Shown here: positions 1-64,000 of the stretch, one piece after another
Numbering within the stretch: the first letter of the stretch is position 1
How the letters are laid out: each line of letters begins with the position of its first letter
Source of the DNA: Roseateles puraquae
Lineage (GTDB): Bacteria > Pseudomonadota > Gammaproteobacteria > Burkholderiales > Burkholderiaceae_C
DNA: 64,000 bases
Assembly (NCBI RefSeq): GCF_002205845.1
Contig: NZ_NISI01000003.1
Location: forward strand, 62,001 to 126,000
Direction of reading: 5' to 3'
The notes under the pieces: model-generated
The model's database searches: none
What the model was told of the DNA's origin: nothing
Seen by the model: the letters and a program-made list of their open reading frames with translations, nothing else
Translations under genes and position numbers: made by a program

Positions 1-49
1 GCAGCGCGCAGATGGTCCATCGGTAGCGGCCGGTGCGGGAGGCGGTCAT
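1..49 (-). CDS. N-terminus of an MFS transporter, ExuT-like (partial)
   Basis: Only the first 16 codons lie in the window; the gene continues beyond base 1 on the minus strand. The start ATG (complement of 47-49) follows a good GGAGAG ribosome site eight bases upstream. The visible residues read MTASRTGRYRWTICAL. An arginine-rich start followed by GRYRWTICAL is typical of the N-terminus of anion:cation symporters of the major facilitator superfamily, such as hexuronate/glucarate transporters (ExuT/GudP), just before the first membrane helix. This is recognition from a very short segment, so the family is an inference and the substrate is unknown. The gene is divergent from the secreted protein at 326. 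Confidence 0.5.
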   Translation of the reverse strand, partial: MTASRTGRYRWTICAL

Positions 50-325
50 CGTTGTCTCTCTCCATGAGGTGGCAGCCGGCGAGGCTGCCGCGCCATTGCT
101 TGGACGGCGCTGTCCTGCCACTGTAGGGCTTCAAGGAACCTCGCCCGCTCAGGCTTCGCTTCGCATTCCGCGTAGGGGTGGCACGCCTGGCGCGGCCTCT
201 TGTCTGACGCGGCTGACACCCAGCGACCGACATCCGCCCGATCGGCTCGTTCCTAAGCTGCCCGTCGTGGCATCCCCCTCGCCCGCCGGGCCGAGGACAC
301 CACCCCAACTGCCTAGGAGACCTCG

Positions 326-874
326 ATGAACACGACTTTTCGCCCCTCTCGCGTCCTGTGTGCCCTGCTGCTGACCGGCCTGGCCGGTGCCGCCTCGGCC
401 ACGCTCACCAAGCCCGTCTACAACACCGCCAAGGATGAAGTGAAGGCCATGTACAAGGCGGAGCGCGACAAGTGCGATTCGCTGTCCGGCAATGCCAAGG
501 ACGTCTGCGTCGAACGCGCCAAGGGCCAGGAAAAGGTCGCGCTGGCCAACCTCGAATGGCAATACACCGGCAAGGCCAAGGACCACAACGACTATCTCGA
601 AGCCCGCTACGAGGCCCGCTACAACGTGGCCAAGGAAATGTGCGACGACAAGGCCGGCAACGCCAAGGATGTTTGCGTCGCCCAGGCCAAGGCCGAGCAT
701 GACAAGGCCAAGGCCGACCTGAAGGCCAACAAGAAGATGGTCGCCGCTGAGAACGACGCCATCGAGGCCAAGCTCAAGGCCGACTACAAGGTGGCCAGCG
801 AGCGCTGCGATGCGCTGTCGGGCGACGCCAAGGACAGCTGCCAGGCCTCGGCGAAGGCGCGCTACTTCCAGTAA
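326..874 (+). CDS. Secreted protein with three C-x10-C helical repeats
   Basis: Predicted periplasmic protein of 182 residues and unknown function. Residues 1-25 form a Sec signal peptide ending in GAASA. The mature part is Lys/Ala/Asp/Glu-rich and probably helical. It holds three copies of a motif in which two cysteines are separated by ten residues, with the common core GNAKDVC or GDAKDSC. The spacing suggests a disulfide inside each helical hairpin, which is inference. Similar proteins are common in Burkholderiales, often beside BON-domain stress proteins as here. The GAGACCTCG just before the ATG supplies a modest ribosome site. A strong intrinsic terminator follows. Confidence 0.8.
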   Translation: MNTTFRPSRVLCALLLTGLAGAASATLTKPVYNTAKDEVKAMYKAERDKCDSLSGNAKDVCVERAKGQEKVALANLEWQYTGKAKDHNDYLEARYEARYNVAKEMCDDKAGNAKDVCVAQAKAEHDKAKADLKANKKMVAAENDAIEAKLKADYKVASERCDALSGDAKDSCQASAKARYFQ

Positions 875-956
875 GTCATCAGCGGTGCCGCCTGCTCAGG
901 CCGAGCGGGCGGCCACCGTGAGGCATGGCCCTCGCGGAATATCTGAAACAAGTGAA

Positions 957-986
957 GGGCGGGTTGTCACCCGCCCTTTTGTCTTT
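957..986 (+). terminator. Rho-independent terminator after the C-x10-C protein
   Basis: A perfect 8-bp stem, GGGCGGGT (957-964) with ACCCGCCC (969-976), a four-base loop TGTC, then TTTTGTCTTTT. It lies 83 bases past the stop of the upstream gene and is a textbook intrinsic terminator. Confidence 0.9.
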
Positions 987-1077
987 TCAACGTCGCAGCA
1001 GCGCTACCGAACCCATCAGGAGCGCCAAGCCTGTCTCTGCGCGTGGCAGACCTGAGCCTGCCCCCTGGGCTCCGGGC

Positions 1078-1686
1078 TCAACGCGGCGCCGGCTCCACCA
1101 CGGCCACCACCTTGCCCGGCTGCGGCAGCGCCAACCGGTTGTCGACGCCCTTCACGCCGCGGGGCGCGCTGGCGAGCACGGTGGCGCGCTCCTTGGACAC
1201 CGCATCGGGGGCCGGGCCTTCCAGGCGCACGATGCCGCCGGTTGTCGTGACGTCGATGCGTGCGGCGCTCAACGCCGGGTCGGCCGCCAGCGCCGTCTTC
1301 ACCTTGAGGCTGATGGCGCTGTCGTCCAGTGCGGTGCTCACGCCTTGCAGCGCATCGCGCGAGGCCTCGGTCGCCGCCGCCTGTGACTGCACGACGGTTT
1401 CCTGCACCTCGTTGCCGACGCCGCGCGCCTGGCGGATGGCGTCGTCCAGCTGCGTGCCGAGGCTGCGCGGGTCCTGCAGGTTGGCAATGGCCACAGCGGT
1501 GATCGCGGCCCCCAGGCCCAGCGCCAGCAGCCAGGTACCCAGCCGTGAACGTCGCGCAGGCGGCGCCGCGGGCACCGGCGCGGGTACGGCAGTCACATCC
1601 TCTGTGACTGGCTGGCCGTAAGGCCGGAGTTGCTGGCGCCAGTCGTCATCCGGTTGCCGATCCGTTCGTCGCACGGGGAATTTCAT
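1078..1686 (-). CDS. BON-domain protein, single membrane anchor
   Basis: Protein of 202 residues. Residues 1-48 are a polar, Pro/Ala-rich N-terminus, about 49-69 a single hydrophobic helix, and about 112-178 a BON domain with the usual V-K-x-A-L and G-x-V-x-L-x-G pattern ending in VDN-x-L. BON domains bind membranes or phospholipid and occur in osmotic-shock proteins such as OsmY. The start was chosen at MKFPVRR because GAGGAG lies directly upstream; a 73-residue in-frame upstream extension has no signal and poor composition. The BON part resembles that of the lipoprotein at 3037-3483, so the two may be paralogs. A TGTAGGAC motif lies upstream at 1766-1773. Confidence 0.8.
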   Translation of the reverse strand: MKFPVRRTDRQPDDDWRQQLRPYGQPVTEDVTAVPAPVPAAPPARRSRLGTWLLALGLGAAITAVAIANLQDPRSLGTQLDDAIRQARGVGNEVQETVVQSQAAATEASRDALQGVSTALDDSAISLKVKTALAADPALSAARIDVTTTGGIVRLEGPAPDAVSKERATVLASAPRGVKGVDNRLALPQPGKVVAVVEPAPR

Positions 1687-1765
1687 GGCGATCTCCTCGA
1701 AGAAGCGTCGCCATGAGTCTGGCCAGCGCGCTATGCGCCTCGCATCAGCCAGCACAGCACGCGGC

Positions 1766-1773
1766 TGTAGGAC
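1766..1773. promoter_or_regulatory. TGTAGGAC motif upstream of BON gene
   Basis: The octamer TGTAGGAC lies 80 bases before the BON-protein start at 1686. The same word or its 7-base core recurs in the gap between the second BON operon and the response-regulator gene (3843-3877). Shared occurrence in the control regions of one functional cluster suggests a regulator half-site. The site is short, so this is a suggestion only. Confidence 0.3.
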
Positions 1774-1903
1774 CTCGCGCCACGGCATGACGCCGGGCCG
1801 ATGCGCTGGGGCTTGTCCGATAACTGCAGCCGGACGGCGCCGACACCGTGCGATGGCAGGGCCGGCCAACATGAATTCATCCCATCTTGAAGTCCACATC
1901 GCC

Positions 1904-2401
1904 ATGAAGCCGCTCCAGATCTTGTCGCTTCTCGGCCTCTTCGCCGCCTGCGGCGCCAGCGCGCAAAGCCAGAGTGCATCGCCCGCGGCGCCTGCGTTGG
2001 CGGGCCAGGCGCATGCCGTGTCGGCCGCGCCCGACCCGGAGCTGAACTGGCGTGATCCGCAGTGGCTCAGCCGTCAGCGCGAACGCTCCCGCTGGCGCTA
2101 TCAGCTCGGCCTGGAGCAGCAAGTGCGGTCCCCCGTGCAGCTGGGGCCTCAAGCGTCGGTGCGCGAGGCCGTGTGGGCGGGCGTGAGCTACGACATCACC
2201 CGCCGCCTGAGCGGCGGCGTGGAGACGCCGGTGTGGCAGCGCGACACCGGCTGGGCTTCGCGCATGGCGTTTCAGCGACCCAAAGATGAAGGTCTGGCGG
2301 GTCTGCGCGGTGCGTTCAGCTACAAGCTGTCAGCACAGAGCCGCCTGATGCTGCGGCCGCAGGCGCGGCGTGTACTCATCAGCTATTCGGCGACCTGGTG
2401 A
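1904..2401 (+). CDS. Small exported, possibly outer-membrane, protein
   Basis: I do not recognise a family. The start at MKPLQILSL gives a 165-residue protein with a clear Sec signal peptide (about residues 1-20, ending GASA). An in-frame ATG 11 codons upstream (1871) would put a polar extension before the signal and is less likely. The second half has alternating hydrophobic and polar segments with paired aromatic residues and ends in a Trp. This looks like amphipathic beta-strands with a barrel-type C-terminal signal, so a small outer-membrane protein is possible. It is divergent from the BON gene at 1686 and convergent with the ferritin-like gene. Confidence 0.6.
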   Translation: MKPLQILSLLGLFAACGASAQSQSASPAAPALAGQAHAVSAAPDPELNWRDPQWLSRQRERSRWRYQLGLEQQVRSPVQLGPQASVREAVWAGVSYDITRRLSGGVETPVWQRDTGWASRMAFQRPKDEGLAGLRGAFSYKLSAQSRLMLRPQARRVLISYSATW

Positions 2402-2458
2402 ACCCGGGCGCCGCAAGGTCGCTCCGTGCACAGGCCAACCTACACCGTCAAAGGCGAA

Positions 2459-2485
2459 GGCACCGGATGCGCTGCATCCGGTGCC
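2459..2485. terminator. Perfect 12-bp inverted repeat between convergent genes
   Basis: GGCACCGGATGC (2459-2470) and its exact complement GCATCCGGTGCC (2474-2485) flank a three-base loop. It sits between the stop at 2401 and the convergent stop at 2505. There is no clear T-run on either side, so it is a strong hairpin that probably ends or protects transcripts from both directions rather than a canonical terminator. Confidence 0.6.
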
Positions 2486-2504
2486 TGTCACCTAACCAGG
2501 GCCA

Positions 2505-3044
2505 TCAGGCGCGTGCCATCCAGTCCTTCAGCTCGTCGGCGTGCTCCTCTTCGTCAGCCAGGATGTCCTCGAGCAGCCGCCGCGTCGTCGAGTCCTTGTC
2601 ACCGATCAAGGCAATCATCTGACGATAGGTCTCGACCGCGACGCGCTCGGCCACGAGGTTGGCACGGATCATGGCCTTGAGGTCGTCGACCTCGTCGTAG
2701 TCCGCGTGGCTGCGTTCCAGCAGGCTCGCCGGGTTGAAGTCCGGGTCGCCGCCGAGCTGCACGATGCGCTGCGCCAGCCGGTCGGCATGCGCAAGTTCTG
2801 CGTTCGCATGCACCAGGAACTCCTCGGCGATGCTCGGCGACTCCAGGCCGTCGGCCATGAAGTGGTGGCGGCGGTAGCGCAGCACACACACCAGTTCGGT
2901 CGCCAGCGCGCCATTGAGCAGCGCAACGATGTCGTCGCGCCACGGCCCGTAGGCCGGCGTCACCGCCCCATCGTCCAGATGCTTGCGGGCCGCCTCAAGG
3001 CCGGCTTCATTCAGCTGCAAGGCTGTCCGCTTGGATTCAGCCAT
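2505..3044 (-). CDS. Ferritin-like / bacterioferritin-like di-iron protein
   Basis: Four-helix-bundle ferritin-like protein of 179 residues, cytoplasmic. The di-iron ligand pattern of bacterioferritin is visible: E50, E83-x2-H86, E133 and E165-x2-H168. By family it should bind iron and oxidise Fe(II) or scavenge peroxide, limiting Fenton damage. It does not have the length or termini of classic heme bacterioferritin, so cage formation cannot be assumed. It overlaps the stop of the upstream BON lipoprotein gene by 8 bases and is probably translated from the same message, linking iron handling with envelope stress. Confidence 0.85.
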   Translation of the reverse strand: MAESKRTALQLNEAGLEAARKHLDDGAVTPAYGPWRDDIVALLNGALATELVCVLRYRRHHFMADGLESPSIAEEFLVHANAELAHADRLAQRIVQLGGDPDFNPASLLERSHADYDEVDDLKAMIRANLVAERVAVETYRQMIALIGDKDSTTRRLLEDILADEEEHADELKDWMARA

Positions 3045-3483
3045 TGCGCGCCACCACGAGTTGGTTGTCCACCGAGCGAACGCCCGTCACGGCCTGGGCT
3101 AGCGTCGTCGCGCGAGCCTGGGAGCCCGCATCCGGCGCGGTGCCGGTCAAGGTCACGCGGCCTTCCTCAGCGCGCACTTCGATCTTGGTCGCCTTGAGGC
3201 GGTCGTCGGCCAGCAGGGCGGCATTGATCTTCGTGACGATGGTCGCGTCGCTCACGGCTTCGGAGGCCGAGGCGCTCGCATCCTTCAACTTGGATTCGGC
3301 CTTGTCCATGGCCTGGCCGGCTTCGGCCTTGGCTTCGGCGCCGGCCTGCTTGGCCTCGGCGATCGCGCCGTCGAGCTTCTGGCCCGCGGTGCGCTCGTCG
3401 TCATGCTTGCTGCAGGCGGCGAGGGCAGCAGCCAGGGCGAGAACGCCGAACAGGGGGGCGCGGTAGGAGGTGGTGGATTTCAT
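3037..3483 (-). CDS. BON-domain lipoprotein
   Basis: Lipoprotein of 148 residues. The lipobox LAAC places the lipidated cysteine at residue 24. Residues about 30-78 are an Ala/Lys/Glu-rich helical spacer and about 79-146 a BON domain ending VDNQLVV. It is expected to sit in the periplasm attached to the membrane and bind lipid or a partner, as in OsmY-type stress proteins. The start MKSTTSY was chosen because AAGGACG lies just upstream; the much longer reading frame to 3828 has no signal peptide at its N-terminus. It lies between the small membrane protein gene (14-base gap) and the ferritin-like gene (8-base overlap). Confidence 0.85.
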   Translation of the reverse strand: MKSTTSYRAPLFGVLALAAALAACSKHDDERTAGQKLDGAIAEAKQAGAEAKAEAGQAMDKAESKLKDASASASEAVSDATIVTKINAALLADDRLKATKIEVRAEEGRVTLTGTAPDAGSQARATTLAQAVTGVRSVDNQLVVARNG

Positions 3484-3497
3484 GGGTCGTCCTTTCT

Positions 3498-3755
3498 TCA
3501 ACGCGAGAGGGTTTGTGAAAAGGCTGGCCTCGACTCTGGCGCCAGGCTGCCGGGCGCGGCATTGGCCACCACGCCGATGTCTTGTCGGACGCTGCCGACG
3601 CGCTGCCACTGGCGCAGGGACTCGCCGCGACGAACGTTCTCTTGCAGGGTGTCGACGAACGCGATCAACAAGGCCGCGGCCGCCAGCGCGGCGGCCACCA
3701 GCACGAGCCACAGCGGGGGCATGAACAGGGCAAGGCTGTCGGACAGGGCTTTCAT
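3498..3755 (-). CDS. Small single-span membrane protein
   Basis: Protein of 85 residues with one long hydrophobic helix near the N-terminus (about residues 10-35) and a polar C-terminal tail. No family recognised. The ATG at 3755 is preceded by GGAG at suitable distance; a GTG two codons upstream (3761) is an alternative but would sit on the ribosome site. It is the first gene of a three-gene minus-strand operon with the BON lipoprotein and the ferritin-like protein, which suggests a role in the same envelope or oxidative stress response. Confidence 0.6.
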   Translation of the reverse strand: MKALSDSLALFMPPLWLVLVAAALAAAALLIAFVDTLQENVRRGESLRQWQRVGSVRQDIGVVANAAPGSLAPESRPAFSQTLSR

Positions 3756-3842
3756 CGTCACTCCGGGAGGCCATCTCGGCCGAATGACGACACTTTGCGA
3801 AACGCCCGGCCTGACCGCTGCCGGTCACCCGCCTGAGGCCGC

Positions 3843-3877
3843 GTAGGACAACCGGCAGACTGCGCGGCTTGTAGGAC
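3843..3877. promoter_or_regulatory. Two GTAGGAC motifs between BON operon and response regulator
   Basis: GTAGGAC occurs at 3843-3849 and again at 3871-3877 (as TGTAGGAC from 3870), 28 bases apart, in the shared control region of the minus-strand BON operon and the plus-strand response-regulator gene. The same octamer precedes the other BON gene at 1766. This fits binding by the adjacent NarL-type regulator, which is inference. Confidence 0.35.
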
Positions 3878-3948
3878 TGCGCTGATCGAAAGCCGGGTTT
3901 TGCGTTGCTAGGCTTTGCGCATTCCCCTCATTTGCATCGGAGTGCAAC

Positions 3949-4584
3949 ATGATTCGCATCGGCATCGTTGACGACCACGCCATCGTGCGTTCAGGCCTGC
4001 GGCAATACCTCAGCGAGAACGTCGACCTGCGGGTGACTGGCGAAGCGGCCAACGGCCGAGAAGCCCTGGACCTCGTACGCGGCGGTGAAGTGGACGTGCT
4101 GCTGATGGACATCTCCATGCCCGGGCAGAGTGGTGTGGATGCGCTGTCGGCCATCAAGTCGCGCTTCCCGGACCTGCCCGTGCTCATCCTCAGCGGCTTC
4201 CCGGAAACCCACTACGCCACCACCCTGCTGCGCCAGGGCGCGAGCGGTTACCTGAACAAGGAATGCGACCCCGAGGAGATTGCCAATGCGATCCGCACCG
4301 TGGCGCGAGGCCGGCGCTACATCAGCCCCATGGTGGCGGAACTGCTGGCCGATGGCGTCGCGGGTGGCGTGAGCGACCGGCCGCCGCATGAGAGCCTGTC
4401 GGAGCGCGAGCTGCAGGTCTTCCTGCGCCTGGCCAAGGGCGAGACGGTGGGCGACATGGCCAAGTCGATGTTTCTCAGCGTGAAGACCGTCAGCACCTAT
4501 CGCACCCGCGTACTCGAAAAGATCAAGCTCGCCACCAACAGCGACCTGACCTACTACGCCTTGAAGAACGGCCTGATCCAATAA
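3949..4584 (+). CDS. NarL/FixJ-type response regulator
   Basis: Two-component response regulator of 211 residues. The receiver domain (1-120) has the acidic pair D8/D9, phospho-acceptor D54 in LLMD, S82 and K104. The LuxR-type helix-turn-helix covers about residues 146-211 with the usual SERELQVF and SVKTVSTYRTRVLEK segments. Phosphorylation should control DNA binding. The closest general resemblance is to BvgA/UhpA-type regulators. No sensor kinase gene lies nearby, so it is an orphan here. Its position beside two BON loci carrying shared GTAGGAC motifs suggests it regulates them. An intrinsic terminator follows. Confidence 0.9.
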   Translation: MIRIGIVDDHAIVRSGLRQYLSENVDLRVTGEAANGREALDLVRGGEVDVLLMDISMPGQSGVDALSAIKSRFPDLPVLILSGFPETHYATTLLRQGASGYLNKECDPEEIANAIRTVARGRRYISPMVAELLADGVAGGVSDRPPHESLSERELQVFLRLAKGETVGDMAKSMFLSVKTVSTYRTRVLEKIKLATNSDLTYYALKNGLIQ

Positions 4585-4614
4585 GACAGGGCCGCCGCCG
4601 GCCCCGCAAACGAC

Positions 4615-4642
4615 AACGGCCCCTTGCGGGGCCGTTCGTCTT
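4615..4642. terminator. Hairpin terminator between response regulator and DUF3563 gene
   Basis: Perfect 9-bp stem AACGGCCCC (4615-4623) with GGGGCCGTT (4628-4636), loop TTGC, followed by CGTCTTG. It lies between convergent stops (4584 plus, 4657 minus) and likely serves both. Confidence 0.7.
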
Positions 4643-4656
4643 GTGGGGCGCCGTCC

Positions 4657-4833
4657 TCAGCGGCCGATGTTCAGCGGCGACATCGACATCCAGGCACGAG
4701 ACTGGCTGGCGATGCGGCGCTCCAGGTCGGCGTGGTCGATGGCGTTGGACAAATATTGCTCGTCGGCGTCGACCTGGGTTTCGACGGCCAGCACGTTGCG
4801 CAGGGAATGCAGGAGGTTCTGGATCAGGCTCAT
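4657..4833 (-). CDS. DUF3563-like microprotein
   Basis: Protein of 58 residues. The segment EQYLSNAIDHADLERRI matches the signature of DUF3563, a Burkholderiales family of very short proteins with a YLS-x-A-x-D-x-x-DLERR core. The function of the family is unknown; members are small, soluble and stress-associated at most. The start is supported by GGAGAA at ideal distance and by a near-consensus promoter 48-75 bases upstream (4881-4908). It has its own promoter and a hairpin after the stop, so it is probably a monocistronic unit. Confidence 0.75.
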   Translation of the reverse strand: MSLIQNLLHSLRNVLAVETQVDADEQYLSNAIDHADLERRIASQSRAWMSMSPLNIGR

Positions 4834-4880
4834 GGGGTTCTCCGGGCTTGTGGCCCGTGTTCGAGTTCAGGGTAAACCCG

Positions 4881-4908
4881 ATTATAGGGTTAACACCAAT
4901 CTTTGCCA
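4881..4908 (-). promoter_or_regulatory. Sigma-70 promoter of the DUF3563 microprotein gene
   Basis: On the minus strand the -10 box is a perfect TATAAT (complement of 4881-4886). TGGCAA (4903-4908) lies 16 bases upstream as a -35. The flanks carry GGGTAAACCC (4870-4879), which is an inverted repeat of GGGT, and GGGTTAACACC from 4887, so an operator overlapping the promoter is possible. Confidence 0.65.
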
Positions 4909-4922
4909 GCCTGTCGAGGAGT

Positions 4923-5858
4923 TCAGGCAGTCTCGAGCGTGAAGCCTGCCGCAGTCCAGCCCTCAATCCCACCCCGCAGCACCCGGGCCGGGTGGCCGTG
5001 CTGCTTCAGCCACTGGGCCGCCTTCACGGCCGAGGCGTCGTTGGGGCAGGCGCAGTAGGTGATGAACTCCTCGGCCATCGGCCAGCCGGCCAGTGCCGCG
5101 TCTCCCAGCGCCCCCAGATCAAGATGGCGAGCACCTGGCAGCCGCGGCGTTGCGGGCGCGCCAGGCGCCGTGGCCCGAACGTCGACCAACAGCACGGGCC
5201 GGCCCTGTGCCAGGAGCGCGGCGACTTCTGCCGGCGCCACTCGTTCGAAGCGGTTCAACTCGCGCTGCAGCAAGGCCCGGCGCCAGAGTCGCCACGCCAG
5301 ATAGCCAAGCAACGCGGCTCCCGCCAACAACACGGCCACGCTGCCCAGCCGGCTGAGCGCGCGAAGCAGCGCGTCAATCTGCTCGTGGAACAGCCAGCCG
5401 ACACCGATCGCCACGCCCGCCCACAGGGCCGAGCCGAGCAGGTTCCAGGCCAGAAAGCGCCGAGCGGGCATGCCCAGGGCGCCGGCCAGCGGCGGCGCCA
5501 GGATGGACAGGCCCGGCACGAACTTGGCGATCACCAAGGTCAGCACACCGCGGCGGGCAAAGCTGGCTTCGTTCTGCCGCACACAGCTGTCGGGCGAGAT
5601 GGAGATCACACAAAGCGCCGACAGCACCCGCCGCCCCAGCCGTCGCCCGGCCCAGAACCACAGGCCGTTGGCCAGTTGCGCCGCTACCGTCGCCGTGAGA
5701 AAGGCGCGCACGCCAAAGCCTTCGCGCCCCGCCGCCTCCACGCCGGCGAGCAACAGCACGGGTGTGGAGGGCAAGGGTGCGCCCAACTGCTCCAGCAGCA
5801 CGGCCAGGGCCACGGCGATCAAGCCGTGATGGGCGAAAAGGTCGGTGAGCAGATCCAT
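4923..5858 (-). CDS. DedA-family membrane protein fused to rhodanese domain
   Basis: Fusion of 311 residues. About residues 1-195 are a DedA/VTT membrane domain with several helices and the family motifs LEQLGAPLPSTP near the N-terminus and AKFVPGLSIL in the middle. DedA proteins act in phospholipid flipping and membrane homeostasis. About residues 205-311 are a rhodanese domain with the loop CACPND; C269 aligns with the catalytic sulfur-carrying cysteine. This fusion is known in proteobacteria, but how the halves cooperate is unclear; handling of sulfane sulfur at the membrane is an inference. It lies divergent from the sulfate-transport operon, which fits a sulfur link. Confidence 0.85.
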   Translation of the reverse strand: MDLLTDLFAHHGLIAVALAVLLEQLGAPLPSTPVLLLAGVEAAGREGFGVRAFLTATVAAQLANGLWFWAGRRLGRRVLSALCVISISPDSCVRQNEASFARRGVLTLVIAKFVPGLSILAPPLAGALGMPARRFLAWNLLGSALWAGVAIGVGWLFHEQIDALLRALSRLGSVAVLLAGAALLGYLAWRLWRRALLQRELNRFERVAPAEVAALLAQGRPVLLVDVRATAPGAPATPRLPGARHLDLGALGDAALAGWPMAEEFITYCACPNDASAVKAAQWLKQHGHPARVLRGGIEGWTAAGFTLETA

Positions 5859-5971
5859 GGCAAAAACTCGCCGGCAGCATAGCGGCGCACCGATACCCCC
5901 GTAGCGGAGCGGTTCACGACCGGATACGCCTCATTCGCGCGTCAAGGGCTCGCCTGCGCAAGCGCGCCTGA

Positions 5972-6011
5972 CGAATAAGGAAATAAGAAAACTATCGTTC
6001 CCCGAATAAGG
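5972..6011. promoter_or_regulatory. Direct repeats in the sbp control region
   Basis: CGAATAAGG occurs at 5972-5980 and 6003-6011, exactly 31 bases apart (about three helical turns), in an AT-rich island 50-85 bases before the sulfate-binding-protein gene. The second copy lies at the end of TCGTTCCCCGAAT (5995-6007), which recurs before the Mop gene at 10031. CysB protects AT-rich sites upstream of sulfate genes in enterics, so CysB binding here is plausible but not shown. Confidence 0.45.
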
Positions 6012-6056
6012 GAGTTTCGGCACTCTCGCGACTTTCGATTCCTCGACGGCCCCCGC

Positions 6057-7067
6057 ATGCCCCACTTCCAGACCACCCGCCGCGCCCTGCTCGCCCTCGT
6101 CGCCTCGGCAGCCGCCCTGCCCGCCTTCGCGGCCGACCCGACGCTGCTGAATGTGTCGTACGACGTGGCGCGCGAGCTGTACAAGCAGTTCAATCCTGCC
6201 TTCATCGCTGCCCAAAAGGCCAAGGGCCAGGCCGTGCTGGTGAACCAGAGCCACGGCGGCTCCAGCAAGCAGATCGGTGCAGTCATCGGCGGCCTGGAGG
6301 CGGATGTGGTGACCATGAACCAGGCCACCGACGTGGACCAGCTCGCCACCAGCGGCCTGACGCCGGCCGACTGGCGCAGCCGCTTCCCCAACAACGCGGC
6401 GCCCTACTCCTCCACCATGACCTTCCTGGTGCGCAAGGGCAACCCCAAGGGCATCAAGGACTGGGCCGACCTCGCCCGCCCCGGCGTGCAGGTCATCATC
6501 CCCAACCCCAAGGTGACCGGCAACGGCCGCTACAGCTACCTGGCCCTGTGGGGCAGCGTGATCGCCAACGGCGGCAGCGACGCCCAGGCGCGCGAGCTGG
6601 TGACCAAGGTGTTGACCAACGTGCCCGTGCTGGACGGCGGCGGCCGCGGCGCCACCACCACCTTCACGCAACGAGGCATTGGCGATGTGCTGGTGACCTT
6701 CGAGGCCGAGGTGGAACTGATCGAGAACGAGTTCGGCAAGGGCCAGTTCGAACAGGTCAACCCGAGCATCTCCATCGAGACGGATGCGCCGGTCGCCATC
6801 GTCGACAAGGTCGCCGCCAAGAAGGGCACGACCGCGCTGGCCAAGGCCTACCTTGACTTCCACTGGAGCCCGGAGGGCCAGGAAATCATTGCGCGCAACA
6901 ACTTCCGCCCGCGCGATCCGGCCGTGTTCAAGAAGCACGCCCAGCGCTTTGCCAACATCAAGCTGTTCAGCGTCGACCAGACCCTGGGCGGCTGGCCCAA
7001 GGTGAGCAAGACGCACTTTGCCGATGGCGGCACGTTCGACCAGATCATGGCCTCGATCAAGCGCTGA
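6057..7067 (+). CDS. sbp: Sulfate ABC transporter substrate-binding protein
   Basis: Periplasmic binding protein of 336 residues for sulfate or thiosulfate. The first 25 residues are a signal peptide ending in PAFA. The mature start LLNVSYDVARELYKQFN, the NQSHGGSSKQ loop and YSYLALWG region are characteristic of the Sbp/CysP family. It delivers ligand to the CysT-CysW-CysA transporter encoded next, feeding assimilatory sulfate reduction and cysteine synthesis. A 125-base gap with a strong hairpin separates it from cysT, which would allow higher expression of the binding protein. A second Sbp (12895-13887) lies after cysB, with clearly related but diverged sequence. CysB-dependent control under sulfur limitation is expected. 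Confidence 0.93.
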   Translation: MPHFQTTRRALLALVASAAALPAFAADPTLLNVSYDVARELYKQFNPAFIAAQKAKGQAVLVNQSHGGSSKQIGAVIGGLEADVVTMNQATDVDQLATSGLTPADWRSRFPNNAAPYSSTMTFLVRKGNPKGIKDWADLARPGVQVIIPNPKVTGNGRYSYLALWGSVIANGGSDAQARELVTKVLTNVPVLDGGGRGATTTFTQRGIGDVLVTFEAEVELIENEFGKGQFEQVNPSISIETDAPVAIVDKVAAKKGTTALAKAYLDFHWSPEGQEIIARNNFRPRDPAVFKKHAQRFANIKLFSVDQTLGGWPKVSKTHFADGGTFDQIMASIKR

Positions 7068-7105
7068 GCTCATGCCCCGCATCGCCCTTGCCCGGCTCCG
7101 GGTGA

Positions 7106-7143
7106 TGGCGATGCCGCCGGCACGGTGCCGACATCCATCGCCA
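7106..7143 (+). other. Stem-loop between sbp and cysT
   Basis: TGGCGATG (7106-7113) pairs perfectly with CATCGCCA (7136-7143), and the enclosed segment contains a further CGGC/GCCG stem. No T-run follows, so it is not a terminator. Hairpins after a binding-protein gene commonly protect its 3' end and raise its dosage over the permease; that role is inferred here. Confidence 0.5.
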
Positions 7144-7192
7144 CCGATTGCTGGCTCCCGTGCAGCCCGACTGCAAAACACACATCTCCCTT

Positions 7193-8062
7193 ATGGCTGC
7201 CTTCTCACTGGGTAGACGCCGCGTACTTCCGGGCTTCGCCCCGACGCTCGGCTTCACGCTGTTCTATCTGTCGCTCATCGTGCTGGTGCCGCTGGCCGCG
7301 GTGTTCCTGAAGTCGTCCGGCCACGGCTTCGACGCCTTCTGGGCTGCGGCCACGTCGCCGCGCGTGGTCGCGTCCTACAAGCTGAGCTTCGGAGCGTCGC
7401 TGATCGCGGCCTTCATCAACCTCTTCTTCGGGCTCATCCTGGCCTGGTGCATCGTGCGCTACGAGTTCCCGGGCAAGAAGCTGGTCGATGCCCTCATCGA
7501 CCTGCCCTTCGCGCTGCCCACGGCCGTTGCCGGCATTGCGCTTACGGCGCTGTACGCGCCCAACGGCTGGGTCGGTTCGCTGTTCGCCCCCGGCGGCCTG
7601 CTCGCGCCGCTGTTTGGCGAGGGCGGTGCCAAGATCGCCTTCACCCCGGTGGGCGTGCTGCTGGCCCTGATCTTCATCGGCCTGCCCTTCATCGTGCGCA
7701 CGGTGCAGCCGGTGCTGGAAGACATGGAGACCGAACTGGAAGAAGCCGCCGCGTCGCTCGGCGCCCAGCGCTGGACGACTTTCCGCTACATCGTGCTGCC
7801 CACGCTGCTGCCCGCCCTGCTGACCGGCTTCGCGCTGGCGTTCGCGCGCGCGGTGGGCGAGTACGGCTCGGTCATCTTCATTGCCGGCAACATCCCGATG
7901 GTCAGCGAGATCACGCCGCTGATGATCATCGCCAAGCTGGAGCAGTACGACTACGTCGGCGCCACGGCCATCGCCACCGTGATGCTCATCGTCAGCTTCG
8001 TGCTGCTGCTCATCATCAACGGCCTGCAGGCCTGGACCCAGAAGCGAGGGAGCAAGCGATGA
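7193..8062 (+). CDS. cysT: Sulfate ABC transporter permease CysT
   Basis: Inner-membrane permease of 289 residues (also called CysU), one of the two channel subunits of the sulfate/thiosulfate importer. About six membrane helices are visible. The cytoplasmic EAA loop [21 protein letters not shown], which docks onto CysA, is intact. The start [11 protein letters not shown] fits family length; an in-frame ATG 15 codons upstream is possible but gives an untypical polar extension, and neither has a convincing ribosome site. The stop overlaps the cysW start by ATGA, implying translational coupling. Confidence 0.92.
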
Positions 8063-8942
8063 GCACCGCCCTCCACATCGCGCCGCCGCGCGCCCGCGCC
8101 AAGTACCAGGACAACCCGGCCACCCGCGAGGCGCCGTGGGTGCGCTTCACGCTGCTGGCCCTGGGCCTGGGCTTCTTCGCGATCTTCCTGCTGCTGCCGC
8201 TGGTGGCCGTGTTCACCGAGGCCCTGCGCAAGGGCTGGGCCATGTACTTCGCCGCGCTGGCCGACGAAGAGACGATGTCGGCCATCCGCTTGACGCTGAC
8301 GGCCGCCGTCATCGCTGTGCCGCTGAACCTCGTGTTCGGCGTCACGGCCGCCTGGCTCATCGCCAAGCACGAGTTCCGCGGCAAGCAGTTCCTAATCACG
8401 CTGATCGACCTGCCCTTCTCGGTGTCGCCCGTGGTGGCGGGCTTGATGTACGTGCTGATCTTCGGCGCCCAGGGCTGGCTCGGCCCCTGGCTGCAGGAAC
8501 ACGACGTCAAGATCATCTTCGCCGTGCCCGGCATCGTGCTGGCCACCATCTTCGTCACCTTCCCCTTCGTGGCGCGGGAGCTGATCCCGCTGATGCAGGC
8601 CCAGGGCAAGGACGAGGAAGAAGCCGCCACCGTGCTGGGTGCCAGCGGCTGGCAGACCTTCCGCCGCGTGACGCTGCCCAACATCAAGTGGGGCCTGCTC
8701 TACGGCGTGATCCTGTGCAACGCCCGGGCCATGGGCGAGTTCGGTGCGGTGTCGGTCGTGTCGGGCCATGTGCGCGGCCTGACCAACACGCTGCCGCTGC
8801 ACGTCGAGATTCTCTACAACGAGTACCAGTTCGCCGCGGCCTTCGCGGTGGCCTCGCTGCTGGCGCTGCTGGCGCTAGTAACCCTGGTGATCAAGCAAAT
8901 CGTCGAATGGCGCGCCAGCCAGTCGAACAGCAAGGACGCATG

Positions 8943-8943
<1 letters not shown>
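8059..8943 (+). CDS. cysW: Sulfate ABC transporter permease CysW
   Basis: Second inner-membrane permease of the sulfate importer, 294 residues, about six helices. After a polar 30-residue N-terminus the membrane region begins at [10 protein letters not shown]. The EAA loop [19 protein letters not shown] is intact, followed by the [12 protein letters not shown] region typical of CysW. It overlaps cysT by 4 bases at its start and cysA at its end, so the three genes form one translational unit. Confidence 0.93.
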
Positions 8944-10001
<1,058 letters not shown>

Positions 10002-10030
10002 GGCCAGCGCATAGCAAGCTGCGGATTGCT

Positions 10031-10043
10031 TCGTTCCCCGAAT
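10031..10043. promoter_or_regulatory. 13-bp motif shared with the sbp control region
   Basis: TCGTTCCCCGAAT at 10031-10043, 47 bases before the Mop gene, is identical to 5995-6007 upstream of sbp. Its core TTC-CCC-GAA is a short inverted repeat. Two copies only in control regions of the same sulfur locus suggest a common regulator site, possibly for CysB; this is inference. Confidence 0.4.
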
Positions 10044-10089
10044 GACGAGGGCCTCTCACACTGAGGCCATCGTCCTTGGAGAACACCGC

Positions 10090-10308
10090 ATGACCATCAC
10101 CGCCATCAACGTCCGCAACCAGTTCCGCGGCACCATCAAGGAAATCATCGAAGGTCCGGTCGTGTCCGAAGTCGACGTCCTCACCCGAAGCGGAGACGTC
10201 GTCACCTCTGTCATCACGACCCGCTCGGTGAAGGAACTCGGCCTGGAGGTCGGCCGCGAAGTCGTGGCCCTGGTCAAGTCGACGGAAGTGTCCATCGCGA
10301 CGCTCTGA
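10090..10308 (+). CDS. Mop/TOBE-domain molybdopterin-like binding protein
   Basis: Protein of 72 residues made of a single TOBE (Mop) domain, with the core NQFRGTIKEI, SEVDVLT and LGLEVGREVVALVKSTEVSIA. Free-standing Mop proteins bind molybdate or tungstate in oligomers; such domains also occur at the C-terminus of ModC and CysA-type ATPases to sense oxyanions. Start chosen at MTITAINVRN, preceded by GGAGA; an upstream in-frame start would add 16 non-family residues. Its place 88 bases after cysA suggests an oxyanion-related role in the sulfate locus, perhaps to discriminate or buffer molybdate. The ligand cannot be read from sequence. Confidence 0.85.
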   Translation: MTITAINVRNQFRGTIKEIIEGPVVSEVDVLTRSGDVVTSVITTRSVKELGLEVGREVVALVKSTEVSIATL

Positions 10309-10311
10309 GTC

Positions 10312-10899
10312 ATGGCCTACCGCCCGCCTCGCCTCCTCATCATCCCGGGCCTGCACGACAGCGGCCCGGCTCATTGGCAGACCTGGCTGCAGGGCCAGTA
10401 CCGCGATGCCGTGCGCGTCACCCAGCGCGACCCGAGCAAGGCCGAGCTCGAGCGCTGGGCCGAGCGCATCCAGCGCGCCCTCGAAGCGGCCGGCCCCGGT
10501 GAATGGCTGGCCGTGGCGCACAGCTTCGGCTGCCTCGCGCTGGCCCGGCACCTGGCCGACCATCCCGACACGCCCATCCGCGAGGCGCTGTTCGTGGCGC
10601 CTGCCGAGCCCGACAAGTTCGGCATTGCCGAAGCCCTGCCCCACCAGCGCCTGCCGAAGCGATCGCGACTGATCGCCAGCAGCACCGATCCGTGGATGAG
10701 CGCGGCCAGCGCCGCACGCTGGGCCTACCGGTGGGGCGCGAGCTTCAGCAACCTCGGACCGGTCGGTCACATCAATGCAGAAGCCGGCTTCGGACCCTTG
10801 CCGCTGGCCAAGAGCTGGATCGAAGCCGCTCGCGCCCGGGCCGCGGCCGGGCACCGCCCGCGGCACGCGGAGTTCCGCGAATGGGCCTTCGCGGTCTGA
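10312..10899 (+). CDS. RBBP9/YdeN-family serine hydrolase
   Basis: Alpha/beta-hydrolase of 195 residues from the RBBP9/YdeN family. The nucleophile elbow AHSFG, the LFVAPAEPD strand and the C-terminal GHINAEAGFGPLP with the catalytic His are visible; the start LLIIPGLHDSGPAHWQ is diagnostic. The natural substrate of bacterial members is unknown. It starts 4 bases after the Mop gene and belongs to the sulfate operon. Such hydrolases recur between cysA and cysB in Burkholderiales as far as I recall, which would suggest a role in sulfur-compound use. Confidence 0.85.
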   Translation: MAYRPPRLLIIPGLHDSGPAHWQTWLQGQYRDAVRVTQRDPSKAELERWAERIQRALEAAGPGEWLAVAHSFGCLALARHLADHPDTPIREALFVAPAEPDKFGIAEALPHQRLPKRSRLIASSTDPWMSAASAARWAYRWGASFSNLGPVGHINAEAGFGPLPLAKSWIEAARARAAAGHRPRHAEFREWAFAV

Positions 10900-10902
10900 A
10901 CC

Positions 10903-11784
10903 TCAGGCCAGCGCCGCCTTGAAGGCGGCCAGCGTGCGCTCCCAGGCCAGCTCCGCCGCAGCGGCGTCATAGCGCGGCGTGGTGTCGTTGTTGAAGCCGT
11001 GCTGGGTGCCCGGGTAGGTGTGCGCCTCGTAGCGAACACCCGCAGCCTTCAGCGCGGCCTCGTAGGCGGGCCAGGCCGCGTTGATGCGCTCGTCATTGGC
11101 AGCGTAATGAATCAGCAGCTGGGCCTTGATACGCGGCACGTCTTCCGCCGCGGGTGCCCCGCCATAGAAGGGCACGGCCACGGCCAGTTCAGGCACCTGG
11201 GTCGCGACGTGGTTGGACAGGCTGCCACCCCAGCAGAAACCCACCACGCCGAGCTTGCCGTTGGCATCGGCCAGCGTGAGCAGCCCGCGCGCGGCGGCCA
11301 CGATGTCGGCACGCGCCTTGGCGGGGTCGAGCTTGGCGAACAGGGCGCGTGCGTCGTCTTCGTTGCCCGGGTAGCCGCCCAGCGGCGTCAGCGCATCGGG
11401 GGCGTAAGCGACATAGCCGGCCAGGGCCACCCGCCGGGCAATGTCCTCGATGTGCGGGTTCAGGCCGCGGTTCTCATGCACCACGAGCACGGCCGGCAGC
11501 TTGCCCATGGCCGACGCGGGCTTGGCGAGGTAGCCGTTGACCTGGCCGTTGCCCGCCGGCGACGGGAAGGCCAAGCGCCGCGTGACGAGCCGCGCGTCAT
11601 CCGGCTTGACCTGCTGGGCCGCGGCGAAGTTCGGGCTCAGCGCCGCTAGCAGTGCGGCAGCACCTGCCGGGCCGCCCGCAAAGGCGGCCGCCTGCTCCAG
11701 AAACCCACGCCGGCTCAGGTCGCCATGCACATAACGATCAAACAACGGCCAAGCCTGGTCAGGGATGTCGCGCGGTGAGGTCAT
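10903..11784 (-). CDS. Exported dienelactone hydrolase family protein
   Basis: Dienelactone-hydrolase-like protein of 293 residues. A twin-arginine motif SRRGFLEQAAAF at about residues 24-35, after a 20-residue leader, followed by an Ala-rich hydrophobic stretch, indicates Tat export. The catalytic triad is visible: Cys in GFCWGG, Asp in AANDERIN and His in TQHGF. Family members hydrolyse lactones or esters, with the Cys nucleophile in place of Ser. It is on the opposite strand between the sulfate operon and cysB, ending 3 bases from the convergent hydrolase gene, and is probably not part of sulfur metabolism. Substrate unknown. Confidence 0.87.
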   Translation of the reverse strand: MTSPRDIPDQAWPLFDRYVHGDLSRRGFLEQAAAFAGGPAGAAALLAALSPNFAAAQQVKPDDARLVTRRLAFPSPAGNGQVNGYLAKPASAMGKLPAVLVVHENRGLNPHIEDIARRVALAGYVAYAPDALTPLGGYPGNEDDARALFAKLDPAKARADIVAAARGLLTLADANGKLGVVGFCWGGSLSNHVATQVPELAVAVPFYGGAPAAEDVPRIKAQLLIHYAANDERINAAWPAYEAALKAAGVRYEAHTYPGTQHGFNNDTTPRYDAAAAELAWERTLAAFKAALA

Positions 11785-11830
11785 CGGAGCTCCTTATGCG
11801 GAAAAGGCCCGACTCTAGGAGACCTTCAAT

Positions 11831-11857
11831 AACCGCATATCGATATCGCGAATGGTT
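11831..11857. promoter_or_regulatory. Palindromic element in the cysB control region
   Basis: A perfect 10-bp palindrome ATATCGATAT (11837-11846) lies inside a wider imperfect symmetry bounded by AACC (11831) and GGTT (ending 11857), 40-66 bases before the cysB start and close to the divergent dienelactone hydrolase gene. LysR-type regulators usually bind their own divergent promoter regions, so this is the best candidate for CysB autoregulation. Confidence 0.4.
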
Positions 11858-11896
11858 CGACGACAGAAGCAGGCCTGATTCGCAGAATGCGGGCGC

Positions 11897-12856
11897 ATGA
11901 ACTTCCAGCAGCTCCGTTCCGTCCGCGAGGCCCAGCGCCGCGGCTTCAACCTGACCGAGGTGGCGCAAGCCCTGCACACCTCGCAGCCGGGGGTGAGCCG
12001 ACAGATCCGCGAACTGGAGGAGGAGTTGGGCATCGAGCTCTTCGTGCGCGTGGGCAAACGGCTGACCGGCCTTACCGAGCCGGGCGAGCAGGTGCTGCCC
12101 GTCATCGAGCGCCTGTTGCAGGAGGCGGAAAACCTCAAGCGCGCTGCCGACGACTTCGCCCAGGCCGGCAGCGGCCGGCTGCGCATCGCCGCCACCCACA
12201 GCCAGGCCCGGTACGCGTTGCCGCCGGCGGTGCGGGACTTCCGCGCCCATCACCCCGACGTGAGCCTGCATCTGCAGCAGGGCTCGCCGCAACAGATTGC
12301 CCGCCTGCTGCTCGACGGTGAGGCCGACGTCGGCATCGCGACCGAAGCCCTCGCCCAGTACCCCGAACTGGTCGCCCTGCCCTGCTACCGCTGGACGCAC
12401 TCGGTCGTGGTGCCGCCGGATCACCCGTTGCTCGACGGCCCGCTGACGCTGGCCCGCCTGGCGCAGTTCCCCATCGTGACCTATGAGCCCGGCTACACCG
12501 GCCGTTCGCACATCGACGAGGCCTTTGCCGCCGCGCAGCTCTCGCCGCACATCGTGCTCAGCGCGATGGATGCCGACGTCATCAAGACGTATGTCGAGCT
12601 CGGGCTGGGCGTGGGCATCGTTGCGGCTATCGCTTTCGACGAGGAGCGCGACCGCCACCTGCGGGCGATCGATGCACGTCATCTTTTCGCCGACAACATG
12701 ACCCGTCTCGCCGTGCGCCGCAGCGCCTACCTGCGCGACTACGTGTACGAGTTCATCCAGACCTTCGCCTCGCCACTCAAGCGCGAAGTGGTGGATGCCG
12801 CACGACATGAACTGCCCGTGACCGAGCCCACGCTGGCCTGGTCCAGGGCGGCCTGA
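11897..12856 (+). CDS. cysB: CysB-type LysR transcriptional regulator
   Basis: LysR-family regulator of 319 residues. The winged helix-turn-helix is in residues 1-60 ([27 protein letters not shown]). The CysB/Cbl-specific features [12 protein letters not shown] at the start and [14 protein letters not shown] in the effector domain identify it. CysB activates sulfate and thiosulfate uptake and reduction genes when N- or O-acetylserine accumulates under sulfur limitation. It lies between the transport operon and a second sbp, with only 38 bases to the latter, so cysB and sbp2 may be co-transcribed. Whether it acts as CysB or as a Cbl/SsuR-type sulfonate regulator cannot be settled from sequence. 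Confidence 0.92.
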
Positions 12857-12894
12857 ACCCGACACCCGATTTCTTCCTCCTCCAAACAAAACCC

Positions 12895-13887
12895 ATGCGT
12901 CGCTTCCTGACCGCTCTCTCCCTCGCCTTCGCCGCCACCGGCGCCCTGGCGCAGACCTCGCTGCTGAACGTCTCCTACGACCCCACCCGCGAGCTCTACC
13001 AGGACTTCAACAAGGCCTTTGCGGCCCATTGGAAGGCCAAGACCGGCGAGACCCTGAGCATCAAGGCCTCACACGGCGGCTCGGGCAAGCAGGCCCGCTC
13101 GGTCATCGACGGGCTGGAGGCCGACGTCGTGACGCTGGCGCTGGCCTATGACATCGACGCGCTGGCCGACCGCAAGCTGCTGCCGCTGGACTGGCAGAAG
13201 AAGCTGCCCAACAACGCCAGCCCCTACACCTCGACCATCGTGTTCCTGGTGCGCAAGGGCAACCCCAAGCACATCAACAACTGGCCCGACCTCGCCCGCA
13301 GCGGCGTTGACGTCATCACGCCCAACCCCAAGACCAGCGGCGGCGCCCGCTGGAACTACCTCGCAGCCTGGGGCTTCGCCCTGGCCAACGGCGGCACGCC
13401 CGCGTCGGCCAAGGACTTCGTCAAGCGCATCTATGCCAACACCAAGGTGCTCGACTCCGGCGCCCGCGGCGCCACCACCACCTTCGTGGAGCGCGGCATC
13501 GGCGATGTGCTGATCGCCTGGGAGAACGAGGCCTACCTCGCGGTGAAGGAACTCGGCCCCGAGAAGTTCGAGATCGTCACGCCGACGCTGTCCATCCTCG
13601 CCGAACCGCCGGTGGCCATCGTCGACAAGGTGGTCGACAAGCGCGGCACCCGCAAGCAGGCCCAGGCCTACCTGGAGTACCTCTACACGCCGGAAGGCCA
13701 GGAGATCGCAGCCAAGAACTACTACCGTCCGCGGGACCCCAAGGTGGCCGCGAAGTACGCCAAGACCTTTGCCCCGGTGAAGCTCTTCACCATCGACGAG
13801 GTCTTCGGCGGCTGGCGCCAGGCGCAGAAGACCCACTTCGACGACGGCGGCGTGTTCGACCAGATCTACACGCCGGGCGCCAAGTAA
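12895..13887 (+). CDS. sbp: Second sulfate-binding protein
   Basis: Periplasmic binding protein of 330 residues, paralogous to the product of 6057-7067. The signal peptide covers about residues 1-20 (ending GALAQ). The mature start [30 protein letters not shown] and the [14 protein letters not shown] region follow the same family pattern. There is no permease gene beside it, so it probably feeds the single CysTWA transporter, perhaps with different preference for sulfate, thiosulfate or other oxyanions. It follows cysB by 38 bases. No strong ribosome site is seen. After the stop only a short GGGCGC/GCGCCC hairpin spanning the stop codon is present. Confidence 0.92.
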
Positions 13888-13913
13888 GCGCCCGGTTCAG
13901 CCAGCCCTGGCGC

Positions 13914-14492
13914 TCAGCGCGCGCTGCGCCGCTGACGCCAGCCCACGAGGCCCAAACCAGCAGCCAGCAGCGCTGCCGACGCGGGCTCGGGCACAGCGGT
14001 CGTCAGCGTGGTGAGCGTCACGTCGTCGATGACGCTGGCCGCCGCGCTGCTGCCGTACAACGTGAACCCCACCAGCGACTTGCCCGCGGCCAGCGCACTG
14101 CTGAGGTCGTAGTAGGTCCAGCTGCTGTTGCCGAGATCGAATATCGACACGTCGGTGCCGCTGCTGCTGCCGTCGCTGTAGTTCAGCACAACGAGGCTCA
14201 ACAGCCCGGCGTCGCTGCGCGCCCAGAAGCCAAAACTGGCGATCGAGGCCGCGTCGATGGCACTGCTCAGCGTCAAGCTGAGCGAAGAGCTGTCGTCAGC
14301 CAAGACTGCTGCAAGCGTGCCGCTGTGCACATCGGTCGACTCCGCGGTGACGGTGCCGGTGGTGGACCAGCCGGTGAGGCCGGACTCGAAACCCGGGTTG
14401 TCCAGTGTGGCGGCCCGGGCCAAGCCTGCGGCACTCAAGGCCAGAGCGACCAGGGTTGCAGCGCCCAGGCGCTTGTTGAATGAGACGGTCAT
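13914..14492 (-). CDS. PEP-CTERM sorting-domain protein
   Basis: Exported protein of 192 residues. An N-terminal signal peptide (MTVSFNKRLG through ARA, about residue 27) is followed by a Ser/Thr/Gly-rich beta-sandwich-like region beginning TLDNPGFESGLTGW, a carbohydrate-binding-like fold common in such proteins. The C-terminus is a canonical PEP-CTERM signal: VPEPASAALL, a hydrophobic helix and a WRQRR basic end. It should be processed by an exosortase (EpsH family) encoded elsewhere and linked to exopolysaccharide or biofilm matrix. AGGAG precedes the chosen ATG. It starts 16 bases after the dioxygenase-like gene and probably forms an operon with it. Confidence 0.88.
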   Translation of the reverse strand: MTVSFNKRLGAATLVALALSAAGLARAATLDNPGFESGLTGWSTTGTVTAESTDVHSGTLAAVLADDSSSLSLTLSSAIDAASIASFGFWARSDAGLLSLVVLNYSDGSSSGTDVSIFDLGNSSWTYYDLSSALAAGKSLVGFTLYGSSAAASVIDDVTLTTLTTAVPEPASAALLAAGLGLVGWRQRRSAR

Positions 14493-14508
14493 GGAAGGCT
14501 CCTGAAGT

Positions 14509-15426
14509 TCAACCGATGGGGGGCGGGCCAGGCGGCGTGGGAGGGTTGCCCGGCGGCGTCGGGCCAGGATCACTCCCACCACCACCGTTGGATGCGGTCT
14601 GGTCGATGCCCAGCACGATGCCCCCCACATAGCCCGACTTCACGCTGCCCGACAGCGCCAGCATCTCGGTCGAGGTGCCGTCAGAGAAGACGTTGTCCGC
14701 GGCGAAGCTGGTCACCGAGGTGTTCTGCCCTTTGCTGTAGAGGGTGCTGCCGTACACCGTGGCCGTCGTCGCCAAGGGAAAGGCGAACTGCGTCGTGGCC
14801 ATGGACGAACTGGTCGACGACAGCGTCGTGCCGGCCAGGAACACCATGCAGTGCACGTGCGTGATGCGCCCGGCATACCAGCCCGGGTAGACGGTCTTGA
14901 AGGTCACCAAACCGTTGCTGTCGCTCTGCTGGATGCCGCGCAGGTAGGTGAGGTTGGCCTGACCCGCGTTGTTGCTCGCGTCGTAGCCGGAGTACAGGCC
15001 GTCCTTGTCACAGTGCCAGATGTAGACCCAGGCGCCCGCGATGGCGGCGCAGGCGTTGTTCACGTCGACCAGCTTGATGCGAAGGGTCAGCGGGACGCCA
15101 CTCTTGCCCTCGGTCAGGTCGGCCCGCACCATGGCGGTGTTGGCCAGGATGGCGCGCAGGGGGTACGGGCCTTCCGTCTCGGTCGCAGCCACGGTACAGG
15201 TGGCTGCAGCGGCCAGGATCTTGGTCAAGCCCTCTTCGGTGTCGTCATCGAGAGACAGCGTGCCGGAGGTGTCTGTCGACGACGCCGTCGCGCCACCACC
15301 GCCACAGCCGATCAAGGCCGTGGCGCCAAGGCTGCCAAGGCCCCCCAACGCGGTCAACAGCCCGCGGCGGCGGGACGGATCGGTGGGCCCGGTGGCCGCT
15401 TTCGCGGCCGGGGGTTGGGTACTCAT
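14509..15426 (-). CDS. Exported intradiol-dioxygenase-like lipoprotein
   Basis: Protein of 305 residues. The N-terminus has a twin-arginine segment (DPSRRRGLLTALGG) followed by a lipobox LIGC with C41, so it is probably a Tat-exported lipoprotein. The middle part follows the intradiol ring-cleavage dioxygenase fold: TEGPYPL, VYIWHCDKDGLYSGY with the likely Tyr ligand, and PGWYAGRITHVH with a second Tyr and two His ligands for non-heme Fe(III). The C-terminus is a Pro/Gly-rich tail of about 25 residues. Exported members of this family are poorly characterised; classical catechol dioxygenases are cytoplasmic. An aromatic substrate outside the cytoplasm is an inference. AGGAG supports the start MSTQPPA; upstream in-frame ATGs are less likely. 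Confidence 0.82.
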   Translation of the reverse strand: MSTQPPAAKAATGPTDPSRRRGLLTALGGLGSLGATALIGCGGGGATASSTDTSGTLSLDDDTEEGLTKILAAAATCTVAATETEGPYPLRAILANTAMVRADLTEGKSGVPLTLRIKLVDVNNACAAIAGAWVYIWHCDKDGLYSGYDASNNAGQANLTYLRGIQQSDSNGLVTFKTVYPGWYAGRITHVHCMVFLAGTTLSSTSSSMATTQFAFPLATTATVYGSTLYSKGQNTSVTSFAADNVFSDGTSTEMLALSGSVKSGYVGGIVLGIDQTASNGGGGSDPGPTPPGNPPTPPGPPPIG

Positions 15427-15547
15427 GGATTCGCTCCTGAACAAAGGGGTCATGGGTTGCCTGCACGTCATCGCCCGCAAGCGCGTGACCGCGGCCAAGC
15501 CACTGTCCGGGGATGCGGTTTCCGTCATGTCGCGTGAATATCTCGGC

Positions 15548-15621
15548 GCCGACACACTCCCCCCAACTCAAAGCGCCCGCAGGTACACGGCAGCAACAAA
15601 GCGGTTGCGGGCCGACACACT
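15548..15621. promoter_or_regulatory. Direct repeats in the dioxygenase/DUF1800 divergent region
   Basis: GCCGACACACT occurs at 15548-15558 and 15611-15621, 63 bases apart (six helical turns), in the 283-base gap between the divergent dioxygenase-like and DUF1800 genes. The first copy is followed by CCCCCC and the second by AGGGGGG. Candidate regulator sites; regulator unknown. Confidence 0.35.
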
Positions 15622-15709
15622 AGGGGGGTGACAACACGGTAAGGTTCCAGACGTCAACCCGCAGCCACCGGGCCTCGTTGGCCCCTCACATCGACGCGAG
15701 CTCCCTGCC

Positions 15710-17239
15710 ATGAAGGTTTTGTCCTCTCTCGCCTTGTGCAGCGCCCTCCTGCTGGCGGCCTGTGCCGCCGGGCCGACCGCCCCCCCAAGCCGCAGCCCGG
15801 GCCATGCGGCCCAGGACGCCTTGTGGCTCGACCGCCTGAGCTTCGGCGCCAGCAGTGCCGACCTTGCCCAGGTCCAGGCCCAAGGGCGTGCCGCCTGGCT
15901 CGACCGCCAGCTGCAACCCACGGCGCAGCCTGCCCTGCCCGAGGCGGCCCGGGCACAGATCCAGGCCCTGGCCGTGCAGCAGGAAGCCCTGCCCGCGCTC
16001 GTGCAGCGGCTGGAAGCCCAGCGCAAGGCCGCCGATGCGTTGACGGACGACGCCGCCAAGGCCGAGGCGCAGAAGAGCTACCAACAGGCCCTGACCAAGC
16101 TGGCGCGTGAAGCGTCGACGCGCCAGCTGCTCAACGCGCTGTACTCCCCCAACCAGCTGCAGGAGCAGATGACGTGGTTCTGGTTCAACCACTTCAACGT
16201 GCACCAGTACAAGGCCAACCTGCGCGTGATGGTGGGCGACTACGAGCAGGGCCTGCGCGAACGCTCGCTGGGGCGCTTCCGCGACCTGCTGGGCTACACC
16301 GCCCACCATCCGGCCATGCTACGCTACCTCGACAACGAGCAGAACGCGGCCAATCGCATCAACGAGAACTACGCCCGCGAGCTGCTGGAGCTGCACACCC
16401 TGGGCGTGGGCGGCGGCTACAGCCAGCGTGACGTGCAGGAGCTGGCCCGGGTGTTGACTGGCCTGGGCGTGAACCTGACCGACAACCGGCCCAAGCTCAA
16501 GCCTGCGCAGGAAGCCCAGTACCGGCGCGACGGCCTGATGGAGTTCAACCCGGCACGGCACGACTTTGGCGAGAAGCATTTGCTGGGCATCACCGTCAAG
16601 GGTGAGGGTTATGGTGAACTGGAGCAGGTGCTGGACCTGCTGGCACGCCACCCGAGCACGGCGCGCTTCGTGTCGCGCAAGCTGGCCCAGTACTTCGTGG
16701 CCGACGACCCGCCGCCGGCCCTGGTGGAGCGCATGGCCGAACGCTGGCAGCAGAGCGACGGCCGCATCGCCGAGGTGCTGCGCGCCATGGTGAACTCGCC
16801 GGAGTTCGAGGCGTCGCTCGGCCGCAAGTTCAAGGACCCGACGCAATACGTCGTCTCGGCCGTGCGGCTGGCCTATGCCGACAAGGTGGTCCTCAACACC
16901 GGCCCCATGATCGGCTGGCTCTACCGCCTCGGGCAGGCGCCCTACAACCGCCAGACGCCCGACGGCTATCCGCTGGACGAAAGCGCGTGGGCAGGCCCGG
17001 GGCAGATGACCACGCGCTTCGAGATCGCCCGCGCCATCGGCAGCGGCAGTGCAGGCCTCTTCAAGGTCGACGGTGAACCCAAGGACCGCCCGGCCTTCCC
17101 GCAGCTGGCCAACCCGCTGTACTACAACGGCATCTCGCCCCGACTGGCTGCGGCCACGCAGCAGGCCCTCGCCCAGGCCACCTCACCGCAGGAATGGAAC
17201 ACCTACCTGCTCGCCTCCCCGGACTTCATGCACAGGTGA
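15710..17239 (+). CDS. DUF1800 family lipoprotein
   Basis: Protein of 509 residues with a lipoprotein signal peptide (LLAAC, Cys at about residue 18). It matches the DUF1800 family: the N-terminal LWLDRLSFGAS-x-AD segment, MTWFWFNHFNVH, NYARELLELHTLGVGGGYSQRDV, and WTG/TRFEIA-type C-terminal parts are recognisable. The biochemical role is not established; family members are exported and nearly always paired with a DUF1501 protein, as here. The gene is 4 bases from the DUF1501 start, so the two are translated together. It is divergent from the dioxygenase-like gene. Confidence 0.88.
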   Translation: MKVLSSLALCSALLLAACAAGPTAPPSRSPGHAAQDALWLDRLSFGASSADLAQVQAQGRAAWLDRQLQPTAQPALPEAARAQIQALAVQQEALPALVQRLEAQRKAADALTDDAAKAEAQKSYQQALTKLAREASTRQLLNALYSPNQLQEQMTWFWFNHFNVHQYKANLRVMVGDYEQGLRERSLGRFRDLLGYTAHHPAMLRYLDNEQNAANRINENYARELLELHTLGVGGGYSQRDVQELARVLTGLGVNLTDNRPKLKPAQEAQYRRDGLMEFNPARHDFGEKHLLGITVKGEGYGELEQVLDLLARHPSTARFVSRKLAQYFVADDPPPALVERMAERWQQSDGRIAEVLRAMVNSPEFEASLGRKFKDPTQYVVSAVRLAYADKVVLNTGPMIGWLYRLGQAPYNRQTPDGYPLDESAWAGPGQMTTRFEIARAIGSGSAGLFKVDGEPKDRPAFPQLANPLYYNGISPRLAAATQQALAQATSPQEWNTYLLASPDFMHR

Positions 17240-17243
17240 CACC

Positions 17244-18446
17244 ATGCAACGACGCCAACTGCTCCAACTCGGCCTCGCCAGCCTGGGCGCGGCCGCCCTG
17301 CCCACCCAGCTCTGGGCGGCCTCGCCGGACACCCCGCGGCTGCTCGTCGTCTTCCTGCGCGGCGCCTACGATGCGGCCAACCTGCTGGTACCCACGTCGT
17401 CGAGCTTCTATTACGAGTCGCGCCCCAACATCGCGATCGCCAAGTCCGCTGCATTGCCGCTGGATGCCGACTGGGGCCTCGCGCCAGCGCTGGCCGACAG
17501 CATCCATCCGCTGTGGCTCAAGCAGCAGGCGGCCTTCGTGCCCTTCGCCGGCACCAACGACACCTCACGCAGCCATTTCGAGACCCAGGACCACATCGAG
17601 CTCGGCCAGCCGGACGACGTCTCCGCCGGCAGCCGCGATTTCCGCAGCGGCTTCATGAACCGGCTGGCCAGCGTCATCGGTGCAGGCGAGCCGGCCAGCT
17701 CGCGACTGGAGGCGATGGCCTTCACCGACCAGGTGCCCCTGATCCTGCGCGGCAAGCTGCCGGTGGCCAACCAGGCCCTGCGTGACCTGGGCAAGCCGGC
17801 CATCAACGCGGCCCAGGCCCAGGTCATTGCCGGCATGTATGCCAACACGCGATTGGCCGGCACGGTCAGTGGCGGCTTCGAGGTGCGTGACGAGGTCACC
17901 CGCGAGATGGCCGGCGAAATGGAAGCCGCCAGCCGCGGCGCGATCGCGGCCAAGGGCTTCGCGCTGGAAGCCCGCCGCGTGGCGCGGCTGATGCGAGAGC
18001 GTGTGACGCTTGGTTTCATCGACGTCGGCGGCTGGGACACCCACGTCGCCGAAGGCGGTGCCACCGGCCAACTCGCCACCAAGCTGGGCGAGCTCGGCAA
18101 GGGCCTGGCCCTGTTCGCCGACGAGATGGGCCCGCAGTGGAAGAACACCGTCGTCGTCGTGGTCAGCGAGTTCGGGCGTACCTTCCGCGAGAACGGCAAC
18201 CGCGGCACCGACCACGGCCACGGCAGCGCCTACTGGGTGCTGGGCGGCGGCGTGAAGGGCGGGCGCATTGCCGGCGAACAGGTGGAGGTGAAGGCCGCCA
18301 CGCTGTTCCAGAACCGCGACTACCCGGTGCTCAACGAGTACCGGGCGCTGTTCGGCGGGCTGGCCCGCCGCATGTATGGCCTGAGCGACGCGCAACTGAC
18401 CACGGTTTTCCCCGGGGCCAGTGCGCGCGACATCGGGCTGGTTTAG
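17244..18446 (+). CDS. DUF1501 family Tat-exported protein
   Basis: Protein of 400 residues in the DUF1501 family, related to the alkaline-phosphatase/sulfatase fold. The first residues MQRRQLLQLGLASLGAAALP form a twin-arginine signal. Landmarks are LLVVFLRGAYDAANLLVP, FVPFAGTNDTSRSHFETQDHIE, IDVGGWDTHV and VVVVSEFGRTFRENGNRGTDHGHG, which contain the conserved Asp/His residues likely to bind metal. The function is unknown, but it always seems to work with a DUF1800 partner, encoded 4 bases upstream. Its last four bases overlap the convergent flavoprotein gene. Confidence 0.88.
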   Translation: MQRRQLLQLGLASLGAAALPTQLWAASPDTPRLLVVFLRGAYDAANLLVPTSSSFYYESRPNIAIAKSAALPLDADWGLAPALADSIHPLWLKQQAAFVPFAGTNDTSRSHFETQDHIELGQPDDVSAGSRDFRSGFMNRLASVIGAGEPASSRLEAMAFTDQVPLILRGKLPVANQALRDLGKPAINAAQAQVIAGMYANTRLAGTVSGGFEVRDEVTREMAGEMEAASRGAIAAKGFALEARRVARLMRERVTLGFIDVGGWDTHVAEGGATGQLATKLGELGKGLALFADEMGPQWKNTVVVVVSEFGRTFRENGNRGTDHGHGSAYWVLGGGVKGGRIAGEQVEVKAATLFQNRDYPVLNEYRALFGGLARRMYGLSDAQLTTVFPGASARDIGLV

Positions 18447-19003
18447 GCCGCCTTGACCCAGCGGTCCACCACGATCTTCACGCGCGCGCCGAAGGCCTTG
18501 GCGGTGGCGATGTCGCCCGGCACCATCTCTTCGGCGGAGGCATCGCTCGGCGTCTGGGTGATCAAGCCGGCATAACCGCCGAGGTTGTTGATGTCGTCAC
18601 GGGTGGCGGCCTTGTGGTTGGGCGCCTTCATGCCGGTGCCGACCCAGATCATGCTGTGCTGCTGGCTCAGGGTGTGCAGGTACTGGATGGTGCCCTGCTT
18701 GTCACCATTGAGCGTGGCCGAATTGGTGAAGCCGGCGGCGATCTTGTCCTTCCAGACCTGGGCGTACCAAGGCTTGCTGCTGGCGTCGGCAAACTTCTTG
18801 AACTGCCAGCTCGGGCCGCCCATGTAGGTGGGCGTGCCGAAGATGATGCCGTCGGCCGCGGCCAGCGTGGCCCAATCGGCCTCGCTGATGTTGCCCTCGG
18901 CGTCGATGGCGATCAGTTGCGCCTCGGCCGCGCCGGCCACCGCCTCGGCGACCTTCTTGGTGTGGCCGTAGCCGGAGTGGAAGAGAACGACGATCTTGCT
19001 CAT
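18443..19003 (-). CDS. WrbA-like FMN-dependent NAD(P)H reductase
   Basis: Flavodoxin-fold protein of 186 residues. The FMN phosphate loop HSGYGHTKKVAEAV at the N-terminus, the isoalloxazine loop GTPTYMGGPSWQFKKFAD and GTGMKAPNHK are visible. Family members reduce quinones by two electrons using NAD(P)H and help against quinone or oxidative stress. The start MSKIVVLF is preceded by AGGAACC-type ribosome site. It lies downstream of the pirin gene on the same strand, but a terminator-like hairpin sits between them. Pirin and flavin reductase genes under a LysR regulator commonly occur together. Confidence 0.87.
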   Translation of the reverse strand: MSKIVVLFHSGYGHTKKVAEAVAGAAEAQLIAIDAEGNISEADWATLAAADGIIFGTPTYMGGPSWQFKKFADASSKPWYAQVWKDKIAAGFTNSATLNGDKQGTIQYLHTLSQQHSMIWVGTGMKAPNHKAATRDDINNLGGYAGLITQTPSDASAEEMVPGDIATAKAFGARVKIVVDRWVKAA

Positions 19004-19030
19004 GGAGGTTCCTTTCAGGGTCGAAGCACA

Positions 19031-19060
19031 AATGAAGAAACCCGGCCCCAAGGGCCGGGT
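19031..19060 (-). terminator. Terminator-like hairpin after the pirin gene
   Basis: On the minus strand ACCCGGCCC (complement of 19052-19060) pairs with GGGCCGGGT (complement of 19040-19048) over a short loop, followed by TTCTTCATTTG. It lies 10 bases after the pirin stop and 28 bases before the flavoprotein start, so it probably ends most pirin transcripts and leaves read-through for the second gene. Confidence 0.7.
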
Positions 19061-19069
19061 CGACGGAGA

Positions 19070-19798
19070 TCAGGCGGCGAGGTCGAAGACCAGAACTTCG
19101 GCGTTCTGACCCGCCGTCAGCGACAAGCGCGATGTTTGCTGAAGCTGCAAGGCATCACCTGCGGTCAGGTCTTGCCCGTTCACGTTCAGCGAACCGCGCA
19201 CCAGATGCACATAGGCCAGCCGCCCCGGGGCCAGATCCAGCTCGGCTGCCTCTGCACCGTCAAACAGGCCGGCATACAGACGCGCATTGGCATGGATGGT
19301 CACCGCGCCCTGCGCCTGGCCATCGTTGGCCGCCACCAGGCGCAGCTGGCCCCGCTTGGAGGCGGTGTCAAAGTGCTTCTGCTCGTAGCTGGGCGCAATG
19401 CCGCGGGCATCGGGCTGGATCCAGATCTGCAGGAAGTGCGTGGTCTGGTCCTTGGCATGGTTGAACTCGCTGTGCAGCACGCCGGTGCCCGCGCTCATGC
19501 GCTGAACGTCACCCGGGCGGATCACGCCCGAGTTCGCCGCGCCCTTCTCGCCATTGCCCATGCTGTCCTTGTGCGCCAGTTCGCCCGACAACACATAGCT
19601 GATGATTTCCATGTCCCGGTGGCCGTGTGTGCCGAAGCCCGTCCCCGGGGCGATCTTGTCCTCGTTGATCACGCGCAGGGCACCGAAGCCCATGCGGGCC
19701 GGGTCGTAATAGTCGGCAAACGAAAAGCTGTGGAAGGACTTCAGCCAGCCGTGGTCGGCATAGCCGCGGTCACTGGACTTGATGAGTTGCGATTGCAT
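19070..19798 (-). CDS. Pirin family protein
   Basis: Bicupin of 242 residues in the pirin family, similar to E. coli YhaK/YhhW. The N-terminal cupin holds the metal motif GTHGHRDMEIISYVLSGEL with the paired His and Glu, and GVLHSEFN with the third His. YhhW-type members have quercetin 2,3-dioxygenase activity in vitro; others act as redox-sensing regulators, so the role here is open. It is divergent from a LysR regulator gene, matching the yhaK/yhaJ arrangement in enterics, which suggests induction by that regulator. Confidence 0.9.
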   Translation of the reverse strand: MQSQLIKSSDRGYADHGWLKSFHSFSFADYYDPARMGFGALRVINEDKIAPGTGFGTHGHRDMEIISYVLSGELAHKDSMGNGEKGAANSGVIRPGDVQRMSAGTGVLHSEFNHAKDQTTHFLQIWIQPDARGIAPSYEQKHFDTASKRGQLRLVAANDGQAQGAVTIHANARLYAGLFDGAEAAELDLAPGRLAYVHLVRGSLNVNGQDLTAGDALQLQQTSRLSLTAGQNAEVLVFDLAA

Positions 19799-19882
19799 GC
19801 TGGACTCCTTGCTGTGCTTGTTGCGATGGAGTCAATGTAGGTCTCGGGCCCTCGCGCATCGATCGGCCCGCGCTGAGGACAT

Positions 19883-19901
19883 CATTCAAATAGACTGAAT
19901 G
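19883..19901. promoter_or_regulatory. LysR-type operator abutting the regulator start
   Basis: CATTCA (19883-19888) and TGAATG (19896-19901) form a perfect inverted repeat with a 7-base spacer, within the T-N11-A format of LysR sites. It ends two bases before the LysR start codon and 85 bases before the divergent pirin start. This suggests repression of its own gene and activation of pirin. Confidence 0.6.
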
Positions 19902-19902
19902 C

Positions 19903-20871
19903 ATGCCGACCGCCGCAGACAAGCGCCGCGCCCTCACCCCCGAGGCGCTGGCCATGATGGACACCATCGCCCGCACGGGCAGCTTTGCCGCCGCAGCCCG
20001 CGAGATGGGCCGGGTGCCTTCAGCCCTGACCTACTCGGTGCGCCAGCTGGAAGACGCGCTGGACGTGCTGCTGTTTGACCGCAGCTCCCGCCAGGCCGTG
20101 CTGACGAGTGCCGGGCAGGAGCTGCTGCACGAGGGCCGCCGCCTGCTGCAGGAGCTTGACGCCGTGGCCAACCGGGTGCGCCGCATCGCCACCGGCTGGG
20201 AGAGCGAACTGACGCTGGTCATGGACGACGCCATTGCCCGCCGTGCGGTGTTCGACCTGATGGAGGCCTTCTACGCCGAGCGCCTGGAAGACGGCACGCC
20301 GCCGCCGACGCGCCTGAAGCTGCAGGTGGAGGTGCTGGCCGGCACCTGGGAAGCCCTGCTGCACGGCCGGGCCGACCTGGCGCTGGGCGTGCCAGCCCAG
20401 GCCGCCAGCAGCACCATCCACTGCGAACCCGCGGGTGAATTGGAGTTCGCCTTCTGCATCGCACCGCATCACCCCCTGGCCGCGCTGCCTGAGCCGCTCA
20501 CGGCGGCCCAGATTGCCGAACACCGCATCATCGCGGTGGCCGACAGTGCCCGAATGCTCGCGCCGATCACCGTGGGCCTGCTGCCGGGCCAGGACGTGCT
20601 GACCATGCCGTCCATGGCCACCAAGCTGGAGGCCATGCTGCGGGGCCTCGGATGCGGGTCGCTGCCCATCACCATGGTGCGCCGCCACCTGGACGCGGGC
20701 CGGCTGGTGCGCAAATCCACGTATGAAGGCCGCCGCGCCGGCGTCATGCACTACGCCTGGCGCGACACCGGCCAGACGCCGGGCAAGGCCCTGGCCTGGT
20801 GGCTGGACCGCCTGCGCAGCGACACCACGCGCCGCGCCCTGCTCGAGCAGCATGAGGGCCTGTTGCTCTGA
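19903..20871 (+). CDS. LysR-family regulator, probably of pirin genes
   Basis: LysR-family regulator of 322 residues with an N-terminal winged helix ([28 protein letters not shown] up to LFDRSSR) and a C-terminal effector domain. The divergent position to pirin and the downstream flavoprotein matches YhaJ of E. coli, which responds to aromatic compounds; the same inducer class is an inference. An inverted repeat touching the start codon is the likely operator. gluQ starts 8 bases after the stop and may be co-transcribed. Confidence 0.88.
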
Positions 20872-20878
20872 CCTGGCG

Positions 20879-21778
20879 ATGCAGACACCGCTGAAGGCCT
20901 ACCGTGGCCGCTTCGCCCCCTCGCCTACCGGCCCACTGCATGACGGCTCACTCGTGGCCGCCCTGGCCAGTTGGCTGGACGCCCGCGCCCACGGCGGCGC
21001 ATGGCTGGTCCGCATTGAAGACGTTGATGGCCCCCGCTGCGCGCCCGGGACGGCCGAGGTCATCCTCGGCCAGCTCGCCGCCCTCGGCCTGCAGCCAGAC
21101 GAGCCGCCCGTCTGGCAGTCGCGCCGGGGTGATCTCTACCAGGCGGCGCTGGACCGCCTCATCGCCTCGGGCCAGGCCTACGGTTGCGCCTGCACGCGCG
21201 CCGAGATTGCCGCCGCCTACGAACGCACCATCGGCCCGCGGCCCAAGCATGGTGAACTGGTCTACCCGGGCACCTGCCGCCAGGGCACGCAGGGGCGGTC
21301 AGCGCGCGCCTGGCGCTTGCGGGTGCAGGGCCGCATCGACTGGCAGGACCGTCGGCTCGGCGCGCAGTCGCAGGACCTGGGCGCCGAGGTGGGCGACTTC
21401 GTGCTCAAGCGCGCCGACGGCCTCTGGGCCTACCAGCTCGCCGTGGTCGTCGACGACGCCGCGCAAGGCATCACCGACATCGTCCGCGGCGAGGACCTGG
21501 CCGACAACACGCCGCGCCAGATCGCGCTGCAACGAGCGCTTGGCCTGCCCAAGCCCCGCTACCTGCACACGCCGCTGGTGCTGGCGGCCGACGGCCACAA
21601 GCTGTCCAAGCAGAACGGCGCGGCGGCACTCGACCTGAGCGACCCGGTCGCGCGGCTGCGCGAAGCGGCCCAACGCCTGGGCCTGCATCCGGAACCGCAG
21701 TCCGGCATCACCGTCGCCGACCTGCTGGCCCGCCTCGCCAGCCGCTGGGCGCACGCGGGCGGATGGCCGGCTGCTTGA
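20879..21778 (+). CDS. gluQ: Glutamyl-Q tRNA(Asp) synthetase
   Basis: Enzyme of 299 residues that attaches glutamate to the queuosine base of tRNA(Asp). It is a truncated glutamyl-tRNA synthetase catalytic core without anticodon-binding domain. Motifs are [15 protein letters not shown] (HIGH equivalent), the CAC...C zinc-binding region around [10 protein letters not shown] and [17 protein letters not shown][13 protein letters not shown] and KLSKQNGA (KMSK). The start [10 protein letters not shown] follows the LysR stop by 7 bases. Length fits the family (about 300 residues). Confidence 0.92.
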
Positions 21779-21874
21779 TGGCTGCGCGCGCAGCCGGGTC
21801 ATGGATGCCCGGGCGCCTGACCGGTGTGCATGCGGGCGACAATGCCGGCTTTTCGCATCTCATAAGGATTCCCC

Positions 21875-22597
21875 ATGAACACCACGCCCAGCGGCCTGCA
21901 GTTTGAGGACACCGTCGAAGGCGACGGCAAGCAGGCAGCAGCCGGCCATGACGTGACCGTGCACTACACCGGCTGGCTGTGGGTGGACGGCGCCAAGGCA
22001 GCCAAGTTCGACTCCAGCAAGGACCGCAACGATCCGTTCGAGTTTGAACTCGGCGCCGGCATGGTCATCCGCGGCTGGGACGAAGGCGTGCAGGGCATGA
22101 AGATCGGCGGCAAGCGCACGCTCCTCATCCCGGCCAGCCTCGGCTATGGCGCGCGCGGTGCCGGCGGCGTCATCCCGCCGAATGCGACGCTGTGCTTCGA
22201 GGTCGAGCTGCTCGGTCTGGCGGGCGGCCCGGAGCCGGTGGAGCTGAACCTGCACACCACCTCCAGCGGCCTGCAGTACGAAGACCGCGTCGTGGGCGAA
22301 GGCGCAGAAGCCGCCAAGGGCCAGCGCGTGTCGGTGCACTACACCGGCTGGCTCTACAAGGACGGGCTGCGCGGCAAGAAGTTCGACTCCAGCAAGGACC
22401 GCGGCCAGCCGTTCAAGTTCCGCCTGGGCGGCGGTGAAGTCATCCAGGGCTGGGACGAAGGCGTGCAGGGCATGAAGGTCGGCGGCACCCGCATGCTGGT
22501 GCTCCCGCCGGAGCTGGGCTATGGCGCGCATGGTGCCGGCGGCGTGATCCCGCCGAACGCGACGCTGCTGTTCGAAGTGGAGCTGCTCGCCGTCTGA
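21875..22597 (+). CDS. Tandem-domain FKBP-type peptidyl-prolyl isomerase
   Basis: Protein of 240 residues with two full FKBP domains, about residues 5-115 and 127-240, and no signal peptide, so cytoplasmic. Both copies keep the isomerase core: VHYTGWL, FDSSKDR-x-PF-F, VI-GWDEGVQGMK-GG-R, LGYGA-GAGGVIPPNATL-FEVELL. The repeats are offset by exactly 375 bases and share identical DNA blocks of 24 and 30 bases, so the duplication is recent or maintained by gene conversion. AAGGA lies seven bases before the ATG. Most bacterial cytoplasmic FKBPs have one such domain. Confidence 0.9.
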   Translation: MNTTPSGLQFEDTVEGDGKQAAAGHDVTVHYTGWLWVDGAKAAKFDSSKDRNDPFEFELGAGMVIRGWDEGVQGMKIGGKRTLLIPASLGYGARGAGGVIPPNATLCFEVELLGLAGGPEPVELNLHTTSSGLQYEDRVVGEGAEAAKGQRVSVHYTGWLYKDGLRGKKFDSSKDRGQPFKFRLGGGEVIQGWDEGVQGMKVGGTRMLVLPPELGYGAHGAGGVIPPNATLLFEVELLAV

Positions 22598-22614
22598 CGT
22601 CGCAAGTCCACGAC

Positions 22615-22633
22615 GCGGACAGTTCGTATCACA
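22615..22633 (+). repeat. Copy 1 of 19-bp repeat
   Basis: GCGGACAGTTCGTATCACA, 15 of 19 bases identical to copy 3. It lies just after the FKBP stop and before the terminator, about 200 bases upstream of the closely spaced pair. Confidence 0.5.
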
Positions 22634-22680
22634 CGAACGATCCCGCGCCCGCCACGGGCCCCGGCCCCCTCAACCGGCTG

Positions 22681-22712
22681 AACACCGCCCCATGACCGGG
22701 CGGTGTTTTTCC
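22681..22712 (+). terminator. Rho-independent terminator after FKBP gene
   Basis: Perfect 10-bp stem AACACCGCCC (22681-22690) with GGGCGGTGTT (22698-22707), a 7-base loop and a run of T. Ends transcription of the FKBP gene before the receptor promoter region. Confidence 0.9.
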
Positions 22713-22814
22713 TTGTGCGCACACCTGTGGAGCCACCCTCCCCACGCTGGCGCACGGCGGGCGAAACGGATCGCGAAGCCTGCATGACCCTCGGGTTGCC
22801 CCTGCCTTCAATCC

Positions 22815-22864
22815 GTGGACATTTTGTCTCACACTCCATCGAAACGTGGACAGTTTGCTTCACA
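22815..22864 (+). repeat. Paired 19-bp direct repeats upstream of the TonB receptor
   Basis: GTGGACATTTTGTCTCACA (22815-22833) and GTGGACAGTTTGCTTCACA (22846-22864), identical at 16 of 19 positions and exactly 31 bases apart, i.e. on the same face of the helix. They end 61 bases before the receptor start codon. Probable operator or activator sites; a relic of a mobile-element end is the alternative. Confidence 0.6.
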
Positions 22865-22925
22865 GAGCTTCCAGGGCTGGAAGCCGCACGACCACGGCAG
22901 AGCGCTGCGGCGCGGAGGGCAAGAG

Positions 22926-25688
22926 ATGATTGGACACACGTGGCACCGGCAGCGCCGGCATGGCCTGGCCTGGGCGGCGGCGGCTTGCTGCAGTCTCGCC
23001 CAGGCACAGGGGAGCGTGCCCGGCAGCACGGATCCGGCGGCTGACCCCGAGAAGCTCGAGCGCATCACCGTCACCGGCTCAAACATCCGTCGTGCCGACG
23101 GTGAGACTGCCCTGCCGGTGCAGGTCATCACGGCCGAAGACATCCGCCGCAGCGGCAAGGCATCCGTCACGGAGGTGCTGCAGTCGCTATCGGCCAACGG
23201 CGCCAACGGTCTGACGGACAGCGCGTCCTTCAACAGCTTCGCCTACGGTGCCTCGGGCATCTCGCTGCGCAGCCTGGGGCCGACGTCCACGCTGATCCTG
23301 GTGAACGGACGCCGGGTCGTGCCCTACAGCGTGCCGGACATCAACAACGGCCTCACCAACTTCGTGAACGTCGACGCCATCCCGAGCGCCGCCATCCAGC
23401 GCATCGAGGTGCTCAAGGACGGTGCCTCGGCGATCTACGGCTCCGACGCCATGGCCGGCGTGGTGAACATCATCCTGCGCAAGGACTTCCAGGGTGGCGA
23501 AGCCGGCGCTCAACTGCGCACCAGCATGGACGGCGGTTTCGGCACGCAGTCGGCGGCCCTGACGGTCGGCCGGGGCGACCTGGCACGCGACGGCTGGAAC
23601 TGGATGGCCACGCTGGATGTCTTCCACCGCGACGAGGTGATGCTGCGCGACGTGGCCAGCCGCGTCATCGACCCGCGCCACCGCGATTCCTCCTTCTACT
23701 ACACCGGCCGCGCCGGCACGAGCCGCTTCACGCCCACGCCCAACTACTACGGCGGGGTGTCCTTCGACCCGCAGTCGGGCGCGTCCTTCGTCAACACGCG
23801 CAGTGGTCGCGCCTCGGCCAACTGCCCGGCCGATCAGCGCTGGGCCTTCAACAGCACCTTCACGCCGCCGCTGAACCTGTGCGGCTACAGCTACTGGACG
23901 GACGCCGCGCAGTACGTCTCGCCGATGGAGCGCGCCTCGATCTTCAGCCACGGCGAGCTGGCCCTGGGCGGCGGGCTGTCGGTATTCGGCGAGCTGTCGC
24001 TGAACCGCCTGACCAACCACCAGCGCGACTGGCCCGTGCCCTTCGGTGCCGGCCTGGGTGCGACGCCCAACGGTCGCGACGGCGGCGTGGCCTACGTGCC
24101 GCAGTTCCTGCCAGCAGGCCACCCCAACAACCCCTTCCCCAACCAGCCGGCCGGCATCACCTACCAGTTTGCCGATGTCGGCATGCAGGGCATCGACGTG
24201 ACCAACCAGGCCGGGCGGCTGCTGGTGGGCGCGCGCGGCACGACTGCGGGCTGGGACTGGGAGACGGCCCTCATGCACGCCCAGGACACCGCCGAGGTGT
24301 CCTACCTCAACCGCATCAGCCTGCCGGCGCTGCGGGATGCAGTGCTCAGCGGCAGCTACGACTTCGAGCACCCCACGCAAGGCCGCGTCACGGCGGCTCA
24401 ACTGCGCATCAATCCGATCGACCACGGCCGCGCGTCGTTCACCGCCCTGGATGCCAAGGTCAGCGGCGAGATCGGCCGCCTGCCGGGCGGCCCCATCGGG
24501 ATGGCCGCCGGTATCGAGGCCCGGCATGAACAGCGCAACTACCACCCGGATGAGCGCATCTACTCCGGCGGCGTCTACCTGCAGGTGGCGGGCCGCACCG
24601 AGGGCAGCCGCAACGTGGTGTCAGCCTTCAGCGAGCTGAGCCTGCCGATCACCAAGACGCTGCAGTCCCAACTCGCGCTGCGCGCCGACCGGTACTCCGA
24701 CTACGGCTCCTCCGTGACGCCCAAGCTGGCGGTCGCGTGGGCGCCGCTGCGCCAGCTCAAGCTGCGCGGCAGCGTGTCGCGGGGCTTTCGGGCGCCGTCG
24801 CTCAACGAGTCCGCCAGTTCGGATACGCCCCTTTTTTCCTACGTCGACTTCGACCCCCAGCGTTGCGGCCAGTTCAATGTCGACTGCGACGGCTACAACA
24901 ACAGCGGCGTGGTCAAGGCCAACAAGAACCTCAAGCCCGAGCGTTCGACGGCCTATGGTCTGGGCCTGGTCACCGAGCCGGTGCGCGACCTGCTGCTGAC
25001 GCTGGACTACTGGGAGTTCCGCCGCCGCAACGAGATCACCTTCGTCGACCAGCAGCTGCTCATCAACCAGGAGGGCAGCAACGACCCGCTGTACGCCGGC
25101 CGGGTGCATCGCCTGCCGGCCGACACCGAGAGCGTGCCCGGCCAAAGCATTCCGGGCCGCATCGCCACAGTCGACCAGCTCTATCTCAACCGCGGCCGCA
25201 CCGAGGTGCGTGGCGTGGACGTCACCGCCAGCACCCGGCTGGCCATGTCGGGCACCGCCCCGCTGCGGATCAACCTGGACATGACCTATGTCGACCGCTA
25301 CCGCGTGCAGAGCGCCGAGGGCGAGGCCTGGCAGGTGTGGACGGGCACGCTGGGATTCCCGCGCCTGCGGGGCAGCATGAACCTCGGCTGGTCGCCCGGC
25401 CCCTGGGACCTGAACGCCACGCTCAACCACCTCTCGGGCTTCGCTGCCACGCAGGCCGGCCAGACCTGCACCGGCACGCGCTACCTGGGCGTCTGCGACA
25501 TTGCCCCCTACACCACGCTGGACCTTGCCGCCGCCTACCGCGCCGGCACGGCATGGACGGTGCGCGTGAACCTGATCAACGCCACCAATGCGCGCATGCC
25601 GTTCACGCCGACGCAACCCACCGGCAACCGCTACTGGTACGCCGCCGCCGGTCGTCAACTGGGTGTTTCTGCGAGCCATCGCTTCTGA
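22926..25688 (+). CDS. TonB-dependent outer-membrane receptor
   Basis: Outer-membrane receptor of 920 residues. After a signal peptide ending AQAQG comes a TonB-box-like region (LERITVTGSNIRR), a plug domain (ALPVQVITAEDIRR, GASAIYGSDAMAGVVNIILRKD), and a 22-strand beta-barrel ending ASHRF with the terminal Phe needed for assembly. The VTGSNIRRADGETALPVQVI type is common among receptors for oligosaccharides, oligopeptides or similar nutrients rather than classical siderophores, but the ligand is not readable. Start at MIGHTWHR is supported by GGAGGG; an upstream in-frame ATG (22815) would place the signal peptide after 37 extra residues. No anti-sigma/sigma pair is adjacent. Confidence 0.9.
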   Translation: MIGHTWHRQRRHGLAWAAAACCSLAQAQGSVPGSTDPAADPEKLERITVTGSNIRRADGETALPVQVITAEDIRRSGKASVTEVLQSLSANGANGLTDSASFNSFAYGASGISLRSLGPTSTLILVNGRRVVPYSVPDINNGLTNFVNVDAIPSAAIQRIEVLKDGASAIYGSDAMAGVVNIILRKDFQGGEAGAQLRTSMDGGFGTQSAALTVGRGDLARDGWNWMATLDVFHRDEVMLRDVASRVIDPRHRDSSFYYTGRAGTSRFTPTPNYYGGVSFDPQSGASFVNTRSGRASANCPADQRWAFNSTFTPPLNLCGYSYWTDAAQYVSPMERASIFSHGELALGGGLSVFGELSLNRLTNHQRDWPVPFGAGLGATPNGRDGGVAYVPQFLPAGHPNNPFPNQPAGITYQFADVGMQGIDVTNQAGRLLVGARGTTAGWDWETALMHAQDTAEVSYLNRISLPALRDAVLSGSYDFEHPTQGRVTAAQLRINPIDHGRASFTALDAKVSGEIGRLPGGPIGMAAGIEARHEQRNYHPDERIYSGGVYLQVAGRTEGSRNVVSAFSELSLPITKTLQSQLALRADRYSDYGSSVTPKLAVAWAPLRQLKLRGSVSRGFRAPSLNESASSDTPLFSYVDFDPQRCGQFNVDCDGYNNSGVVKANKNLKPERSTAYGLGLVTEPVRDLLLTLDYWEFRRRNEITFVDQQLLINQEGSNDPLYAGRVHRLPADTESVPGQSIPGRIATVDQLYLNRGRTEVRGVDVTASTRLAMSGTAPLRINLDMTYVDRYRVQSAEGEAWQVWTGTLGFPRLRGSMNLGWSPGPWDLNATLNHLSGFAATQAGQTCTGTRYLGVCDIAPYTTLDLAAAYRAGTAWTVRVNLINATNARMPFTPTQPTGNRYWYAAAGRQLGVSASHRF

Positions 25689-25767
25689 TGGACGGCCCGC
25701 GGGCGGGCCAGAATGGGGCTCGACCCCGCCCGGGCGCCCGCGCCCCCTGCCCGCCCTCTGCATCCTC

Positions 25768-26646
25768 ATGCACTTCGATTTCTCGCCCCTGCTGCGCTAT
25801 CTGCTCCGTCGACTGGTGCGCATCGCCATCTCCTCCGGCATCACCTACCAGGCGTTTTGCAAGCTGTTGCGCTCGGTGTACTTCGAGGTGGCCAGCGAGT
25901 TCGAACCCGTCAAGGGCAAGCCCAACTCCGACAGCCGCGTCAGCCTGCTCACCGGCCTGCCGCGCCGCGAGGTGCGCGCGCTGCGCGAAAGCGCTGATGC
26001 GCCGCCCCAGCCCAAACCCAACATCGAGCGCCTGGTGCTGGACGCCTGGACGTCGTCCCTCGACTTCATGGACGCCCATGGCGACATGCTGCCGCTGCCC
26101 CGCACCCAGCGCCAGGGTGGTACGCGCTCGTTCGAGGCCCTGGTGGAGCGTGTCAACAAGGACATCCGCGCCCGGGCCCTGCTCGATGAATGGTTGCGCA
26201 AGGGCTTCGTGACCCTCGACGAGCAGGACCGCGTCGTGCTGGTGCAGCGTCGCTCCACCGGGCTGGTGGAAGGCGCCTCGGGCACCGGCTTGCTGCTCAG
26301 CGAAATGGTGTCAGACCTGCTCCACGGGTTTGACCAGGTCTATCTGCACGAGCAGCCGGTGCCGGGCTTCGGCTTCAACGTTGTCTACGGGCATCGCCTC
26401 ACGGAGGCCTCGGCCCAGCTGATCTGTTCCACCGCGCAGCGCGAGGGCGTGCAACTGATGAAGCGCATCAACCGCCTTGTGGTGGAGCGCGAAGCCCTGG
26501 ATGCGCGCAGCGAAGGGGCCACGCGCCGCGTGATGATCGGCTTCGGCACCTACCAGACGGACGGCGAGCAGGACCCGGGCCTGATGGCCGCCGGCTCCGC
26601 CGCCGACGGGCCTGCCGGTTCGCCGACGGCAGGCCACACCGCCTGA
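25768..26646 (+). CDS. DUF6502 family protein
   Basis: Protein of 292 residues that I place in DUF6502 from the N-terminal pattern: YQAFCKLLRSVYFEVASEFEP, SDSRVSLLTGLPRREVRALRE. This segment resembles a winged helix-turn-helix with a conserved LLTG-x-x-RREV core, so DNA binding is possible. The family is widespread in proteobacteria with unknown function. The C-terminus is a low-complexity Ala/Gly/Asp tail. Start chosen at MHFDFSPLL. It lies 79 bases after the receptor and converges with the GGDEF-EAL gene (14-base gap). Confidence 0.75.
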   Translation: MHFDFSPLLRYLLRRLVRIAISSGITYQAFCKLLRSVYFEVASEFEPVKGKPNSDSRVSLLTGLPRREVRALRESADAPPQPKPNIERLVLDAWTSSLDFMDAHGDMLPLPRTQRQGGTRSFEALVERVNKDIRARALLDEWLRKGFVTLDEQDRVVLVQRRSTGLVEGASGTGLLLSEMVSDLLHGFDQVYLHEQPVPGFGFNVVYGHRLTEASAQLICSTAQREGVQLMKRINRLVVEREALDARSEGATRRVMIGFGTYQTDGEQDPGLMAAGSAADGPAGSPTAGHTA

Positions 26647-26660
26647 ACGGCCGCGGCCCG

Positions 26661-29048
26661 TCAGAAGTCGGTGCCGAACATCGTCGTCGGCGGTGCCGAC
26701 AGATGAGTGGAGCGCCAGGGCATGATGCGTGAATCCACCTCGTCGACCGGGCCGGTGACGGGGCGACCCGCCAGCCAGTCGCGCAGCTTGGTCAGCGGCA
26801 TGGGGCGGGCGACCAGGTAACCCTGCACTTCGTCGCACTGGATGGCGCGCACCACGGCCAGTTCGCGCTCCGACTCCACCCCTTCAGCCACGGTGCGCAT
26901 GCCCAGCACCCGCGCCATCTTCACGATGGTGTTGACGATGGCCCGTGCGTCGGCATGCTCGGTGAGCGAGCGCACGAACGACCGGTCGATCTTCAGCGTG
27001 TGGAAGGGGAAGGCACGCAGGTAGGCAAGCGATGAGAAGCCCGTGCCGAAATCATCCAACGCCACCTGCACGCCCAGCTCCCGAAGCGCATGCAAGCGCT
27101 TCAAGGCCGCGGGGGCGTCCTCGAGCATCAGCGATTCGGTCACTTCCAGGTGCAGCAACCGCGGTGCCACGCCGGCGCCCCGCAGAATGCGCTCGACGCT
27201 GCTCACGAACCCGGGGTCCATCAACTGCAGCGGCGACACGTTCACAGCCACGTTCAGCTCGCGCAGTTCGCGTGCTGCCTGGCAAGCCTGCTGCAGGGCC
27301 AGCACGCCGAGTTCATGGATGAGGCCGCAGCGCTCCGCCGCTGGGATGAACTCGCCGGGCGAGATCGAACCGAGCACCGGATGCTCCCAGCGCATCAACG
27401 CCTCCACACCCAGAGCCTGCAGGCTGCGGGCATCGACCTTGGGCTGGAAGTGCAACTCGAACTGCCCCTGGGCCAGCCCTTCGCGCAAGGCCTGCTCCAC
27501 CGTGTGCATGCGCCGGCTGGCAGCGCCCAGCGAGCTCGCGTACACGACGCTGCGCCCCCGACCGGAGCGTTTGGCGTCGTACAACGCCAGGTCAGCGTTG
27601 ACCATCAGGTCTTCGACGTTGGCAATGCTCGCGTCCAACCGAGCCAGGCCAACGCTGGCCCCCACATGCAGGCGCTTGGGCCCCAGTTCGATGGGCTCGC
27701 TGAGACGCTCGATGACCAGCGCGGCCATCACCTGCGGCGCGCGAGCCGGTGCCTGGCCCAGACGCAGCATGGCGAACTCGTCGCCCCCCAGGCGCCCCAC
27801 CAGATCGCCCTCTTCTGCCAGGGCCAGCAAACGCCCTGCCACCACGCGCAGCACTTCGTCGCCAGCCGAATGGCCTGAGCTGTCATTGACCACCTTGAAG
27901 TGATCCAGGTCGATCGACAGCAGCCAGCCGGCGCGGCCGAGCGACATGGCGGCCTGCGCGGCGTTCATCAGAGCCCGCCGGTTGGCCAGGCCGGTCAGCG
28001 GGTCCTGCTCGGCCTGCAGCCGCAACTGGTTCTCAAAGCGCTGGGCATCGGTGATGTCGGCGATAACCCCGCGCCAGCCCGTGCCCCCGGCGCCCTCCAC
28101 CGGTCCGATCGGCTTGGCGCTCAGTGCCCACCAGCGCGCCTGCTCGCCGCGGCCGATCTGCAGCTTGAGGTCGCGGAAAGGCTTGCCCAGTGCCCAGGCG
28201 GCGAGCAGCGGGCCCGCCTCGTGGGAGCGGCTCGCAAACCACTGCGGCAGCTTGACCTCGCCCAGCTGCTCTTGGGGCACGCCCATCAGGCCGGCCAGCC
28301 GGGGCGAACGATGCACCAGATGGCCGCCGGCATCGGTCTCCCAGAGGGCATCGCTCGCGTTTTCCTCGAAGTCCCGCAGCAGCAGCGACACCACCTGCTG
28401 CTGCCGCGCATGCAGGAAGCGCGCACGCAACAGCGCCGTCGACTGCCGCGCGAGCCCCATGGCCGCAAAGGAGACGACGGTGGCGTAACTCAGCAGCAGC
28501 ACCGCCACCGCCACGAAGATCGGTTCGTTCGCACGCCACAGCGCCACGAGCGAACCGGCCACGATGAGCCATGTGTAGACGAGACTGGCCCAAGGCAACA
28601 TGGCCAGGGCGAACGCGCCCGCGCCCAGCATGCCGGTGACGAGGGTGGCAATCAGCACCCGCTCCGACGCGGCCGCAGGTGCGAACCACAACGCCGCCGC
28701 CCCGCCCCAGCAGGCCCCCAGCAAAGCCGCATGCAGCGTGCCACGGCGGTAACCCTTGGGCGACACCTTGGCCGCAACCCGGCCGCGGCCTGACCACCAG
28801 CCCCACAGCCCGAACAGCGCGACCAGCACGATCGCGACCACCCACGCCACCAGCCAGGCGCCGCCCGCGGCACCCACGGCCACGCAGATCAGGCCTGCCG
28901 AGATCAGGTTGGCGGCCATCAACAACGGAGTCAGTCGCGACAACTGGGCCAGGTGCTCCGCGCGAATGCGTGCGGACTCCACGTCCGCTGCGGCATACAG
29001 CTCGAACGTGCGTCGCAATCGTTCCCCAAACCCCTCGGGCCGCGTCAT
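26661..29048 (-). CDS. Membrane GGDEF-EAL c-di-GMP protein with PAS domain
   Basis: Protein of 795 residues. Residues about 35-215 form five or six membrane helices, about 225-345 a PAS-like sensor (ENASDALWETDAGGHLVHRSPRLAGLMG), about 350-510 a GGDEF domain with intact RLGGDEF, and about 525-770 an EAL domain with intact GVEALMRW, EVTESLML, LDDFGTGFSSL and KIDRSFV. Both cyclase and phosphodiesterase activities are possible. The RxxD product-inhibition site five residues before GGDEF reads EEGD, so feedback inhibition at that site is probably lost. Start at MTRPEGFG; a 36-residue upstream extension is less likely. It lies divergent from the receiver/CheD/PilZ genes. Confidence 0.9.
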   Translation of the reverse strand: MTRPEGFGERLRRTFELYAAADVESARIRAEHLAQLSRLTPLLMAANLISAGLICVAVGAAGGAWLVAWVVAIVLVALFGLWGWWSGRGRVAAKVSPKGYRRGTLHAALLGACWGGAAALWFAPAAASERVLIATLVTGMLGAGAFALAMLPWASLVYTWLIVAGSLVALWRANEPIFVAVAVLLLSYATVVSFAAMGLARQSTALLRARFLHARQQQVVSLLLRDFEENASDALWETDAGGHLVHRSPRLAGLMGVPQEQLGEVKLPQWFASRSHEAGPLLAAWALGKPFRDLKLQIGRGEQARWWALSAKPIGPVEGAGGTGWRGVIADITDAQRFENQLRLQAEQDPLTGLANRRALMNAAQAAMSLGRAGWLLSIDLDHFKVVNDSSGHSAGDEVLRVVAGRLLALAEEGDLVGRLGGDEFAMLRLGQAPARAPQVMAALVIERLSEPIELGPKRLHVGASVGLARLDASIANVEDLMVNADLALYDAKRSGRGRSVVYASSLGAASRRMHTVEQALREGLAQGQFELHFQPKVDARSLQALGVEALMRWEHPVLGSISPGEFIPAAERCGLIHELGVLALQQACQAARELRELNVAVNVSPLQLMDPGFVSSVERILRGAGVAPRLLHLEVTESLMLEDAPAALKRLHALRELGVQVALDDFGTGFSSLAYLRAFPFHTLKIDRSFVRSLTEHADARAIVNTIVKMARVLGMRTVAEGVESERELAVVRAIQCDEVQGYLVARPMPLTKLRDWLAGRPVTGPVDEVDSRIMPWRSTHLSAPPTTMFGTDF

Positions 29049-29396
29049 CTGAGCGCCAAGTCCTTCTGCGTTCTTTGGGCGGCGATCGTATCGATCAGGA
29101 ATGGCCGTCGGTGCCATGTCTGAGCGCCATCCGTGCCGGATGCCTCGCATCCGCATGACTTCACACAGCCTCCCGCAGCCCGTTCACCAAGACGGGGCAC
29201 GCGGCGACGCATCGACCCGCCAACTAGTGCGCACAAACCGCCGCCGCGTCAGCGAAGCCGGCCGCTCGGGTGCGCCACCCAGCGCACACATTTGGCAAAA
29301 TTGATATCCAATGAAGCAAATAAAACAAATGAAGGCAATCTCGAAGCGGACAAATGATTGAAACAACACTCCCCGACGGCTTCAACTGAGCTCGCC
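29049..29396. other. Divergent intergenic region of the GGDEF-EAL and receiver genes
   Basis: A 348-base gap. Bases 29291-29370 are conspicuously AT-rich for this genome (TTTGGCAAAATTGATATCC, then AATAAAACAAATG), which marks the likely promoter zone for both directions. I could not place confident -35/-10 pairs, and no FliA-type TAAA-N15-GCCGATAA site was seen. Nothing coding is evident. Confidence 0.5.
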
Positions 29397-29768
29397 ATGG
29401 CCAAGACCATCCTGATCGTCGATGACTCCACCTCCCTGCGCACGGTCGTGCAACTGGCGCTCAAGCGCGCCGGCTACGACGTGCTGGAGGCTGACGACGG
29501 GATCGCCGCGCTCGCGGTGCTCAGCCAGGCACCCAAGGTTCACCTGATCGTGTGCGACCTTCACATGCCCCACATGGATGGCCTCGACTTCGTCGCCCAG
29601 CTGCAGCAGCACCCGCGACACCGCTTCATCCCGGTCGTGATGCTCACCACCGGGTGTGAAGACGCGGCCCTCGCACGCATCCGCGAGGCCGGCGTCAAGG
29701 CCTGCCTCGCCAAACCCCTCAACCCACCACAGCTGCTGGACGCCGTGTCGCGGCTCGCGCTTGCCTGA
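29397..29768 (+). CDS. CheY-like single-domain response regulator
   Basis: Receiver-only protein of 123 residues. Conserved residues are the acidic pair D9/D10, phospho-acceptor D54 (IVCD), T84 and K106 in AKP, so phosphorylation and switching should work. There is no output domain; it would act by protein contact, as CheY does on the flagellar switch or on a histidine kinase. It is followed by cheD and a PilZ gene. The start MAKTILIVDD is the family start; an alternative TTG 13 codons upstream is less likely. Confidence 0.9.
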   Translation: MAKTILIVDDSTSLRTVVQLALKRAGYDVLEADDGIAALAVLSQAPKVHLIVCDLHMPHMDGLDFVAQLQQHPRHRFIPVVMLTTGCEDAALARIREAGVKACLAKPLNPPQLLDAVSRLALA

Positions 29769-29885
29769 CGCTGGAGTTCGCATGCCACCCCTGCTCACCG
29801 CCGCCCAGCCCAGCGCCACTGGCTGCCGCCACCACACGGTCCGGACAGACGGTGCCGGTGGCACGCCCGCCCCGGGAGCTCAACC

Positions 29886-30446
29886 ATGAATGCCCCCCTT
29901 TTCCCGCTGCGCCGGCTGACGCTGCACCCCGGTGATGTCGCCTGCGTCGACCGCGGGGAACGGCTGGACACCCTGCTCGGCAGCTGCGTCGCGATCCTGC
30001 TGACCGACCCGCAGCGCTCGGTGGGCGCGATGTGCCACGTGGTACACGCTGGCGCCCCCCAGGGACTGCCGACGCGCGACACGGCCTATGGCGACGCCGC
30101 CCTGGCCGAGATGATCCGCTTGCTGCGCCTGCGGGGCATCGACCCGCAGCAATGCCTGGCCTGGGTGTACGGCGGCGGCAATATGTTTCCGGCGCGCTTC
30201 GGCCAAACGGCGGCAGACGGCCACGTGGGCGCGGCGAACTTCGAGTGGGCACTCGGCGCGCTTCACCAGGCGGGCATCCGCGTTCTGGGTGTGGCGCTGG
30301 GGGGCCATGCCTACCGAAAGCTGCGCTGGACGGTCGGCCCCGAGGCGCCCGAAGTCGAAACCGTTTCCATGACCCGGCCGCCCGTGCCGCCGGCGCGAGA
30401 GGGCACGGCCATCGAAGCGCCGAAACCAGTTCACGCACGGGGCTGA
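29886..30446 (+). CDS. cheD: Chemoreceptor glutamine deamidase CheD
   Basis: Enzyme of 186 residues that deamidates glutamines of chemoreceptors to glutamate, tuning their signalling. The papain-like catalytic residues are visible: Cys in LLGSCVAILL and His in MCHVVHA, with the preceding Thr. GGGN-x-F and VGAANFEWA complete the family pattern. The C-terminal 30 residues are a Pro-rich extension. GGGAG lies upstream. Receptors, CheA, CheW and CheB are not in this window, so it must serve a system encoded elsewhere or beyond it. Confidence 0.9.
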   Translation: MNAPLFPLRRLTLHPGDVACVDRGERLDTLLGSCVAILLTDPQRSVGAMCHVVHAGAPQGLPTRDTAYGDAALAEMIRLLRLRGIDPQQCLAWVYGGGNMFPARFGQTAADGHVGAANFEWALGALHQAGIRVLGVALGGHAYRKLRWTVGPEAPEVETVSMTRPPVPPAREGTAIEAPKPVHARG

Positions 30447-30559
30447 AACCGCTACGCTCAGGCCGGTGCGGCGCGTTGCGCTTCACCACCCTGTCATGCG
30501 GGGCTGGTCTGCTCCAGCCTGTCTGCATTGCCCACGAAGCCCGTGAGGAGCGAACGCCC

Positions 30560-30979
30560 ATGACCTCGCCCGACCAGCGCCGCTACCCCCGCGTCGAATT
30601 CTTTCTTGTGCCTGAGGCGCACGAGCAGTTGCCCGTCTGGGTTATCAAGCCGGAGAGCGCCACCGACGGCCGCGCCGGGGTGGTGGTCAACCTCAGCGAG
30701 GGTGGCTTGCAGATCGCCGTCTCCGCCGACGAGCCTCTGCAAGGGCAGCATTACGAGATGCGGCTGCTGCTCGGCGAGGACGATGGCGTGCCCTTGTTCA
30801 GCGCCGATGTGCGCCGTGTGTGGAGCCGCCCCCTGAACTGCAGCGCCCAGCTCGGCGGCTTCGAGTTCGCGAGCCACAGCTCCGAGGCGGAGCAATTCCT
30901 GGTGGCCCAGACCGCCCATGTCACGGCGCGGCGCTGGGTGCACTGCGTGCTGGTGGAGCGCATGACCGCCTTGGCCTGA
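30560..30979 (+). CDS. PilZ-domain c-di-GMP-binding protein
   Basis: Single PilZ domain of 139 residues. The c-di-GMP-binding elements are visible: the RRYPR segment (RxxxR) at about residues 7-11 and NLSEGGLQI (equivalent to DxSxxG) at about 48-56. GAGGAG at ideal spacing fixes the start. It follows cheD by 113 bases and lies across from a GGDEF-EAL gene, so it may translate c-di-GMP level into motility or adhesion control; the target is not known. It converges with the methionine aminopeptidase gene. Confidence 0.85.
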   Translation: MTSPDQRRYPRVEFFLVPEAHEQLPVWVIKPESATDGRAGVVVNLSEGGLQIAVSADEPLQGQHYEMRLLLGEDDGVPLFSADVRRVWSRPLNCSAQLGGFEFASHSSEAEQFLVAQTAHVTARRWVHCVLVERMTALA

Positions 30980-30997
30980 GCGCCGCGCGACCCGCCG

Positions 30998-31792
30998 TCA
31001 GTCGATGGGCGGATAGTCGCCCAGCCCGTCCGGCCAGGGCGTCAGGATCTCGAAGCCGTCTTTCGTGACGGTCACCATGTGCTCCCATTGGGCTGACAAC
31101 GAATGGTCCCGGGTGACCACCGTCCAGCCGTCGGCCAGCTCCCGCACGCCGGGGCCACCGGCATTGATCATGGGCTCGATCGTGAAGATCATGCCCTCCT
31201 GAAGGCGCAGGCCCTCGCCCGGGCGGCCGAAGTGGTTGACGTGCGGCTCGTCGTGATAGACGTCGCCGATGCCGTGGCCGCCGTACTCCCGCACCACGCT
31301 GAAGCCCGCCTCGTGCGCCACCTTCTGGATGGCAAAGCCCACGTCTCCCAGCGTCGCCCCCGGCCGCACCTGGCGGATGCCGGCACGCAGGGCCTCGTAG
31401 GTCGTCATGACCAGGCGGCGGGCCAGCACATTGGCCTCGCCCACGATGAACATGCGGCTGCTGTCGCCGAACCAGCCGTCCTTGGTCAGCGTCACGTCGA
31501 TGTTGACGATGTCGCCCTTCTTGAGCTTCTTGTCCTTGCTCGGGATGCCGTGGCAGACCACATGATTGGGCGAGATGCAGGCCGTGCGCGGGTAGCCGTG
31601 GTAACCGATGTTGGACGGGATGCACTTGAGCGTGCCCACGATGTAGTCGTGGCAGAGGTCGTCCAGCTCGGCCGTGGTCACGCCGGGCACCACATGGGGC
31701 TTGAGCATGGCCAGCACTTCGGCGATGAGGTGCCCCGCTTCGCGCGCACGGGCGACCTCATCGGGTGTGCGGATCTTGATGCTGCGGCTCAT
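30998..31792 (-). CDS. map: Type I methionine aminopeptidase
   Basis: Metalloprotease of 264 residues that removes the initiator methionine from nascent proteins. The pita-bread fold ligands are visible: Asp in NIDVTLTKDG and GDSSRMF, His in GHGIGDVYHDEPH, Glu in IFTIEPMI and Glu in WEHMVTVTKDG. All active-site residues appear intact. Its start overlaps the stop of the ParD-like gene by 4 bases (ATGA), so it is translationally coupled to it. In most bacteria the housekeeping map lies near rpsB; whether this is the only copy or an extra one cannot be seen here. Confidence 0.92.
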   Translation of the reverse strand: MSRSIKIRTPDEVARAREAGHLIAEVLAMLKPHVVPGVTTAELDDLCHDYIVGTLKCIPSNIGYHGYPRTACISPNHVVCHGIPSKDKKLKKGDIVNIDVTLTKDGWFGDSSRMFIVGEANVLARRLVMTTYEALRAGIRQVRPGATLGDVGFAIQKVAHEAGFSVVREYGGHGIGDVYHDEPHVNHFGRPGEGLRLQEGMIFTIEPMINAGGPGVRELADGWTVVTRDHSLSAQWEHMVTVTKDGFEILTPWPDGLGDYPPID

Positions 31793-32052
31793 GCGCGCAC
31801 CTTCGCGGCCGCCTTGGTGGCCGGCTTGGCCGACACGCCGCGCCCGGTGAGCGCCGCGATGTCGAGACCGCCGTCCTGCTCCGCACGGATGAGCAACTGG
31901 CAGATCTCGCTGTGGTTCAGCTGCGGATGCAATTCAGCCAACATGCCGATGCGCATCCAGTGCTCGGCTTGTGCATTGATGGAACGCGACAAGGCCTGGC
32001 TCGCCAGGCGCAGGCTCTCGTGCATCGGATCGGAGATTTTGACGATTCCCAT
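31789..32052 (-). CDS. ParD-like antitoxin-family protein
   Basis: Protein of 87 residues of the ParD-like family (PF11903 type). The N-terminus MGIVKISDPMHESLRLASQALSRSINAQAEHWMRIG is a ribbon-helix-helix DNA-binding motif like that of type II antitoxins; the C-terminus is Lys/Ala-rich and flexible. The partner gene expected to be a toxin is instead methionine aminopeptidase, overlapping by 4 bases. A repeated TATACG operator lies just upstream (32064-32089), supporting autorepression. No ribosome site precedes the ATG; a GTG three codons upstream is an alternative. A probable -10 box seven bases before the ATG suggests a leaderless message. Confidence 0.8.
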   Translation of the reverse strand: MGIVKISDPMHESLRLASQALSRSINAQAEHWMRIGMLAELHPQLNHSEICQLLIRAEQDGGLDIAALTGRGVSAKPATKAAAKVRA

Positions 32053-32059
32053 GCGGTGC

Positions 32060-32090
32060 ACTATATACGATTCATATACGAACCGTATAC
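32060..32090 (-). promoter_or_regulatory. Operator and promoter of the ParD-like/map operon
   Basis: TATACG occurs at 32064-32069 and 32075-32080, 11 bases apart (one helical turn). The second copy forms an inverted repeat with CGTATA at 32084-32089 (spacer AAC). Ribbon-helix-helix antitoxins bind such arrays as stacked dimers. On the minus strand TATAGT (complement of 32060-32065) is a likely -10 box overlapping the first repeat; transcription would begin at or next to the start codon at 32052. Confidence 0.6.
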
Positions 32091-32097
32091 ACCAAGG

Positions 32098-32532
32098 TCA
32101 GGCCACCACCGCCGCCTCGTAGATGTTCAAGAACTCCGCCGGCATGCGCTTGGGCCGGCCGCTGCTGATCTCGATGCACACCAACGCCCAGCGCCCGCGC
32201 AAGAGCGTGGCACCGTCGCTCGCGCGGCGCAGTTGGAAGCGCCGCTCCATGGTCAGCTTGCCGTCGCTGGCCGTCAGCCAGGTGCCGAGCAGCAATGCCT
32301 CGCCCTCAAAGGACGGCAGCAGGTAGTCGTAGTGGCCCTCGCGGATGGCCATGGCGCGGTCCAGTCGCCGGTAGTCCGCCAGGCTCAGGCCCAGGGCCTC
32401 CGAGTGCGCCCATCCCGCCTGTTCGCACCACTGCACGTAGACGGCGTTGTTGGTGTGGCCCAGGCCGTCGATGTGCTCCGCGGCCGGCGTGAGGGCCAGC
32501 GTGAAGGGCGACGGGCGGTCCCAGTCAGTCAT
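32098..32532 (-). CDS. Acyl-CoA thioesterase (hotdog fold)
   Basis: Hotdog-fold thioesterase of 144 residues, of the 4-hydroxybenzoyl-CoA thioesterase/YbgC type. The signature DGLGHTNNAVYVQWCEQAG contains the catalytic Asp and the GHxNN loop that starts the long central helix. It should hydrolyse an acyl-CoA; chain length and substrate are not readable. It overlaps the end of the SMC gene by 8 bases and so is the last gene of the condensin operon, an odd companion that is probably a positional coupling only. Confidence 0.87.
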   Translation of the reverse strand: MTDWDRPSPFTLALTPAAEHIDGLGHTNNAVYVQWCEQAGWAHSEALGLSLADYRRLDRAMAIREGHYDYLLPSFEGEALLLGTWLTASDGKLTMERRFQLRRASDGATLLRGRWALVCIEISSGRPKRMPAEFLNIYEAAVVA

Positions 32533-35341
32533 AGGCCGAGACTTCCGGCCGCCGCGCCAGCACCGCGATCGGCGGCGCCCAGCGTTCGCCGCGCGGCTTC
32601 TTGCTGGTGACCAGCGTGATCTCGCTCGGCTCGAAGACCTCGACGTTGTGCGTGATCGGCGTGGTGAGCAGGTACTGAGCGCGGGTGCTGCGCAGGAAGT
32701 GCCCCACCAGCTGGATGTTGCGCACGTCCAGGTGCGCGAAGGGCTCGTCGATGAAGACGAAGCCGCCCGGCGTTTCGTCGTCTTTCATCAGGCCCACCAG
32801 CAGGATCAGGCTCTTGAGCACCTGTTGGCCGCCGGAGGCCTCGCCGTCATTCAGGCCCACTTCACCCTTGCCGTCGAAGTTGAACTTCACCTGCAGGCCG
32901 GCCTGCGCGAGCACGGCGTCGTCGTTGTCCAGGTGAGGCAGGATGGCCTCGGCCGTGGTACCGGCGAGTTCACCCAGTTCGGCAACGTTCTTCTTGTAGC
33001 GGCGCACCGTCGCGCGCAGCACGTCGATGTAGCGCTCGCGGGCATTGAAGGCGGCGATGCGCGCCATCTCGTTGCTGGCGCGGCGGTCACTGAGCTGGCT
33101 GTCCTGCTCATGCACCTGCGCCGCCATGCGCGCATGGCGCTCGACGACGCTGGCGTCCACCTCCCAGTGGCCGGTCTCCAGCTCCTGGTCCACATGGTGG
33201 GCACGGATCTCGGCCTGGCGGGCGTTCTCGAACTCCTCGCGCAGTGCGGCCAGCGCGGTGGGCGTGACCCAGCCGGGCGGGAACTTTGCCTTTTGCTCGC
33301 GGCTCTCACGCGAGGCCTTGCGCAGCGCTTCGCGCTTGGCTTCATGCTCCCGCAGGCGCCCCGCGGCCGAGCCTTCCCCATCCTTGAGAGCCACCTGCGC
33401 TGCCTCGTAGGCCTGTTCGCTGCGGGTGGATTCGCGCACCATGCGCTCGTGCTCGGCATCGAGCTGGCCCATGCGCGTGGACGCTTCCGCGCGCGCCTGG
33501 CGCAGCACCGGCAGCCGCGCACGGGCTTCGGTGAATTCGTCGGCGCGCTCGGACAGCTCCTGCGCCGCCTTGTGCCCCACCGCCGCGCGCTGCACATCCT
33601 TGAACTGGCGCTCAACCTCAGCCTGGGCCTTGGCGATGCGGCTCAGCTCGCCATCCCAGCGGGCCAGCTCGGCTTCCAGCGCGGCGCGGCGGGAGTCCAC
33701 CGCGGACGCGCCGAACTGGTGGTCGCGCGGCTCCACGAACACGCTGCGGCCCCCTCGGCCATCGCGGTAGTAGGCATCCGTCGTGATCCATTCGCCGCTG
33801 ACCTTCGCGCCTTCCTCCGTGGACGCCACGCAGCGGATGGCGCCGAGCTGGCGCACCAGCCAGGTGGGCAGTGGCGCGCTCACGTTCAGCGCCGCCAACA
33901 GCGAGCCGGCCGGCGCCTGGCCCACAGGCGAGGTGTCGGCCACCACATAGTGGCGGTAGCGCTGCCGGGCCGCGATGTCGAAGGCCCGGCTCTCGTCGCT
34001 GCGATGCTTGAGCACCACCACCCAGCGCGACGGGCGCAGCAGGCCTTCTGCCGCTGCACGCCAGGTCTCGTCGGCGATGTCGATGCTGTCGGCCACGAGG
34101 TAGTGGGCAATACCAGCGTCGTCCAGCGCGCGCTTCATCGGCGCGACCTCGGGCGGCGGCGGCGGCAGGCGCTTGCCACTGAGCTCGCCCAGCTGCGCTT
34201 GCGCGCGCGAGGCCTTGTCGCTGGCGCGGGTGTAGTCGGCCCGCAGGCGGTCACGCTCGGTGGCAAGCTCCTGCATGCGGGCGGTCAGTGCCGCGGCATC
34301 GGCCTCGACGTCGGCGAGTGCCTTGAGCTCATCCTCGCGCTTGACCAACGCCTCGGCCGGGCGTTCGGCTTCACGGGCTGCGTCGAAGGCCGCGCGAGCC
34401 TCGCGCCGCTCGCCCTCCAAGGCCTTGAGCCGCTCTCGCGCCGTTTCCTGGGCCGTGAACAGGCTGTGCAGCGCGGCGCGCTTGTCGCTGAGCGCCTTGA
34501 TGTCGCCCGAGGCGAAGAGGCGCTGGCGGTGCAGTTCACGCGCATCGCGGGCAATGCGCTCGCGGGCCTCGCTCCAGCGCAGCACCGGCAGCACCTCGGT
34601 GGCCAGGCGCTCGCGCTCCTGCACTTTCAGCTGGTACTGGCGGTGGCTGTTCACGCGGTTGGCCAGGTCGCTGAGCTGGGCCTGGGTGTGGGCCAGCTCG
34701 GCCGCAGCCTGCTCAACCTCCTTGCCCAGGTGCTGCTGGTGGCTGCGGGCCTGCTCGTAGCGGTCCAGCACCTCCTGGTCGCCGAACACCTCGAACACGA
34801 GGCGCAGCAGCTCCTTGGGGCTGAGCTCGCAGAGCCGGTCGGTCTGGCCCTGCTCCAGTGCCAGCACGCGGCCGATGGCGCGGGTCAGGCCCGCCGCCTC
34901 CAGCCGCTTCTTCCAGGCCTCGATGCCCAGCCAGTCGCGCTCACCGCGCTCGGCGAGCTGCTCGATTTCGTGCGCCCCGTCGACGATCAGGTAGCGACGC
35001 ACCCAGTCGCCGCCATGCCGCTCGATGCGGCAGGCCAGCGTGACCTGATCCGCGTACAGCAGCGAGCTGGCAAAGGGCCGGCTGCTGTTCTGGCGCGAAC
35101 GCGGCCGGTTGTCCACCAGCGCGCGCAGCCAGGCGGTCTCGGCGTTGGCGTGGCGCGCGTAGGTCTTGTAAGTGCGCCCCCCCGAACACTCCAGGCCAAG
35201 CAGCGTACGCATGGCGTCCAGCAGCGTGGTCTTGCCGGAGCCGTTGGGGCCAGCGATGGTGATGATGGCGCCGTCCAGCGGCAGCGTCACGCGCTGGCAG
35301 TAGTCCCAGTGCAGCAGTTCAAGCGATTGCAGGTGGAACAT
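32525..35341 (-). CDS. mksB: MukB/MksB-like SMC ATPase
   Basis: SMC-type ATPase of 938 residues. The N-terminal head has Walker A GPNGSGKTTLLDAM (about 31-44) and the C-terminal head has signature ASGGQQVLKSL and Walker B GGFVFIDEPFAHLD. Between them lie long Glu/Arg/Ala-rich coiled coils and a globular hinge-like part near residues 400-530. The length is far below MukB (about 1,480) and matches the short MksB type. With the two upstream genes it forms an SMC-kite-kleisin set for DNA loop extrusion, in chromosome organisation or plasmid defence. It overlaps the upstream gene by one base (TGATG). Confidence 0.85.
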   Translation of the reverse strand: MFHLQSLELLHWDYCQRVTLPLDGAIITIAGPNGSGKTTLLDAMRTLLGLECSGGRTYKTYARHANAETAWLRALVDNRPRSRQNSSRPFASSLLYADQVTLACRIERHGGDWVRRYLIVDGAHEIEQLAERGERDWLGIEAWKKRLEAAGLTRAIGRVLALEQGQTDRLCELSPKELLRLVFEVFGDQEVLDRYEQARSHQQHLGKEVEQAAAELAHTQAQLSDLANRVNSHRQYQLKVQERERLATEVLPVLRWSEARERIARDARELHRQRLFASGDIKALSDKRAALHSLFTAQETARERLKALEGERREARAAFDAAREAERPAEALVKREDELKALADVEADAAALTARMQELATERDRLRADYTRASDKASRAQAQLGELSGKRLPPPPPEVAPMKRALDDAGIAHYLVADSIDIADETWRAAAEGLLRPSRWVVVLKHRSDESRAFDIAARQRYRHYVVADTSPVGQAPAGSLLAALNVSAPLPTWLVRQLGAIRCVASTEEGAKVSGEWITTDAYYRDGRGGRSVFVEPRDHQFGASAVDSRRAALEAELARWDGELSRIAKAQAEVERQFKDVQRAAVGHKAAQELSERADEFTEARARLPVLRQARAEASTRMGQLDAEHERMVRESTRSEQAYEAAQVALKDGEGSAAGRLREHEAKREALRKASRESREQKAKFPPGWVTPTALAALREEFENARQAEIRAHHVDQELETGHWEVDASVVERHARMAAQVHEQDSQLSDRRASNEMARIAAFNARERYIDVLRATVRRYKKNVAELGELAGTTAEAILPHLDNDDAVLAQAGLQVKFNFDGKGEVGLNDGEASGGQQVLKSLILLVGLMKDDETPGGFVFIDEPFAHLDVRNIQLVGHFLRSTRAQYLLTTPITHNVEVFEPSEITLVTSKKPRGERWAPPIAVLARRPEVSAYD

Positions 35342-36024
35342 CAGTCGTCAATGTCTTGTTGTTCGGCTTCATCCAGGCGCGGCAGCGGATGGCCGGCGCG
35401 GGCCAGCACATCGCCCAGCGCGCCGTCGAGGATGCGCGGCGCGATGAGGTCGTAGTCGATCAGCAGGTCCAGCAGCGGACCTTCGGCGATGTCCTCGCCG
35501 CGGCGCGTGATGAAACCGTGCCGCTCCAGCAGCTTGAGGTTGGTGTCCAGGCGCAGCTTCTTGCCGAGCTGGTCACCAAAGTCCGCCAGCAGGCTGCGAT
35601 AGCTCAGCAGCGGCGACACGGCCGCAGCCAGCGGCATGGGCTTGTCGGTGGCGAACATCTCACCCTGGCCGGCATGGATGGCGTCGCTGCGCGCGACCTG
35701 GCGCTGCCGCTTGGGCAGCACGATCAAGCTCCACAGCACCACCAGCAGCGCCACGCCGTCGCGCGGGATGTCGAGGTTGTTGTTGGCTGCCAGTCCGGTC
35801 TCGCCGAAGACGGCGCTTTCCGCGGGGCGCATGAGCGCGACCGCGATGTGGTCGGCATGCACGTTGTCCACCAGCTGCAACCCGACGCCGGCCAGCCGCG
35901 CGGCGAGCTGGTTCCAAAGCTCGGTGTCGATCAGCGCTCGCTTCACGAGGGGGTGGCTGCGGGGCAGCCAGCGGCGGGCCAGCAATTGGGCCGCGAGTTG
36001 CTGGGAATCGTCGAGTGGGCTCAT
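35341..36024 (-). CDS. mksE: MukE/MksE-like kite subunit
   Basis: Protein of 227 residues in the middle of the condensin operon. Sequence features are consistent with tandem winged helices (LVKRALIDTELWNQLAARLAG; LRLDTNLKLLERHGFITRRG). Position, size and coupling are those of MukE/MksE/JetB subunits, which bind the kleisin and DNA. Assignment rests mainly on context. It overlaps MksF by 4 bases (ATGA) and MksB by 1 base. The C-terminus is acidic. Confidence 0.75.
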   Translation of the reverse strand: MSPLDDSQQLAAQLLARRWLPRSHPLVKRALIDTELWNQLAARLAGVGLQLVDNVHADHIAVALMRPAESAVFGETGLAANNNLDIPRDGVALLVVLWSLIVLPKRQRQVARSDAIHAGQGEMFATDKPMPLAAAVSPLLSYRSLLADFGDQLGKKLRLDTNLKLLERHGFITRRGEDIAEGPLLDLLIDYDLIAPRILDGALGDVLARAGHPLPRLDEAEQQDIDD

Positions 36025-37328
36025 GAGGCAGGAGATTCAGGGGTGAGGACGCCACGGCTCATCCAGCGGATGAACTCATCGTCGACTTCGCCCTGCTCAG
36101 CCGACCAGCGGACCGACCAGGGTTGGCGCGCCATGTCGCCGGTGGCGCCCTTGAGGTGGCGGGCCTGGGGGTCGCCCAGCAGCGGCAGCAACTGGGCCCG
36201 GTAGGCGGCCCGCGCATAGCTGCCCCCGAGCACGGCGGGGCGCAGGTCTTGGGGCTCCGTCGTGCCCGCTGCCGTCCAGGCATTGAGCAGTGCCTGCATC
36301 TGCCCCATCTCGGGTGGCAGTTGCAGCACGGCGAGTTCGCCCGGCGGCGCGACCTGGCCCTGGGGCAGCGCCTGCGCGTCGGCCACCACGGGACGGTCAC
36401 GTTCGAACTCGGCCTCGGCGGTGTCCACCAGGTCGCGCTGCGCCACCAGCACCGGGTGCACCGGGCGCAGCATGGCGCCCTGCAGCAGGCTCGCCAGGTC
36501 GCCCTGGCTCTGCAGCCAGCGGCGGACATCGGTGGTGGTGATGCCCGTGGAGCCGAGCGTCACGCGCTGGCGATCGGCCTGCTGCAGCGCGCGGTTGAAC
36601 TGGCTGGCCATGGCCAGCAGCCGGGCCTGGGCCAGGCCCAGCTCACGGGCGAGGCGCTCCAGCCGTGCCTCGCCGGCCGACTCGGCCTGCGCAATGATGG
36701 CGCCCAGCGCCTCGCCAGCGCGGTCGACCAGCGTCAGCGCCTTCTCGAAGCGGGTGCGCGCCCGGCGCAGCGCAAATTCGCTGCCGCTGGCGATGGCATC
36801 CGCGAATTCGTCGTACAGGCGTGACAGCTGGGCCAGCAGATGCTGGAGCTGCGCCGGCTGCAAGGTGCCGAGCTGGTGGGCACCCGCCACGCCGGCCAGC
36901 AGGGACGCCAGGTCGCCATCGGGCGCCTGCTCCTGCGTCAGCGGCTGCAGCAGGCCCACGACCTGCTGGGCCAGCGGCGTCACGGCATAGGTCTGGCCGG
37001 TGGCGTCCCAGGCCAGCAGCTCGGCCTCGCGCAGGCGCTTGAGCACGCTGTCCAGCACCTCGTCGCGCAGCACGTGGAAGGCCTGGTTCAGCGCCTCGCG
37101 GGTCAGGCGTGACTCGCGCAGGGCCATCAGCTCGAAGAACACCCACAGCCGCAGCCGTGTCAGCCCGGCCGGCCCCTGGAACAGCGCGCGCAAGGCCGTC
37201 TGCAAGGCATCCTGGCGCTCGAGCTGCCACCACAGCAGGGCTTCGACCGGCACTGCGCCATCGCGGAAGTAGTCTTCCACGCGATCGGGGCGCTGGCTGT
37301 CGTCGGATTCGGGAGGCAGGTTCTGCAT
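36021..37328 (-). CDS. mksF: MukF/MksF-like kleisin subunit
   Basis: Protein of 435 residues, first gene of the operon. The N-terminal 120 residues look like a winged helix (ARLRLWVFFELMALRESRLTREAL, then LKRLREAELL). The middle is helical with coiled-coil character (residues about 150-260), and the C-terminus has a further small domain. This is the MukF/MksF/JetA kleisin layout that bridges the SMC heads. The start MQNLPPESDD has no clear ribosome site; no better in-frame start is evident. It is divergent from the LigB-type dioxygenase gene, with 99 bases for promoters. Confidence 0.72.
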   Translation of the reverse strand: MQNLPPESDDSQRPDRVEDYFRDGAVPVEALLWWQLERQDALQTALRALFQGPAGLTRLRLWVFFELMALRESRLTREALNQAFHVLRDEVLDSVLKRLREAELLAWDATGQTYAVTPLAQQVVGLLQPLTQEQAPDGDLASLLAGVAGAHQLGTLQPAQLQHLLAQLSRLYDEFADAIASGSEFALRRARTRFEKALTLVDRAGEALGAIIAQAESAGEARLERLARELGLAQARLLAMASQFNRALQQADRQRVTLGSTGITTTDVRRWLQSQGDLASLLQGAMLRPVHPVLVAQRDLVDTAEAEFERDRPVVADAQALPQGQVAPPGELAVLQLPPEMGQMQALLNAWTAAGTTEPQDLRPAVLGGSYARAAYRAQLLPLLGDPQARHLKGATGDMARQPWSVRWSAEQGEVDDEFIRWMSRGVLTPESPAS

Positions 37329-37427
37329 GGGGGGCGGATTATCGCGGTGACCGTTCAGCCGCTTTGAGCGCTGGCGGCGGTGGCATTGAACCCCCAAGCC
37401 GGGACGCCGGCTTAAGCTGGGGCCACC

Positions 37428-38222
37428 ATGCGACAGCCCACCTTCTTCCTCTCCCACGGCGGCGGCCCCTGGCCCTGGATGGATGGCGACTTCCGCCGCG
37501 GCCATGCGCAGCTCGAAGCCGCGCTGAAGGCCGTGCCCGGCACGCTGCCGGCGGCGCCGAAGGCCATCCTGATGATCTCGGCCCATTGGGAGGAAGCCGC
37601 CTTCACGGTCATGACGGCAGCGCGGCCCGGCATGCTGTACGACTACGGGGGCTTTCCGCCGCACACCTATGAGGTGGTCTACCCCGCGCCGGGCGACCCG
37701 GTGCTGGCCGAGCGCGTCGTGGCGCTGATCGAGGCCGCAGGCCTGCCGGCCGCGCGCAATGCCACGCGCGGCTTCGACCACGGCGCCTTTTGCACGCTGG
37801 CGCCGATGTACCCCGACGCGCAGATCCCCGTGGTGCAGTTGTCGCTGCGCCGCGGGCTGGACCCGGCCGAGCACCTGGCCCTGGGGCGGGCGCTGGCGCC
37901 GCTGCGTGACGACGGCGTGCTGATCCTGGGCAGCGGCTTCAGCTTCCACAACCTGCCGCTGATGTTCAGTGGCGCAGGCCGCGCGCCTTCCGTCGCGTTC
38001 GATGCGTGGCTGCAGGCCGCCCTGCCCTCACCCGTTGGGCGGGCGGAGCGGCTGCAGGCCTGGGCGCAGGCCCCCGCCGCGCGGCAGGCGCATGCCCGCG
38101 AGGAGCACCTGCTGCCGTTGATGGTGGCGGCCGGCGCGGCAGAAGCCGACGAGTCGCGCTGCACGTACCACGAGACCGAGTACATGGGCGCCATCACGGC
38201 GTCGAGCTTCCGCTTCGGCTGA
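37428..38222 (+). CDS. LigB/DODA-type extradiol dioxygenase family protein
   Basis: Class III extradiol dioxygenase family protein of 264 residues, similar to E. coli YgiD and plant DODA. The metal ligands are visible in SHGGGPWPWM (His near residue 10), SAHWEE (His near 51) and FDHGAF (His near 116), with a late YHETEYMGAI segment. YgiD opens the ring of L-DOPA; other members have unknown catechol substrates. The ATG has no strong ribosome site. It is divergent from the condensin operon and convergent with the CapA-like gene. Confidence 0.87.
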   Translation: MRQPTFFLSHGGGPWPWMDGDFRRGHAQLEAALKAVPGTLPAAPKAILMISAHWEEAAFTVMTAARPGMLYDYGGFPPHTYEVVYPAPGDPVLAERVVALIEAAGLPAARNATRGFDHGAFCTLAPMYPDAQIPVVQLSLRRGLDPAEHLALGRALAPLRDDGVLILGSGFSFHNLPLMFSGAGRAPSVAFDAWLQAALPSPVGRAERLQAWAQAPAARQAHAREEHLLPLMVAAGAAEADESRCTYHETEYMGAITASSFRFG

Positions 38223-38297
38223 TCAGGTGGCGGCCGCCATCCCACCAGGTGTGCATGGCATCGGGCGGGGGTGGGGATGGCGCCCTTGGGTTGTCTT

Positions 38298-39668
38298 TCA
38301 GGGGGCGCGGGTTCCTGGCAGCCCTCCGACATCGAGAGGCACGCAGGCCGACACCGCCGTCTCCCCACGCTGCCAGCAGGGCGCCGGCAGCGCCGCAAGC
38401 GGATGCGGCCGTCCTGAGGCATCGATGCGCCCCACCACGACCTGCAGCCCCCTGACACCCGCGGCGTCCACCTGCAGCTGCAGCAGCCAGGCCGTGTTGT
38501 TGTCGTCGTCCTTGAAACCGTCGAACAGAAAATTGCCCAGGCTGTAGACGATGGGCCGGCCCCCGTAGACCTCCACATCCTGCGTCACATGCGGATGCCC
38601 GCCCACGACGGCCGCCGCGCCGGCATCGATCATCAGCCGCGCCAGCTGACGCTGCCGCTCGTTGGCCCGCGGCTCGTGCTCCTGCCCCCAATGCATCACC
38701 GGGATGACTACGTCCGCCAGCTGCCGGGCACGCTGAATGTCCAGCCACACCTGTTCATCCTCGCTCCACGCGATGCCGGGCCGGTCGGTGTCGGCTTCGA
38801 AATGACGCGGCATGAACTCGTTGTAGCCGAGCAGCGCGATGCGCACGCCCTGACGCTCGACGATCAGCGGTGCGTGGGCCTGGGCCAGGTTGTCGCCGCC
38901 GCCGAAGTAGCCCACGCCGGCCTGCCGCAAGCGGCCCAGCATCTCGCTGAACGCCGCCGGGCCGAAATCGCCGGAATGGTTGTTGGCCAGGCCCACCACA
39001 TCCAGGTGCCGCGACAGGACCGGCAGCACGCGCGGATGCGCGCGGAAGGTGAACGGCTTGACCGGCTCGGCCTGGCCGCCCTTCGCCACGACGCACTCCA
39101 GGTTGCCCACCCGCACGTCCGCCCGCGCCAGCCAGGGCGCAAAGGGCGCGAACGGGTCGCGCCCCTGGCGGATCAGGCGCCCCGGGCCGTCATCCAGCAG
39201 CACGTCTCCCACGAACGCCAGGTTCACCATCGCATCCCCCGGCGCGCCCGGCTTCGAGGGCTCGGGGGTTTGCACCGCGCAGCGGTAGCGCAGCTCCTGG
39301 CCAAGCCCGGGCGCATAGACACGCTGCCAGCCGGAGTCCGGCCCCGGTGCGTCTGCGATGGCCCCGGCCGGGGCCGGCAACCGCACCTGCTGCAGCAGGG
39401 CGGCGCCGACATAGGTGCTGAGCGTGATGTAGGCCGGCTGCGTGCCGTCGTCCACCCACAAGGCCCGAAAGCCAAAGCGACCGAAAGGCACGCGACCCAC
39501 GCCATAGGGATCCCGCACAGGACGCACGCTCAAGCGGAGCCGACTGCTGCCCTGCGTCAGCTCGCACTGCAGCGACAGCGCTGGCTGCGCCTGGGCGGGT
39601 GCGGCCGGACGCAGGAGCAACAGGGCGCCCGCAAGCGCGAACAGGAAGCGGCGAAAGCGAAGAAGCAT
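38298..39668 (-). CDS. CapA-family metallophosphatase-like exported protein
   Basis: Protein of 456 residues with a signal peptide (MLLRFRRFLFALAG to AQAQ). The N-terminal 130 residues are an unassigned beta-rich domain; the rest is the CapA/PgsA family with a calcineurin-like fold: FVGDVLLDDG, GNLECVV, LANNHSGDFG, VMHWGQEHE, GGHPHVTQDV and YSLGNFLFDG. CapA acts in poly-gamma-glutamate synthesis or anchoring, but no capB or capC is present here, so another extracellular role is likely. A start 24 codons upstream is possible but would put extra residues before the signal. Confidence 0.85.
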   Translation of the reverse strand: MLLRFRRFLFALAGALLLLRPAAPAQAQPALSLQCELTQGSSRLRLSVRPVRDPYGVGRVPFGRFGFRALWVDDGTQPAYITLSTYVGAALLQQVRLPAPAGAIADAPGPDSGWQRVYAPGLGQELRYRCAVQTPEPSKPGAPGDAMVNLAFVGDVLLDDGPGRLIRQGRDPFAPFAPWLARADVRVGNLECVVAKGGQAEPVKPFTFRAHPRVLPVLSRHLDVVGLANNHSGDFGPAAFSEMLGRLRQAGVGYFGGGDNLAQAHAPLIVERQGVRIALLGYNEFMPRHFEADTDRPGIAWSEDEQVWLDIQRARQLADVVIPVMHWGQEHEPRANERQRQLARLMIDAGAAAVVGGHPHVTQDVEVYGGRPIVYSLGNFLFDGFKDDDNNTAWLLQLQVDAAGVRGLQVVVGRIDASGRPHPLAALPAPCWQRGETAVSACVPLDVGGLPGTRAP

Positions 39669-39855
39669 GGGAGACCGGAGCGCGCAATGCGCAAAGACAC
39701 AGGGACCTGCTCTGCCGTACGCAGCCACGGGCTTGTTCACGCCATCTCATCACCCCCTAACTTGAGGGCATCACGGCAGACCGGCCGATGGCGGGATGAC
39801 GGGCGGTTCTGCGTACCTCCTCGTGAAGGCTGGGTGTCACCAGCGCGAGGTCGCG

Positions 39856-40623
39856 ATGCTGTGGGAGAAGCTGGGAATGACGCTGGTGGGGCTGTTGCTC
39901 GTGATGGCGGCGCTGCGCCTGGGTGGGCGCCGCCTCGGCGGCCTGCTCGCCGGGCTGCCCACCATCACGGCGCCGACACTGGCCTGGACGGCCGTGGAGC
40001 ACGGCACCGGCTTTGCGGTCCAGGCAGCCATCGGCAGCGTGGCCTCGTGCGCGGCCGGGGCGCTGTTTGCATGGGCCTATGTGAGCGCGTCGCGCCGACT
40101 GGCGGCGGCCGGCGCTCTGGCCTGCGGCCTCATCGCGGCCGGCGTCGCCGCGGTCCCGGCGCTGACGGCCAGCCACGACCTGCTCGCCGCCGTGGGCCTG
40201 GCGCTGCTGGTCACCGGCCTGGCCTGGCGCACGCTGCCAGCGAGTGCAGCCACCTCAGCCCCCGAGCGCCCACCTCGGGCCGGACTGCCCGCCCTGCAGA
40301 TGGCCGGCATCGCCACGGTGCTGACGGTGGCCGTCTCGACCATCGGCCCCTGGTTCGGGCCCTACGCCACCGGGCTGCTGGCCTCCCTGCCCTTGATCAG
40401 CGCGCCGCTGGCGGTGGCTGAGCACGCCGGCAGCGGCCATCAGGCCTCGACGGAGTTCCTGCGAGGCTATGTGAAGGGTCTGTTCGGCAAGGCGGCCTTC
40501 GGCGTGGTGTTCGTGCTGCTGGCCCCAGCGGTCGGCGCGCTGCCCGCGCTGGCCCTGGCGGTGGCCGCAACCGGCCTGATGTCCCTTCATCCAGGGCCTC
40601 GGCGCCGCACGACCGCCGCCTAA
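39856..40623 (+). CDS. Polytopic membrane protein, unknown function
   Basis: Protein of 255 residues with about eight hydrophobic helices and short loops, for example GMTLVGLLLVMAALRLGG at the start and a repeated arrangement in each half (GLLAGLPTITAPTLAW; GLLASLPLISAPLAVA). The similarity of these two segments suggests an internal duplication as in many transporters. No family recognised. GAGG precedes the ATG. It ends 13 bases before the Ser/Thr kinase gene, so the two are probably co-transcribed; a link between kinase and membrane protein is inference. Confidence 0.7.
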   Translation: MLWEKLGMTLVGLLLVMAALRLGGRRLGGLLAGLPTITAPTLAWTAVEHGTGFAVQAAIGSVASCAAGALFAWAYVSASRRLAAAGALACGLIAAGVAAVPALTASHDLLAAVGLALLVTGLAWRTLPASAATSAPERPPRAGLPALQMAGIATVLTVAVSTIGPWFGPYATGLLASLPLISAPLAVAEHAGSGHQASTEFLRGYVKGLFGKAAFGVVFVLLAPAVGALPALALAVAATGLMSLHPGPRRRTTAA

Positions 40624-40636
40624 ACTCGCCGTCACC

Positions 40637-43480
40637 ATGACGCGCCTGACACCGATCGCCGAGCAATGGACACAGGTGGAATGCCTGCTGGACGAGGCCC
40701 TGGCGCTGCCTGAGCCGGCCCGCGAGGCCTGGCTGGCCGGGTTGAGCGGCGAGGCCGCCGCCCTGCGCGAGACCCTGCGCGCCCTGCTGCGCACCCAGGC
40801 CCGCATCGAAACCGACGACTTCCTGCACACGCTGCCACGTTTTGAGCCCCCCGCCGCGCCGACGACCGAACCCCATGAGGGCGAGCACGTCGGCCCCTAC
40901 CGCCTGCTGCGCGAACTCGGCCGGGGCGGCATGGGCCTGGTGTGGCTGGCCGAGCGCCACGATGGCCTGGCGGCCCGGCCCGTGGCGCTCAAACTGCCAC
41001 GGCTGGCCTGGGGCCAGGCCCTGGCGGAACGGCTGGCGCGTGAGCGTGAGATCCTGGCCTCGCTGGAGCATCCGCACATCGCACGGCTGTACGACGCAGG
41101 CCTCGACGCGCTCGGCCGGCCGTTCATCGCCATGCAGTATGTCGAGGGCGAGCCGATTGATCGCTACTGCGAGCGCCTGGCACTGCCCACGGCGGCCCGC
41201 ATCGAGCTGCTGCTGCAGGCCCTGTCCGCGGTGGCGCATGCGCATGCGCGGCTGGTGGTGCATCGGGACATCAAGCCGGCCAACGTGCTGGTGAACGAGT
41301 CAGGCCAGGTCACGTTGCTGGATTTCGGCGTGGCCAAGCTGCTGGACGGCGATCGCACCGCAGCCACCGCCCTGACCGAGGTGGCCGGCCGCGCGTTCAC
41401 GCCGGATTACGCCAGCCCGGAGCAGATCCGCGGCGAACCGCTGGGTACCGCGAGCGACATCTACAGCCTGGGCGTGCTGGCCTTCGAGCTGCTGGCCGGC
41501 GCCCGGCCCTACCGGCTGCAGCGCGGCACGGCCGCCGAGCTGGAAGAGGCCATCATGCAGACCGATGCCCCCCGGGCCAGCGATGTCGCGGCCACGCCGG
41601 CGCTGCGAAAGGTGCTGCGCGGCGACCTCGACGCCATCCTGGGCAAGGCGCTCAAGAAGTCTCCGCAGGAACGCTACGCCAGCGTGGACGCCTTAGCGCA
41701 GGACCTGCAGCGTCACCTGCGCCGCGAGCCCGTGCTGGCCCGGCCCGACAGCGCCGGATATCGCCTCGCCCGGTTCGTCGGGCGGCATCGCCTGGCCGTG
41801 GGCATGGGCACGGCGCTTGGCCTGACCGTGCTGGCCGGCAGCAGCGCTGCGCTCTGGCAGGCCCGAGAAGCGCGCACCCATGAGCGCCGCGCCAATGCCG
41901 AGCTCCGCCGGCAGCATGCGGTGCAGGAGCTCTACATCGAGACCCTGAGCCGCCTGACCGTGCTTGGTGCCGAAGAGCCCGAGGCTCTCAGCAAGCCGGG
42001 CGGCGTGTCGGCGGTGCTGATGGAGCGACTCAAAGACTTCGAGAAGCGCAACGCCGACAACCCCGAGGCCCTCGGCGCGCAGCTCGAGTCGGTCATGATC
42101 CAGCTGAACTACGACGCCCGCTACGCCGAGTCGCTGGCTGTGGGGCAGCAATTGCTGAAGCACCAGAAGGCACACGATGCACCGGCGGACGATGTGCTCA
42201 ACACCTATGCCTCGCTCGGCCGCACGCTGCAGAAGCTGGGTCGGCTCGATGAGAGCGAGGCCATGCGCCGCGAGGGCCTGCGCTGGGCGCCCACGGTGCG
42301 CGACCCCGAGAGCAACAGCATCCGCCTCACGCTGGCGGCCGATCTGGGGGACCTGCTCATCAACAAGGGCCAGCGTGCCGAAGCCCTGCAGGTGCTGACC
42401 GAAGCCGACCGCATCGCCCGCGAAACCTTTGCGGAAGACCACCTGCGCTACGACACGTTGATCAGCCTGGCGCACTTCTACCTGGGCTTCGACGACGCCA
42501 AGGGGCTGGAGCTCATGCGCCAGTCCGAGGCCGAGATCGCGCACCTGTCCAACCTGGACGCGGACTACCGCGCCAACTTCGCGTGGTGGATGAGCGACGC
42601 GCTGGCTGCCAACGGCGACCTGGCGGCGGCCGAGGTGCAGGCGACGCGCGCCGTGGAGCTCTACCGCCAGACCACCGGCCGCGACGGCCGCATGGCGCAG
42701 CGCGCGTTGAGCCGCCTGGCCAGTGTCGTCGCCCATCGGGAGCCGGCCCGCGCTGCCGCCTTGCTGGCGCAGGAGCGGCAATGGTTCGCCGCCCGCCCGG
42801 ACGGCATCAAGGGCTCGACCGAGCGCCTGCTGCGCGCCCGCGAACTGGAGGCCGCCGCGCTGGCCGGCGATGTGGCCGGGATCGAATCACTCGCGCAGGT
42901 GGACACCGCACCGCTGCTCAAGACACCCATGCCGCTGGATGGCGAGGCGCTCTTGACGCAGCTCTCACGTGCCCTCGTCCTGGCAGGCCGGGGCGAGCAG
43001 GCCTTGCCGCTGGCCGAAGCGGTGTTTGCCAAGCAGGCCGGCCGAAGTGGCGGCGTGACCCTTGCCAAGGCCAGTGCAGAGCTCACCCTGGCTCATGCGC
43101 AGCTGGCTGCCGCCCGTCCCGCGGACGCCCTGAGGACCGCGCAGGCGCTGCTGCTGCACCTCGATGAAGCCCAAGGTCAATCGCACCGCAGTTACCGCGA
43201 GGCGCTGGCCCTCGGGGCGCTCGCCGCCGCACAACTGAAGGATGCGGCCACCGCAGGCATGCTGCTGCAGCGCCTGGAGCGGCAGCCCCGCCCGCCCTTC
43301 CCCTCGGCCGTCGAGCGCGCCGACTGTGATCTGCTGCAGGCCCAGGCGCTGCTGCAACTCGGCCGCCAGCCCGAGGCGGCACAGATCGCCGAGGGTGTGC
43401 AGCGGGCGCTGGCCACGTCAGGCCTCCAGCACGCCCAGAGCCCACGCCTCCTGCAGGCCCGCACGCTGGCGGGCGCCTGA
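40637..43480 (+). CDS. Membrane Ser/Thr protein kinase with TPR-like C-terminus
   Basis: Hanks-type kinase of 947 residues. After 85 residues the kinase domain shows the P-loop GRGGMG (95-100), catalytic K119, HRDIKPANVLVN with D211, DFG at 229-231 and the PDYASPEQ activation segment, all intact. One membrane helix is near 386-406, followed by about 540 helical residues resembling TPR or TPR-like repeats, which would be periplasmic. This is the PknT-like layout found beside ECF43 sigma factors. The sigma gene is convergent, its stop only 4 bases away. Role inferred: sensing an envelope signal and phosphorylating the sigma factor. Confidence 0.9.
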   Translation: MTRLTPIAEQWTQVECLLDEALALPEPAREAWLAGLSGEAAALRETLRALLRTQARIETDDFLHTLPRFEPPAAPTTEPHEGEHVGPYRLLRELGRGGMGLVWLAERHDGLAARPVALKLPRLAWGQALAERLAREREILASLEHPHIARLYDAGLDALGRPFIAMQYVEGEPIDRYCERLALPTAARIELLLQALSAVAHAHARLVVHRDIKPANVLVNESGQVTLLDFGVAKLLDGDRTAATALTEVAGRAFTPDYASPEQIRGEPLGTASDIYSLGVLAFELLAGARPYRLQRGTAAELEEAIMQTDAPRASDVAATPALRKVLRGDLDAILGKALKKSPQERYASVDALAQDLQRHLRREPVLARPDSAGYRLARFVGRHRLAVGMGTALGLTVLAGSSAALWQAREARTHERRANAELRRQHAVQELYIETLSRLTVLGAEEPEALSKPGGVSAVLMERLKDFEKRNADNPEALGAQLESVMIQLNYDARYAESLAVGQQLLKHQKAHDAPADDVLNTYASLGRTLQKLGRLDESEAMRREGLRWAPTVRDPESNSIRLTLAADLGDLLINKGQRAEALQVLTEADRIARETFAEDHLRYDTLISLAHFYLGFDDAKGLELMRQSEAEIAHLSNLDADYRANFAWWMSDALAANGDLAAAEVQATRAVELYRQTTGRDGRMAQRALSRLASVVAHREPARAAALLAQERQWFAARPDGIKGSTERLLRARELEAAALAGDVAGIESLAQVDTAPLLKTPMPLDGEALLTQLSRALVLAGRGEQALPLAEAVFAKQAGRSGGVTLAKASAELTLAHAQLAAARPADALRTAQALLLHLDEAQGQSHRSYREALALGALAAAQLKDAATAGMLLQRLERQPRPPFPSAVERADCDLLQAQALLQLGRQPEAAQIAEGVQRALATSGLQHAQSPRLLQARTLAGA

Positions 43481-43484
43481 GGCT

Positions 43485-44039
43485 TCAGCCGCGCAGCGCG
43501 TGCGCCAGCAGCAGCCGGGCCTTCTCCCAGGCACGGTGCACGCTGCGGGTGGACAGGCCCAGCGCCTCGGCAATCTCGGCGTCCTTCATGCCGACGAAAT
43601 AGCGCATCTCCACCACCTGCACCAGGCGGGCATCCAGCTGACCCAACTGCTGCAGGGCGGCTTCGACGTCGAGGATGTCCTCGGCCGGTGCTGCGAGCGA
43701 ATCCGCGAGCACGCTGTCCAGCGTCTGGCGTTCCAGGTCCCCGCCACGCCGCGCGGCCAGCGCCTGGCGTGCGGTGTCCACGATGATCGAGCGCATCACG
43801 GTCGCCGCGTAGGCCAGGAAATGCGCCCGGTCCTCCGGCCTCAGGCTGTCGCGCTGCACAAAGCGCAGATAGCACTCGTTGACCAGGGCCGTGGTGTCCA
43901 GCAGGCCACCGCGCTGGTGCGGGGCCAGGCGGCGGTGGGCAATCTCGCGCAGCTCCGGGTAGAGCAACGCAAAGAGGCGGTCCAGCGCCCCGCGGTCCCC
44001 CGCGCGGGCCTGCACGATCAGCTGTGTGACATCTCCCAT
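43485..44039 (-). CDS. ECF-type sigma factor, ECF43-like
   Basis: Extracytoplasmic-function sigma factor of 184 residues. Region 2 is about residues 8-90 and region 4 about 125-184 (VVEMRYFVGMKDAEIAEALGLSTRSVHRAWEKAR). Region 2.2 reads LLDTTALVNECYLRF, the pattern of the TIGR02999/ECF43 class, where the acidic DAED-like patch of ordinary ECF factors is missing. In the studied case (EcfP of Vibrio) phosphorylation of a threonine by the partner kinase PknT supplies the negative charge. T49/T50 here are candidate sites. No anti-sigma gene is present. Start at MGDVTQLI; a longer N-terminus from 44081 is less likely. Confidence 0.88.
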   Translation of the reverse strand: MGDVTQLIVQARAGDRGALDRLFALLYPELREIAHRRLAPHQRGGLLDTTALVNECYLRFVQRDSLRPEDRAHFLAYAATVMRSIIVDTARQALAARRGGDLERQTLDSVLADSLAAPAEDILDVEAALQQLGQLDARLVQVVEMRYFVGMKDAEIAEALGLSTRSVHRAWEKARLLLAHALRG

Positions 44040-44134
44040 CGGTCGGCGTCCTGGCATGGCGCCCCAGCGGCGCGACCGCATGCTAGCCGCGCAGGCATCA
44101 TCGACACTGCGCGCCCCGCCCGGCAGGATTCACC

Positions 44135-44869
44135 ATGTCCCCCACAACCGCTTCGAGCCGCATCGCCGACCTCATCCAGGCCCTCGCCGCCAGCCATCGC
44201 AGCGGCCTCCTGCTGGACGCCACCGCGTGGACGGACGCCGTACGCGACGAGGCCGACGCGTATGCCGTGCATGACGGCGTGGCCCGCGCCCTCGGGTGGC
44301 CGGCCACACGCTGGAAGTCCGGTGGCGCCGGCCCGCAGGGGCCGTTCAGTCATTCGCCGGTGTCGCCCGAGCCCGGCGCGGTGCTGCTCGGCGTGGAAGC
44401 CGAGGTCGCGTTGCGCCTGGCGCGCGACATCAGCCCCGAGGCTGCGCAGGCGCCGCTGGACGCTGGCGTCATCGACGGCATGTGCATCGCCGTCGAGTGC
44501 ATCGCCTCGCGCTGGCGGCAGGCGCTCGACGCGCCCGCCCTGCTGCGCATGGCCGATTTCCAATCCAACGCCGGCCTGCTGCTCGGTCCCTGGCAGGCCT
44601 GGCAACCGCTGGACTGGGCCCGTCTGCCGTGGCGCCTGACTCTGGCCGACGAGCCCGAGCTGCAGCGCCAGGGCGGCCATTCGCTGGGCGACCCGTCGGG
44701 TGTGCTGGCAGCCTGGCTGCGTCACGCCACGCGGCATGGCGAGACGGTGCGAGCCGGCACGGTCGTCACGACCGGCGCCTGGGGTGGCGTGCACCGCTGC
44801 ACCGGCCGCGCCACCGGGACACTCGCCATCGACGGCCTGGGCGCCTTCAGCTTTTCAGCAGGGGCGTGA
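44135..44869 (+). CDS. 2-keto-4-pentenoate hydratase-like protein
   Basis: Protein of 244 residues in the MhpD/fumarylacetoacetase-like family, normally hydrating 2-hydroxypenta-2,4-dienoate in aromatic catabolism. Landmarks are the N-terminal helix with AYAVHDGVARALGWP, GVEAEVALRLARDI with the metal-binding Glu residues, VECIASRW and VRAGTVVTTGAWGG. AGGA lies upstream. No other meta-cleavage genes are adjacent, so the substrate is open. It converges with the CSD-DUF1294 gene and the two coding regions overlap by 23 bases. Confidence 0.82.
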   Translation: MSPTTASSRIADLIQALAASHRSGLLLDATAWTDAVRDEADAYAVHDGVARALGWPATRWKSGGAGPQGPFSHSPVSPEPGAVLLGVEAEVALRLARDISPEAAQAPLDAGVIDGMCIAVECIASRWRQALDAPALLRMADFQSNAGLLLGPWQAWQPLDWARLPWRLTLADEPELQRQGGHSLGDPSGVLAAWLRHATRHGETVRAGTVVTTGAWGGVHRCTGRATGTLAIDGLGAFSFSAGA

Positions 44870-45440
44870 ACACCGCGACGAAAGCGCCCAGGTTCAGCAC
44901 GACCGTGGTCCAGTAGACACGGCGAAAGCTCGGCTTGCTGCTCTTGTGCCGCAGCGTGTGCTGGGCCAGCAGTGCGCCGGGCCATCCCCCGGCCAGCGAC
45001 AGCGCATGCAGGGTGTTCTCGGCGACCCGCCACTCGCCACGCAGGGCGGCGCGCTTGTCGAGCGCGTAGACGATGAAGGTCGCCATGCTCAGCGCGGTGT
45101 AGGCGCCCCAGAGCCAGTTGGGCAGGCCCCACAGCACATGACAGGCCAGCACGAACGCGGCAAAGGCCGGCACGAGCAGCAGCACCTGGCTGCCATCACG
45201 TGGCCGCGCCGGTGGCGGCGCAGCAGGGCGAGCCAGGCCCTGCACCGCCTGCGCCCGCCGCTTGCCTTGCGCGTCCTGCCCCTCCACATAACTGAGCCGC
45301 TCCCCGACATAAGGTCGGTGCGGCCGCATGCCAAAGGCACGGATGTGCACGAACAGTCGCGCTCCGCCGCCATCGGGCGTGATGAAGCCATAGCCCTTGG
45401 CGTCGTCCCATTGGCTCAGCGTGCCGGTGCGGCGGGTCAT
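44847..45440 (-). CDS. Cold-shock domain fused to DUF1294 membrane domain
   Basis: Protein of 197 residues. Residues 1-68 are a cold-shock-like domain (GTLSQWDDAKGYGFITPDGGGARLFVHI) with the RNP1-type aromatic motif slightly altered. After a Pro/Arg-rich linker come about four hydrophobic helices of DUF1294 (WGAYTALSMATFIVYALDKRAA, SLAGGWPGALLAQHTLRHKSSKPSFR). The fusion is widespread in proteobacteria with unknown function; RNA binding at the membrane is suggested by the domains. It overlaps the LysR gene stop by 4 bases, so it is the second gene of that operon. Confidence 0.87.
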   Translation of the reverse strand: MTRRTGTLSQWDDAKGYGFITPDGGGARLFVHIRAFGMRPHRPYVGERLSYVEGQDAQGKRRAQAVQGLARPAAPPPARPRDGSQVLLLVPAFAAFVLACHVLWGLPNWLWGAYTALSMATFIVYALDKRAALRGEWRVAENTLHALSLAGGWPGALLAQHTLRHKSSKPSFRRVYWTTVVLNLGAFVAVFTPLLKS

Positions 45441-46312
45441 GGCTGCCCCTCGAAGTGCGACTTCAGCGCCGCAATCGCATGCCTGACCTTGGCGGGCTGG
45501 GCATCGCGCTGGGGTGTCATGGCCCAGACCGGCAGCTCGGGCCAGTCGATGGCCGCCTCCAGGCGCAGCAGGCGCCCGGCGGCGACCGACTCCGCCGCGT
45601 CGTCATCGCCCAGCATGGCCAGGCCCAGGCCGGCTTCGCAGAGTTGCTGCAGGCTCAGCTGGTTGTTGCTGCTGTAGCGGGGGGTGATGGTGAGCACGTC
45701 GCCCGGCAGGGTACGGGCGAGGTCGGTGCCGTCTTGCAGCATCAGCCAGTCGGCGGCCTGCAGCGCCGGCACCGAGGTGGGCACACCGTGCTGGGCCAGG
45801 TAGGCGGGCGAGGCATAAAGCCCCATGCGCAGGCGGCCGATGCGCTGGGCCACCCAGCTGCTGTCGGGCAGCCGGCCGAAGCGGATGGCGAGATCGATGC
45901 GGTGGGCCACCAGGTCTGTGAAACCGTCCTCCACTTGCAGGTGCAGCCGCAGCCCGGGATGGGACGCCAGCAAGGGCGTCAGCACCGGTCCGAGCCGGCG
46001 CGCGAAGCCCACGGTCATGGCGATGCGCAGCTCACCCTCGGGCGCATCGCGCAGCTGCAACAGCTGGGCCTGGGCCGATTCCGCCGCCGCCACCATCGCC
46101 GCACAACCGGCATGAAAGCGTTCGCCGGCCGCCGTGAGGCTGAGCTTGCGCGTGGAGCGGTGCAGCAGCGTCACCCCCATGTCGTGCTCCAGCGCACGGA
46201 TCTGCTGGCTGACGGCCGAGGTGCTGGTGCGCAGTTCGCGGGCGGCGGCGGCGAAGCTGCCCTGGCGCACCACGGCGGCCAGCACACCCATGCGCTTGAG
46301 TTGGTCGAGCAT
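45437..46312 (-). CDS. LysR-family transcriptional regulator
   Basis: LysR-family regulator of 291 residues. The winged helix (residues 1-60) reads [37 protein letters not shown] in part, with an effector domain of the DmlR/AaeR-like class (GELRIAMTVGFARRLGPVL, LDLAIRFG-like segment). It is divergent from the NAD(P)-binding protein gene, 99 bases apart, which is the usual arrangement for a regulator and its target. Its stop overlaps the CSD-DUF1294 start by 4 bases. Inducer not known. Confidence 0.88.
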   Translation of the reverse strand: MLDQLKRMGVLAAVVRQGSFAAAARELRTSTSAVSQQIRALEHDMGVTLLHRSTRKLSLTAAGERFHAGCAAMVAAAESAQAQLLQLRDAPEGELRIAMTVGFARRLGPVLTPLLASHPGLRLHLQVEDGFTDLVAHRIDLAIRFGRLPDSSWVAQRIGRLRMGLYASPAYLAQHGVPTSVPALQAADWLMLQDGTDLARTLPGDVLTITPRYSSNNQLSLQQLCEAGLGLAMLGDDDAAESVAAGRLLRLEAAIDWPELPVWAMTPQRDAQPAKVRHAIAALKSHFEGQP

Positions 46313-46411
46313 GAAGTTCTTCTAAACAGTGAACGCGATTTTGACCAACTTATCAGCCCACCGTGAAGCAACAAGAATTCCGGCCATCGCAACACAGGAT
46401 GGAGAAGTGCC

Positions 46412-47053
46412 ATGAACGTCGCCCTGATCGGTGCCACCGGCTTTGTCGGCTCGGCCCTGCTGAATGAACTTCTGGACCGCGGCCACACCGTGCGCGCGCT
46501 GCAGCGCGATGCCAGCAAGCTGGCGGCCCGGCCTGGCCTGGAGGTGCGTTCGGTCGACGTGCTGACCGCGCCCGAGCTGGCCGCCGAGCTTCAAGGCGTG
46601 GACGCGGTCATCAGCGCCTTCAATGCCGGCTGGACCAACCCGCAGCTGCATGACGATTTCCTGCGCGGCAGCGAGCGCATCGCCGACGCCGCTCGTTCGG
46701 CGGGCGTGCGCCTGCTGGTGGTGGGCGGTGCCGGCAGCCTCTACATCGCGCCGGGCCAGCAGCTGGTGGATTCGCCCTCCTTCCCGGCGGAGTGGAAGCA
46801 AGGCGCCCTCGCCGCCCGTGAGGTGCTCACCCGGCTGCGCGCCGACACCACGTCGCTGGACTGGACCTTCGTGTCCCCGGCCATCTTCCTGGAGCCGGGC
46901 GAGCGCACCGGGCGCTACCGGCTGGGCACCGAATCGCCCGTCATGGACGCCGACGGCAAGAGCCGCATCAGCGCGGCCGACCTGGCTGCCGCCATCGTGG
47001 CCGAGGTGGAAACGCCGCAGTACCGCCGCGCGCGGTTCACCGCTGCCTATTGA
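46412..47053 (+). CDS. NAD(P)-binding Rossmann-fold reductase-like protein
   Basis: Atypical short-chain dehydrogenase-like protein of 213 residues. The N-terminus MNVALIGATGFVGSALLNELL holds the GxxGxxG dinucleotide-binding motif. The core VGGAGSLY and DWTFVSPAIFLEPGERTGRYRLG matches the YwnB/NmrA-like NAD(P)H-binding family, which lacks the classical YxxxK pair. Such proteins are flavin or quinone reductases or redox-sensing regulators. GGAGAAGTGCC upstream gives a ribosome site. Divergent from a LysR gene that probably controls it. Confidence 0.82.
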   Translation: MNVALIGATGFVGSALLNELLDRGHTVRALQRDASKLAARPGLEVRSVDVLTAPELAAELQGVDAVISAFNAGWTNPQLHDDFLRGSERIADAARSAGVRLLVVGGAGSLYIAPGQQLVDSPSFPAEWKQGALAAREVLTRLRADTTSLDWTFVSPAIFLEPGERTGRYRLGTESPVMDADGKSRISAADLAAAIVAEVETPQYRRARFTAAY

Positions 47054-47535
47054 TCACTCACCATGAAGCGGGCGTCGGGCCCGAAGGTCGCCAGCTTGGC
47101 GGCCAACAGGGCCGGCAACGTCGGCGGCTCGGCAAAGCCCTGTCGCTGCCAGTAGGGCACAGAACCCTGCACGGCGACCAGGCCCAGCCGGGGCAGCGCC
47201 AAGGCCTGGGCAGACAGGCGCAGCTGCGCGAGCAAACGGCTCGCCAGCCCGAGCGACCGTGCCTCAGGAGCGACGGCCATGTCGTGCAGGTACAGCAGCG
47301 TCGGCAGCGCCGGGCGCTCGCAGTGCGGCGCATCCAGCGCCGGCAGCGTGGCCTCGCATGCCGGCAGGCTCACCGCATAGGCGACCGGTTCACCGGCGTC
47401 GCGCGCGAGCCAGCAGCAACCCAAGCCTGCGGTGACGTCGAGCTTGGCAGCGAAAGCCTCCCGGCTCTCCAAGTACGAAACGCCGTAGCAGCGCTGTTGA
47501 AGCGCTCCTACGGCGTCGAGATCAGCCGGTGTCAT
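47047..47535 (-). CDS. GNAT family N-acetyltransferase
   Basis: GCN5-related acetyltransferase of 162 residues. The acetyl-CoA-binding strand and P-loop-like segment LYLHDMAVAPEARSLGLASRLLAQ and the C-terminal VPYWQRQGF are characteristic. Substrate not readable. The start MTPADLDAVG is the usual GNAT start; a GTG five codons upstream (47550) has a slightly better ribosome site and cannot be excluded. It converges with and overlaps the end of the NAD(P)-binding protein gene by 7 bases, and follows the helicase gene by 34 bases on the same strand. Confidence 0.82.
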   Translation of the reverse strand: MTPADLDAVGALQQRCYGVSYLESREAFAAKLDVTAGLGCCWLARDAGEPVAYAVSLPACEATLPALDAPHCERPALPTLLYLHDMAVAPEARSLGLASRLLAQLRLSAQALALPRLGLVAVQGSVPYWQRQGFAEPPTLPALLAAKLATFGPDARFMVSDQ

Positions 47536-47569
47536 CGGGTGAAGACTCACCCGTGGCACCGCCTGGCGG

Positions 47570-49285
47570 TCAGCGACCGAAGCCACCCTTGCGCGGGCCG
47601 CCCGGGCCCCGGCGTTCGCCGCCAAAGGACGGGCGATCACCGCCGCCAAAGCTCGGCTTGCCACCGAACGAGGGCTTGCCACCCTGGAACGGACGGTCAC
47701 CACGCGGCTGGAAACCACGCTCTTCACGCGGCTGGAAGCCACGGTCCTCACGCGGCGCGAACTCGCGCGGCTGGAAGCCACGGTCTTCACGCGGGGCAAA
47801 GCCGCGGTCACCGCGATCACCGCGCGGCGCAAAGCCACGGTTGTCACGCGGCTGGAAACCGCGGTCTTCGCGCGGCTGCGGGCCACGGTCGTCAGCTCGC
47901 GGCGCAAAGCCACGGTCCTCGCCGCGCGGCTGGAAACCGTCCTGGCGCGGCGCGAAGCCCCGATCGCCGAAAGGCTTGCCACCGCCATGGAAGGGGCGGC
48001 CACCGTCATCGCGACGGAAGCTCTTGTTCCCGAAGGACGGGCGGCCGCCACCGAAATGGCCGCGGTCACCACGGTCAAAGCCCTGGCCCGCCGGGCGCGG
48101 CGGGAAGATGCGCGGCTCTTGCGTCTTGGGTTCCAGGCCGGCGATCTGGCTGACCGGGATGGTTTGCGTCGTGAACTGCTGGATGCGGCGGATCATGCTC
48201 ACGTCATCACGCAGGCCCAGCGTGATGGCCAGGCCCTGGCGACCGGCACGGCCGGTGCGGCCGATGCGGTGCACATAGTCCTCAGCCTTCATCGGCAGGC
48301 CGTAGTTGATGACGTGGCTGATGGTCGGCACGTCGATGCCGCGCGCGGCCACGTCGGTCGCCACCAGCACCTTCAGGTCACCACGGCGCAGGCCCATCAG
48401 CACGCGGTTGCGCTTGCCCTGGGGCATGGCACCGTGCAGCGGGGCGACGGCATGGCCGATCTCGGCCAGGCGTTCGGCCAGCCAGTCGGCATCGCGCTGC
48501 GTGCTGGTGAAGACGACCGCCTGGTCCAGCTCGGGCTGGGCCAGGATGGCCTCCAGCAGCTGGTCCTTGTGGTGGGGGTTGTCGGCCCAGTGCAGGCGCT
48601 GCTCGATGTTCTCGTGGGTGTCGGTGTGGCTGGCGACCTCGATGCGCTGCGGGTCCTTCAGCAACTGCTGCGCCAGGCGGCCGACGTGGCCGGCGAAGGT
48701 GGCGCTGAACATCACGGTCTGGCGGGTGTCCGGCGTGTGGCTGGTCACGACGTTGATGTCATCGATGAAGCCCATGTCGAGCATGCGGTCAGCTTCGTCG
48801 AGCACCAGCATCTCGACATTGCTCAGCACGCACTTGCCGCTGGCGAGGTGGTCGAGCAGGCGGCCCGGGGTGGCGATGAGGATGTCCAGCGGGCCGGTCA
48901 GCTGGCGGATCTGCAGCGGATAGGGCATGCCGCCGAGCACGGTGGCGACCTTCAGGCCCGGGATGTGGCGGCCGTAGGTCTGCGCGGCCTTGGCAACCTG
49001 CATGGCCAGTTCACGGGTGGGGGCCAGCACCAGCACGCGCGGGCCGTAGATGACGCCCTTCTCACGGCGCTTGGTGTTGTCGCCGCGGGCGGCGAGGATC
49101 TTTTCGAGGGCAGGCAGGATGAAGGCGGCCGTCTTGCCGGAGCCGGTGCGCGAGGAGACCATCAGGTCCTTGTTCGCGATGGCAGCCGGGATGGCTTGGG
49201 CTTGCACCTCGGTGGCGTTCTCGTAGCCGGCGTCCTTGACGGCTTGCAGCACGACGGGGCTCAGGCCCAGGGTATCGAAACTCAT
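47570..49285 (-). CDS. rhlE: DEAD-box RNA helicase, RhlE type
   Basis: ATP-dependent RNA helicase of 571 residues. The core (about 1-370) has the Q motif, SRTGSGKTAAF, PTRELAMQ, DEADRMLD, SATF, VATDVAARGIDVP and HRIGRTGRAGR. The tail (about 385-571) is low complexity, with about nine units of the form DRGF-(A/Q)-PR interspersed with Gly-rich KPSFGG segments, an RGG-like RNA-binding or phase-separating region. RhlE acts in ribosome maturation and RNA decay. The start MSFDTLGLS is the usual helicase start; MIERKNEV upstream is possible. A promoter is predicted about 290 bases upstream, giving a long leader. Confidence 0.92.
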   Translation of the reverse strand: MSFDTLGLSPVVLQAVKDAGYENATEVQAQAIPAAIANKDLMVSSRTGSGKTAAFILPALEKILAARGDNTKRREKGVIYGPRVLVLAPTRELAMQVAKAAQTYGRHIPGLKVATVLGGMPYPLQIRQLTGPLDILIATPGRLLDHLASGKCVLSNVEMLVLDEADRMLDMGFIDDINVVTSHTPDTRQTVMFSATFAGHVGRLAQQLLKDPQRIEVASHTDTHENIEQRLHWADNPHHKDQLLEAILAQPELDQAVVFTSTQRDADWLAERLAEIGHAVAPLHGAMPQGKRNRVLMGLRRGDLKVLVATDVAARGIDVPTISHVINYGLPMKAEDYVHRIGRTGRAGRQGLAITLGLRDDVSMIRRIQQFTTQTIPVSQIAGLEPKTQEPRIFPPRPAGQGFDRGDRGHFGGGRPSFGNKSFRRDDGGRPFHGGGKPFGDRGFAPRQDGFQPRGEDRGFAPRADDRGPQPREDRGFQPRDNRGFAPRGDRGDRGFAPREDRGFQPREFAPREDRGFQPREERGFQPRGDRPFQGGKPSFGGKPSFGGGDRPSFGGERRGPGGPRKGGFGR

Positions 49286-49791
49286 GACTTCGTTCTTTCG
49301 TTCAATCATTCACGCCGCGCGACAAAGGCGCAGCGCCGAGGTGCACGCAGGCCCTCGGGGTCATCGTCAAGTCGCTGGGAGATAGATCAGCTCGCGTCGT
49401 GCGGCTCGGGCCTGGAAGGCAGCCCGGGTGCGGCGCGGGGGAACAGTCAGTCAAAGCGACGGCTTCATCGCCGCCGACCGATCCGTGTTCGGAGTTCGAT
49501 GCCCGGTGAAATCGGGGGGTCGAACGAGGTCAGAGGAGACGTGATTCGCCGGGTCACCCCGACGAAGCTCGCGACTGTAGCACGCCCTCAGGGTTTTCAC
49601 CAAACCATGGCCTCGTCTGGCACACTCCGGCCCAGGGTCGGCAGACACCCAGGCCTTGCCGCACGGCGCCCGCCGTGAGCTGAACCTGCCACGCGATCGC
49701 CTTCGTCCACGTGTGAAACCCCGCGCGTGCGCCCTGGCTGCAAGCCGGCAAGCCCAGCCTATGTTCGTTGGCGCGCGCATGGAGTCTCACC
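49286..49791. other. Leader and intergenic region upstream of the helicase
   Basis: A 506-base gap between divergent genes. On the minus strand it contains a sigma-70-like promoter at 49574-49603 and then about 280 untranslated bases before rhlE. Toward the plus gene it has only a GGAG ribosome site at 49781. Short Arg-rich reading frames cross it but look like shadows of GC-rich sequence. No tRNA was seen. Confidence 0.6.
49574..49603 (-). promoter_or_regulatory. Predicted sigma-70 promoter of rhlE
   Basis: On the minus strand TTGGTG (complement of 49598-49603) and TACAGT (complement of 49574-49579) are separated by 18 bases. Transcription would start near 49567, leaving a leader of about 280 bases before the ATG at 49285, as found for autoregulated or cold-induced DEAD-box helicase genes. 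Confidence 0.45.
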
Positions 49792-50322
49792 GTGACCCGT
49801 GAAAGCCTTCCCCTCGTGGTGGACGACCTGTCCACCTTCGCCAAGTCGTTGCGTGCCCAGCTCGAAGCGCATGGCACCCAGCCCGGCCACCAGACGCTGC
49901 TCAACATGCTCGCCCGCGCGGCCGGCCACCGCAATCTGCAGGCCCTGCAGGCGCGCCCCCGCCTGCCGCGCGCCACGGTGGAGGCGGCGCGGCCCATGCC
50001 CGAAGTGGTCGTGCGCACGCTGAACCTGTTCGACGCTGACGGACGCCTGAGCCGGCTGCCCGCCAAGCGCTCGCTACAACTGATGTCGCTGTGGGGCCTG
50101 TGGATGCGCTTCGACGCGAAGCGGCCGTACAGCGAGTCAGAGGTCAACCACATCCTGAAAGGCTGGCATACCTTCGGCGATCACTGCACCTTGCGGCGCG
50201 ACCTCGTCACACAGGGCTTCCTGGCTCGCACCGCCGACAGCGCGGTCTACACCAAACTGCCGGCACGGGCCGGCGCCGACGGCATGGCCCTGATGCGAGC
50301 CCTACGCGAGCGCAGCCGGTAG
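49792..50322 (+). CDS. DUF2087 family protein
   Basis: Protein of 176 residues. The C-terminal half (FDADGRLSRLPAKRSLQL, YSESEVNHIL, FGDHCTLRRDLVTQGFLART) is the DUF2087 domain, a winged-helix-like module often attached to regulators or found alone, of unknown function. The N-terminal half is helical and unassigned. The start is a GTG at 49792 with GGAG eight bases upstream; a TTG eight codons earlier is less likely. Its last 21 bases overlap the convergent pabB gene end. Confidence 0.78.
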   Translation: MTRESLPLVVDDLSTFAKSLRAQLEAHGTQPGHQTLLNMLARAAGHRNLQALQARPRLPRATVEAARPMPEVVVRTLNLFDADGRLSRLPAKRSLQLMSLWGLWMRFDAKRPYSESEVNHILKGWHTFGDHCTLRRDLVTQGFLARTADSAVYTKLPARAGADGMALMRALRERSR

Positions 50323-52050
50323 CCAGCCGCGCAGGCTGTTGAAGAAGGCCAGCCCCTCGGCGCGCGCCAATACGCCCTTGGGCAGCGCGGCTTCCCGCAG
50401 GCGGCCTTGCGCCAGCAACTCAGCCCGCATCACGCCGGGCAGCAGGCCAGCTGACAGCGGCGGGGTCAGCCACTGGCCCTCCAACTGCACGGCGAGGTTG
50501 CCGAAGCTGCATTCCGTGAGCTCGCCCGATTCATTCCACAGGATGACGTCGAAGGCTTCCGGCGGCTTGTGGAAGCCGGCATAGGCCTCGCGCCGCGTCG
50601 TCTTGTGGGCCAGGAACTCGGCACCAGGACCGCGCGTGGTGATCGGGCGATCCGCCAGCGCGAGCTTGACCGGCTGAGACGTCGGCACGAATGCGGTCAA
50701 GCTGTGGTCGAACCGGCCGGCGGCATCGCAGGTCAGCCGCAGACGCCATTCGCCGTCCGGCGGCAGTGTCTGCAGGTAGGCCCGAGCCTCGGCCATCGAG
50801 AACCGCAGGCCGAAGTGCCTGGCGGTGCGCTGCATGCGCGCCAGGTGCGCGTCGGCACGCACGGCCACGCCCTGGGACAGACGCAGGGTCTCCAGCGCCG
50901 CCACGGGCGCCTCGGCGCGAGCGAGAAAGCGCGACTTGGCTCGCCATTCGGCGATCTCGGCCGCCGGCTCGCTGTCCAGCGTGATGGCGCTGCCCAGCCC
51001 GCAGCACAGGCCGGCGGCGTCCACGGTCACGGTGCGAATGGGCACATTGAAGGTGGCAACGCCGCCCGGCTGCAGCAGCCCCAGCGCACCGCAATACCAG
51101 CCGCGCGGCGTGGGCTCCAGTTCGCGGATGACCTGCATCGCGCGCACCTTGGGCGCGCCGGTGACCGAGCCGCAAGGAAAGAGCGCCGCGAACACCTCCG
51201 CCAGCGTCAGCCCGGCGCGGCTGACCGCAGTGACGGTCGACGTCATCTGCCACACCGTGGGCAAGGCGTGCAGCTCGAAGAGCCGCGGCACGCGCACGGT
51301 GCCCAGCTGCGCGACGCGGCTCAGGTCATTGCGCAGCAGGTCCACGATCATCAGGTTCTCCGCCCTCTCCTTCTCGCTGGTACGCAGATGGGCCTGGGCG
51401 GCCTCGTCTTCCACGCGGTCGCGGCCGCGCGGCGCCGTGCCTTTCATCGGCTGGGCCGCCAGCAGCCAACTGGCCTTCGCCCCGGGCACCGGGCGCCAAT
51501 CGAAGAACAGCTCCGGCGACACGCTGGCCACGCCCGCCTCGCGCAGGAAGAGGCAGAAGCCGCCCGGCTGACTGGCGTGAAGCGCAAAGAAGAGTTGGGC
51601 CGGATCAAGATCCGGCGCAGCGGCGCGCAGGCGGGTCGTGAGGTTGACCTGGTAGCAGTCGCCCGCGCGGATGTAGTCGCGGATGCGCTCGATCGCCGGC
51701 GCGGCGTCTGGCGCCGCATCGCGCCAACCCAGGAGGCCCGTGTGAGGCGGCGCCGCCTCGGGCCAGGCCTCGGGTTGCGTGTCGTAGACCGCGAACTCGG
51801 CCAGCGGCGCATCGGCCGGGTGCACCGCCTGCGCCGGTTCCAGGGCCGCCGCCGCCTCGTAGCGCAGCCCCCCCAGCACCCAGGCGCCCGCCCGCGCCGC
51901 CTGCTCGGCTTCGGCCAGCACCGGGCGGAGGTCTTCCGCCTGCCGTGCCCGCAGCCAGCGCGCGGGCGGCTGCCGCCAGACGCCGCGCAGGCGCTCCCCG
52001 TCCTCCCGGGCGAGCGGGTGACGGGGGAAATCGAAGGCTGCGTGAATCAA
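50302..52050 (-). CDS. pabB: Aminodeoxychorismate synthase component I fused to lyase (PabB-PabC)
   Basis: Bifunctional folate-pathway protein of 582 residues. Residues about 1-345 are PabB, which converts chorismate to 4-amino-4-deoxychorismate: YIRAGDCYQVNLT, SPELFF, QPMKGTAPRG with the key Lys, ENLMIVDLLRNDL, GSVTGAPK. Residues about 350-582 are PabC-like, a PLP aminotransferase-fold lyase releasing pyruvate to give p-aminobenzoate, with the likely PLP Lys in LAHKTTRREAY and ELTECSFGNL. The glutaminase PabA is not nearby. Such fusions are known in bacteria. It ends overlapping the DUF2087 gene by 21 bases and follows orn by 25 bases. Confidence 0.9.
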   Translation of the reverse strand: MIHAAFDFPRHPLAREDGERLRGVWRQPPARWLRARQAEDLRPVLAEAEQAARAGAWVLGGLRYEAAAALEPAQAVHPADAPLAEFAVYDTQPEAWPEAAPPHTGLLGWRDAAPDAAPAIERIRDYIRAGDCYQVNLTTRLRAAAPDLDPAQLFFALHASQPGGFCLFLREAGVASVSPELFFDWRPVPGAKASWLLAAQPMKGTAPRGRDRVEDEAAQAHLRTSEKERAENLMIVDLLRNDLSRVAQLGTVRVPRLFELHALPTVWQMTSTVTAVSRAGLTLAEVFAALFPCGSVTGAPKVRAMQVIRELEPTPRGWYCGALGLLQPGGVATFNVPIRTVTVDAAGLCCGLGSAITLDSEPAAEIAEWRAKSRFLARAEAPVAALETLRLSQGVAVRADAHLARMQRTARHFGLRFSMAEARAYLQTLPPDGEWRLRLTCDAAGRFDHSLTAFVPTSQPVKLALADRPITTRGPGAEFLAHKTTRREAYAGFHKPPEAFDVILWNESGELTECSFGNLAVQLEGQWLTPPLSAGLLPGVMRAELLAQGRLREAALPKGVLARAEGLAFFNSLRGWLPAALA

Positions 52051-52075
52051 TCCGACACGCCCGATGAGCGGGTGA

Positions 52076-52633
52076 TCACAGGGCCAGGAAGGTGGTGCGG
52101 TAGTGCGCCAGTTCCTCGATGGACTCGTGGATGTCGGCCAGCGCGGTATGGGCCTGGGCTTTCTTGAAGCCTTCCAGCGCCGACGGCTTCCAGCGCTTGG
52201 CCAGCTCCTTCAGCGTGGAGACGTCAAGATTGCGGTAGTGGAAGAAGGCTTCCAGCTCGGGCATGTAGTTGGCTAGGAAGCGGCGGTCCTGGCAGATGCT
52301 GTTGCCACACATCGGGCTCTTGCCCTTGGGCACGTACTGCTTCAGGAAGGCGATGGTCTGGGCGGCGGCTTCGGCTTCCGAGATGGTGGAGGCCTTCACG
52401 CGGTCGATCAGGCCGCTCTTGCCGTGGGTGCCCTTGTTCCAGGCGTCCATGGCGTCCAGGGTCTCGTCGCTCTGGTGCACCGCGAAGACCGGGCCTTCGA
52501 CGCGCTTGTCCAGCATCGGGTCGGTGACCACGACGGCGATCTCGATGATGCGGTCCTTGTCGGGGTACAGGCCCGTCATCTCAAGGTCGATCCAGATCAG
52601 GTTGTTTTCGCTCAGGGCAAGGGTGTCGGACAT
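52076..52633 (-). CDS. orn: Oligoribonuclease
   Basis: DEDDh 3'-5' exoribonuclease of 185 residues that degrades very short RNAs, including pGpG from c-di-GMP breakdown. Motifs: WIDLEMTGL (Exo I with D and E), the central [15 protein letters not shown] (Exo II Asp) and [11 protein letters not shown] (Exo III His and Asp). Its presence fits the c-di-GMP enzymes elsewhere in the window. It is divergent from the M48 protease gene by 50 bases, and pabB follows on the same strand. The orn/M48/rsgA neighbourhood is conserved in Burkholderiales. Confidence 0.94.
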
Positions 52634-52683
52634 GGTGGACTCACGCTAAAGAGGGCAAATTCTCGCAGCCTAAACTCCGGCCC

Positions 52684-53955
52684 ATGTCGCCCACGCTGTT
52701 GTCCCTCGCGTTCGCCCTCGCGCTCGCAGCCTCCACCCTGATCAAGTTCTGGCTGTCCTCCCGCCAGATCCGCCATGTGGCGGCCCACCGGGGCTCGGTG
52801 CCGGCCGCCTTCGCGGGCAGCGTGACCTTGGCGGCCCACCAGAAGGCGGCCGACTACACCATCGCCCGCGCCCGCTTCGGCCTGCTGGCCCTGGCCTTCA
52901 ATGCTGCGGTGCTGCTGGGCTGGACGCTGCTGGGCGGGCTCAACCTGCTCAACGGCTGGGCGCTGGCCCTGGGGCAGATGCTGCCTGAAGCCTGGCAGCC
53001 CATGGGCTACCAGCTGGCGCTGATCGCACTCTTCATGCTGCTCAGCTCCCTGCTGGACCTGCCCTGGGAATGGTGGTCGACCTTCCGCATCGAGCAGGCC
53101 TTCGGCTTCAACCGCACCACGCCGCGGCTCTTCCTGGCGGACCTGATCAAGGGCGTGCTGCTGGGCGTCGCGCTGGGCCTGCCGATCGTGGCCCTCATCC
53201 TGTGGCTGATGGGCGCCGCGGGGCCGCGCTGGTGGCTGTGGGCCTGGGGGGCGTGGATGGCCTTCAACCTGCTGGTGATGGTCATCTACCCGACGCTGAT
53301 CGCGCCGCTGTTCAACAAGTTCGAACCGCTGACCGATGCTGCCCTCAAGGAGCGGGTGGAGCGGCTGATGGCCCGCTGCGGCTTTGCGGCCAAAGGCCTG
53401 TTCGTGATGGACGGCAGCCGGCGCTCGGCGCACGGCAATGCCTACTTCAGCGGCTTCGGCCCGGCCAAGCGCGTGGTGTTCTTCGACACCCTGCTGACCA
53501 AGCTGAACGGCCCCGAAGTCGAGGCGGTGCTTGCGCATGAGCTCGGCCACTTCAAGCACCGCCACATCACCAAGCGCATCGCGCTGATGTTCGCAATGAG
53601 CCTGGGCGGTTTTGCATTGCTGGGCTGGCTCGCGCAGCAGCCGGCCTTCTACCTGGGCCTCGGCGTGCAGCCCTCGTTGGCAGCGCCCAACGATGCCCTG
53701 GCGCTGATGCTTTTCCTGCTGGCCGGACCGGTGTTCGGCTTCTTCGTGACGCCAGTGGCCAGCCACTTCTCGCGGCGCGACGAGTTCCAGGCTGATGCCT
53801 ATGCCCGCGCGCAGGCCAGTGGCGCCGACCTGTCGTCGGCCCTGCTCAAGCTGCACGAGGACAACGCCGGCACCCTGACGCCCGACCCGGTCTACGCCCG
53901 CTTCTACTACTCCCACCCGCCCGCCGCCGAGCGGCTGGCGGCCCTTGCCTCCTGA
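52684..53955 (+). CDS. M48-family membrane zinc protease (Ste24-like)
   Basis: Integral-membrane metalloprotease of 423 residues. Several membrane helices surround the zinc site: the LAHELGHFKHRH motif holds HExxH, and SRRDEFQADAYA supplies the third ligand Glu. The N-terminal part (ADYTIARARFGLL, WTLLGGLNLLNG) matches CAAX prenyl protease 1/Ste24-like proteins. Bacteria lack prenylated CAAX proteins, so its substrates are probably misfolded or stalled membrane proteins. It starts the plus-strand cluster with pterin dehydratase and rsgA. Confidence 0.9.
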   Translation: MSPTLLSLAFALALAASTLIKFWLSSRQIRHVAAHRGSVPAAFAGSVTLAAHQKAADYTIARARFGLLALAFNAAVLLGWTLLGGLNLLNGWALALGQMLPEAWQPMGYQLALIALFMLLSSLLDLPWEWWSTFRIEQAFGFNRTTPRLFLADLIKGVLLGVALGLPIVALILWLMGAAGPRWWLWAWGAWMAFNLLVMVIYPTLIAPLFNKFEPLTDAALKERVERLMARCGFAAKGLFVMDGSRRSAHGNAYFSGFGPAKRVVFFDTLLTKLNGPEVEAVLAHELGHFKHRHITKRIALMFAMSLGGFALLGWLAQQPAFYLGLGVQPSLAAPNDALALMLFLLAGPVFGFFVTPVASHFSRRDEFQADAYARAQASGADLSSALLKLHEDNAGTLTPDPVYARFYYSHPPAAERLAALAS

Positions 53956-53965
53956 TGGCCACGAC

Positions 53966-54298
53966 ATGAACCTGCTGCTTGCCCAGTGTGACCCCAAGGC
54001 GCCGCTGCTGGACGCCGACTCGCGTGAACGCGTGCTGGCCACCCTGCCCGGCTGGACGCCCGACCCCGAGCACAAGCTCATCGCGCGCCGGTTCGGCTTC
54101 GACAACTTCTACCAGGTCATGGCCTTCGTGAATGCGGTGGCCGAGATCGCCCACGCCCAGGACCACCATCCCGAGATGCTGGTCGGCTACGACGCCTGCA
54201 CCGTCAGCTACACCACGCATTCGCGCGGCGGCGTGACGCTGAACGACGCGATCTGCGCCGCCCAGGTCAGCGCCCTGCCGGAAGCCAGCGGCGCATGA
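53966..54298 (+). CDS. phhB: Pterin-4a-carbinolamine dehydratase
   Basis: PhhB/PCD family protein of 110 residues, dehydrating 4a-hydroxytetrahydropterin formed by phenylalanine hydroxylase. The active-site motif DHHPEM (DHHPE with the paired His) and VSYTTHSRGGVT with the third His are intact. The start MNLLLAQCD lies 11 bases past the protease stop; an upstream TTG start inside the protease gene is less likely. No phenylalanine hydroxylase gene is adjacent. This dehydratase commonly precedes rsgA in Burkholderiales. Confidence 0.9.
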   Translation: MNLLLAQCDPKAPLLDADSRERVLATLPGWTPDPEHKLIARRFGFDNFYQVMAFVNAVAEIAHAQDHHPEMLVGYDACTVSYTTHSRGGVTLNDAICAAQVSALPEASGA

Positions 54299-54332
54299 GT
54301 GCGCTCAAGCCGGCGCGCTGCCCACTGGGGAA

Positions 54333-54356
54333 TCGATCGACGACGCCGTTGATCGA
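54333..54356 (+). other. Stem-loop directly before the rsgA ribosome site
   Basis: TCGATC (54333-54338) and GATCGA (54351-54356) pair perfectly and the stem extends inward to about ten pairs with one G-U. It ends beside GAGAGG, the likely ribosome site of rsgA, so folding could modulate its translation. No T-run follows. Confidence 0.35.
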
Positions 54357-54365
54357 GAGGCTTGG

Positions 54366-55271
54366 ATGAGCCGTTTCAGCAATCTGGACCTAGGGCTCGT
54401 CGTGCGCGGCCATGGTCGCCACTACATCGTGGAGGACGCCGACGGCCGGCGCTTCGTCTGCCACCCTCGGGGCAAGAAGAGCGACGCCGTCGTGGGCGAC
54501 CAGGTGCGCTTTGCCGAGGCCAGCGCCGATGAAGGTGTCATCGAAGCGGTGGAGCCGCGCCGCAACCTGCTGTACCGGCAGGACGAGTGGAAGACCAAGA
54601 GCTTCGCCGCCAACCTCGACCAACTGCTCGTACTGGTGGCGGTGGAGCCGGTGTTCAGTGAAAGCCAACTGGCGCGCGCATTGATCGCGGCCGAATCGGC
54701 CGGCATCCGCACCGCCATCGCGCTGAACAAGACCGACCTGCCCGGCGCCGACGCCGCCCGTGACCGCCTCGCGGCCTACCGCGCCATGGGGCTGACCGTG
54801 TTCGAAGTGGCCCTGAAGGCCGACCCCGAGGGCTCGCGCGCCACGCTGTCGCCCTGGCTCGCCGGGCAGCGCAGTTTCGTGCTGGGCCCGAGCGGCACTG
54901 GCAAGAGCACGCTGATCAACCTGCTGGTGCAAAACGCGCAGGCCCAGGTCGGCGAGATCTCCCAGGCGCTGAATTCCGGCCGCCACACCACCACCACCAC
55001 GCAGTGGTACTGGACCGACGACTCGCGCACCACGGCGCTGATCGACTCCCCGGGTTTCCAGGAATTCGGCCTGCGCCAGATCGATGCGGCCGAGCTCTGG
55101 CGCTACATGCCCGACCTGCGCGAACACGCCCACTGCCGCTTCCACAACTGTTCACATGTTCACGAACCGGGCTGCGGCGTGCGGGATGCCGTCGAGCAAG
55201 GCTTGATCAACCCGAGCCGCTACCGTATCTACGGCGAGATCCTCGAAGAACTCCAACGCAAGACCTGGTAA
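54366..55271 (+). CDS. rsgA: Ribosome small-subunit GTPase RsgA
   Basis: Circularly permuted GTPase of 301 residues that helps late 30S maturation. An N-terminal OB-fold (GRHYIVEDADGRRFVCHPRG) precedes the permuted G motifs in order G4 ALNKTDL, G1 GPSGTGKSTLIN, G3 DSPGFQEFGL, and then a zinc-binding C-terminus with Cys and His (CRFHNCSHVHEPGC). All are intact. GAGAGG precedes the ATG. The stop overlaps the next start as TAATG. Confidence 0.94.
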   Translation: MSRFSNLDLGLVVRGHGRHYIVEDADGRRFVCHPRGKKSDAVVGDQVRFAEASADEGVIEAVEPRRNLLYRQDEWKTKSFAANLDQLLVLVAVEPVFSESQLARALIAAESAGIRTAIALNKTDLPGADAARDRLAAYRAMGLTVFEVALKADPEGSRATLSPWLAGQRSFVLGPSGTGKSTLINLLVQNAQAQVGEISQALNSGRHTTTTTQWYWTDDSRTTALIDSPGFQEFGLRQIDAAELWRYMPDLREHAHCRFHNCSHVHEPGCGVRDAVEQGLINPSRYRIYGEILEELQRKTW

Positions 55272-55948
55272 TGCGCCGATGGCTCCACCTTTGCGCGCTG
55301 GCCGTGCTGGCCGGCTGCGCCACCTCCACCCCGCCGCCGCCCACGGCCGATGGCTGGCAGCCGCTGGCCCTGCCGGGCAAGGCGCTCACCCGTTACAGCT
55401 GGACGGAAAAGGACGGCCGCCCGGCGCTGGAGGCCACCTCTGAGCGCTCCGCCAGCATCTGGCGCAAGCGGCTGGAGCCGGCGTTGACGTCGGTGCGTGA
55501 AGTGCGCTTCTCGTGGTGGGTGCAGCACCTGATCCCAGGCGCCAACGTGTCGGAGGTGGACCACGAGGACGCGGTCGCGCGGGTGATCTTCGGCTTCGGG
55601 GGCGACATCGACAGCCTGCCGATGCGCACCCGCATGAAGTTCGAGCTGGCCCAGGCCCTGACCGGTGAGGCCCCGCCCTATGCCACGCTGATGTACGTCT
55701 GGGACAGCAAGCTGCCCGTGGGCACCGTGGTCATCAACCCGCGCAGCGACCGCATCCGCAAGATCGTCGTCGACTCCGGCCCGGCCGAACTGCGCCGCTG
55801 GCGCGACCACCGCCGCGATCTGGCCGCCGACTTCCGGCTGGCTTTCGGCGAGGAACCCGGCCCCCTGCAGTCGATGGCCGTGATGACCGACAGCGACAAC
55901 AACCGCGGCTCGGCCCGCACCTGGTACGGGCCGGTGGAGCTGGACTAG
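55271..55948 (+). CDS. DUF3047 family lipoprotein
   Basis: Lipoprotein of 225 residues. The lipobox LAGC (Cys at about residue 16) follows a short hydrophobic signal. The mature part matches DUF3047: ALEATSERSASIWRK, VREVRFSWWVQ, DHEDAVARVIFGF, LMYVWDSKLPVGTVV and VVDSGPAELRRW. It probably has a jelly-roll-like fold and unknown function. Its start overlaps the rsgA stop by one base (TAATG), so it is translationally coupled, although there is no obvious functional link. Confidence 0.83.
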   Translation: MRRWLHLCALAVLAGCATSTPPPPTADGWQPLALPGKALTRYSWTEKDGRPALEATSERSASIWRKRLEPALTSVREVRFSWWVQHLIPGANVSEVDHEDAVARVIFGFGGDIDSLPMRTRMKFELAQALTGEAPPYATLMYVWDSKLPVGTVVINPRSDRIRKIVVDSGPAELRRWRDHRRDLAADFRLAFGEEPGPLQSMAVMTDSDNNRGSARTWYGPVELD

Positions 55949-55949
55949 C

Positions 55950-56225
55950 TCAGCGCTGCTCGGGCGCACGCAGGGGCAGCGGTGCCGGCGTGCCCGCCTC
56001 AGGCACTTCACGCGCCTCCACGTCGACCACCTCGCCAGACGGTTCTCGCCGGCCGGCCCAGGGGTTCTTGTTGACGCGGAACTGCAGGTTGGGCTTGCGG
56101 CCGGTCAGCAGGCGCACCACCAGGAAGAGGACGAACGCCAACACGGCGATCAGGAAAAGACCGAGGCCGACGATGGCCCCGGCGATGACCACGAGCAGGC
56201 GGATCAGCGAGCGGAACAACTTCAT
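55950..56225 (-). CDS. Small two-span membrane protein
   Basis: Protein of 91 residues with two adjacent hydrophobic helices near the N-terminus (about residues 5-24 and 26-42) and a polar, Pro-rich tail beginning TGRKPNLQFRVNKNPWAG. No family recognised; similar small proteins are common in Burkholderiales. The stop lies one base from the convergent DUF3047 gene. It is 19 bases after the SDR gene on the same strand and may share its transcript. Confidence 0.65.
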   Translation of the reverse strand: MKLFRSLIRLLVVIAGAIVGLGLFLIAVLAFVLFLVVRLLTGRKPNLQFRVNKNPWAGRREPSGEVVDVEAREVPEAGTPAPLPLRAPEQR

Positions 56226-56244
56226 GCCGCCATTGTGGCGGGCT

Positions 56245-56970
56245 TCAGCCGCGGCCGACGAAAGGCATGCTGGTGGCCATGACGGTCATGGTCTGCACAT
56301 TGGCCGAGAGCGGCAGGCTGGCCATGTAGACCACGGCACGGGCCACGTCCTCGACATCCATGCGCGGCTCCACCGCCAGCTGGCCGTTGGCCTGAGGCAT
56401 GCCACGGGCCATCTTCTCGGTCATGTCGGTGGCGGCATTGCCGATGTCGATCTGGCCGCAGGCGATGTCGAAGGCCCGGCCGTCCAGGCTCAGCGACTTG
56501 GTGAGCCCGGTGATGGCGTGCTTGGTCGACGTGTAGGGCGCCGAGAAGGGTCGCGGCGCATGCGCCGAGATGGAGCCGTTGTTGATGATGCGGCCGCCCC
56601 GCGGCGTCTGCGCCTTCATCAACGCGAACGCCGCGCGGGCGCACAGGAAGCTGCCGGTGAGGTTGGTGTCGACCACCGCCCGCCACTGCGCCACCGACAG
56701 CTCGTCGATGGGCACGCCGATGGCACTGATGCCGGCGTTGTTGAACAGCAGGTCGAGCCGCCCGAAGCGCTGCTTGAGCGCCTGGAAGGCGGCATCGACC
56801 TGGGCTTCGTCGGTCACGTCAGCCGGCAGGTGCAGGGCCTCGGGCAGGGTCTCCTGCAACGGCGCCTCGCGCCGGCCCAGCAGGGCCAGCGTCCAGCCCT
56901 CGCGCGCCAGCGCGCGCGCCACGGCCCGGCCGATGCCCGAGCCCGCGCCGGTGACGAGCGCGACCTTCAT
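56245..56970 (-). CDS. Short-chain dehydrogenase/reductase (classical)
   Basis: Classical SDR of 241 residues. The cofactor motif [12 protein letters not shown], catalytic Ser in GSISAHAP and the YTSTK motif (YxxxK) are intact, so an NAD(P)-dependent alcohol/ketone oxidoreductase is expected; the substrate is not readable. Arg residues after the first strand hint at NADPH. Start [10 protein letters not shown] is chosen over MSAMKV three codons upstream, with weak ribosome sites for both. It begins 5 bases after the CsgG-like gene. Confidence 0.88.
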
Positions 56971-56975
56971 GGCGC

Positions 56976-57923
56976 TCAACGACCGATGGGCATGACGAGG
57001 GTGCGCTGCACCCAGCCGCTGAAGTTGGCAGCGTCGACCTTGACGAAGCCGTCCTTCACCTCACCCGTGGCGACGAGTTCGTCGCTGCGGTTCAGCGTGG
57101 CCACCACCTTGCTGTCGCGCGAGGGGCTGGCGTAGGCCTTCACGTTGGAAATCTTGGCGGCGAGCATCTGGCCGGCCGGGATGGGCGCGGCGGCCTGGGT
57201 GGAGCCGGCGGCATTCGCGTCGCCCGAGGCGCTGCCCGTGCGGATGAGGCTTTCCTGGTCGCGGATGGCCAGCACGATCTTGTTGTAGTTGTCCAGGAAG
57301 CTGGCCGCGATGAGCTTGCCCTCGGCGGTGCTGGTGTAGCCGCCCAGGCCCCCGACCGCGCCGCCCCCGAAGCCCCAGCCGCCAATGGAGAAGTCCATCT
57401 TGCTGGCCTTGCCTTCGGCCGCGGCCACCTGGATGCTGGAGCGCACGTCGGCCAGCAGCAGGCTGGTGGAGGCGTCCTTGAATTTCAGGCCGCCGGCGAT
57501 GGCGCCGATGATGCCCAGCTTGCCGCCCAGGAAGCCGCCGATGCCGCCGCTGGTGTTGGCGCCGATCTGCACATTGGGCGTCATGACAAAGTCGGCCGCC
57601 TGCATCTGGCCCTTGCCGATGTTCGATTCCTGGCGCATCTCGCCAGCCGCCGCCAGCGAGCGCTCCTGCTGGATGTTCTGCATGGCCTGGCCACGCTCGA
57701 CCACATCAAAGCAGCCCGATTGCTGCACCATCATGCGAAGCAACGAGGCCGGCGACCCCAGGCCGTATTGAGACAGGTAGTTCCAGCCGTTCTGCGGCTC
57801 GGCCACGGCCAGGACACCCATCTTCTTGTTGCACTTCTCGACAGTGGAGCCCGCCTCCTCGGCGCGGGCCCCCATCGAAGCGGCCAGGCCGGCCACCACC
57901 AGTGCGCACAGGGTCTTGTTCAT
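56976..57923 (-). CDS. CsgG/HfaB-like protein with C-terminal SH3 domain
   Basis: Exported protein of 315 residues. A signal peptide ([21 protein letters not shown]) is followed by a CsgG-type domain ([44 protein letters not shown]) with a Gly-rich transmembrane-hairpin-like segment. Residues about 250-315 form a bacterial SH3-like domain ([25 protein letters not shown]). CsgG forms the curli secretion pore, but no other curli genes are seen, and the signal lacks a clear lipobox. A role in envelope assembly or as an outer-membrane pore is inference. GGAGG supports the start. Confidence 0.78.
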
Positions 57924-58020
57924 CTCTGCAGTCCTCCAGTTGATTCGCAGCAAGCCCGGCATTGTGCCCAGGCCATGGGTCTTGGCGCATCCACAGCCCA
58001 CCGGTCCGGTGTCGCCGGGA

Positions 58021-60381
58021 TCAGGGGCGCAAGGCCAGCCGGTGCACCGTCTCTCCAGGCAGGAAGGGCAAGGGTTCGCCGGCCAGCCATGCGGCGTGAT
58101 CGCCCCGGTAGAACGGCGACATCGGATGCCCGCTCTGCCCGCCCGGAATGACCAGGATGCCGCGCTCTTCATGCCCCGGGGAGACCACCATGCGCTCGCT
58201 CTGGCCGTGGCCATGGTTGTGCACCCGTGGCATGTGGCTGTCGCCCGCCATGCCCTGCGAGGCCTGATCCAGCCAGCCGGACAAGGCGGGCACCGCCAGG
58301 CTCAGCGGGTGGCGCATGCTGGTCGGGTTGTCGGCGCCCCAGGTCGCGGCGGCCAGGCTGCCGTACTTGCGCAGCAGCTCCTGGCGGCTGTCCAGCACGG
58401 CGCGCTGCAGCAACTCGGGCCAGGTCTTGAATGCAGCCGGCAGCGTGTCAGGCCGCGCCGCCTGGATCAAGGCCCAGCCGGGGTTCTCGGGCACCATCTT
58501 CAGGTCGCTGAGCTTCAGGCCCTGCGCTTCGAGCATGCCGGCCAAGGGTGCGAAGAGGGACTTCAGCGCCTGCAGCCGGAAGCTGCGCAGCAGCAGGTAG
58601 CCCACCGCGTCTGGCCGCGCGGCGTCCGAGCTCTTCTCGATCTCGGCGCGGTAGTCGGCCAGGCCGTGCGCCGCCACGAACTCGGGCGTCAGCACGCGGG
58701 TGAGCAGCAGCTCGCGCCAGCGCTGGTGGAAGAGCGCGCGGTGATCGAGCTGGATGGCGTGAAGCCCGGCTTCGTCCAGGCGCTCCTGCGCCCGCAACGC
58801 ATCGCGGATCTGCTGACCGCGCGCGCCCACGTCCCAACCGCCGTTGCCCATCAGCTTCATGGCCGCGCCGCCCACCATGCGCGAGTTGGCCGTCCAGAGC
58901 CGGCCATCGGCCGGGTCGACGATGCGGGGCTGCTCGGCGGCAGGCAGATAGCCCTGCCAGCGCGAGCGACCGTCGCTCCAGTCCTGCGGCAGGTCCATGT
59001 CGTCGGTGCCCACGCGCCGCGGCATCGCGCCGATGACCGTCCAGGCGATGCGCCCGGTCTCGTCTGCCACCAGCAGGTTCTGCGCCGGCATGCCCGCGCC
59101 GGCCGCCAGTTGCACGGCGTCATCCACGGTCACCGCGGTTTCCATGTGCATCAGGCGCAGGTTCATGCCCTCGCGGTCGTGGGCCACCCAGCGCAGCGCA
59201 TAGGCCTCGCCCGCAGGCGCCTTCTGCGGCAGCACCGGCCCCCATTCGCTTTCGAGCACGACGTGGTCCACAGGCGCCTCACCCGCCACCTCGATGCGCT
59301 CGACCGCACGCTGCAGCGGTTTCTCGACACTGCCCGAGCGGTAGTGCGTGCCCGCGGCATTGAGCTTCAGGCGCACGACGTCGGCCCAGTCGGACGTGGT
59401 GTTGGTGAAGCCCCAGGCCACGTGGCCGTTGCTGCCGACCACCAGCAGCGGCGCCCCCGGCAGCGTCACGCCCGCCACGTCGTGGCTGCCGGCGGCGTCC
59501 TTCCAGCGCATGCGCGCCTTGAACCAGGTGCCGGGCGCCCGCAGGCCCAGGTGCATGTCGTCGGCCACGATGGCGCGGTTGTCGCTGCCATGCGCGGCAG
59601 CGACGGCGAAGTTGTTGCTGCCGATGTCGCGGGCATCACGCAGCTGGCAGTCGCTGCAGGCGGTGCGCGTGGTGCGCAGCGCGTCGGGCAGCGGGCTGGC
59701 CGGCACGGGTACGGCCGTCATGCGGCTGTCGTCCATGGCGGCCTGCCAGTCGGCGCTGTGCTGGGTCAGGAAGGCATACCAATCGGCGGGCACGGCGTCG
59801 TGCAACACCCCCATCGCGATGTCGTCCCGCCCCTGGGCGCCTTGCAGGTCCAGGTACATGCCATAGGCCACCAGCACGGTGTCGGCGGCCACCCAGGGCT
59901 GGGGTTGCTGGCGCAGCAGCAGGTATTCCGGTGGCCGGGCCGACAGCGCGGCCAAGCCCGCATTCACGCCGTTCACATAGGCGTCGAGCAAGGCGCGCTC
60001 GTCGGCCGGCAGGCCGGCAATGCCTTGTTCCGCGCGGTGGCGGAAGCGATGCGTGCGCCGCGCCTTGTCCAGCGGCAGCGCCTTCGGGCCGACCAGCGCT
60101 GACAGCTCGCCCGCGGCATTGCGGCGCATCAGGTCCATCTGGAAGAAGCGCTCCTGCGCATGCACATAGCCCAGCGCCCGCGCGACATCGAGGCGGTTCT
60201 CGGCCGTGACCGTGACGTAGCCGCGCGCGTCGCGCTGCACCTCGGCCGGCGCGCTGAGCGCGGCCAGGGCGCGGTCACCGTCCAGCGGCGCCAGGCTGGC
60301 GCGCAGCAGCAGCCACAGCGCCAGGGCCAGCAGCAGGACGAGCAGCAGCAGGCCACCCAGGATGCGTTTGAGCCAGGTCAT
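58021..60381 (-). CDS. Penicillin acylase family Ntn-hydrolase
   Basis: Peptidase family S45 protein of 786 residues. An N-terminal hydrophobic helix (about 8-28) serves as signal or anchor. The precursor would be cut before the catalytic Ser of GSNNFAV (near residue 258), giving alpha and beta subunits; GYVHAQERFFQMDLMRR upstream and VGSNGHVAWGFTN downstream are family landmarks. Members hydrolyse beta-lactam side chains, acyl-homoserine lactones or other amides, so quorum quenching is one possibility, but the substrate cannot be read. It is translationally coupled to the preceding SDR gene. Confidence 0.88.
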   Translation of the reverse strand: MTWLKRILGGLLLLVLLLALALWLLLRASLAPLDGDRALAALSAPAEVQRDARGYVTVTAENRLDVARALGYVHAQERFFQMDLMRRNAAGELSALVGPKALPLDKARRTHRFRHRAEQGIAGLPADERALLDAYVNGVNAGLAALSARPPEYLLLRQQPQPWVAADTVLVAYGMYLDLQGAQGRDDIAMGVLHDAVPADWYAFLTQHSADWQAAMDDSRMTAVPVPASPLPDALRTTRTACSDCQLRDARDIGSNNFAVAAAHGSDNRAIVADDMHLGLRAPGTWFKARMRWKDAAGSHDVAGVTLPGAPLLVVGSNGHVAWGFTNTTSDWADVVRLKLNAAGTHYRSGSVEKPLQRAVERIEVAGEAPVDHVVLESEWGPVLPQKAPAGEAYALRWVAHDREGMNLRLMHMETAVTVDDAVQLAAGAGMPAQNLLVADETGRIAWTVIGAMPRRVGTDDMDLPQDWSDGRSRWQGYLPAAEQPRIVDPADGRLWTANSRMVGGAAMKLMGNGGWDVGARGQQIRDALRAQERLDEAGLHAIQLDHRALFHQRWRELLLTRVLTPEFVAAHGLADYRAEIEKSSDAARPDAVGYLLLRSFRLQALKSLFAPLAGMLEAQGLKLSDLKMVPENPGWALIQAARPDTLPAAFKTWPELLQRAVLDSRQELLRKYGSLAAATWGADNPTSMRHPLSLAVPALSGWLDQASQGMAGDSHMPRVHNHGHGQSERMVVSPGHEERGILVIPGGQSGHPMSPFYRGDHAAWLAGEPLPFLPGETVHRLALRP

Positions 60382-61169
60382 CAGAAGGTCCCGGGATAGC
60401 TGCCGCCGTCCAGCAGGATGTTCTGGCCGGTCAGGTAGCTGGCCTGCGCACTGCAGAGCATGGCGCAGACCGCACCGAACTCGGCAGCAGTGCCGAAGCG
60501 CTGAGCGGGGATGGCCGCGCGGCGACGGGCTGCCACTTCATCGACGGGCTGCCCCGTCTTGGCGGCACCCGCGGCCATGGTCTTCTTCAGGCGGTCGGTG
60601 TCGAAGGCGCCGGGCAGCAGGTTGTTGAGGGTCACGTTGGCCCCGGCCAGTCGCGGCTGGCGCGCGAGGCCGGCGACAAAGCCGGTCAGGCCCGAGCGCG
60701 CCCCATTGGACAGGCCAAGCACATCGATCGGGGCCTTGACCGCACCCGAGGTGATGTTGACGATGCGGCCGAAGCCGCGCGCCGCCATGCCGTCCACGGT
60801 CGCCTTGATCAGCTCGATGGGCGTGAGCATGTTCGCCTCAAGTGCCGCCAGCCACTGCTCGCGGCCCCAGTCGCGGAAGTCGCCCGGCGGCGGGCCGCCC
60901 GCGTTGTTGACCAGGATGTCCACCTGCGGGCAGGCCGCCAGCGCCGCGGCGCGCCCTTCGGGTGTGGCGATGTCGCCCACCACGGCACGCACCTCCACGG
61001 CTGGGTTCAAGGCCCGCAGCGCCGCCGCCGTGGCCAGCAGATCCGTCTCGCCCCGCGCGGTGATGACGACATTCACGCCCTCACCCACCAGCGCCTCGGC
61101 GCACCCGCGCCCCAAGCCCTTGCTCGCCGCGCACACCAGCGCCCAGCGCCCCGTCAATCCAAGATCCAT
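60381..61169 (-). CDS. Atypical SDR lacking the YxxxK catalytic pair
   Basis: SDR-fold protein of 262 residues. The cofactor motif ASKGLGRG (residues 15-22) and NNAGGPPPG are conserved, and S141 matches the catalytic Ser. At the positions where Tyr and Lys are expected, thirteen and seventeen residues later, the sequence has S154 and R158 (SNGAR). Proteins of this LSNGAR type form a known but little-studied SDR subgroup. Standard dehydrogenase chemistry is doubtful. GGAGC lies before the chosen ATG. The stop overlaps the penicillin acylase start by one base (TGATG). Confidence 0.83.
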   Translation of the reverse strand: MDLGLTGRWALVCAASKGLGRGCAEALVGEGVNVVITARGETDLLATAAALRALNPAVEVRAVVGDIATPEGRAAALAACPQVDILVNNAGGPPPGDFRDWGREQWLAALEANMLTPIELIKATVDGMAARGFGRIVNITSGAVKAPIDVLGLSNGARSGLTGFVAGLARQPRLAGANVTLNNLLPGAFDTDRLKKTMAAGAAKTGQPVDEVAARRRAAIPAQRFGTAAEFGAVCAMLCSAQASYLTGQNILLDGGSYPGTF

Positions 61170-61271
61170 CGCAAGCTCCAACAAAAATGCGGCCGTGCCA
61201 GGCACGCCGCATCATCGCGCGAGTTCAACACCCGCCCCATCGCAACAACCGCAGCGCGCTTGGCGCCGCTG

Positions 61272-61333
61272 CCCCTCAAGCGGCTTGCGCGGATCCGGCT
61301 CCGCCGGTCCGCCGCAAGCGCCCCCTTGAGGGG
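61272..61333. repeat. REP-like long palindrome
   Basis: A nested inverted repeat: CCCCTCAAG (61272-61280) with CTTGAGGGG (61325-61333), GCTTGCG (61283-61289) with CGCAAGC (61313-61319), and GGATCCGG (61291-61298) with CCGGTCC (61304-61310). It lies 30 bases after the livK-type gene end. I recall this type as dispersed in Burkholderiales genomes. It may also act as a transcription terminator or mRNA stabiliser for the upstream gene. Confidence 0.7.
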
Positions 61334-61363
61334 GCGGCCGTCAGGCCGTAGGGGGTGGGCTGA

Positions 61364-62479
61364 TCACCTCCAGAACTTGCCATCGGGCCCGACGATGGAC
61401 ACGTCGGTGAACTCCAGGCCGTTGTGGTCCTTCTCGCCGTAGTGCACCTGCAGGCCGCCGAGGTCCACGCGCGCGGTCTCCAGCGCCTTGGTGAAGCCCT
61501 CGCGGGTGATCTCCTTGCCGTTGGTGCGCTTGAGCGTCTCCACCACCAGCTTGGCGGCGGCAAAGCCTTCAAGCTGGGCGGGCGTCAGCTCGGCCCGGCC
61601 GGCGGCCTTGGCCAGGCCCAGGGCCTCACGCACCAGTGGGTTGGCGGTGGAGCGCTCGTAGGGGAAGAGCTGCGTGACGATGGTGCCGCGCGCGTTCTCG
61701 CCAAGCTGCTTCACGAAGTCGCTCGACGCGTTGTTGGACAGCGTCGCGACATGCGCGGTGGAGCCGGCGGCGCGCAGGGCGTTGATGCCCTCGACGACGG
61801 CGTAGGCCGGGCCGATCAGCACGACGGCCTCGATGCCTGCCTTGGCAATGGCCTGCATCGTGGGGCCGAGATCCGGCTTGTTGCGGTCGTAGCGCAGGTG
61901 CGAGAGCGCCCGCAGCTTCGCCTCGTCCAGCCCCTTGATGGCGCCCTTGCCGGCGTCGTTGCCGAACTCGTCATTGACCTGGACGATGTTGATGCGCTTC
62001 ACGCCGATGCCGGCCAGGTGCTTGACGGCCCGTTCGGCTTCCTTCTCGTAGCTGGCGCGCAGGTGGAAGACCCAGGGCTGCACCGGGTCGCGCAGGCTGG
62101 CCGCGCCGGTGGCCGGGGCGATCAGCGGCAGCTTGTTCTCCTTGAGGGCCGGCAACATGGCCTCGGTCGGGCCGGTGCCGCGGCTGAGGATCAGGGCCAG
62201 CACGCCTTGCGATGCCAGTGCCTTGGCGCCTGCCACGGCCAGCGCAGGTTGGTACTTGTCGTCCTGGGTCACCAGCTCGATGGTCTGGCCCTTGATGCCG
62301 CCCTGGGCATTGATGGCGTCGAAATAGAGCTTGGCGCCGTCGGCGCTCTCCTGCACGAGACCGGCCACCGGGCCCGAGAAGCCGGCCACCATGCCAATGC
62401 GCAAAGAGCCCTGAGCCCAGGCGCCACTCGAACCGATGCAGGCAGCGAACAATGCCGCCAGGCCAACCCAACGCTTCAC
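61364..62479 (-). CDS. LivK-type ABC transporter substrate-binding protein
   Basis: Periplasmic binding protein of 371 residues for branched-chain amino acids or related ligands (Peripla_BP_6 fold). A signal peptide (MKRWVGLAALFAACIGSSGAWAQ in part, cut near residue 22) precedes LRIGMVAGFSGPVAGLVQESADGAKLYFD and GGIKGQTIELVTQDD, typical of the family. Expanded LivK families in Burkholderiales bind many ligands including aromatic acids, so the ligand is open. No permease or ATPase genes are adjacent. Its leader of up to 190 bases is highly structured and includes a terminator-like hairpin. Confidence 0.9.
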   Translation of the reverse strand: MKRWVGLAALFAACIGSSGAWAQGSLRIGMVAGFSGPVAGLVQESADGAKLYFDAINAQGGIKGQTIELVTQDDKYQPALAVAGAKALASQGVLALILSRGTGPTEAMLPALKENKLPLIAPATGAASLRDPVQPWVFHLRASYEKEAERAVKHLAGIGVKRINIVQVNDEFGNDAGKGAIKGLDEAKLRALSHLRYDRNKPDLGPTMQAIAKAGIEAVVLIGPAYAVVEGINALRAAGSTAHVATLSNNASSDFVKQLGENARGTIVTQLFPYERSTANPLVREALGLAKAAGRAELTPAQLEGFAAAKLVVETLKRTNGKEITREGFTKALETARVDLGGLQVHYGEKDHNGLEFTDVSIVGPDGKFWR

Positions 62480-62570
62480 TGTTTTTCTCCAGACCTAGCG
62501 CCCCACGGCGCGTTACAGGCGGCGGATTGTGGGGCCAGCCCCCCGGGCCTCGGGGGGGCTTGATCCCCGG

Positions 62571-62591
62571 GAAAAACCCGGCCCACCGGGT
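62571..62591 (-). terminator. Terminator-like hairpin in the livK-type leader
   Basis: On the minus strand ACCCGG (complement of 62586-62591) pairs with CCGGGT (complement of 62576-62581), loop TGGG, directly followed by TTTTC. It lies 97 bases upstream of the start codon in the same direction, so it would act as an attenuator if the promoter lies farther upstream. A second GC-rich hairpin (62537-62560) follows. Confidence 0.45.
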
Positions 62592-62671
62592 GTCTGAATG
62601 CGCATTTCCACCGCTTTTCACGGCCCTACACTCCGGCGGCGCACCCGCACGATCTGAGCGCTAGGCAAGCC

Positions 62672-64000
62672 ATGCCCCAGCAACCCCTGCAGTCGACCGC
62701 CATCGCCGTGCCCCCTGTGGCCAGTCACCGTTTTGGCTGGCAGCGCAATTCCCTGACGTTCGCCGTGGTGCTGGCCCTGCTGCTCGGCCTGCTGCTGCCC
62801 ACCACCGCCGTGTTGCTCTACGACGGGCAGAAGACGCGCGCCACCGCCATGGAGGACCTCAAGCGCGACCTCACCCGGGCGACCGAGGTGATGGCGCTGT
62901 CGCTGGCCGAGCCGGTCTGGCAGGTGTCACCCGACCTGGCCGATCCCATGGTCAAGGCGCAGATGGACGACCCGCGCTTCGTGTCGGTGCAGGTCACCGA
63001 GCCGGCGTCGTCCGCGCCATTTCTGTCGCAGCAGCGACTCGGCGACCCGGCAGACGCCGACCTCGTGCTCAGCCAGACCCGCCCCATCCAGCGTGACGGC
63101 CGCGAGATTGCCCAGCTCACCGTGCGCATGAGCGCTGCACCGCTGCTGCAGGCCAAGCAGGCCGAGGTGTGGCGCACCGTCTGGCGCAGCGGCCTGACGC
63201 TGACGCTGTCGCTCGTGCTGATGCTCTGGGTGCTGCAGCGCTATGTGCTGCGCCCGATGACCGAGCTGACCGGCGCGGCCGAGGCGCTGGCCGCGGGTCG
63301 TCTCGAACAGCCGTTGCGGGTGGGCGGCGCCGACGAGATCGCCCGCGTGGGGGTGGCCATGGAGCGCATGCGCCAGGCGCTGCTGTCGGCCTTCGAAGCC
63401 CTGCGCCAGCACAACCTGAACCTGGAAGAGACCGTCAACCAGCGCACCGCCGAACTCACCGCCAGCAATGCCGAACTGCACGAGGCACTCGATACGCTGC
63501 AGAAGGCGCAGCGCGAACTGGTGGAGTCTGAGAAGCTGGCGTCGCTGGGCCGCCTGGTGGCCGGCGTGGCTCACGAGCTGAACACGCCGCTGGGCAATGC
63601 GCTGACCGTGGTCTCGGCCCTGGACGACCGCTACAAGCAGCTGGAGGCCATGCTCAGCGGCGCGGCGCAACTGCGCCGCAGCACGCTGGAGGAGCTCGCG
63701 CGCGATACGCGGCGCGGCCAGGACATCCTGCAGCGCAATGTGCAAAAGGCCGCCGACCTGGTGCGCGACTTCAAGCAGGTGGCCATTGACCAGACCGCCG
63801 ACCTGCGCCGCGACTTCGAGCTGGCCAAGGTGGTGGAGGACGTGCTCGTGATGGTGGAGCCGAGCTTCAAGCACACGCCCTACACCATCGACACCGACCT
63901 GTGCCGCGGCGTGATGATGAACAGCTACCCCGGCGCCCTCGGCCAGGTGCTGACCAACCTGCTGATGAACGCCCTGCTGCATGCCTTCGAGGGGCGTGCC
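62672..64000 (+). CDS. Membrane sensor histidine kinase (partial, C-terminus cut)
   Basis: Open to the end of the window; 443 residues are visible. Residues about 28-50 and 170-190 are membrane helices flanking a periplasmic sensor region of about 120 residues. A HAMP domain (LRPMTELTGAAEALAAGRL) and a coiled coil follow, then the H-box GVAHELNTPLGNAL with the phospho-accepting His, and the beginning of the ATPase domain with the N-box LTNLLMNALLHAF. The HELNTP type is common in Burkholderiales sensor kinases. Start MPQQPLQS has a weak AGGCA site. It is divergent from the livK-type gene. Confidence 0.9.
   Translation, partial: MPQQPLQSTAIAVPPVASHRFGWQRNSLTFAVVLALLLGLLLPTTAVLLYDGQKTRATAMEDLKRDLTRATEVMALSLAEPVWQVSPDLADPMVKAQMDDPRFVSVQVTEPASSAPFLSQQRLGDPADADLVLSQTRPIQRDGREIAQLTVRMSAAPLLQAKQAEVWRTVWRSGLTLTLSLVLMLWVLQRYVLRPMTELTGAAEALAAGRLEQPLRVGGADEIARVGVAMERMRQALLSAFEALRQHNLNLEETVNQRTAELTASNAELHEALDTLQKAQRELVESEKLASLGRLVAGVAHELNTPLGNALTVVSALDDRYKQLEAMLSGAAQLRRSTLEELARDTRRGQDILQRNVQKAADLVRDFKQVAIDQTADLRRDFELAKVVEDVLVMVEPSFKHTPYTIDTDLCRGVMMNSYPGALGQVLTNLLMNALLHAFEGRA

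Follow-up and report, generated by a model that had tools for sequence, protein, structure and literature searches.

A probable ECF43-type sigma factor and Ser/Thr kinase pair in Roseateles puraquae, with variable sensors and a recurrent membrane protein among its relatives

The window analysed here, a stretch of 64,000 nucleotides from Roseateles puraquae, carries an ECF sigma factor gene that runs convergently into the gene of a membrane-bound Hanks-type Ser/Thr kinase. We consider it highly probable that the two form an ECF43-type pair, in which a periplasmic signal activates the kinase and phosphorylation of Thr50 (T50) switches the sigma factor on. By the traits checked (family, kinase neighbour and a Thr at the phosphosite), the core system appears to be of the known ECF43 type, with the first Asp of its motif retained. 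A previous sequence-only reading of this DNA had described the sigma factor as ECF43-like; the family, the kinase neighbour, Thr50 and the loss of the Glu and of one Asp agree with that description, one motif acid being retained.

The sigma factor, the kinase and the predicted switch

The features of the locus are given in Table 1; the coordinates previously proposed for the kinase, sigma and membrane protein genes were all correct. The membrane protein and kinase genes are separated by 13 bases and form an operon, and the kinase and sigma stop codons (43480 and 43485) leave a verified gap of 4 bases between the convergent genes. Outside this core, the CapA-like protein matches PF09587 at 3.6e-71, and an FAA-hydrolase-type gene diverges from the sigma gene. 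As previously claimed, no anti-sigma gene accompanies the pair: none of the seven flanking window proteins scanned belongs to an anti-sigma family. No sigma-70-like promoter was found in 39600-44300, and one terminator-like site was detected on the minus strand within the sigma gene (shuffles: 0.8). The sigma reading frame could open as far up as 44081; its start is likely at 44039, because the related genome G012 carries a stop just upstream and the reading frames of L188, L191, G017 and G008:C14 open there too.

Table 1. Positions of the features of the locus within the window
Feature	Position	Strand	Basis
CapA-like (PGA_cap, PF09587) gene, divergent from the membrane protein-kinase operon	38298..39740	-	
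CCCCCTAACTTG, between the capA-like gene and the operon; candidate promoter element	39753..39764	+	
Membrane protein, 255 aa, two homologous halves; recurrent, optional neighbour of ECF43-type pairs	39856..40623	+	
Hanks-type Ser/Thr kinase, 947 aa	40637..43480	+	
Kinase parts: N-terminal extension; kinase domain 88-355; membrane helix ~387-408; periplasmic TPR-type solenoid ~410-947			Pfam (kinase domain)
ECF sigma factor, 184 aa (MGDVTQ start), TIGR02999 / PF07638	43485..44039	-	
Thr50, second Thr of D48-T49-T50-A51; region 2.2, EcfP/EcfK phosphothreonine position	43890..43892	-	Motif line-up
Thr106, sigma2-sigma4 linker (RQTLDS); probable counterpart of EcfK T106	43722..43724	-	

The sigma factor scores 178.7 bits against TIGR02999 (cut-off 126.15) and 1.7e-45 against PF07638, models that we infer to correspond to ECF43. 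Its region 2.2 reads D48-T49-T50-A51-L-V-N-E, as against the canonical D-A-E-D-L-V-Q-E. The acidic patch had been described as absent; the Glu and the second Asp are indeed gone, whereas Asp48 is retained, and the loss is thus partial. According to excerpts of the published accounts, the corresponding motif is STTA in EcfP, with the second Thr phosphorylated by PknT (PMC8999054), and QATE in EcfK, with T51 phosphorylated (PMC13147305). Lining these up with DTTA makes T50 the counterpart of both phosphosites and thereby settles an earlier choice between T49 and T50. A Thr at the EcfK T51 position is reported, in the same excerpts, for 88% of ECF43 factors (PMC13147305). Our own alignment of the sigma homologues covers 111 of 113 homologous places (two left out), 110 of them with residues in the motif. 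Thr occupies the third motif position in 82/110 and throughout the window's sigma clade (12 rows); Asp occupies the first, as it does in the window factor, in 42/110, and position 3 or 4 is acidic in 14/110. The EcfP residue at the T50 place is numbered T63. Among plasmid records, the sigma factor found matches in six only, below 60% identity, and the membrane protein found none. A sigma gene 98% identical to the window's occurs in a metagenome-assembled genome labelled Methylotenera (L186, JAIPCJ010000103.1), a label that is probably wrong.

The kinase had been read as an intact Hanks kinase, and its match to PF00069 (2.6e-40), with the glycine loop, HRDIKPAN, DFG and SPE all present, is in line with this. 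By a wide margin its best PDB match is 9eed (E 9e-51 with the whole protein and 1.3e-51 with residues 1-371), which excerpts of the published account identify as residues 1-364 of PknS of X. citri (PMC13147305). The alignment with 9eed_A spans kinase residues 8-361, and the N-terminal extension is thus covered. The membrane helix was read from the sequence: the window protein itself stays below the hydropathy cut-off, and 9/10 relatives exceed it at the matching place. The structure predicted for the C-terminal 577 residues is an all-helical alpha solenoid (pLDDT 85.3). This model has 145 PDB matches at E <= 0.001, the best 50 of which we take, from their entry names, to be largely TPR-type solenoids; the protein also has two weak TPR matches in Pfam. 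The helix and the solenoid support what had been proposed for this protein, a single membrane helix followed by a TPR-like extracytoplasmic part. The kinase thus has the PknS-type domain order, with N-terminal extension, Hanks domain, one membrane helix and periplasmic TPR part.

These features suggest the following course of events. With T50 and A51 in place of the Glu and Asp of ordinary ECF factors, the sigma factor would be made inactive or only weakly active, region 2.2 being the docking surface on the beta' clamp of RNA polymerase. Because Asp48 is kept, it may be not fully inactive in the absence of the kinase. The TPR solenoid would read a periplasmic signal and activate the membrane kinase, which would phosphorylate T50 and perhaps also the linker residue T106. 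The phosphate would restore negative charge and allow the sigma factor to join core polymerase, and an anti-sigma factor would not be required. The membrane protein and the CapA-like protein could serve as a sensor helper or as an output.

Although phosphorylation of T50 is very likely the mechanism, a switch role of T50 does not follow from the pairing by itself, since 27/110 homologues have no Thr or Ser at this place and a kinase lies within 2 kb in 26 of those 27. It is conceivable, if rather unlikely, that the kinase acts mainly through T106 in the sigma2-sigma4 linker and that T50 is secondary or inert. PknS directly phosphorylates EcfK at T51 and at four linker sites, and phosphorylation of T51 or T106, either one, is reported to be enough; EcfK T51A still restores function in vivo in X. 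citri, so that one linker site may suffice (excerpts of PMC13147305). Across our alignment, the linker site is Thr in 88/111 homologues and Ser in 6/111 (94/111 together), and 22/27 homologues devoid of a Thr or Ser at the T50 place retain one in the linker. The two sites do not, however, compensate for one another: the linker Thr or Ser is present in 22/27 homologues that lack, and in 71/83 that have, such a residue at the T50 place (Fisher p 0.76). Moreover, the linker site is Pro in G009 and also in G012, whose sigma factor is 80% identical to that of the window and yet keeps DTTA. Whole groups of sigma paralogues with SRGD, AAGD, AKGD, GAGD, EPAA or DTQA at the motif, some of them with Asp at position 4, are without a region 2.2 phosphothreonine and offer natural tests of control through the linker or another site.

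Pairing, gene order and promoter motifs in relatives

Conservation of the pairing had been set as a test of the original proposal, and it held in both samples examined. In 100 genomes of relatives, sigma homologues occupy 113 places in 28 genomes, the own genome (G000) included. A kinase lies within 8 kb at 104/113; three are clearly without one, with at least 3.8 kb examined on either side (G006:C6, G003:C38, G024:C18), and six are undecided where contig ends intervene (G014:C101, G014:C112 and four of G011). The neighbour tables give a kinase match within 8 kb at at least 100/113 places, in a kinase search that scored at most the best 8 candidates per genome. When the surrounding DNA was scanned with HMMs, 11/113 places were left without a kinase, two of which are paired in the window or the neighbour tables. 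At order level, 29 sigma places were found at E <= 1e-38 in 18/399 genomes, and a kinase was present at all 20 of the loci fetched (20/20); eight of the other nine were covered in other comparisons and one (G761:C18:67680) was left out. The TIGR02999 cut-off was passed in 18/369 class-level genomes and in 0/14 control genomes. Sigma genes of this kind number up to nine in a Roseateles genome (G012), and the genus thus provides a test bed for kinase-sigma specificity; the own genome has six such sigma factors and, besides the window's, five other pairs.

Gene order also bears on whether the kinase and the sigma factor are partners at all. Were they mere neighbours, with the sigma factor controlled by its own expression only and the kinase acting on other substrates, the convergent arrangement would be easy to accommodate, as it makes a shared transcript impossible in the own genome, and so would the orthologue of the window kinase in G010, which has no sigma gene nearby. 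We consider this very improbable. Among the 100 places paired in the tables, 82 (82/113 of all homologues) are tandem with the sigma gene first, 2 are tandem with the kinase first, 11 are divergent and 5 convergent. The nearest relatives are likewise tandem: L188, L189, L191, G008:C14 and G024 have sigma then kinase, and G017 and G483 have membrane protein, sigma and kinase in that order on one strand. Immediate convergence (gap <20 bases) occurs among the 113 only in G000 and G012, the genes in the other three convergent cases being 1.6 to 7.2 kb apart. Given that relatives are mostly tandem, the sigma gene was most likely inverted locally in the G000/G012 line and the convergence is derived, to judge from these comparisons. 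Such an inversion would have uncoupled the sigma gene from transcription of the kinase.

Motifs upstream of these genes were also considered. CCCCCTRACT lies upstream of the operons of the window and of G012, of the kinase gene in G010 and of sigma genes in G026 and G054. The own genome contains CCCCCTRACTTG twice (reversed control 0). Definition of a regulon by promoter motif was rejected: the relaxed motif gave 7 sites against 22 control sites, and the other sites examined share no theme. Separately, a conserved sigma paralogue (DTQA, DTTA or similar; G000:C36:220819-221379, L074, L256) is preceded in 19 genomes by AACCCGACA, about 75-170 bases before the sigma domain. AACCCGACATCG has 4 occurrences in the own genome, and only that of the G000:C36 paralogue precedes a sigma gene; the motif there is perhaps an autoregulatory or regulator site.

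Second sensor kinases and the recurrent membrane protein

The relatives raise the possibility, which we put forward tentatively and at somewhat less than even odds, that the sigma factor is a hub with interchangeable sensors, phosphorylated by both linked (A) and unlinked (B) kinases and with a duplicated transporter-like protein as a third component. Altogether 116 different kinases of the window type were found in the DNA examined (126 reading frames before duplicate copies were merged). Fourteen of them have no sigma gene within 8 kb, and five of those 14 belong to the window's kinase clade. Four of the five (in G000, G014, G012 and G008) are second copies, their genomes holding the clade's single sigma factor as well; the sister kinase of the own genome, with sensor B, lies at G000:C43:113645-116572. 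Among the 20 genomes of the genus, an unlinked second copy is found in 4/6 with the clade's sigma factor and 0/14 without it, an association with p 0.003, or 0.01 when G014 (a near copy of G000) is removed, in both cases with shared descent ignored. The fifth unlinked kinase is the G010 orthologue mentioned above, in a genome rated 100% complete that is without the clade's sigma factor. This gene (G010:C36:145727-148663, L058) adjoins type IV secretion genes (TrbL/VirB6, VirB4-like, SLT) and a LuxR-type regulator, and may be carried by a mobile element. Four kinases of about 850 aa (G000:C1:110865-113429, G010:C40, G017:C43, G005:C16) form a clade of their own, none of them with a sigma gene in the DNA examined.

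The periplasmic sensors were grouped by BLAST into two families after a first kinase tree had been seen. Family A comprises the kinases of the window, G012:C28, G010, G017, G008:C14 and L189 and one G810 kinase; family B comprises the four unlinked copies and the kinases of G483, G024 and G009. These last three adjoin sigma genes of the window's own sigma clade (12 rows, support 99/95, G483, G024 and G009 included), at a distance of 7.2 kb in G009. Taken together with the two-kinase loci described below, we read these placements as a sign that several sensors may serve one sigma factor in some lines. Each periplasmic sensor family is one clade (100/100), whereas the B kinase domains do not form one (AU p 0.0037); monophyly of the A kinase domains is not rejected (p 0.17). 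Furthermore, the B kinases of G000, G014 and G012 cluster with the A kinase of G017 (98/96). Because the sensor families are monophyletic and the B kinase domains are not, it seems that a common kinase domain has acquired different sensors by exchange.

At a locus in G810 (G810:C4), a single sigma gene (59% identical) has two kinase genes in tandem behind it, whose sensors differ, and the membrane protein is present in two copies. Two kinases beside one sigma gene were seen at 2/20 order-level loci, one of which has a third, weaker kinase match. Against the hub, two kinases proper to one sigma gene within 8 kb were found at 0/113 places in the relatives: more than one kinase reading frame is present at 11/113, ten of these being one kinase counted twice (whole and cut) and G013:C18 being two nearby pairs. 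In a careful sigma tree, the G810:C4 factor falls beside, and not clearly inside, the window's sigma clade (united with it in 48% of bootstraps). The two-kinase locus may therefore belong to a sister line, which slightly lowers the odds of several sensors sharing the window's factor. Also unfavourable to the hub is a careful kinase tree, in which the kinases of G009 and L191 do not fall within the window's kinase clade and the 17 kinases that we assigned to the sigma clade take 3 changes instead of 1.

The membrane protein matched no family in Pfam or NCBIfam and gave no clear match in a fold search against the PDB; its two halves are homologous (hhalign 95.6%, E 1.2e-8). Homologues are present in 11/100 relatives, and in 4/11 (G000, G012, G017, G008:C1) they adjoin an ECF43-type pair, that of G008:C1 having a sigma factor of a different clade. 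At order level, homologues occupy 58 places in 56/399 genomes. Wider surroundings were obtained for 21 places in 19 genomes other than the own: 4 places in 3 genomes (G810 twice, G483, G621) lie beside a pair and 17 do not, and the three most similar order-level homologues are among those four. The remaining places were covered with 1.5 kb flanks or left out. Thus, the membrane protein stands beside ECF43-type pairs in seven genomes and in several arrangements, a recurrence that lends support to the earlier idea that it belongs to the system. It is absent from the other order-level sigma loci (0/20), and we therefore regard it as an optional partner. The family is a concrete candidate for a missing signal input or output.

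A near full-length CapA-like gene occurs in 3/20 Roseateles genomes, these being the three in which the membrane protein adjoins the pair; in G012 and G017 it lies near the system with another reading frame in between, and G004 and G010 have partial matches with a stop. G014 has no linked kinase, membrane protein or CapA-like gene, absences that are probably due to its contig ending 176 bases past the sigma gene. Among the papers listed in literature searches on CapA together with an ECF sigma factor and a kinase, and on several kinases acting on EcfP or EcfK, none was relevant, which does not mean that nothing is published; a 2020 survey of ECF43 kinases lay outside both.

Relation to EcfK-PknS and EcfP-PknT

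Should several sensors indeed serve one factor, some ECF43 systems would be many-to-one, unlike the one-kinase-one-sigma model for EcfP and EcfK, and if both kinases act on it, several envelope signals would be integrated on a single threonine.

The comparisons that follow draw on excerpts of the published accounts. The window pair resembles EcfK-PknS of X. citri (ECF43) in the build of its kinase, in which an N-terminal extension precedes the catalytic domain, a single membrane helix and a TPR part in the periplasm, and in the Thr that its sigma factor bears at the region 2.2 site, together with a linker Ser/Thr (PMC13147305). It differs in its motif, DTTA instead of the QATE of EcfK, and in its surroundings: PknS-EcfK serves a T6SS, whereas no T6SS family was found in the seven flanking window proteins. 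Unlike in EcfK-PknS, the window genes are convergent and are accompanied by an extra membrane protein and a CapA-like gene, and elsewhere in the genome lies an unlinked sister of the kinase. EcfP-PknT of Vibrio parahaemolyticus (ECF43) answers polymyxin, and the first motif position is Ser in EcfP and Asp in the window factor. In both, however, a Thr-containing motif replaces DAED, and EcfP-PknT is described as having no anti-sigma factor (PMC8999054, PMC8103513), as is likewise the case among the flanking window proteins scanned.
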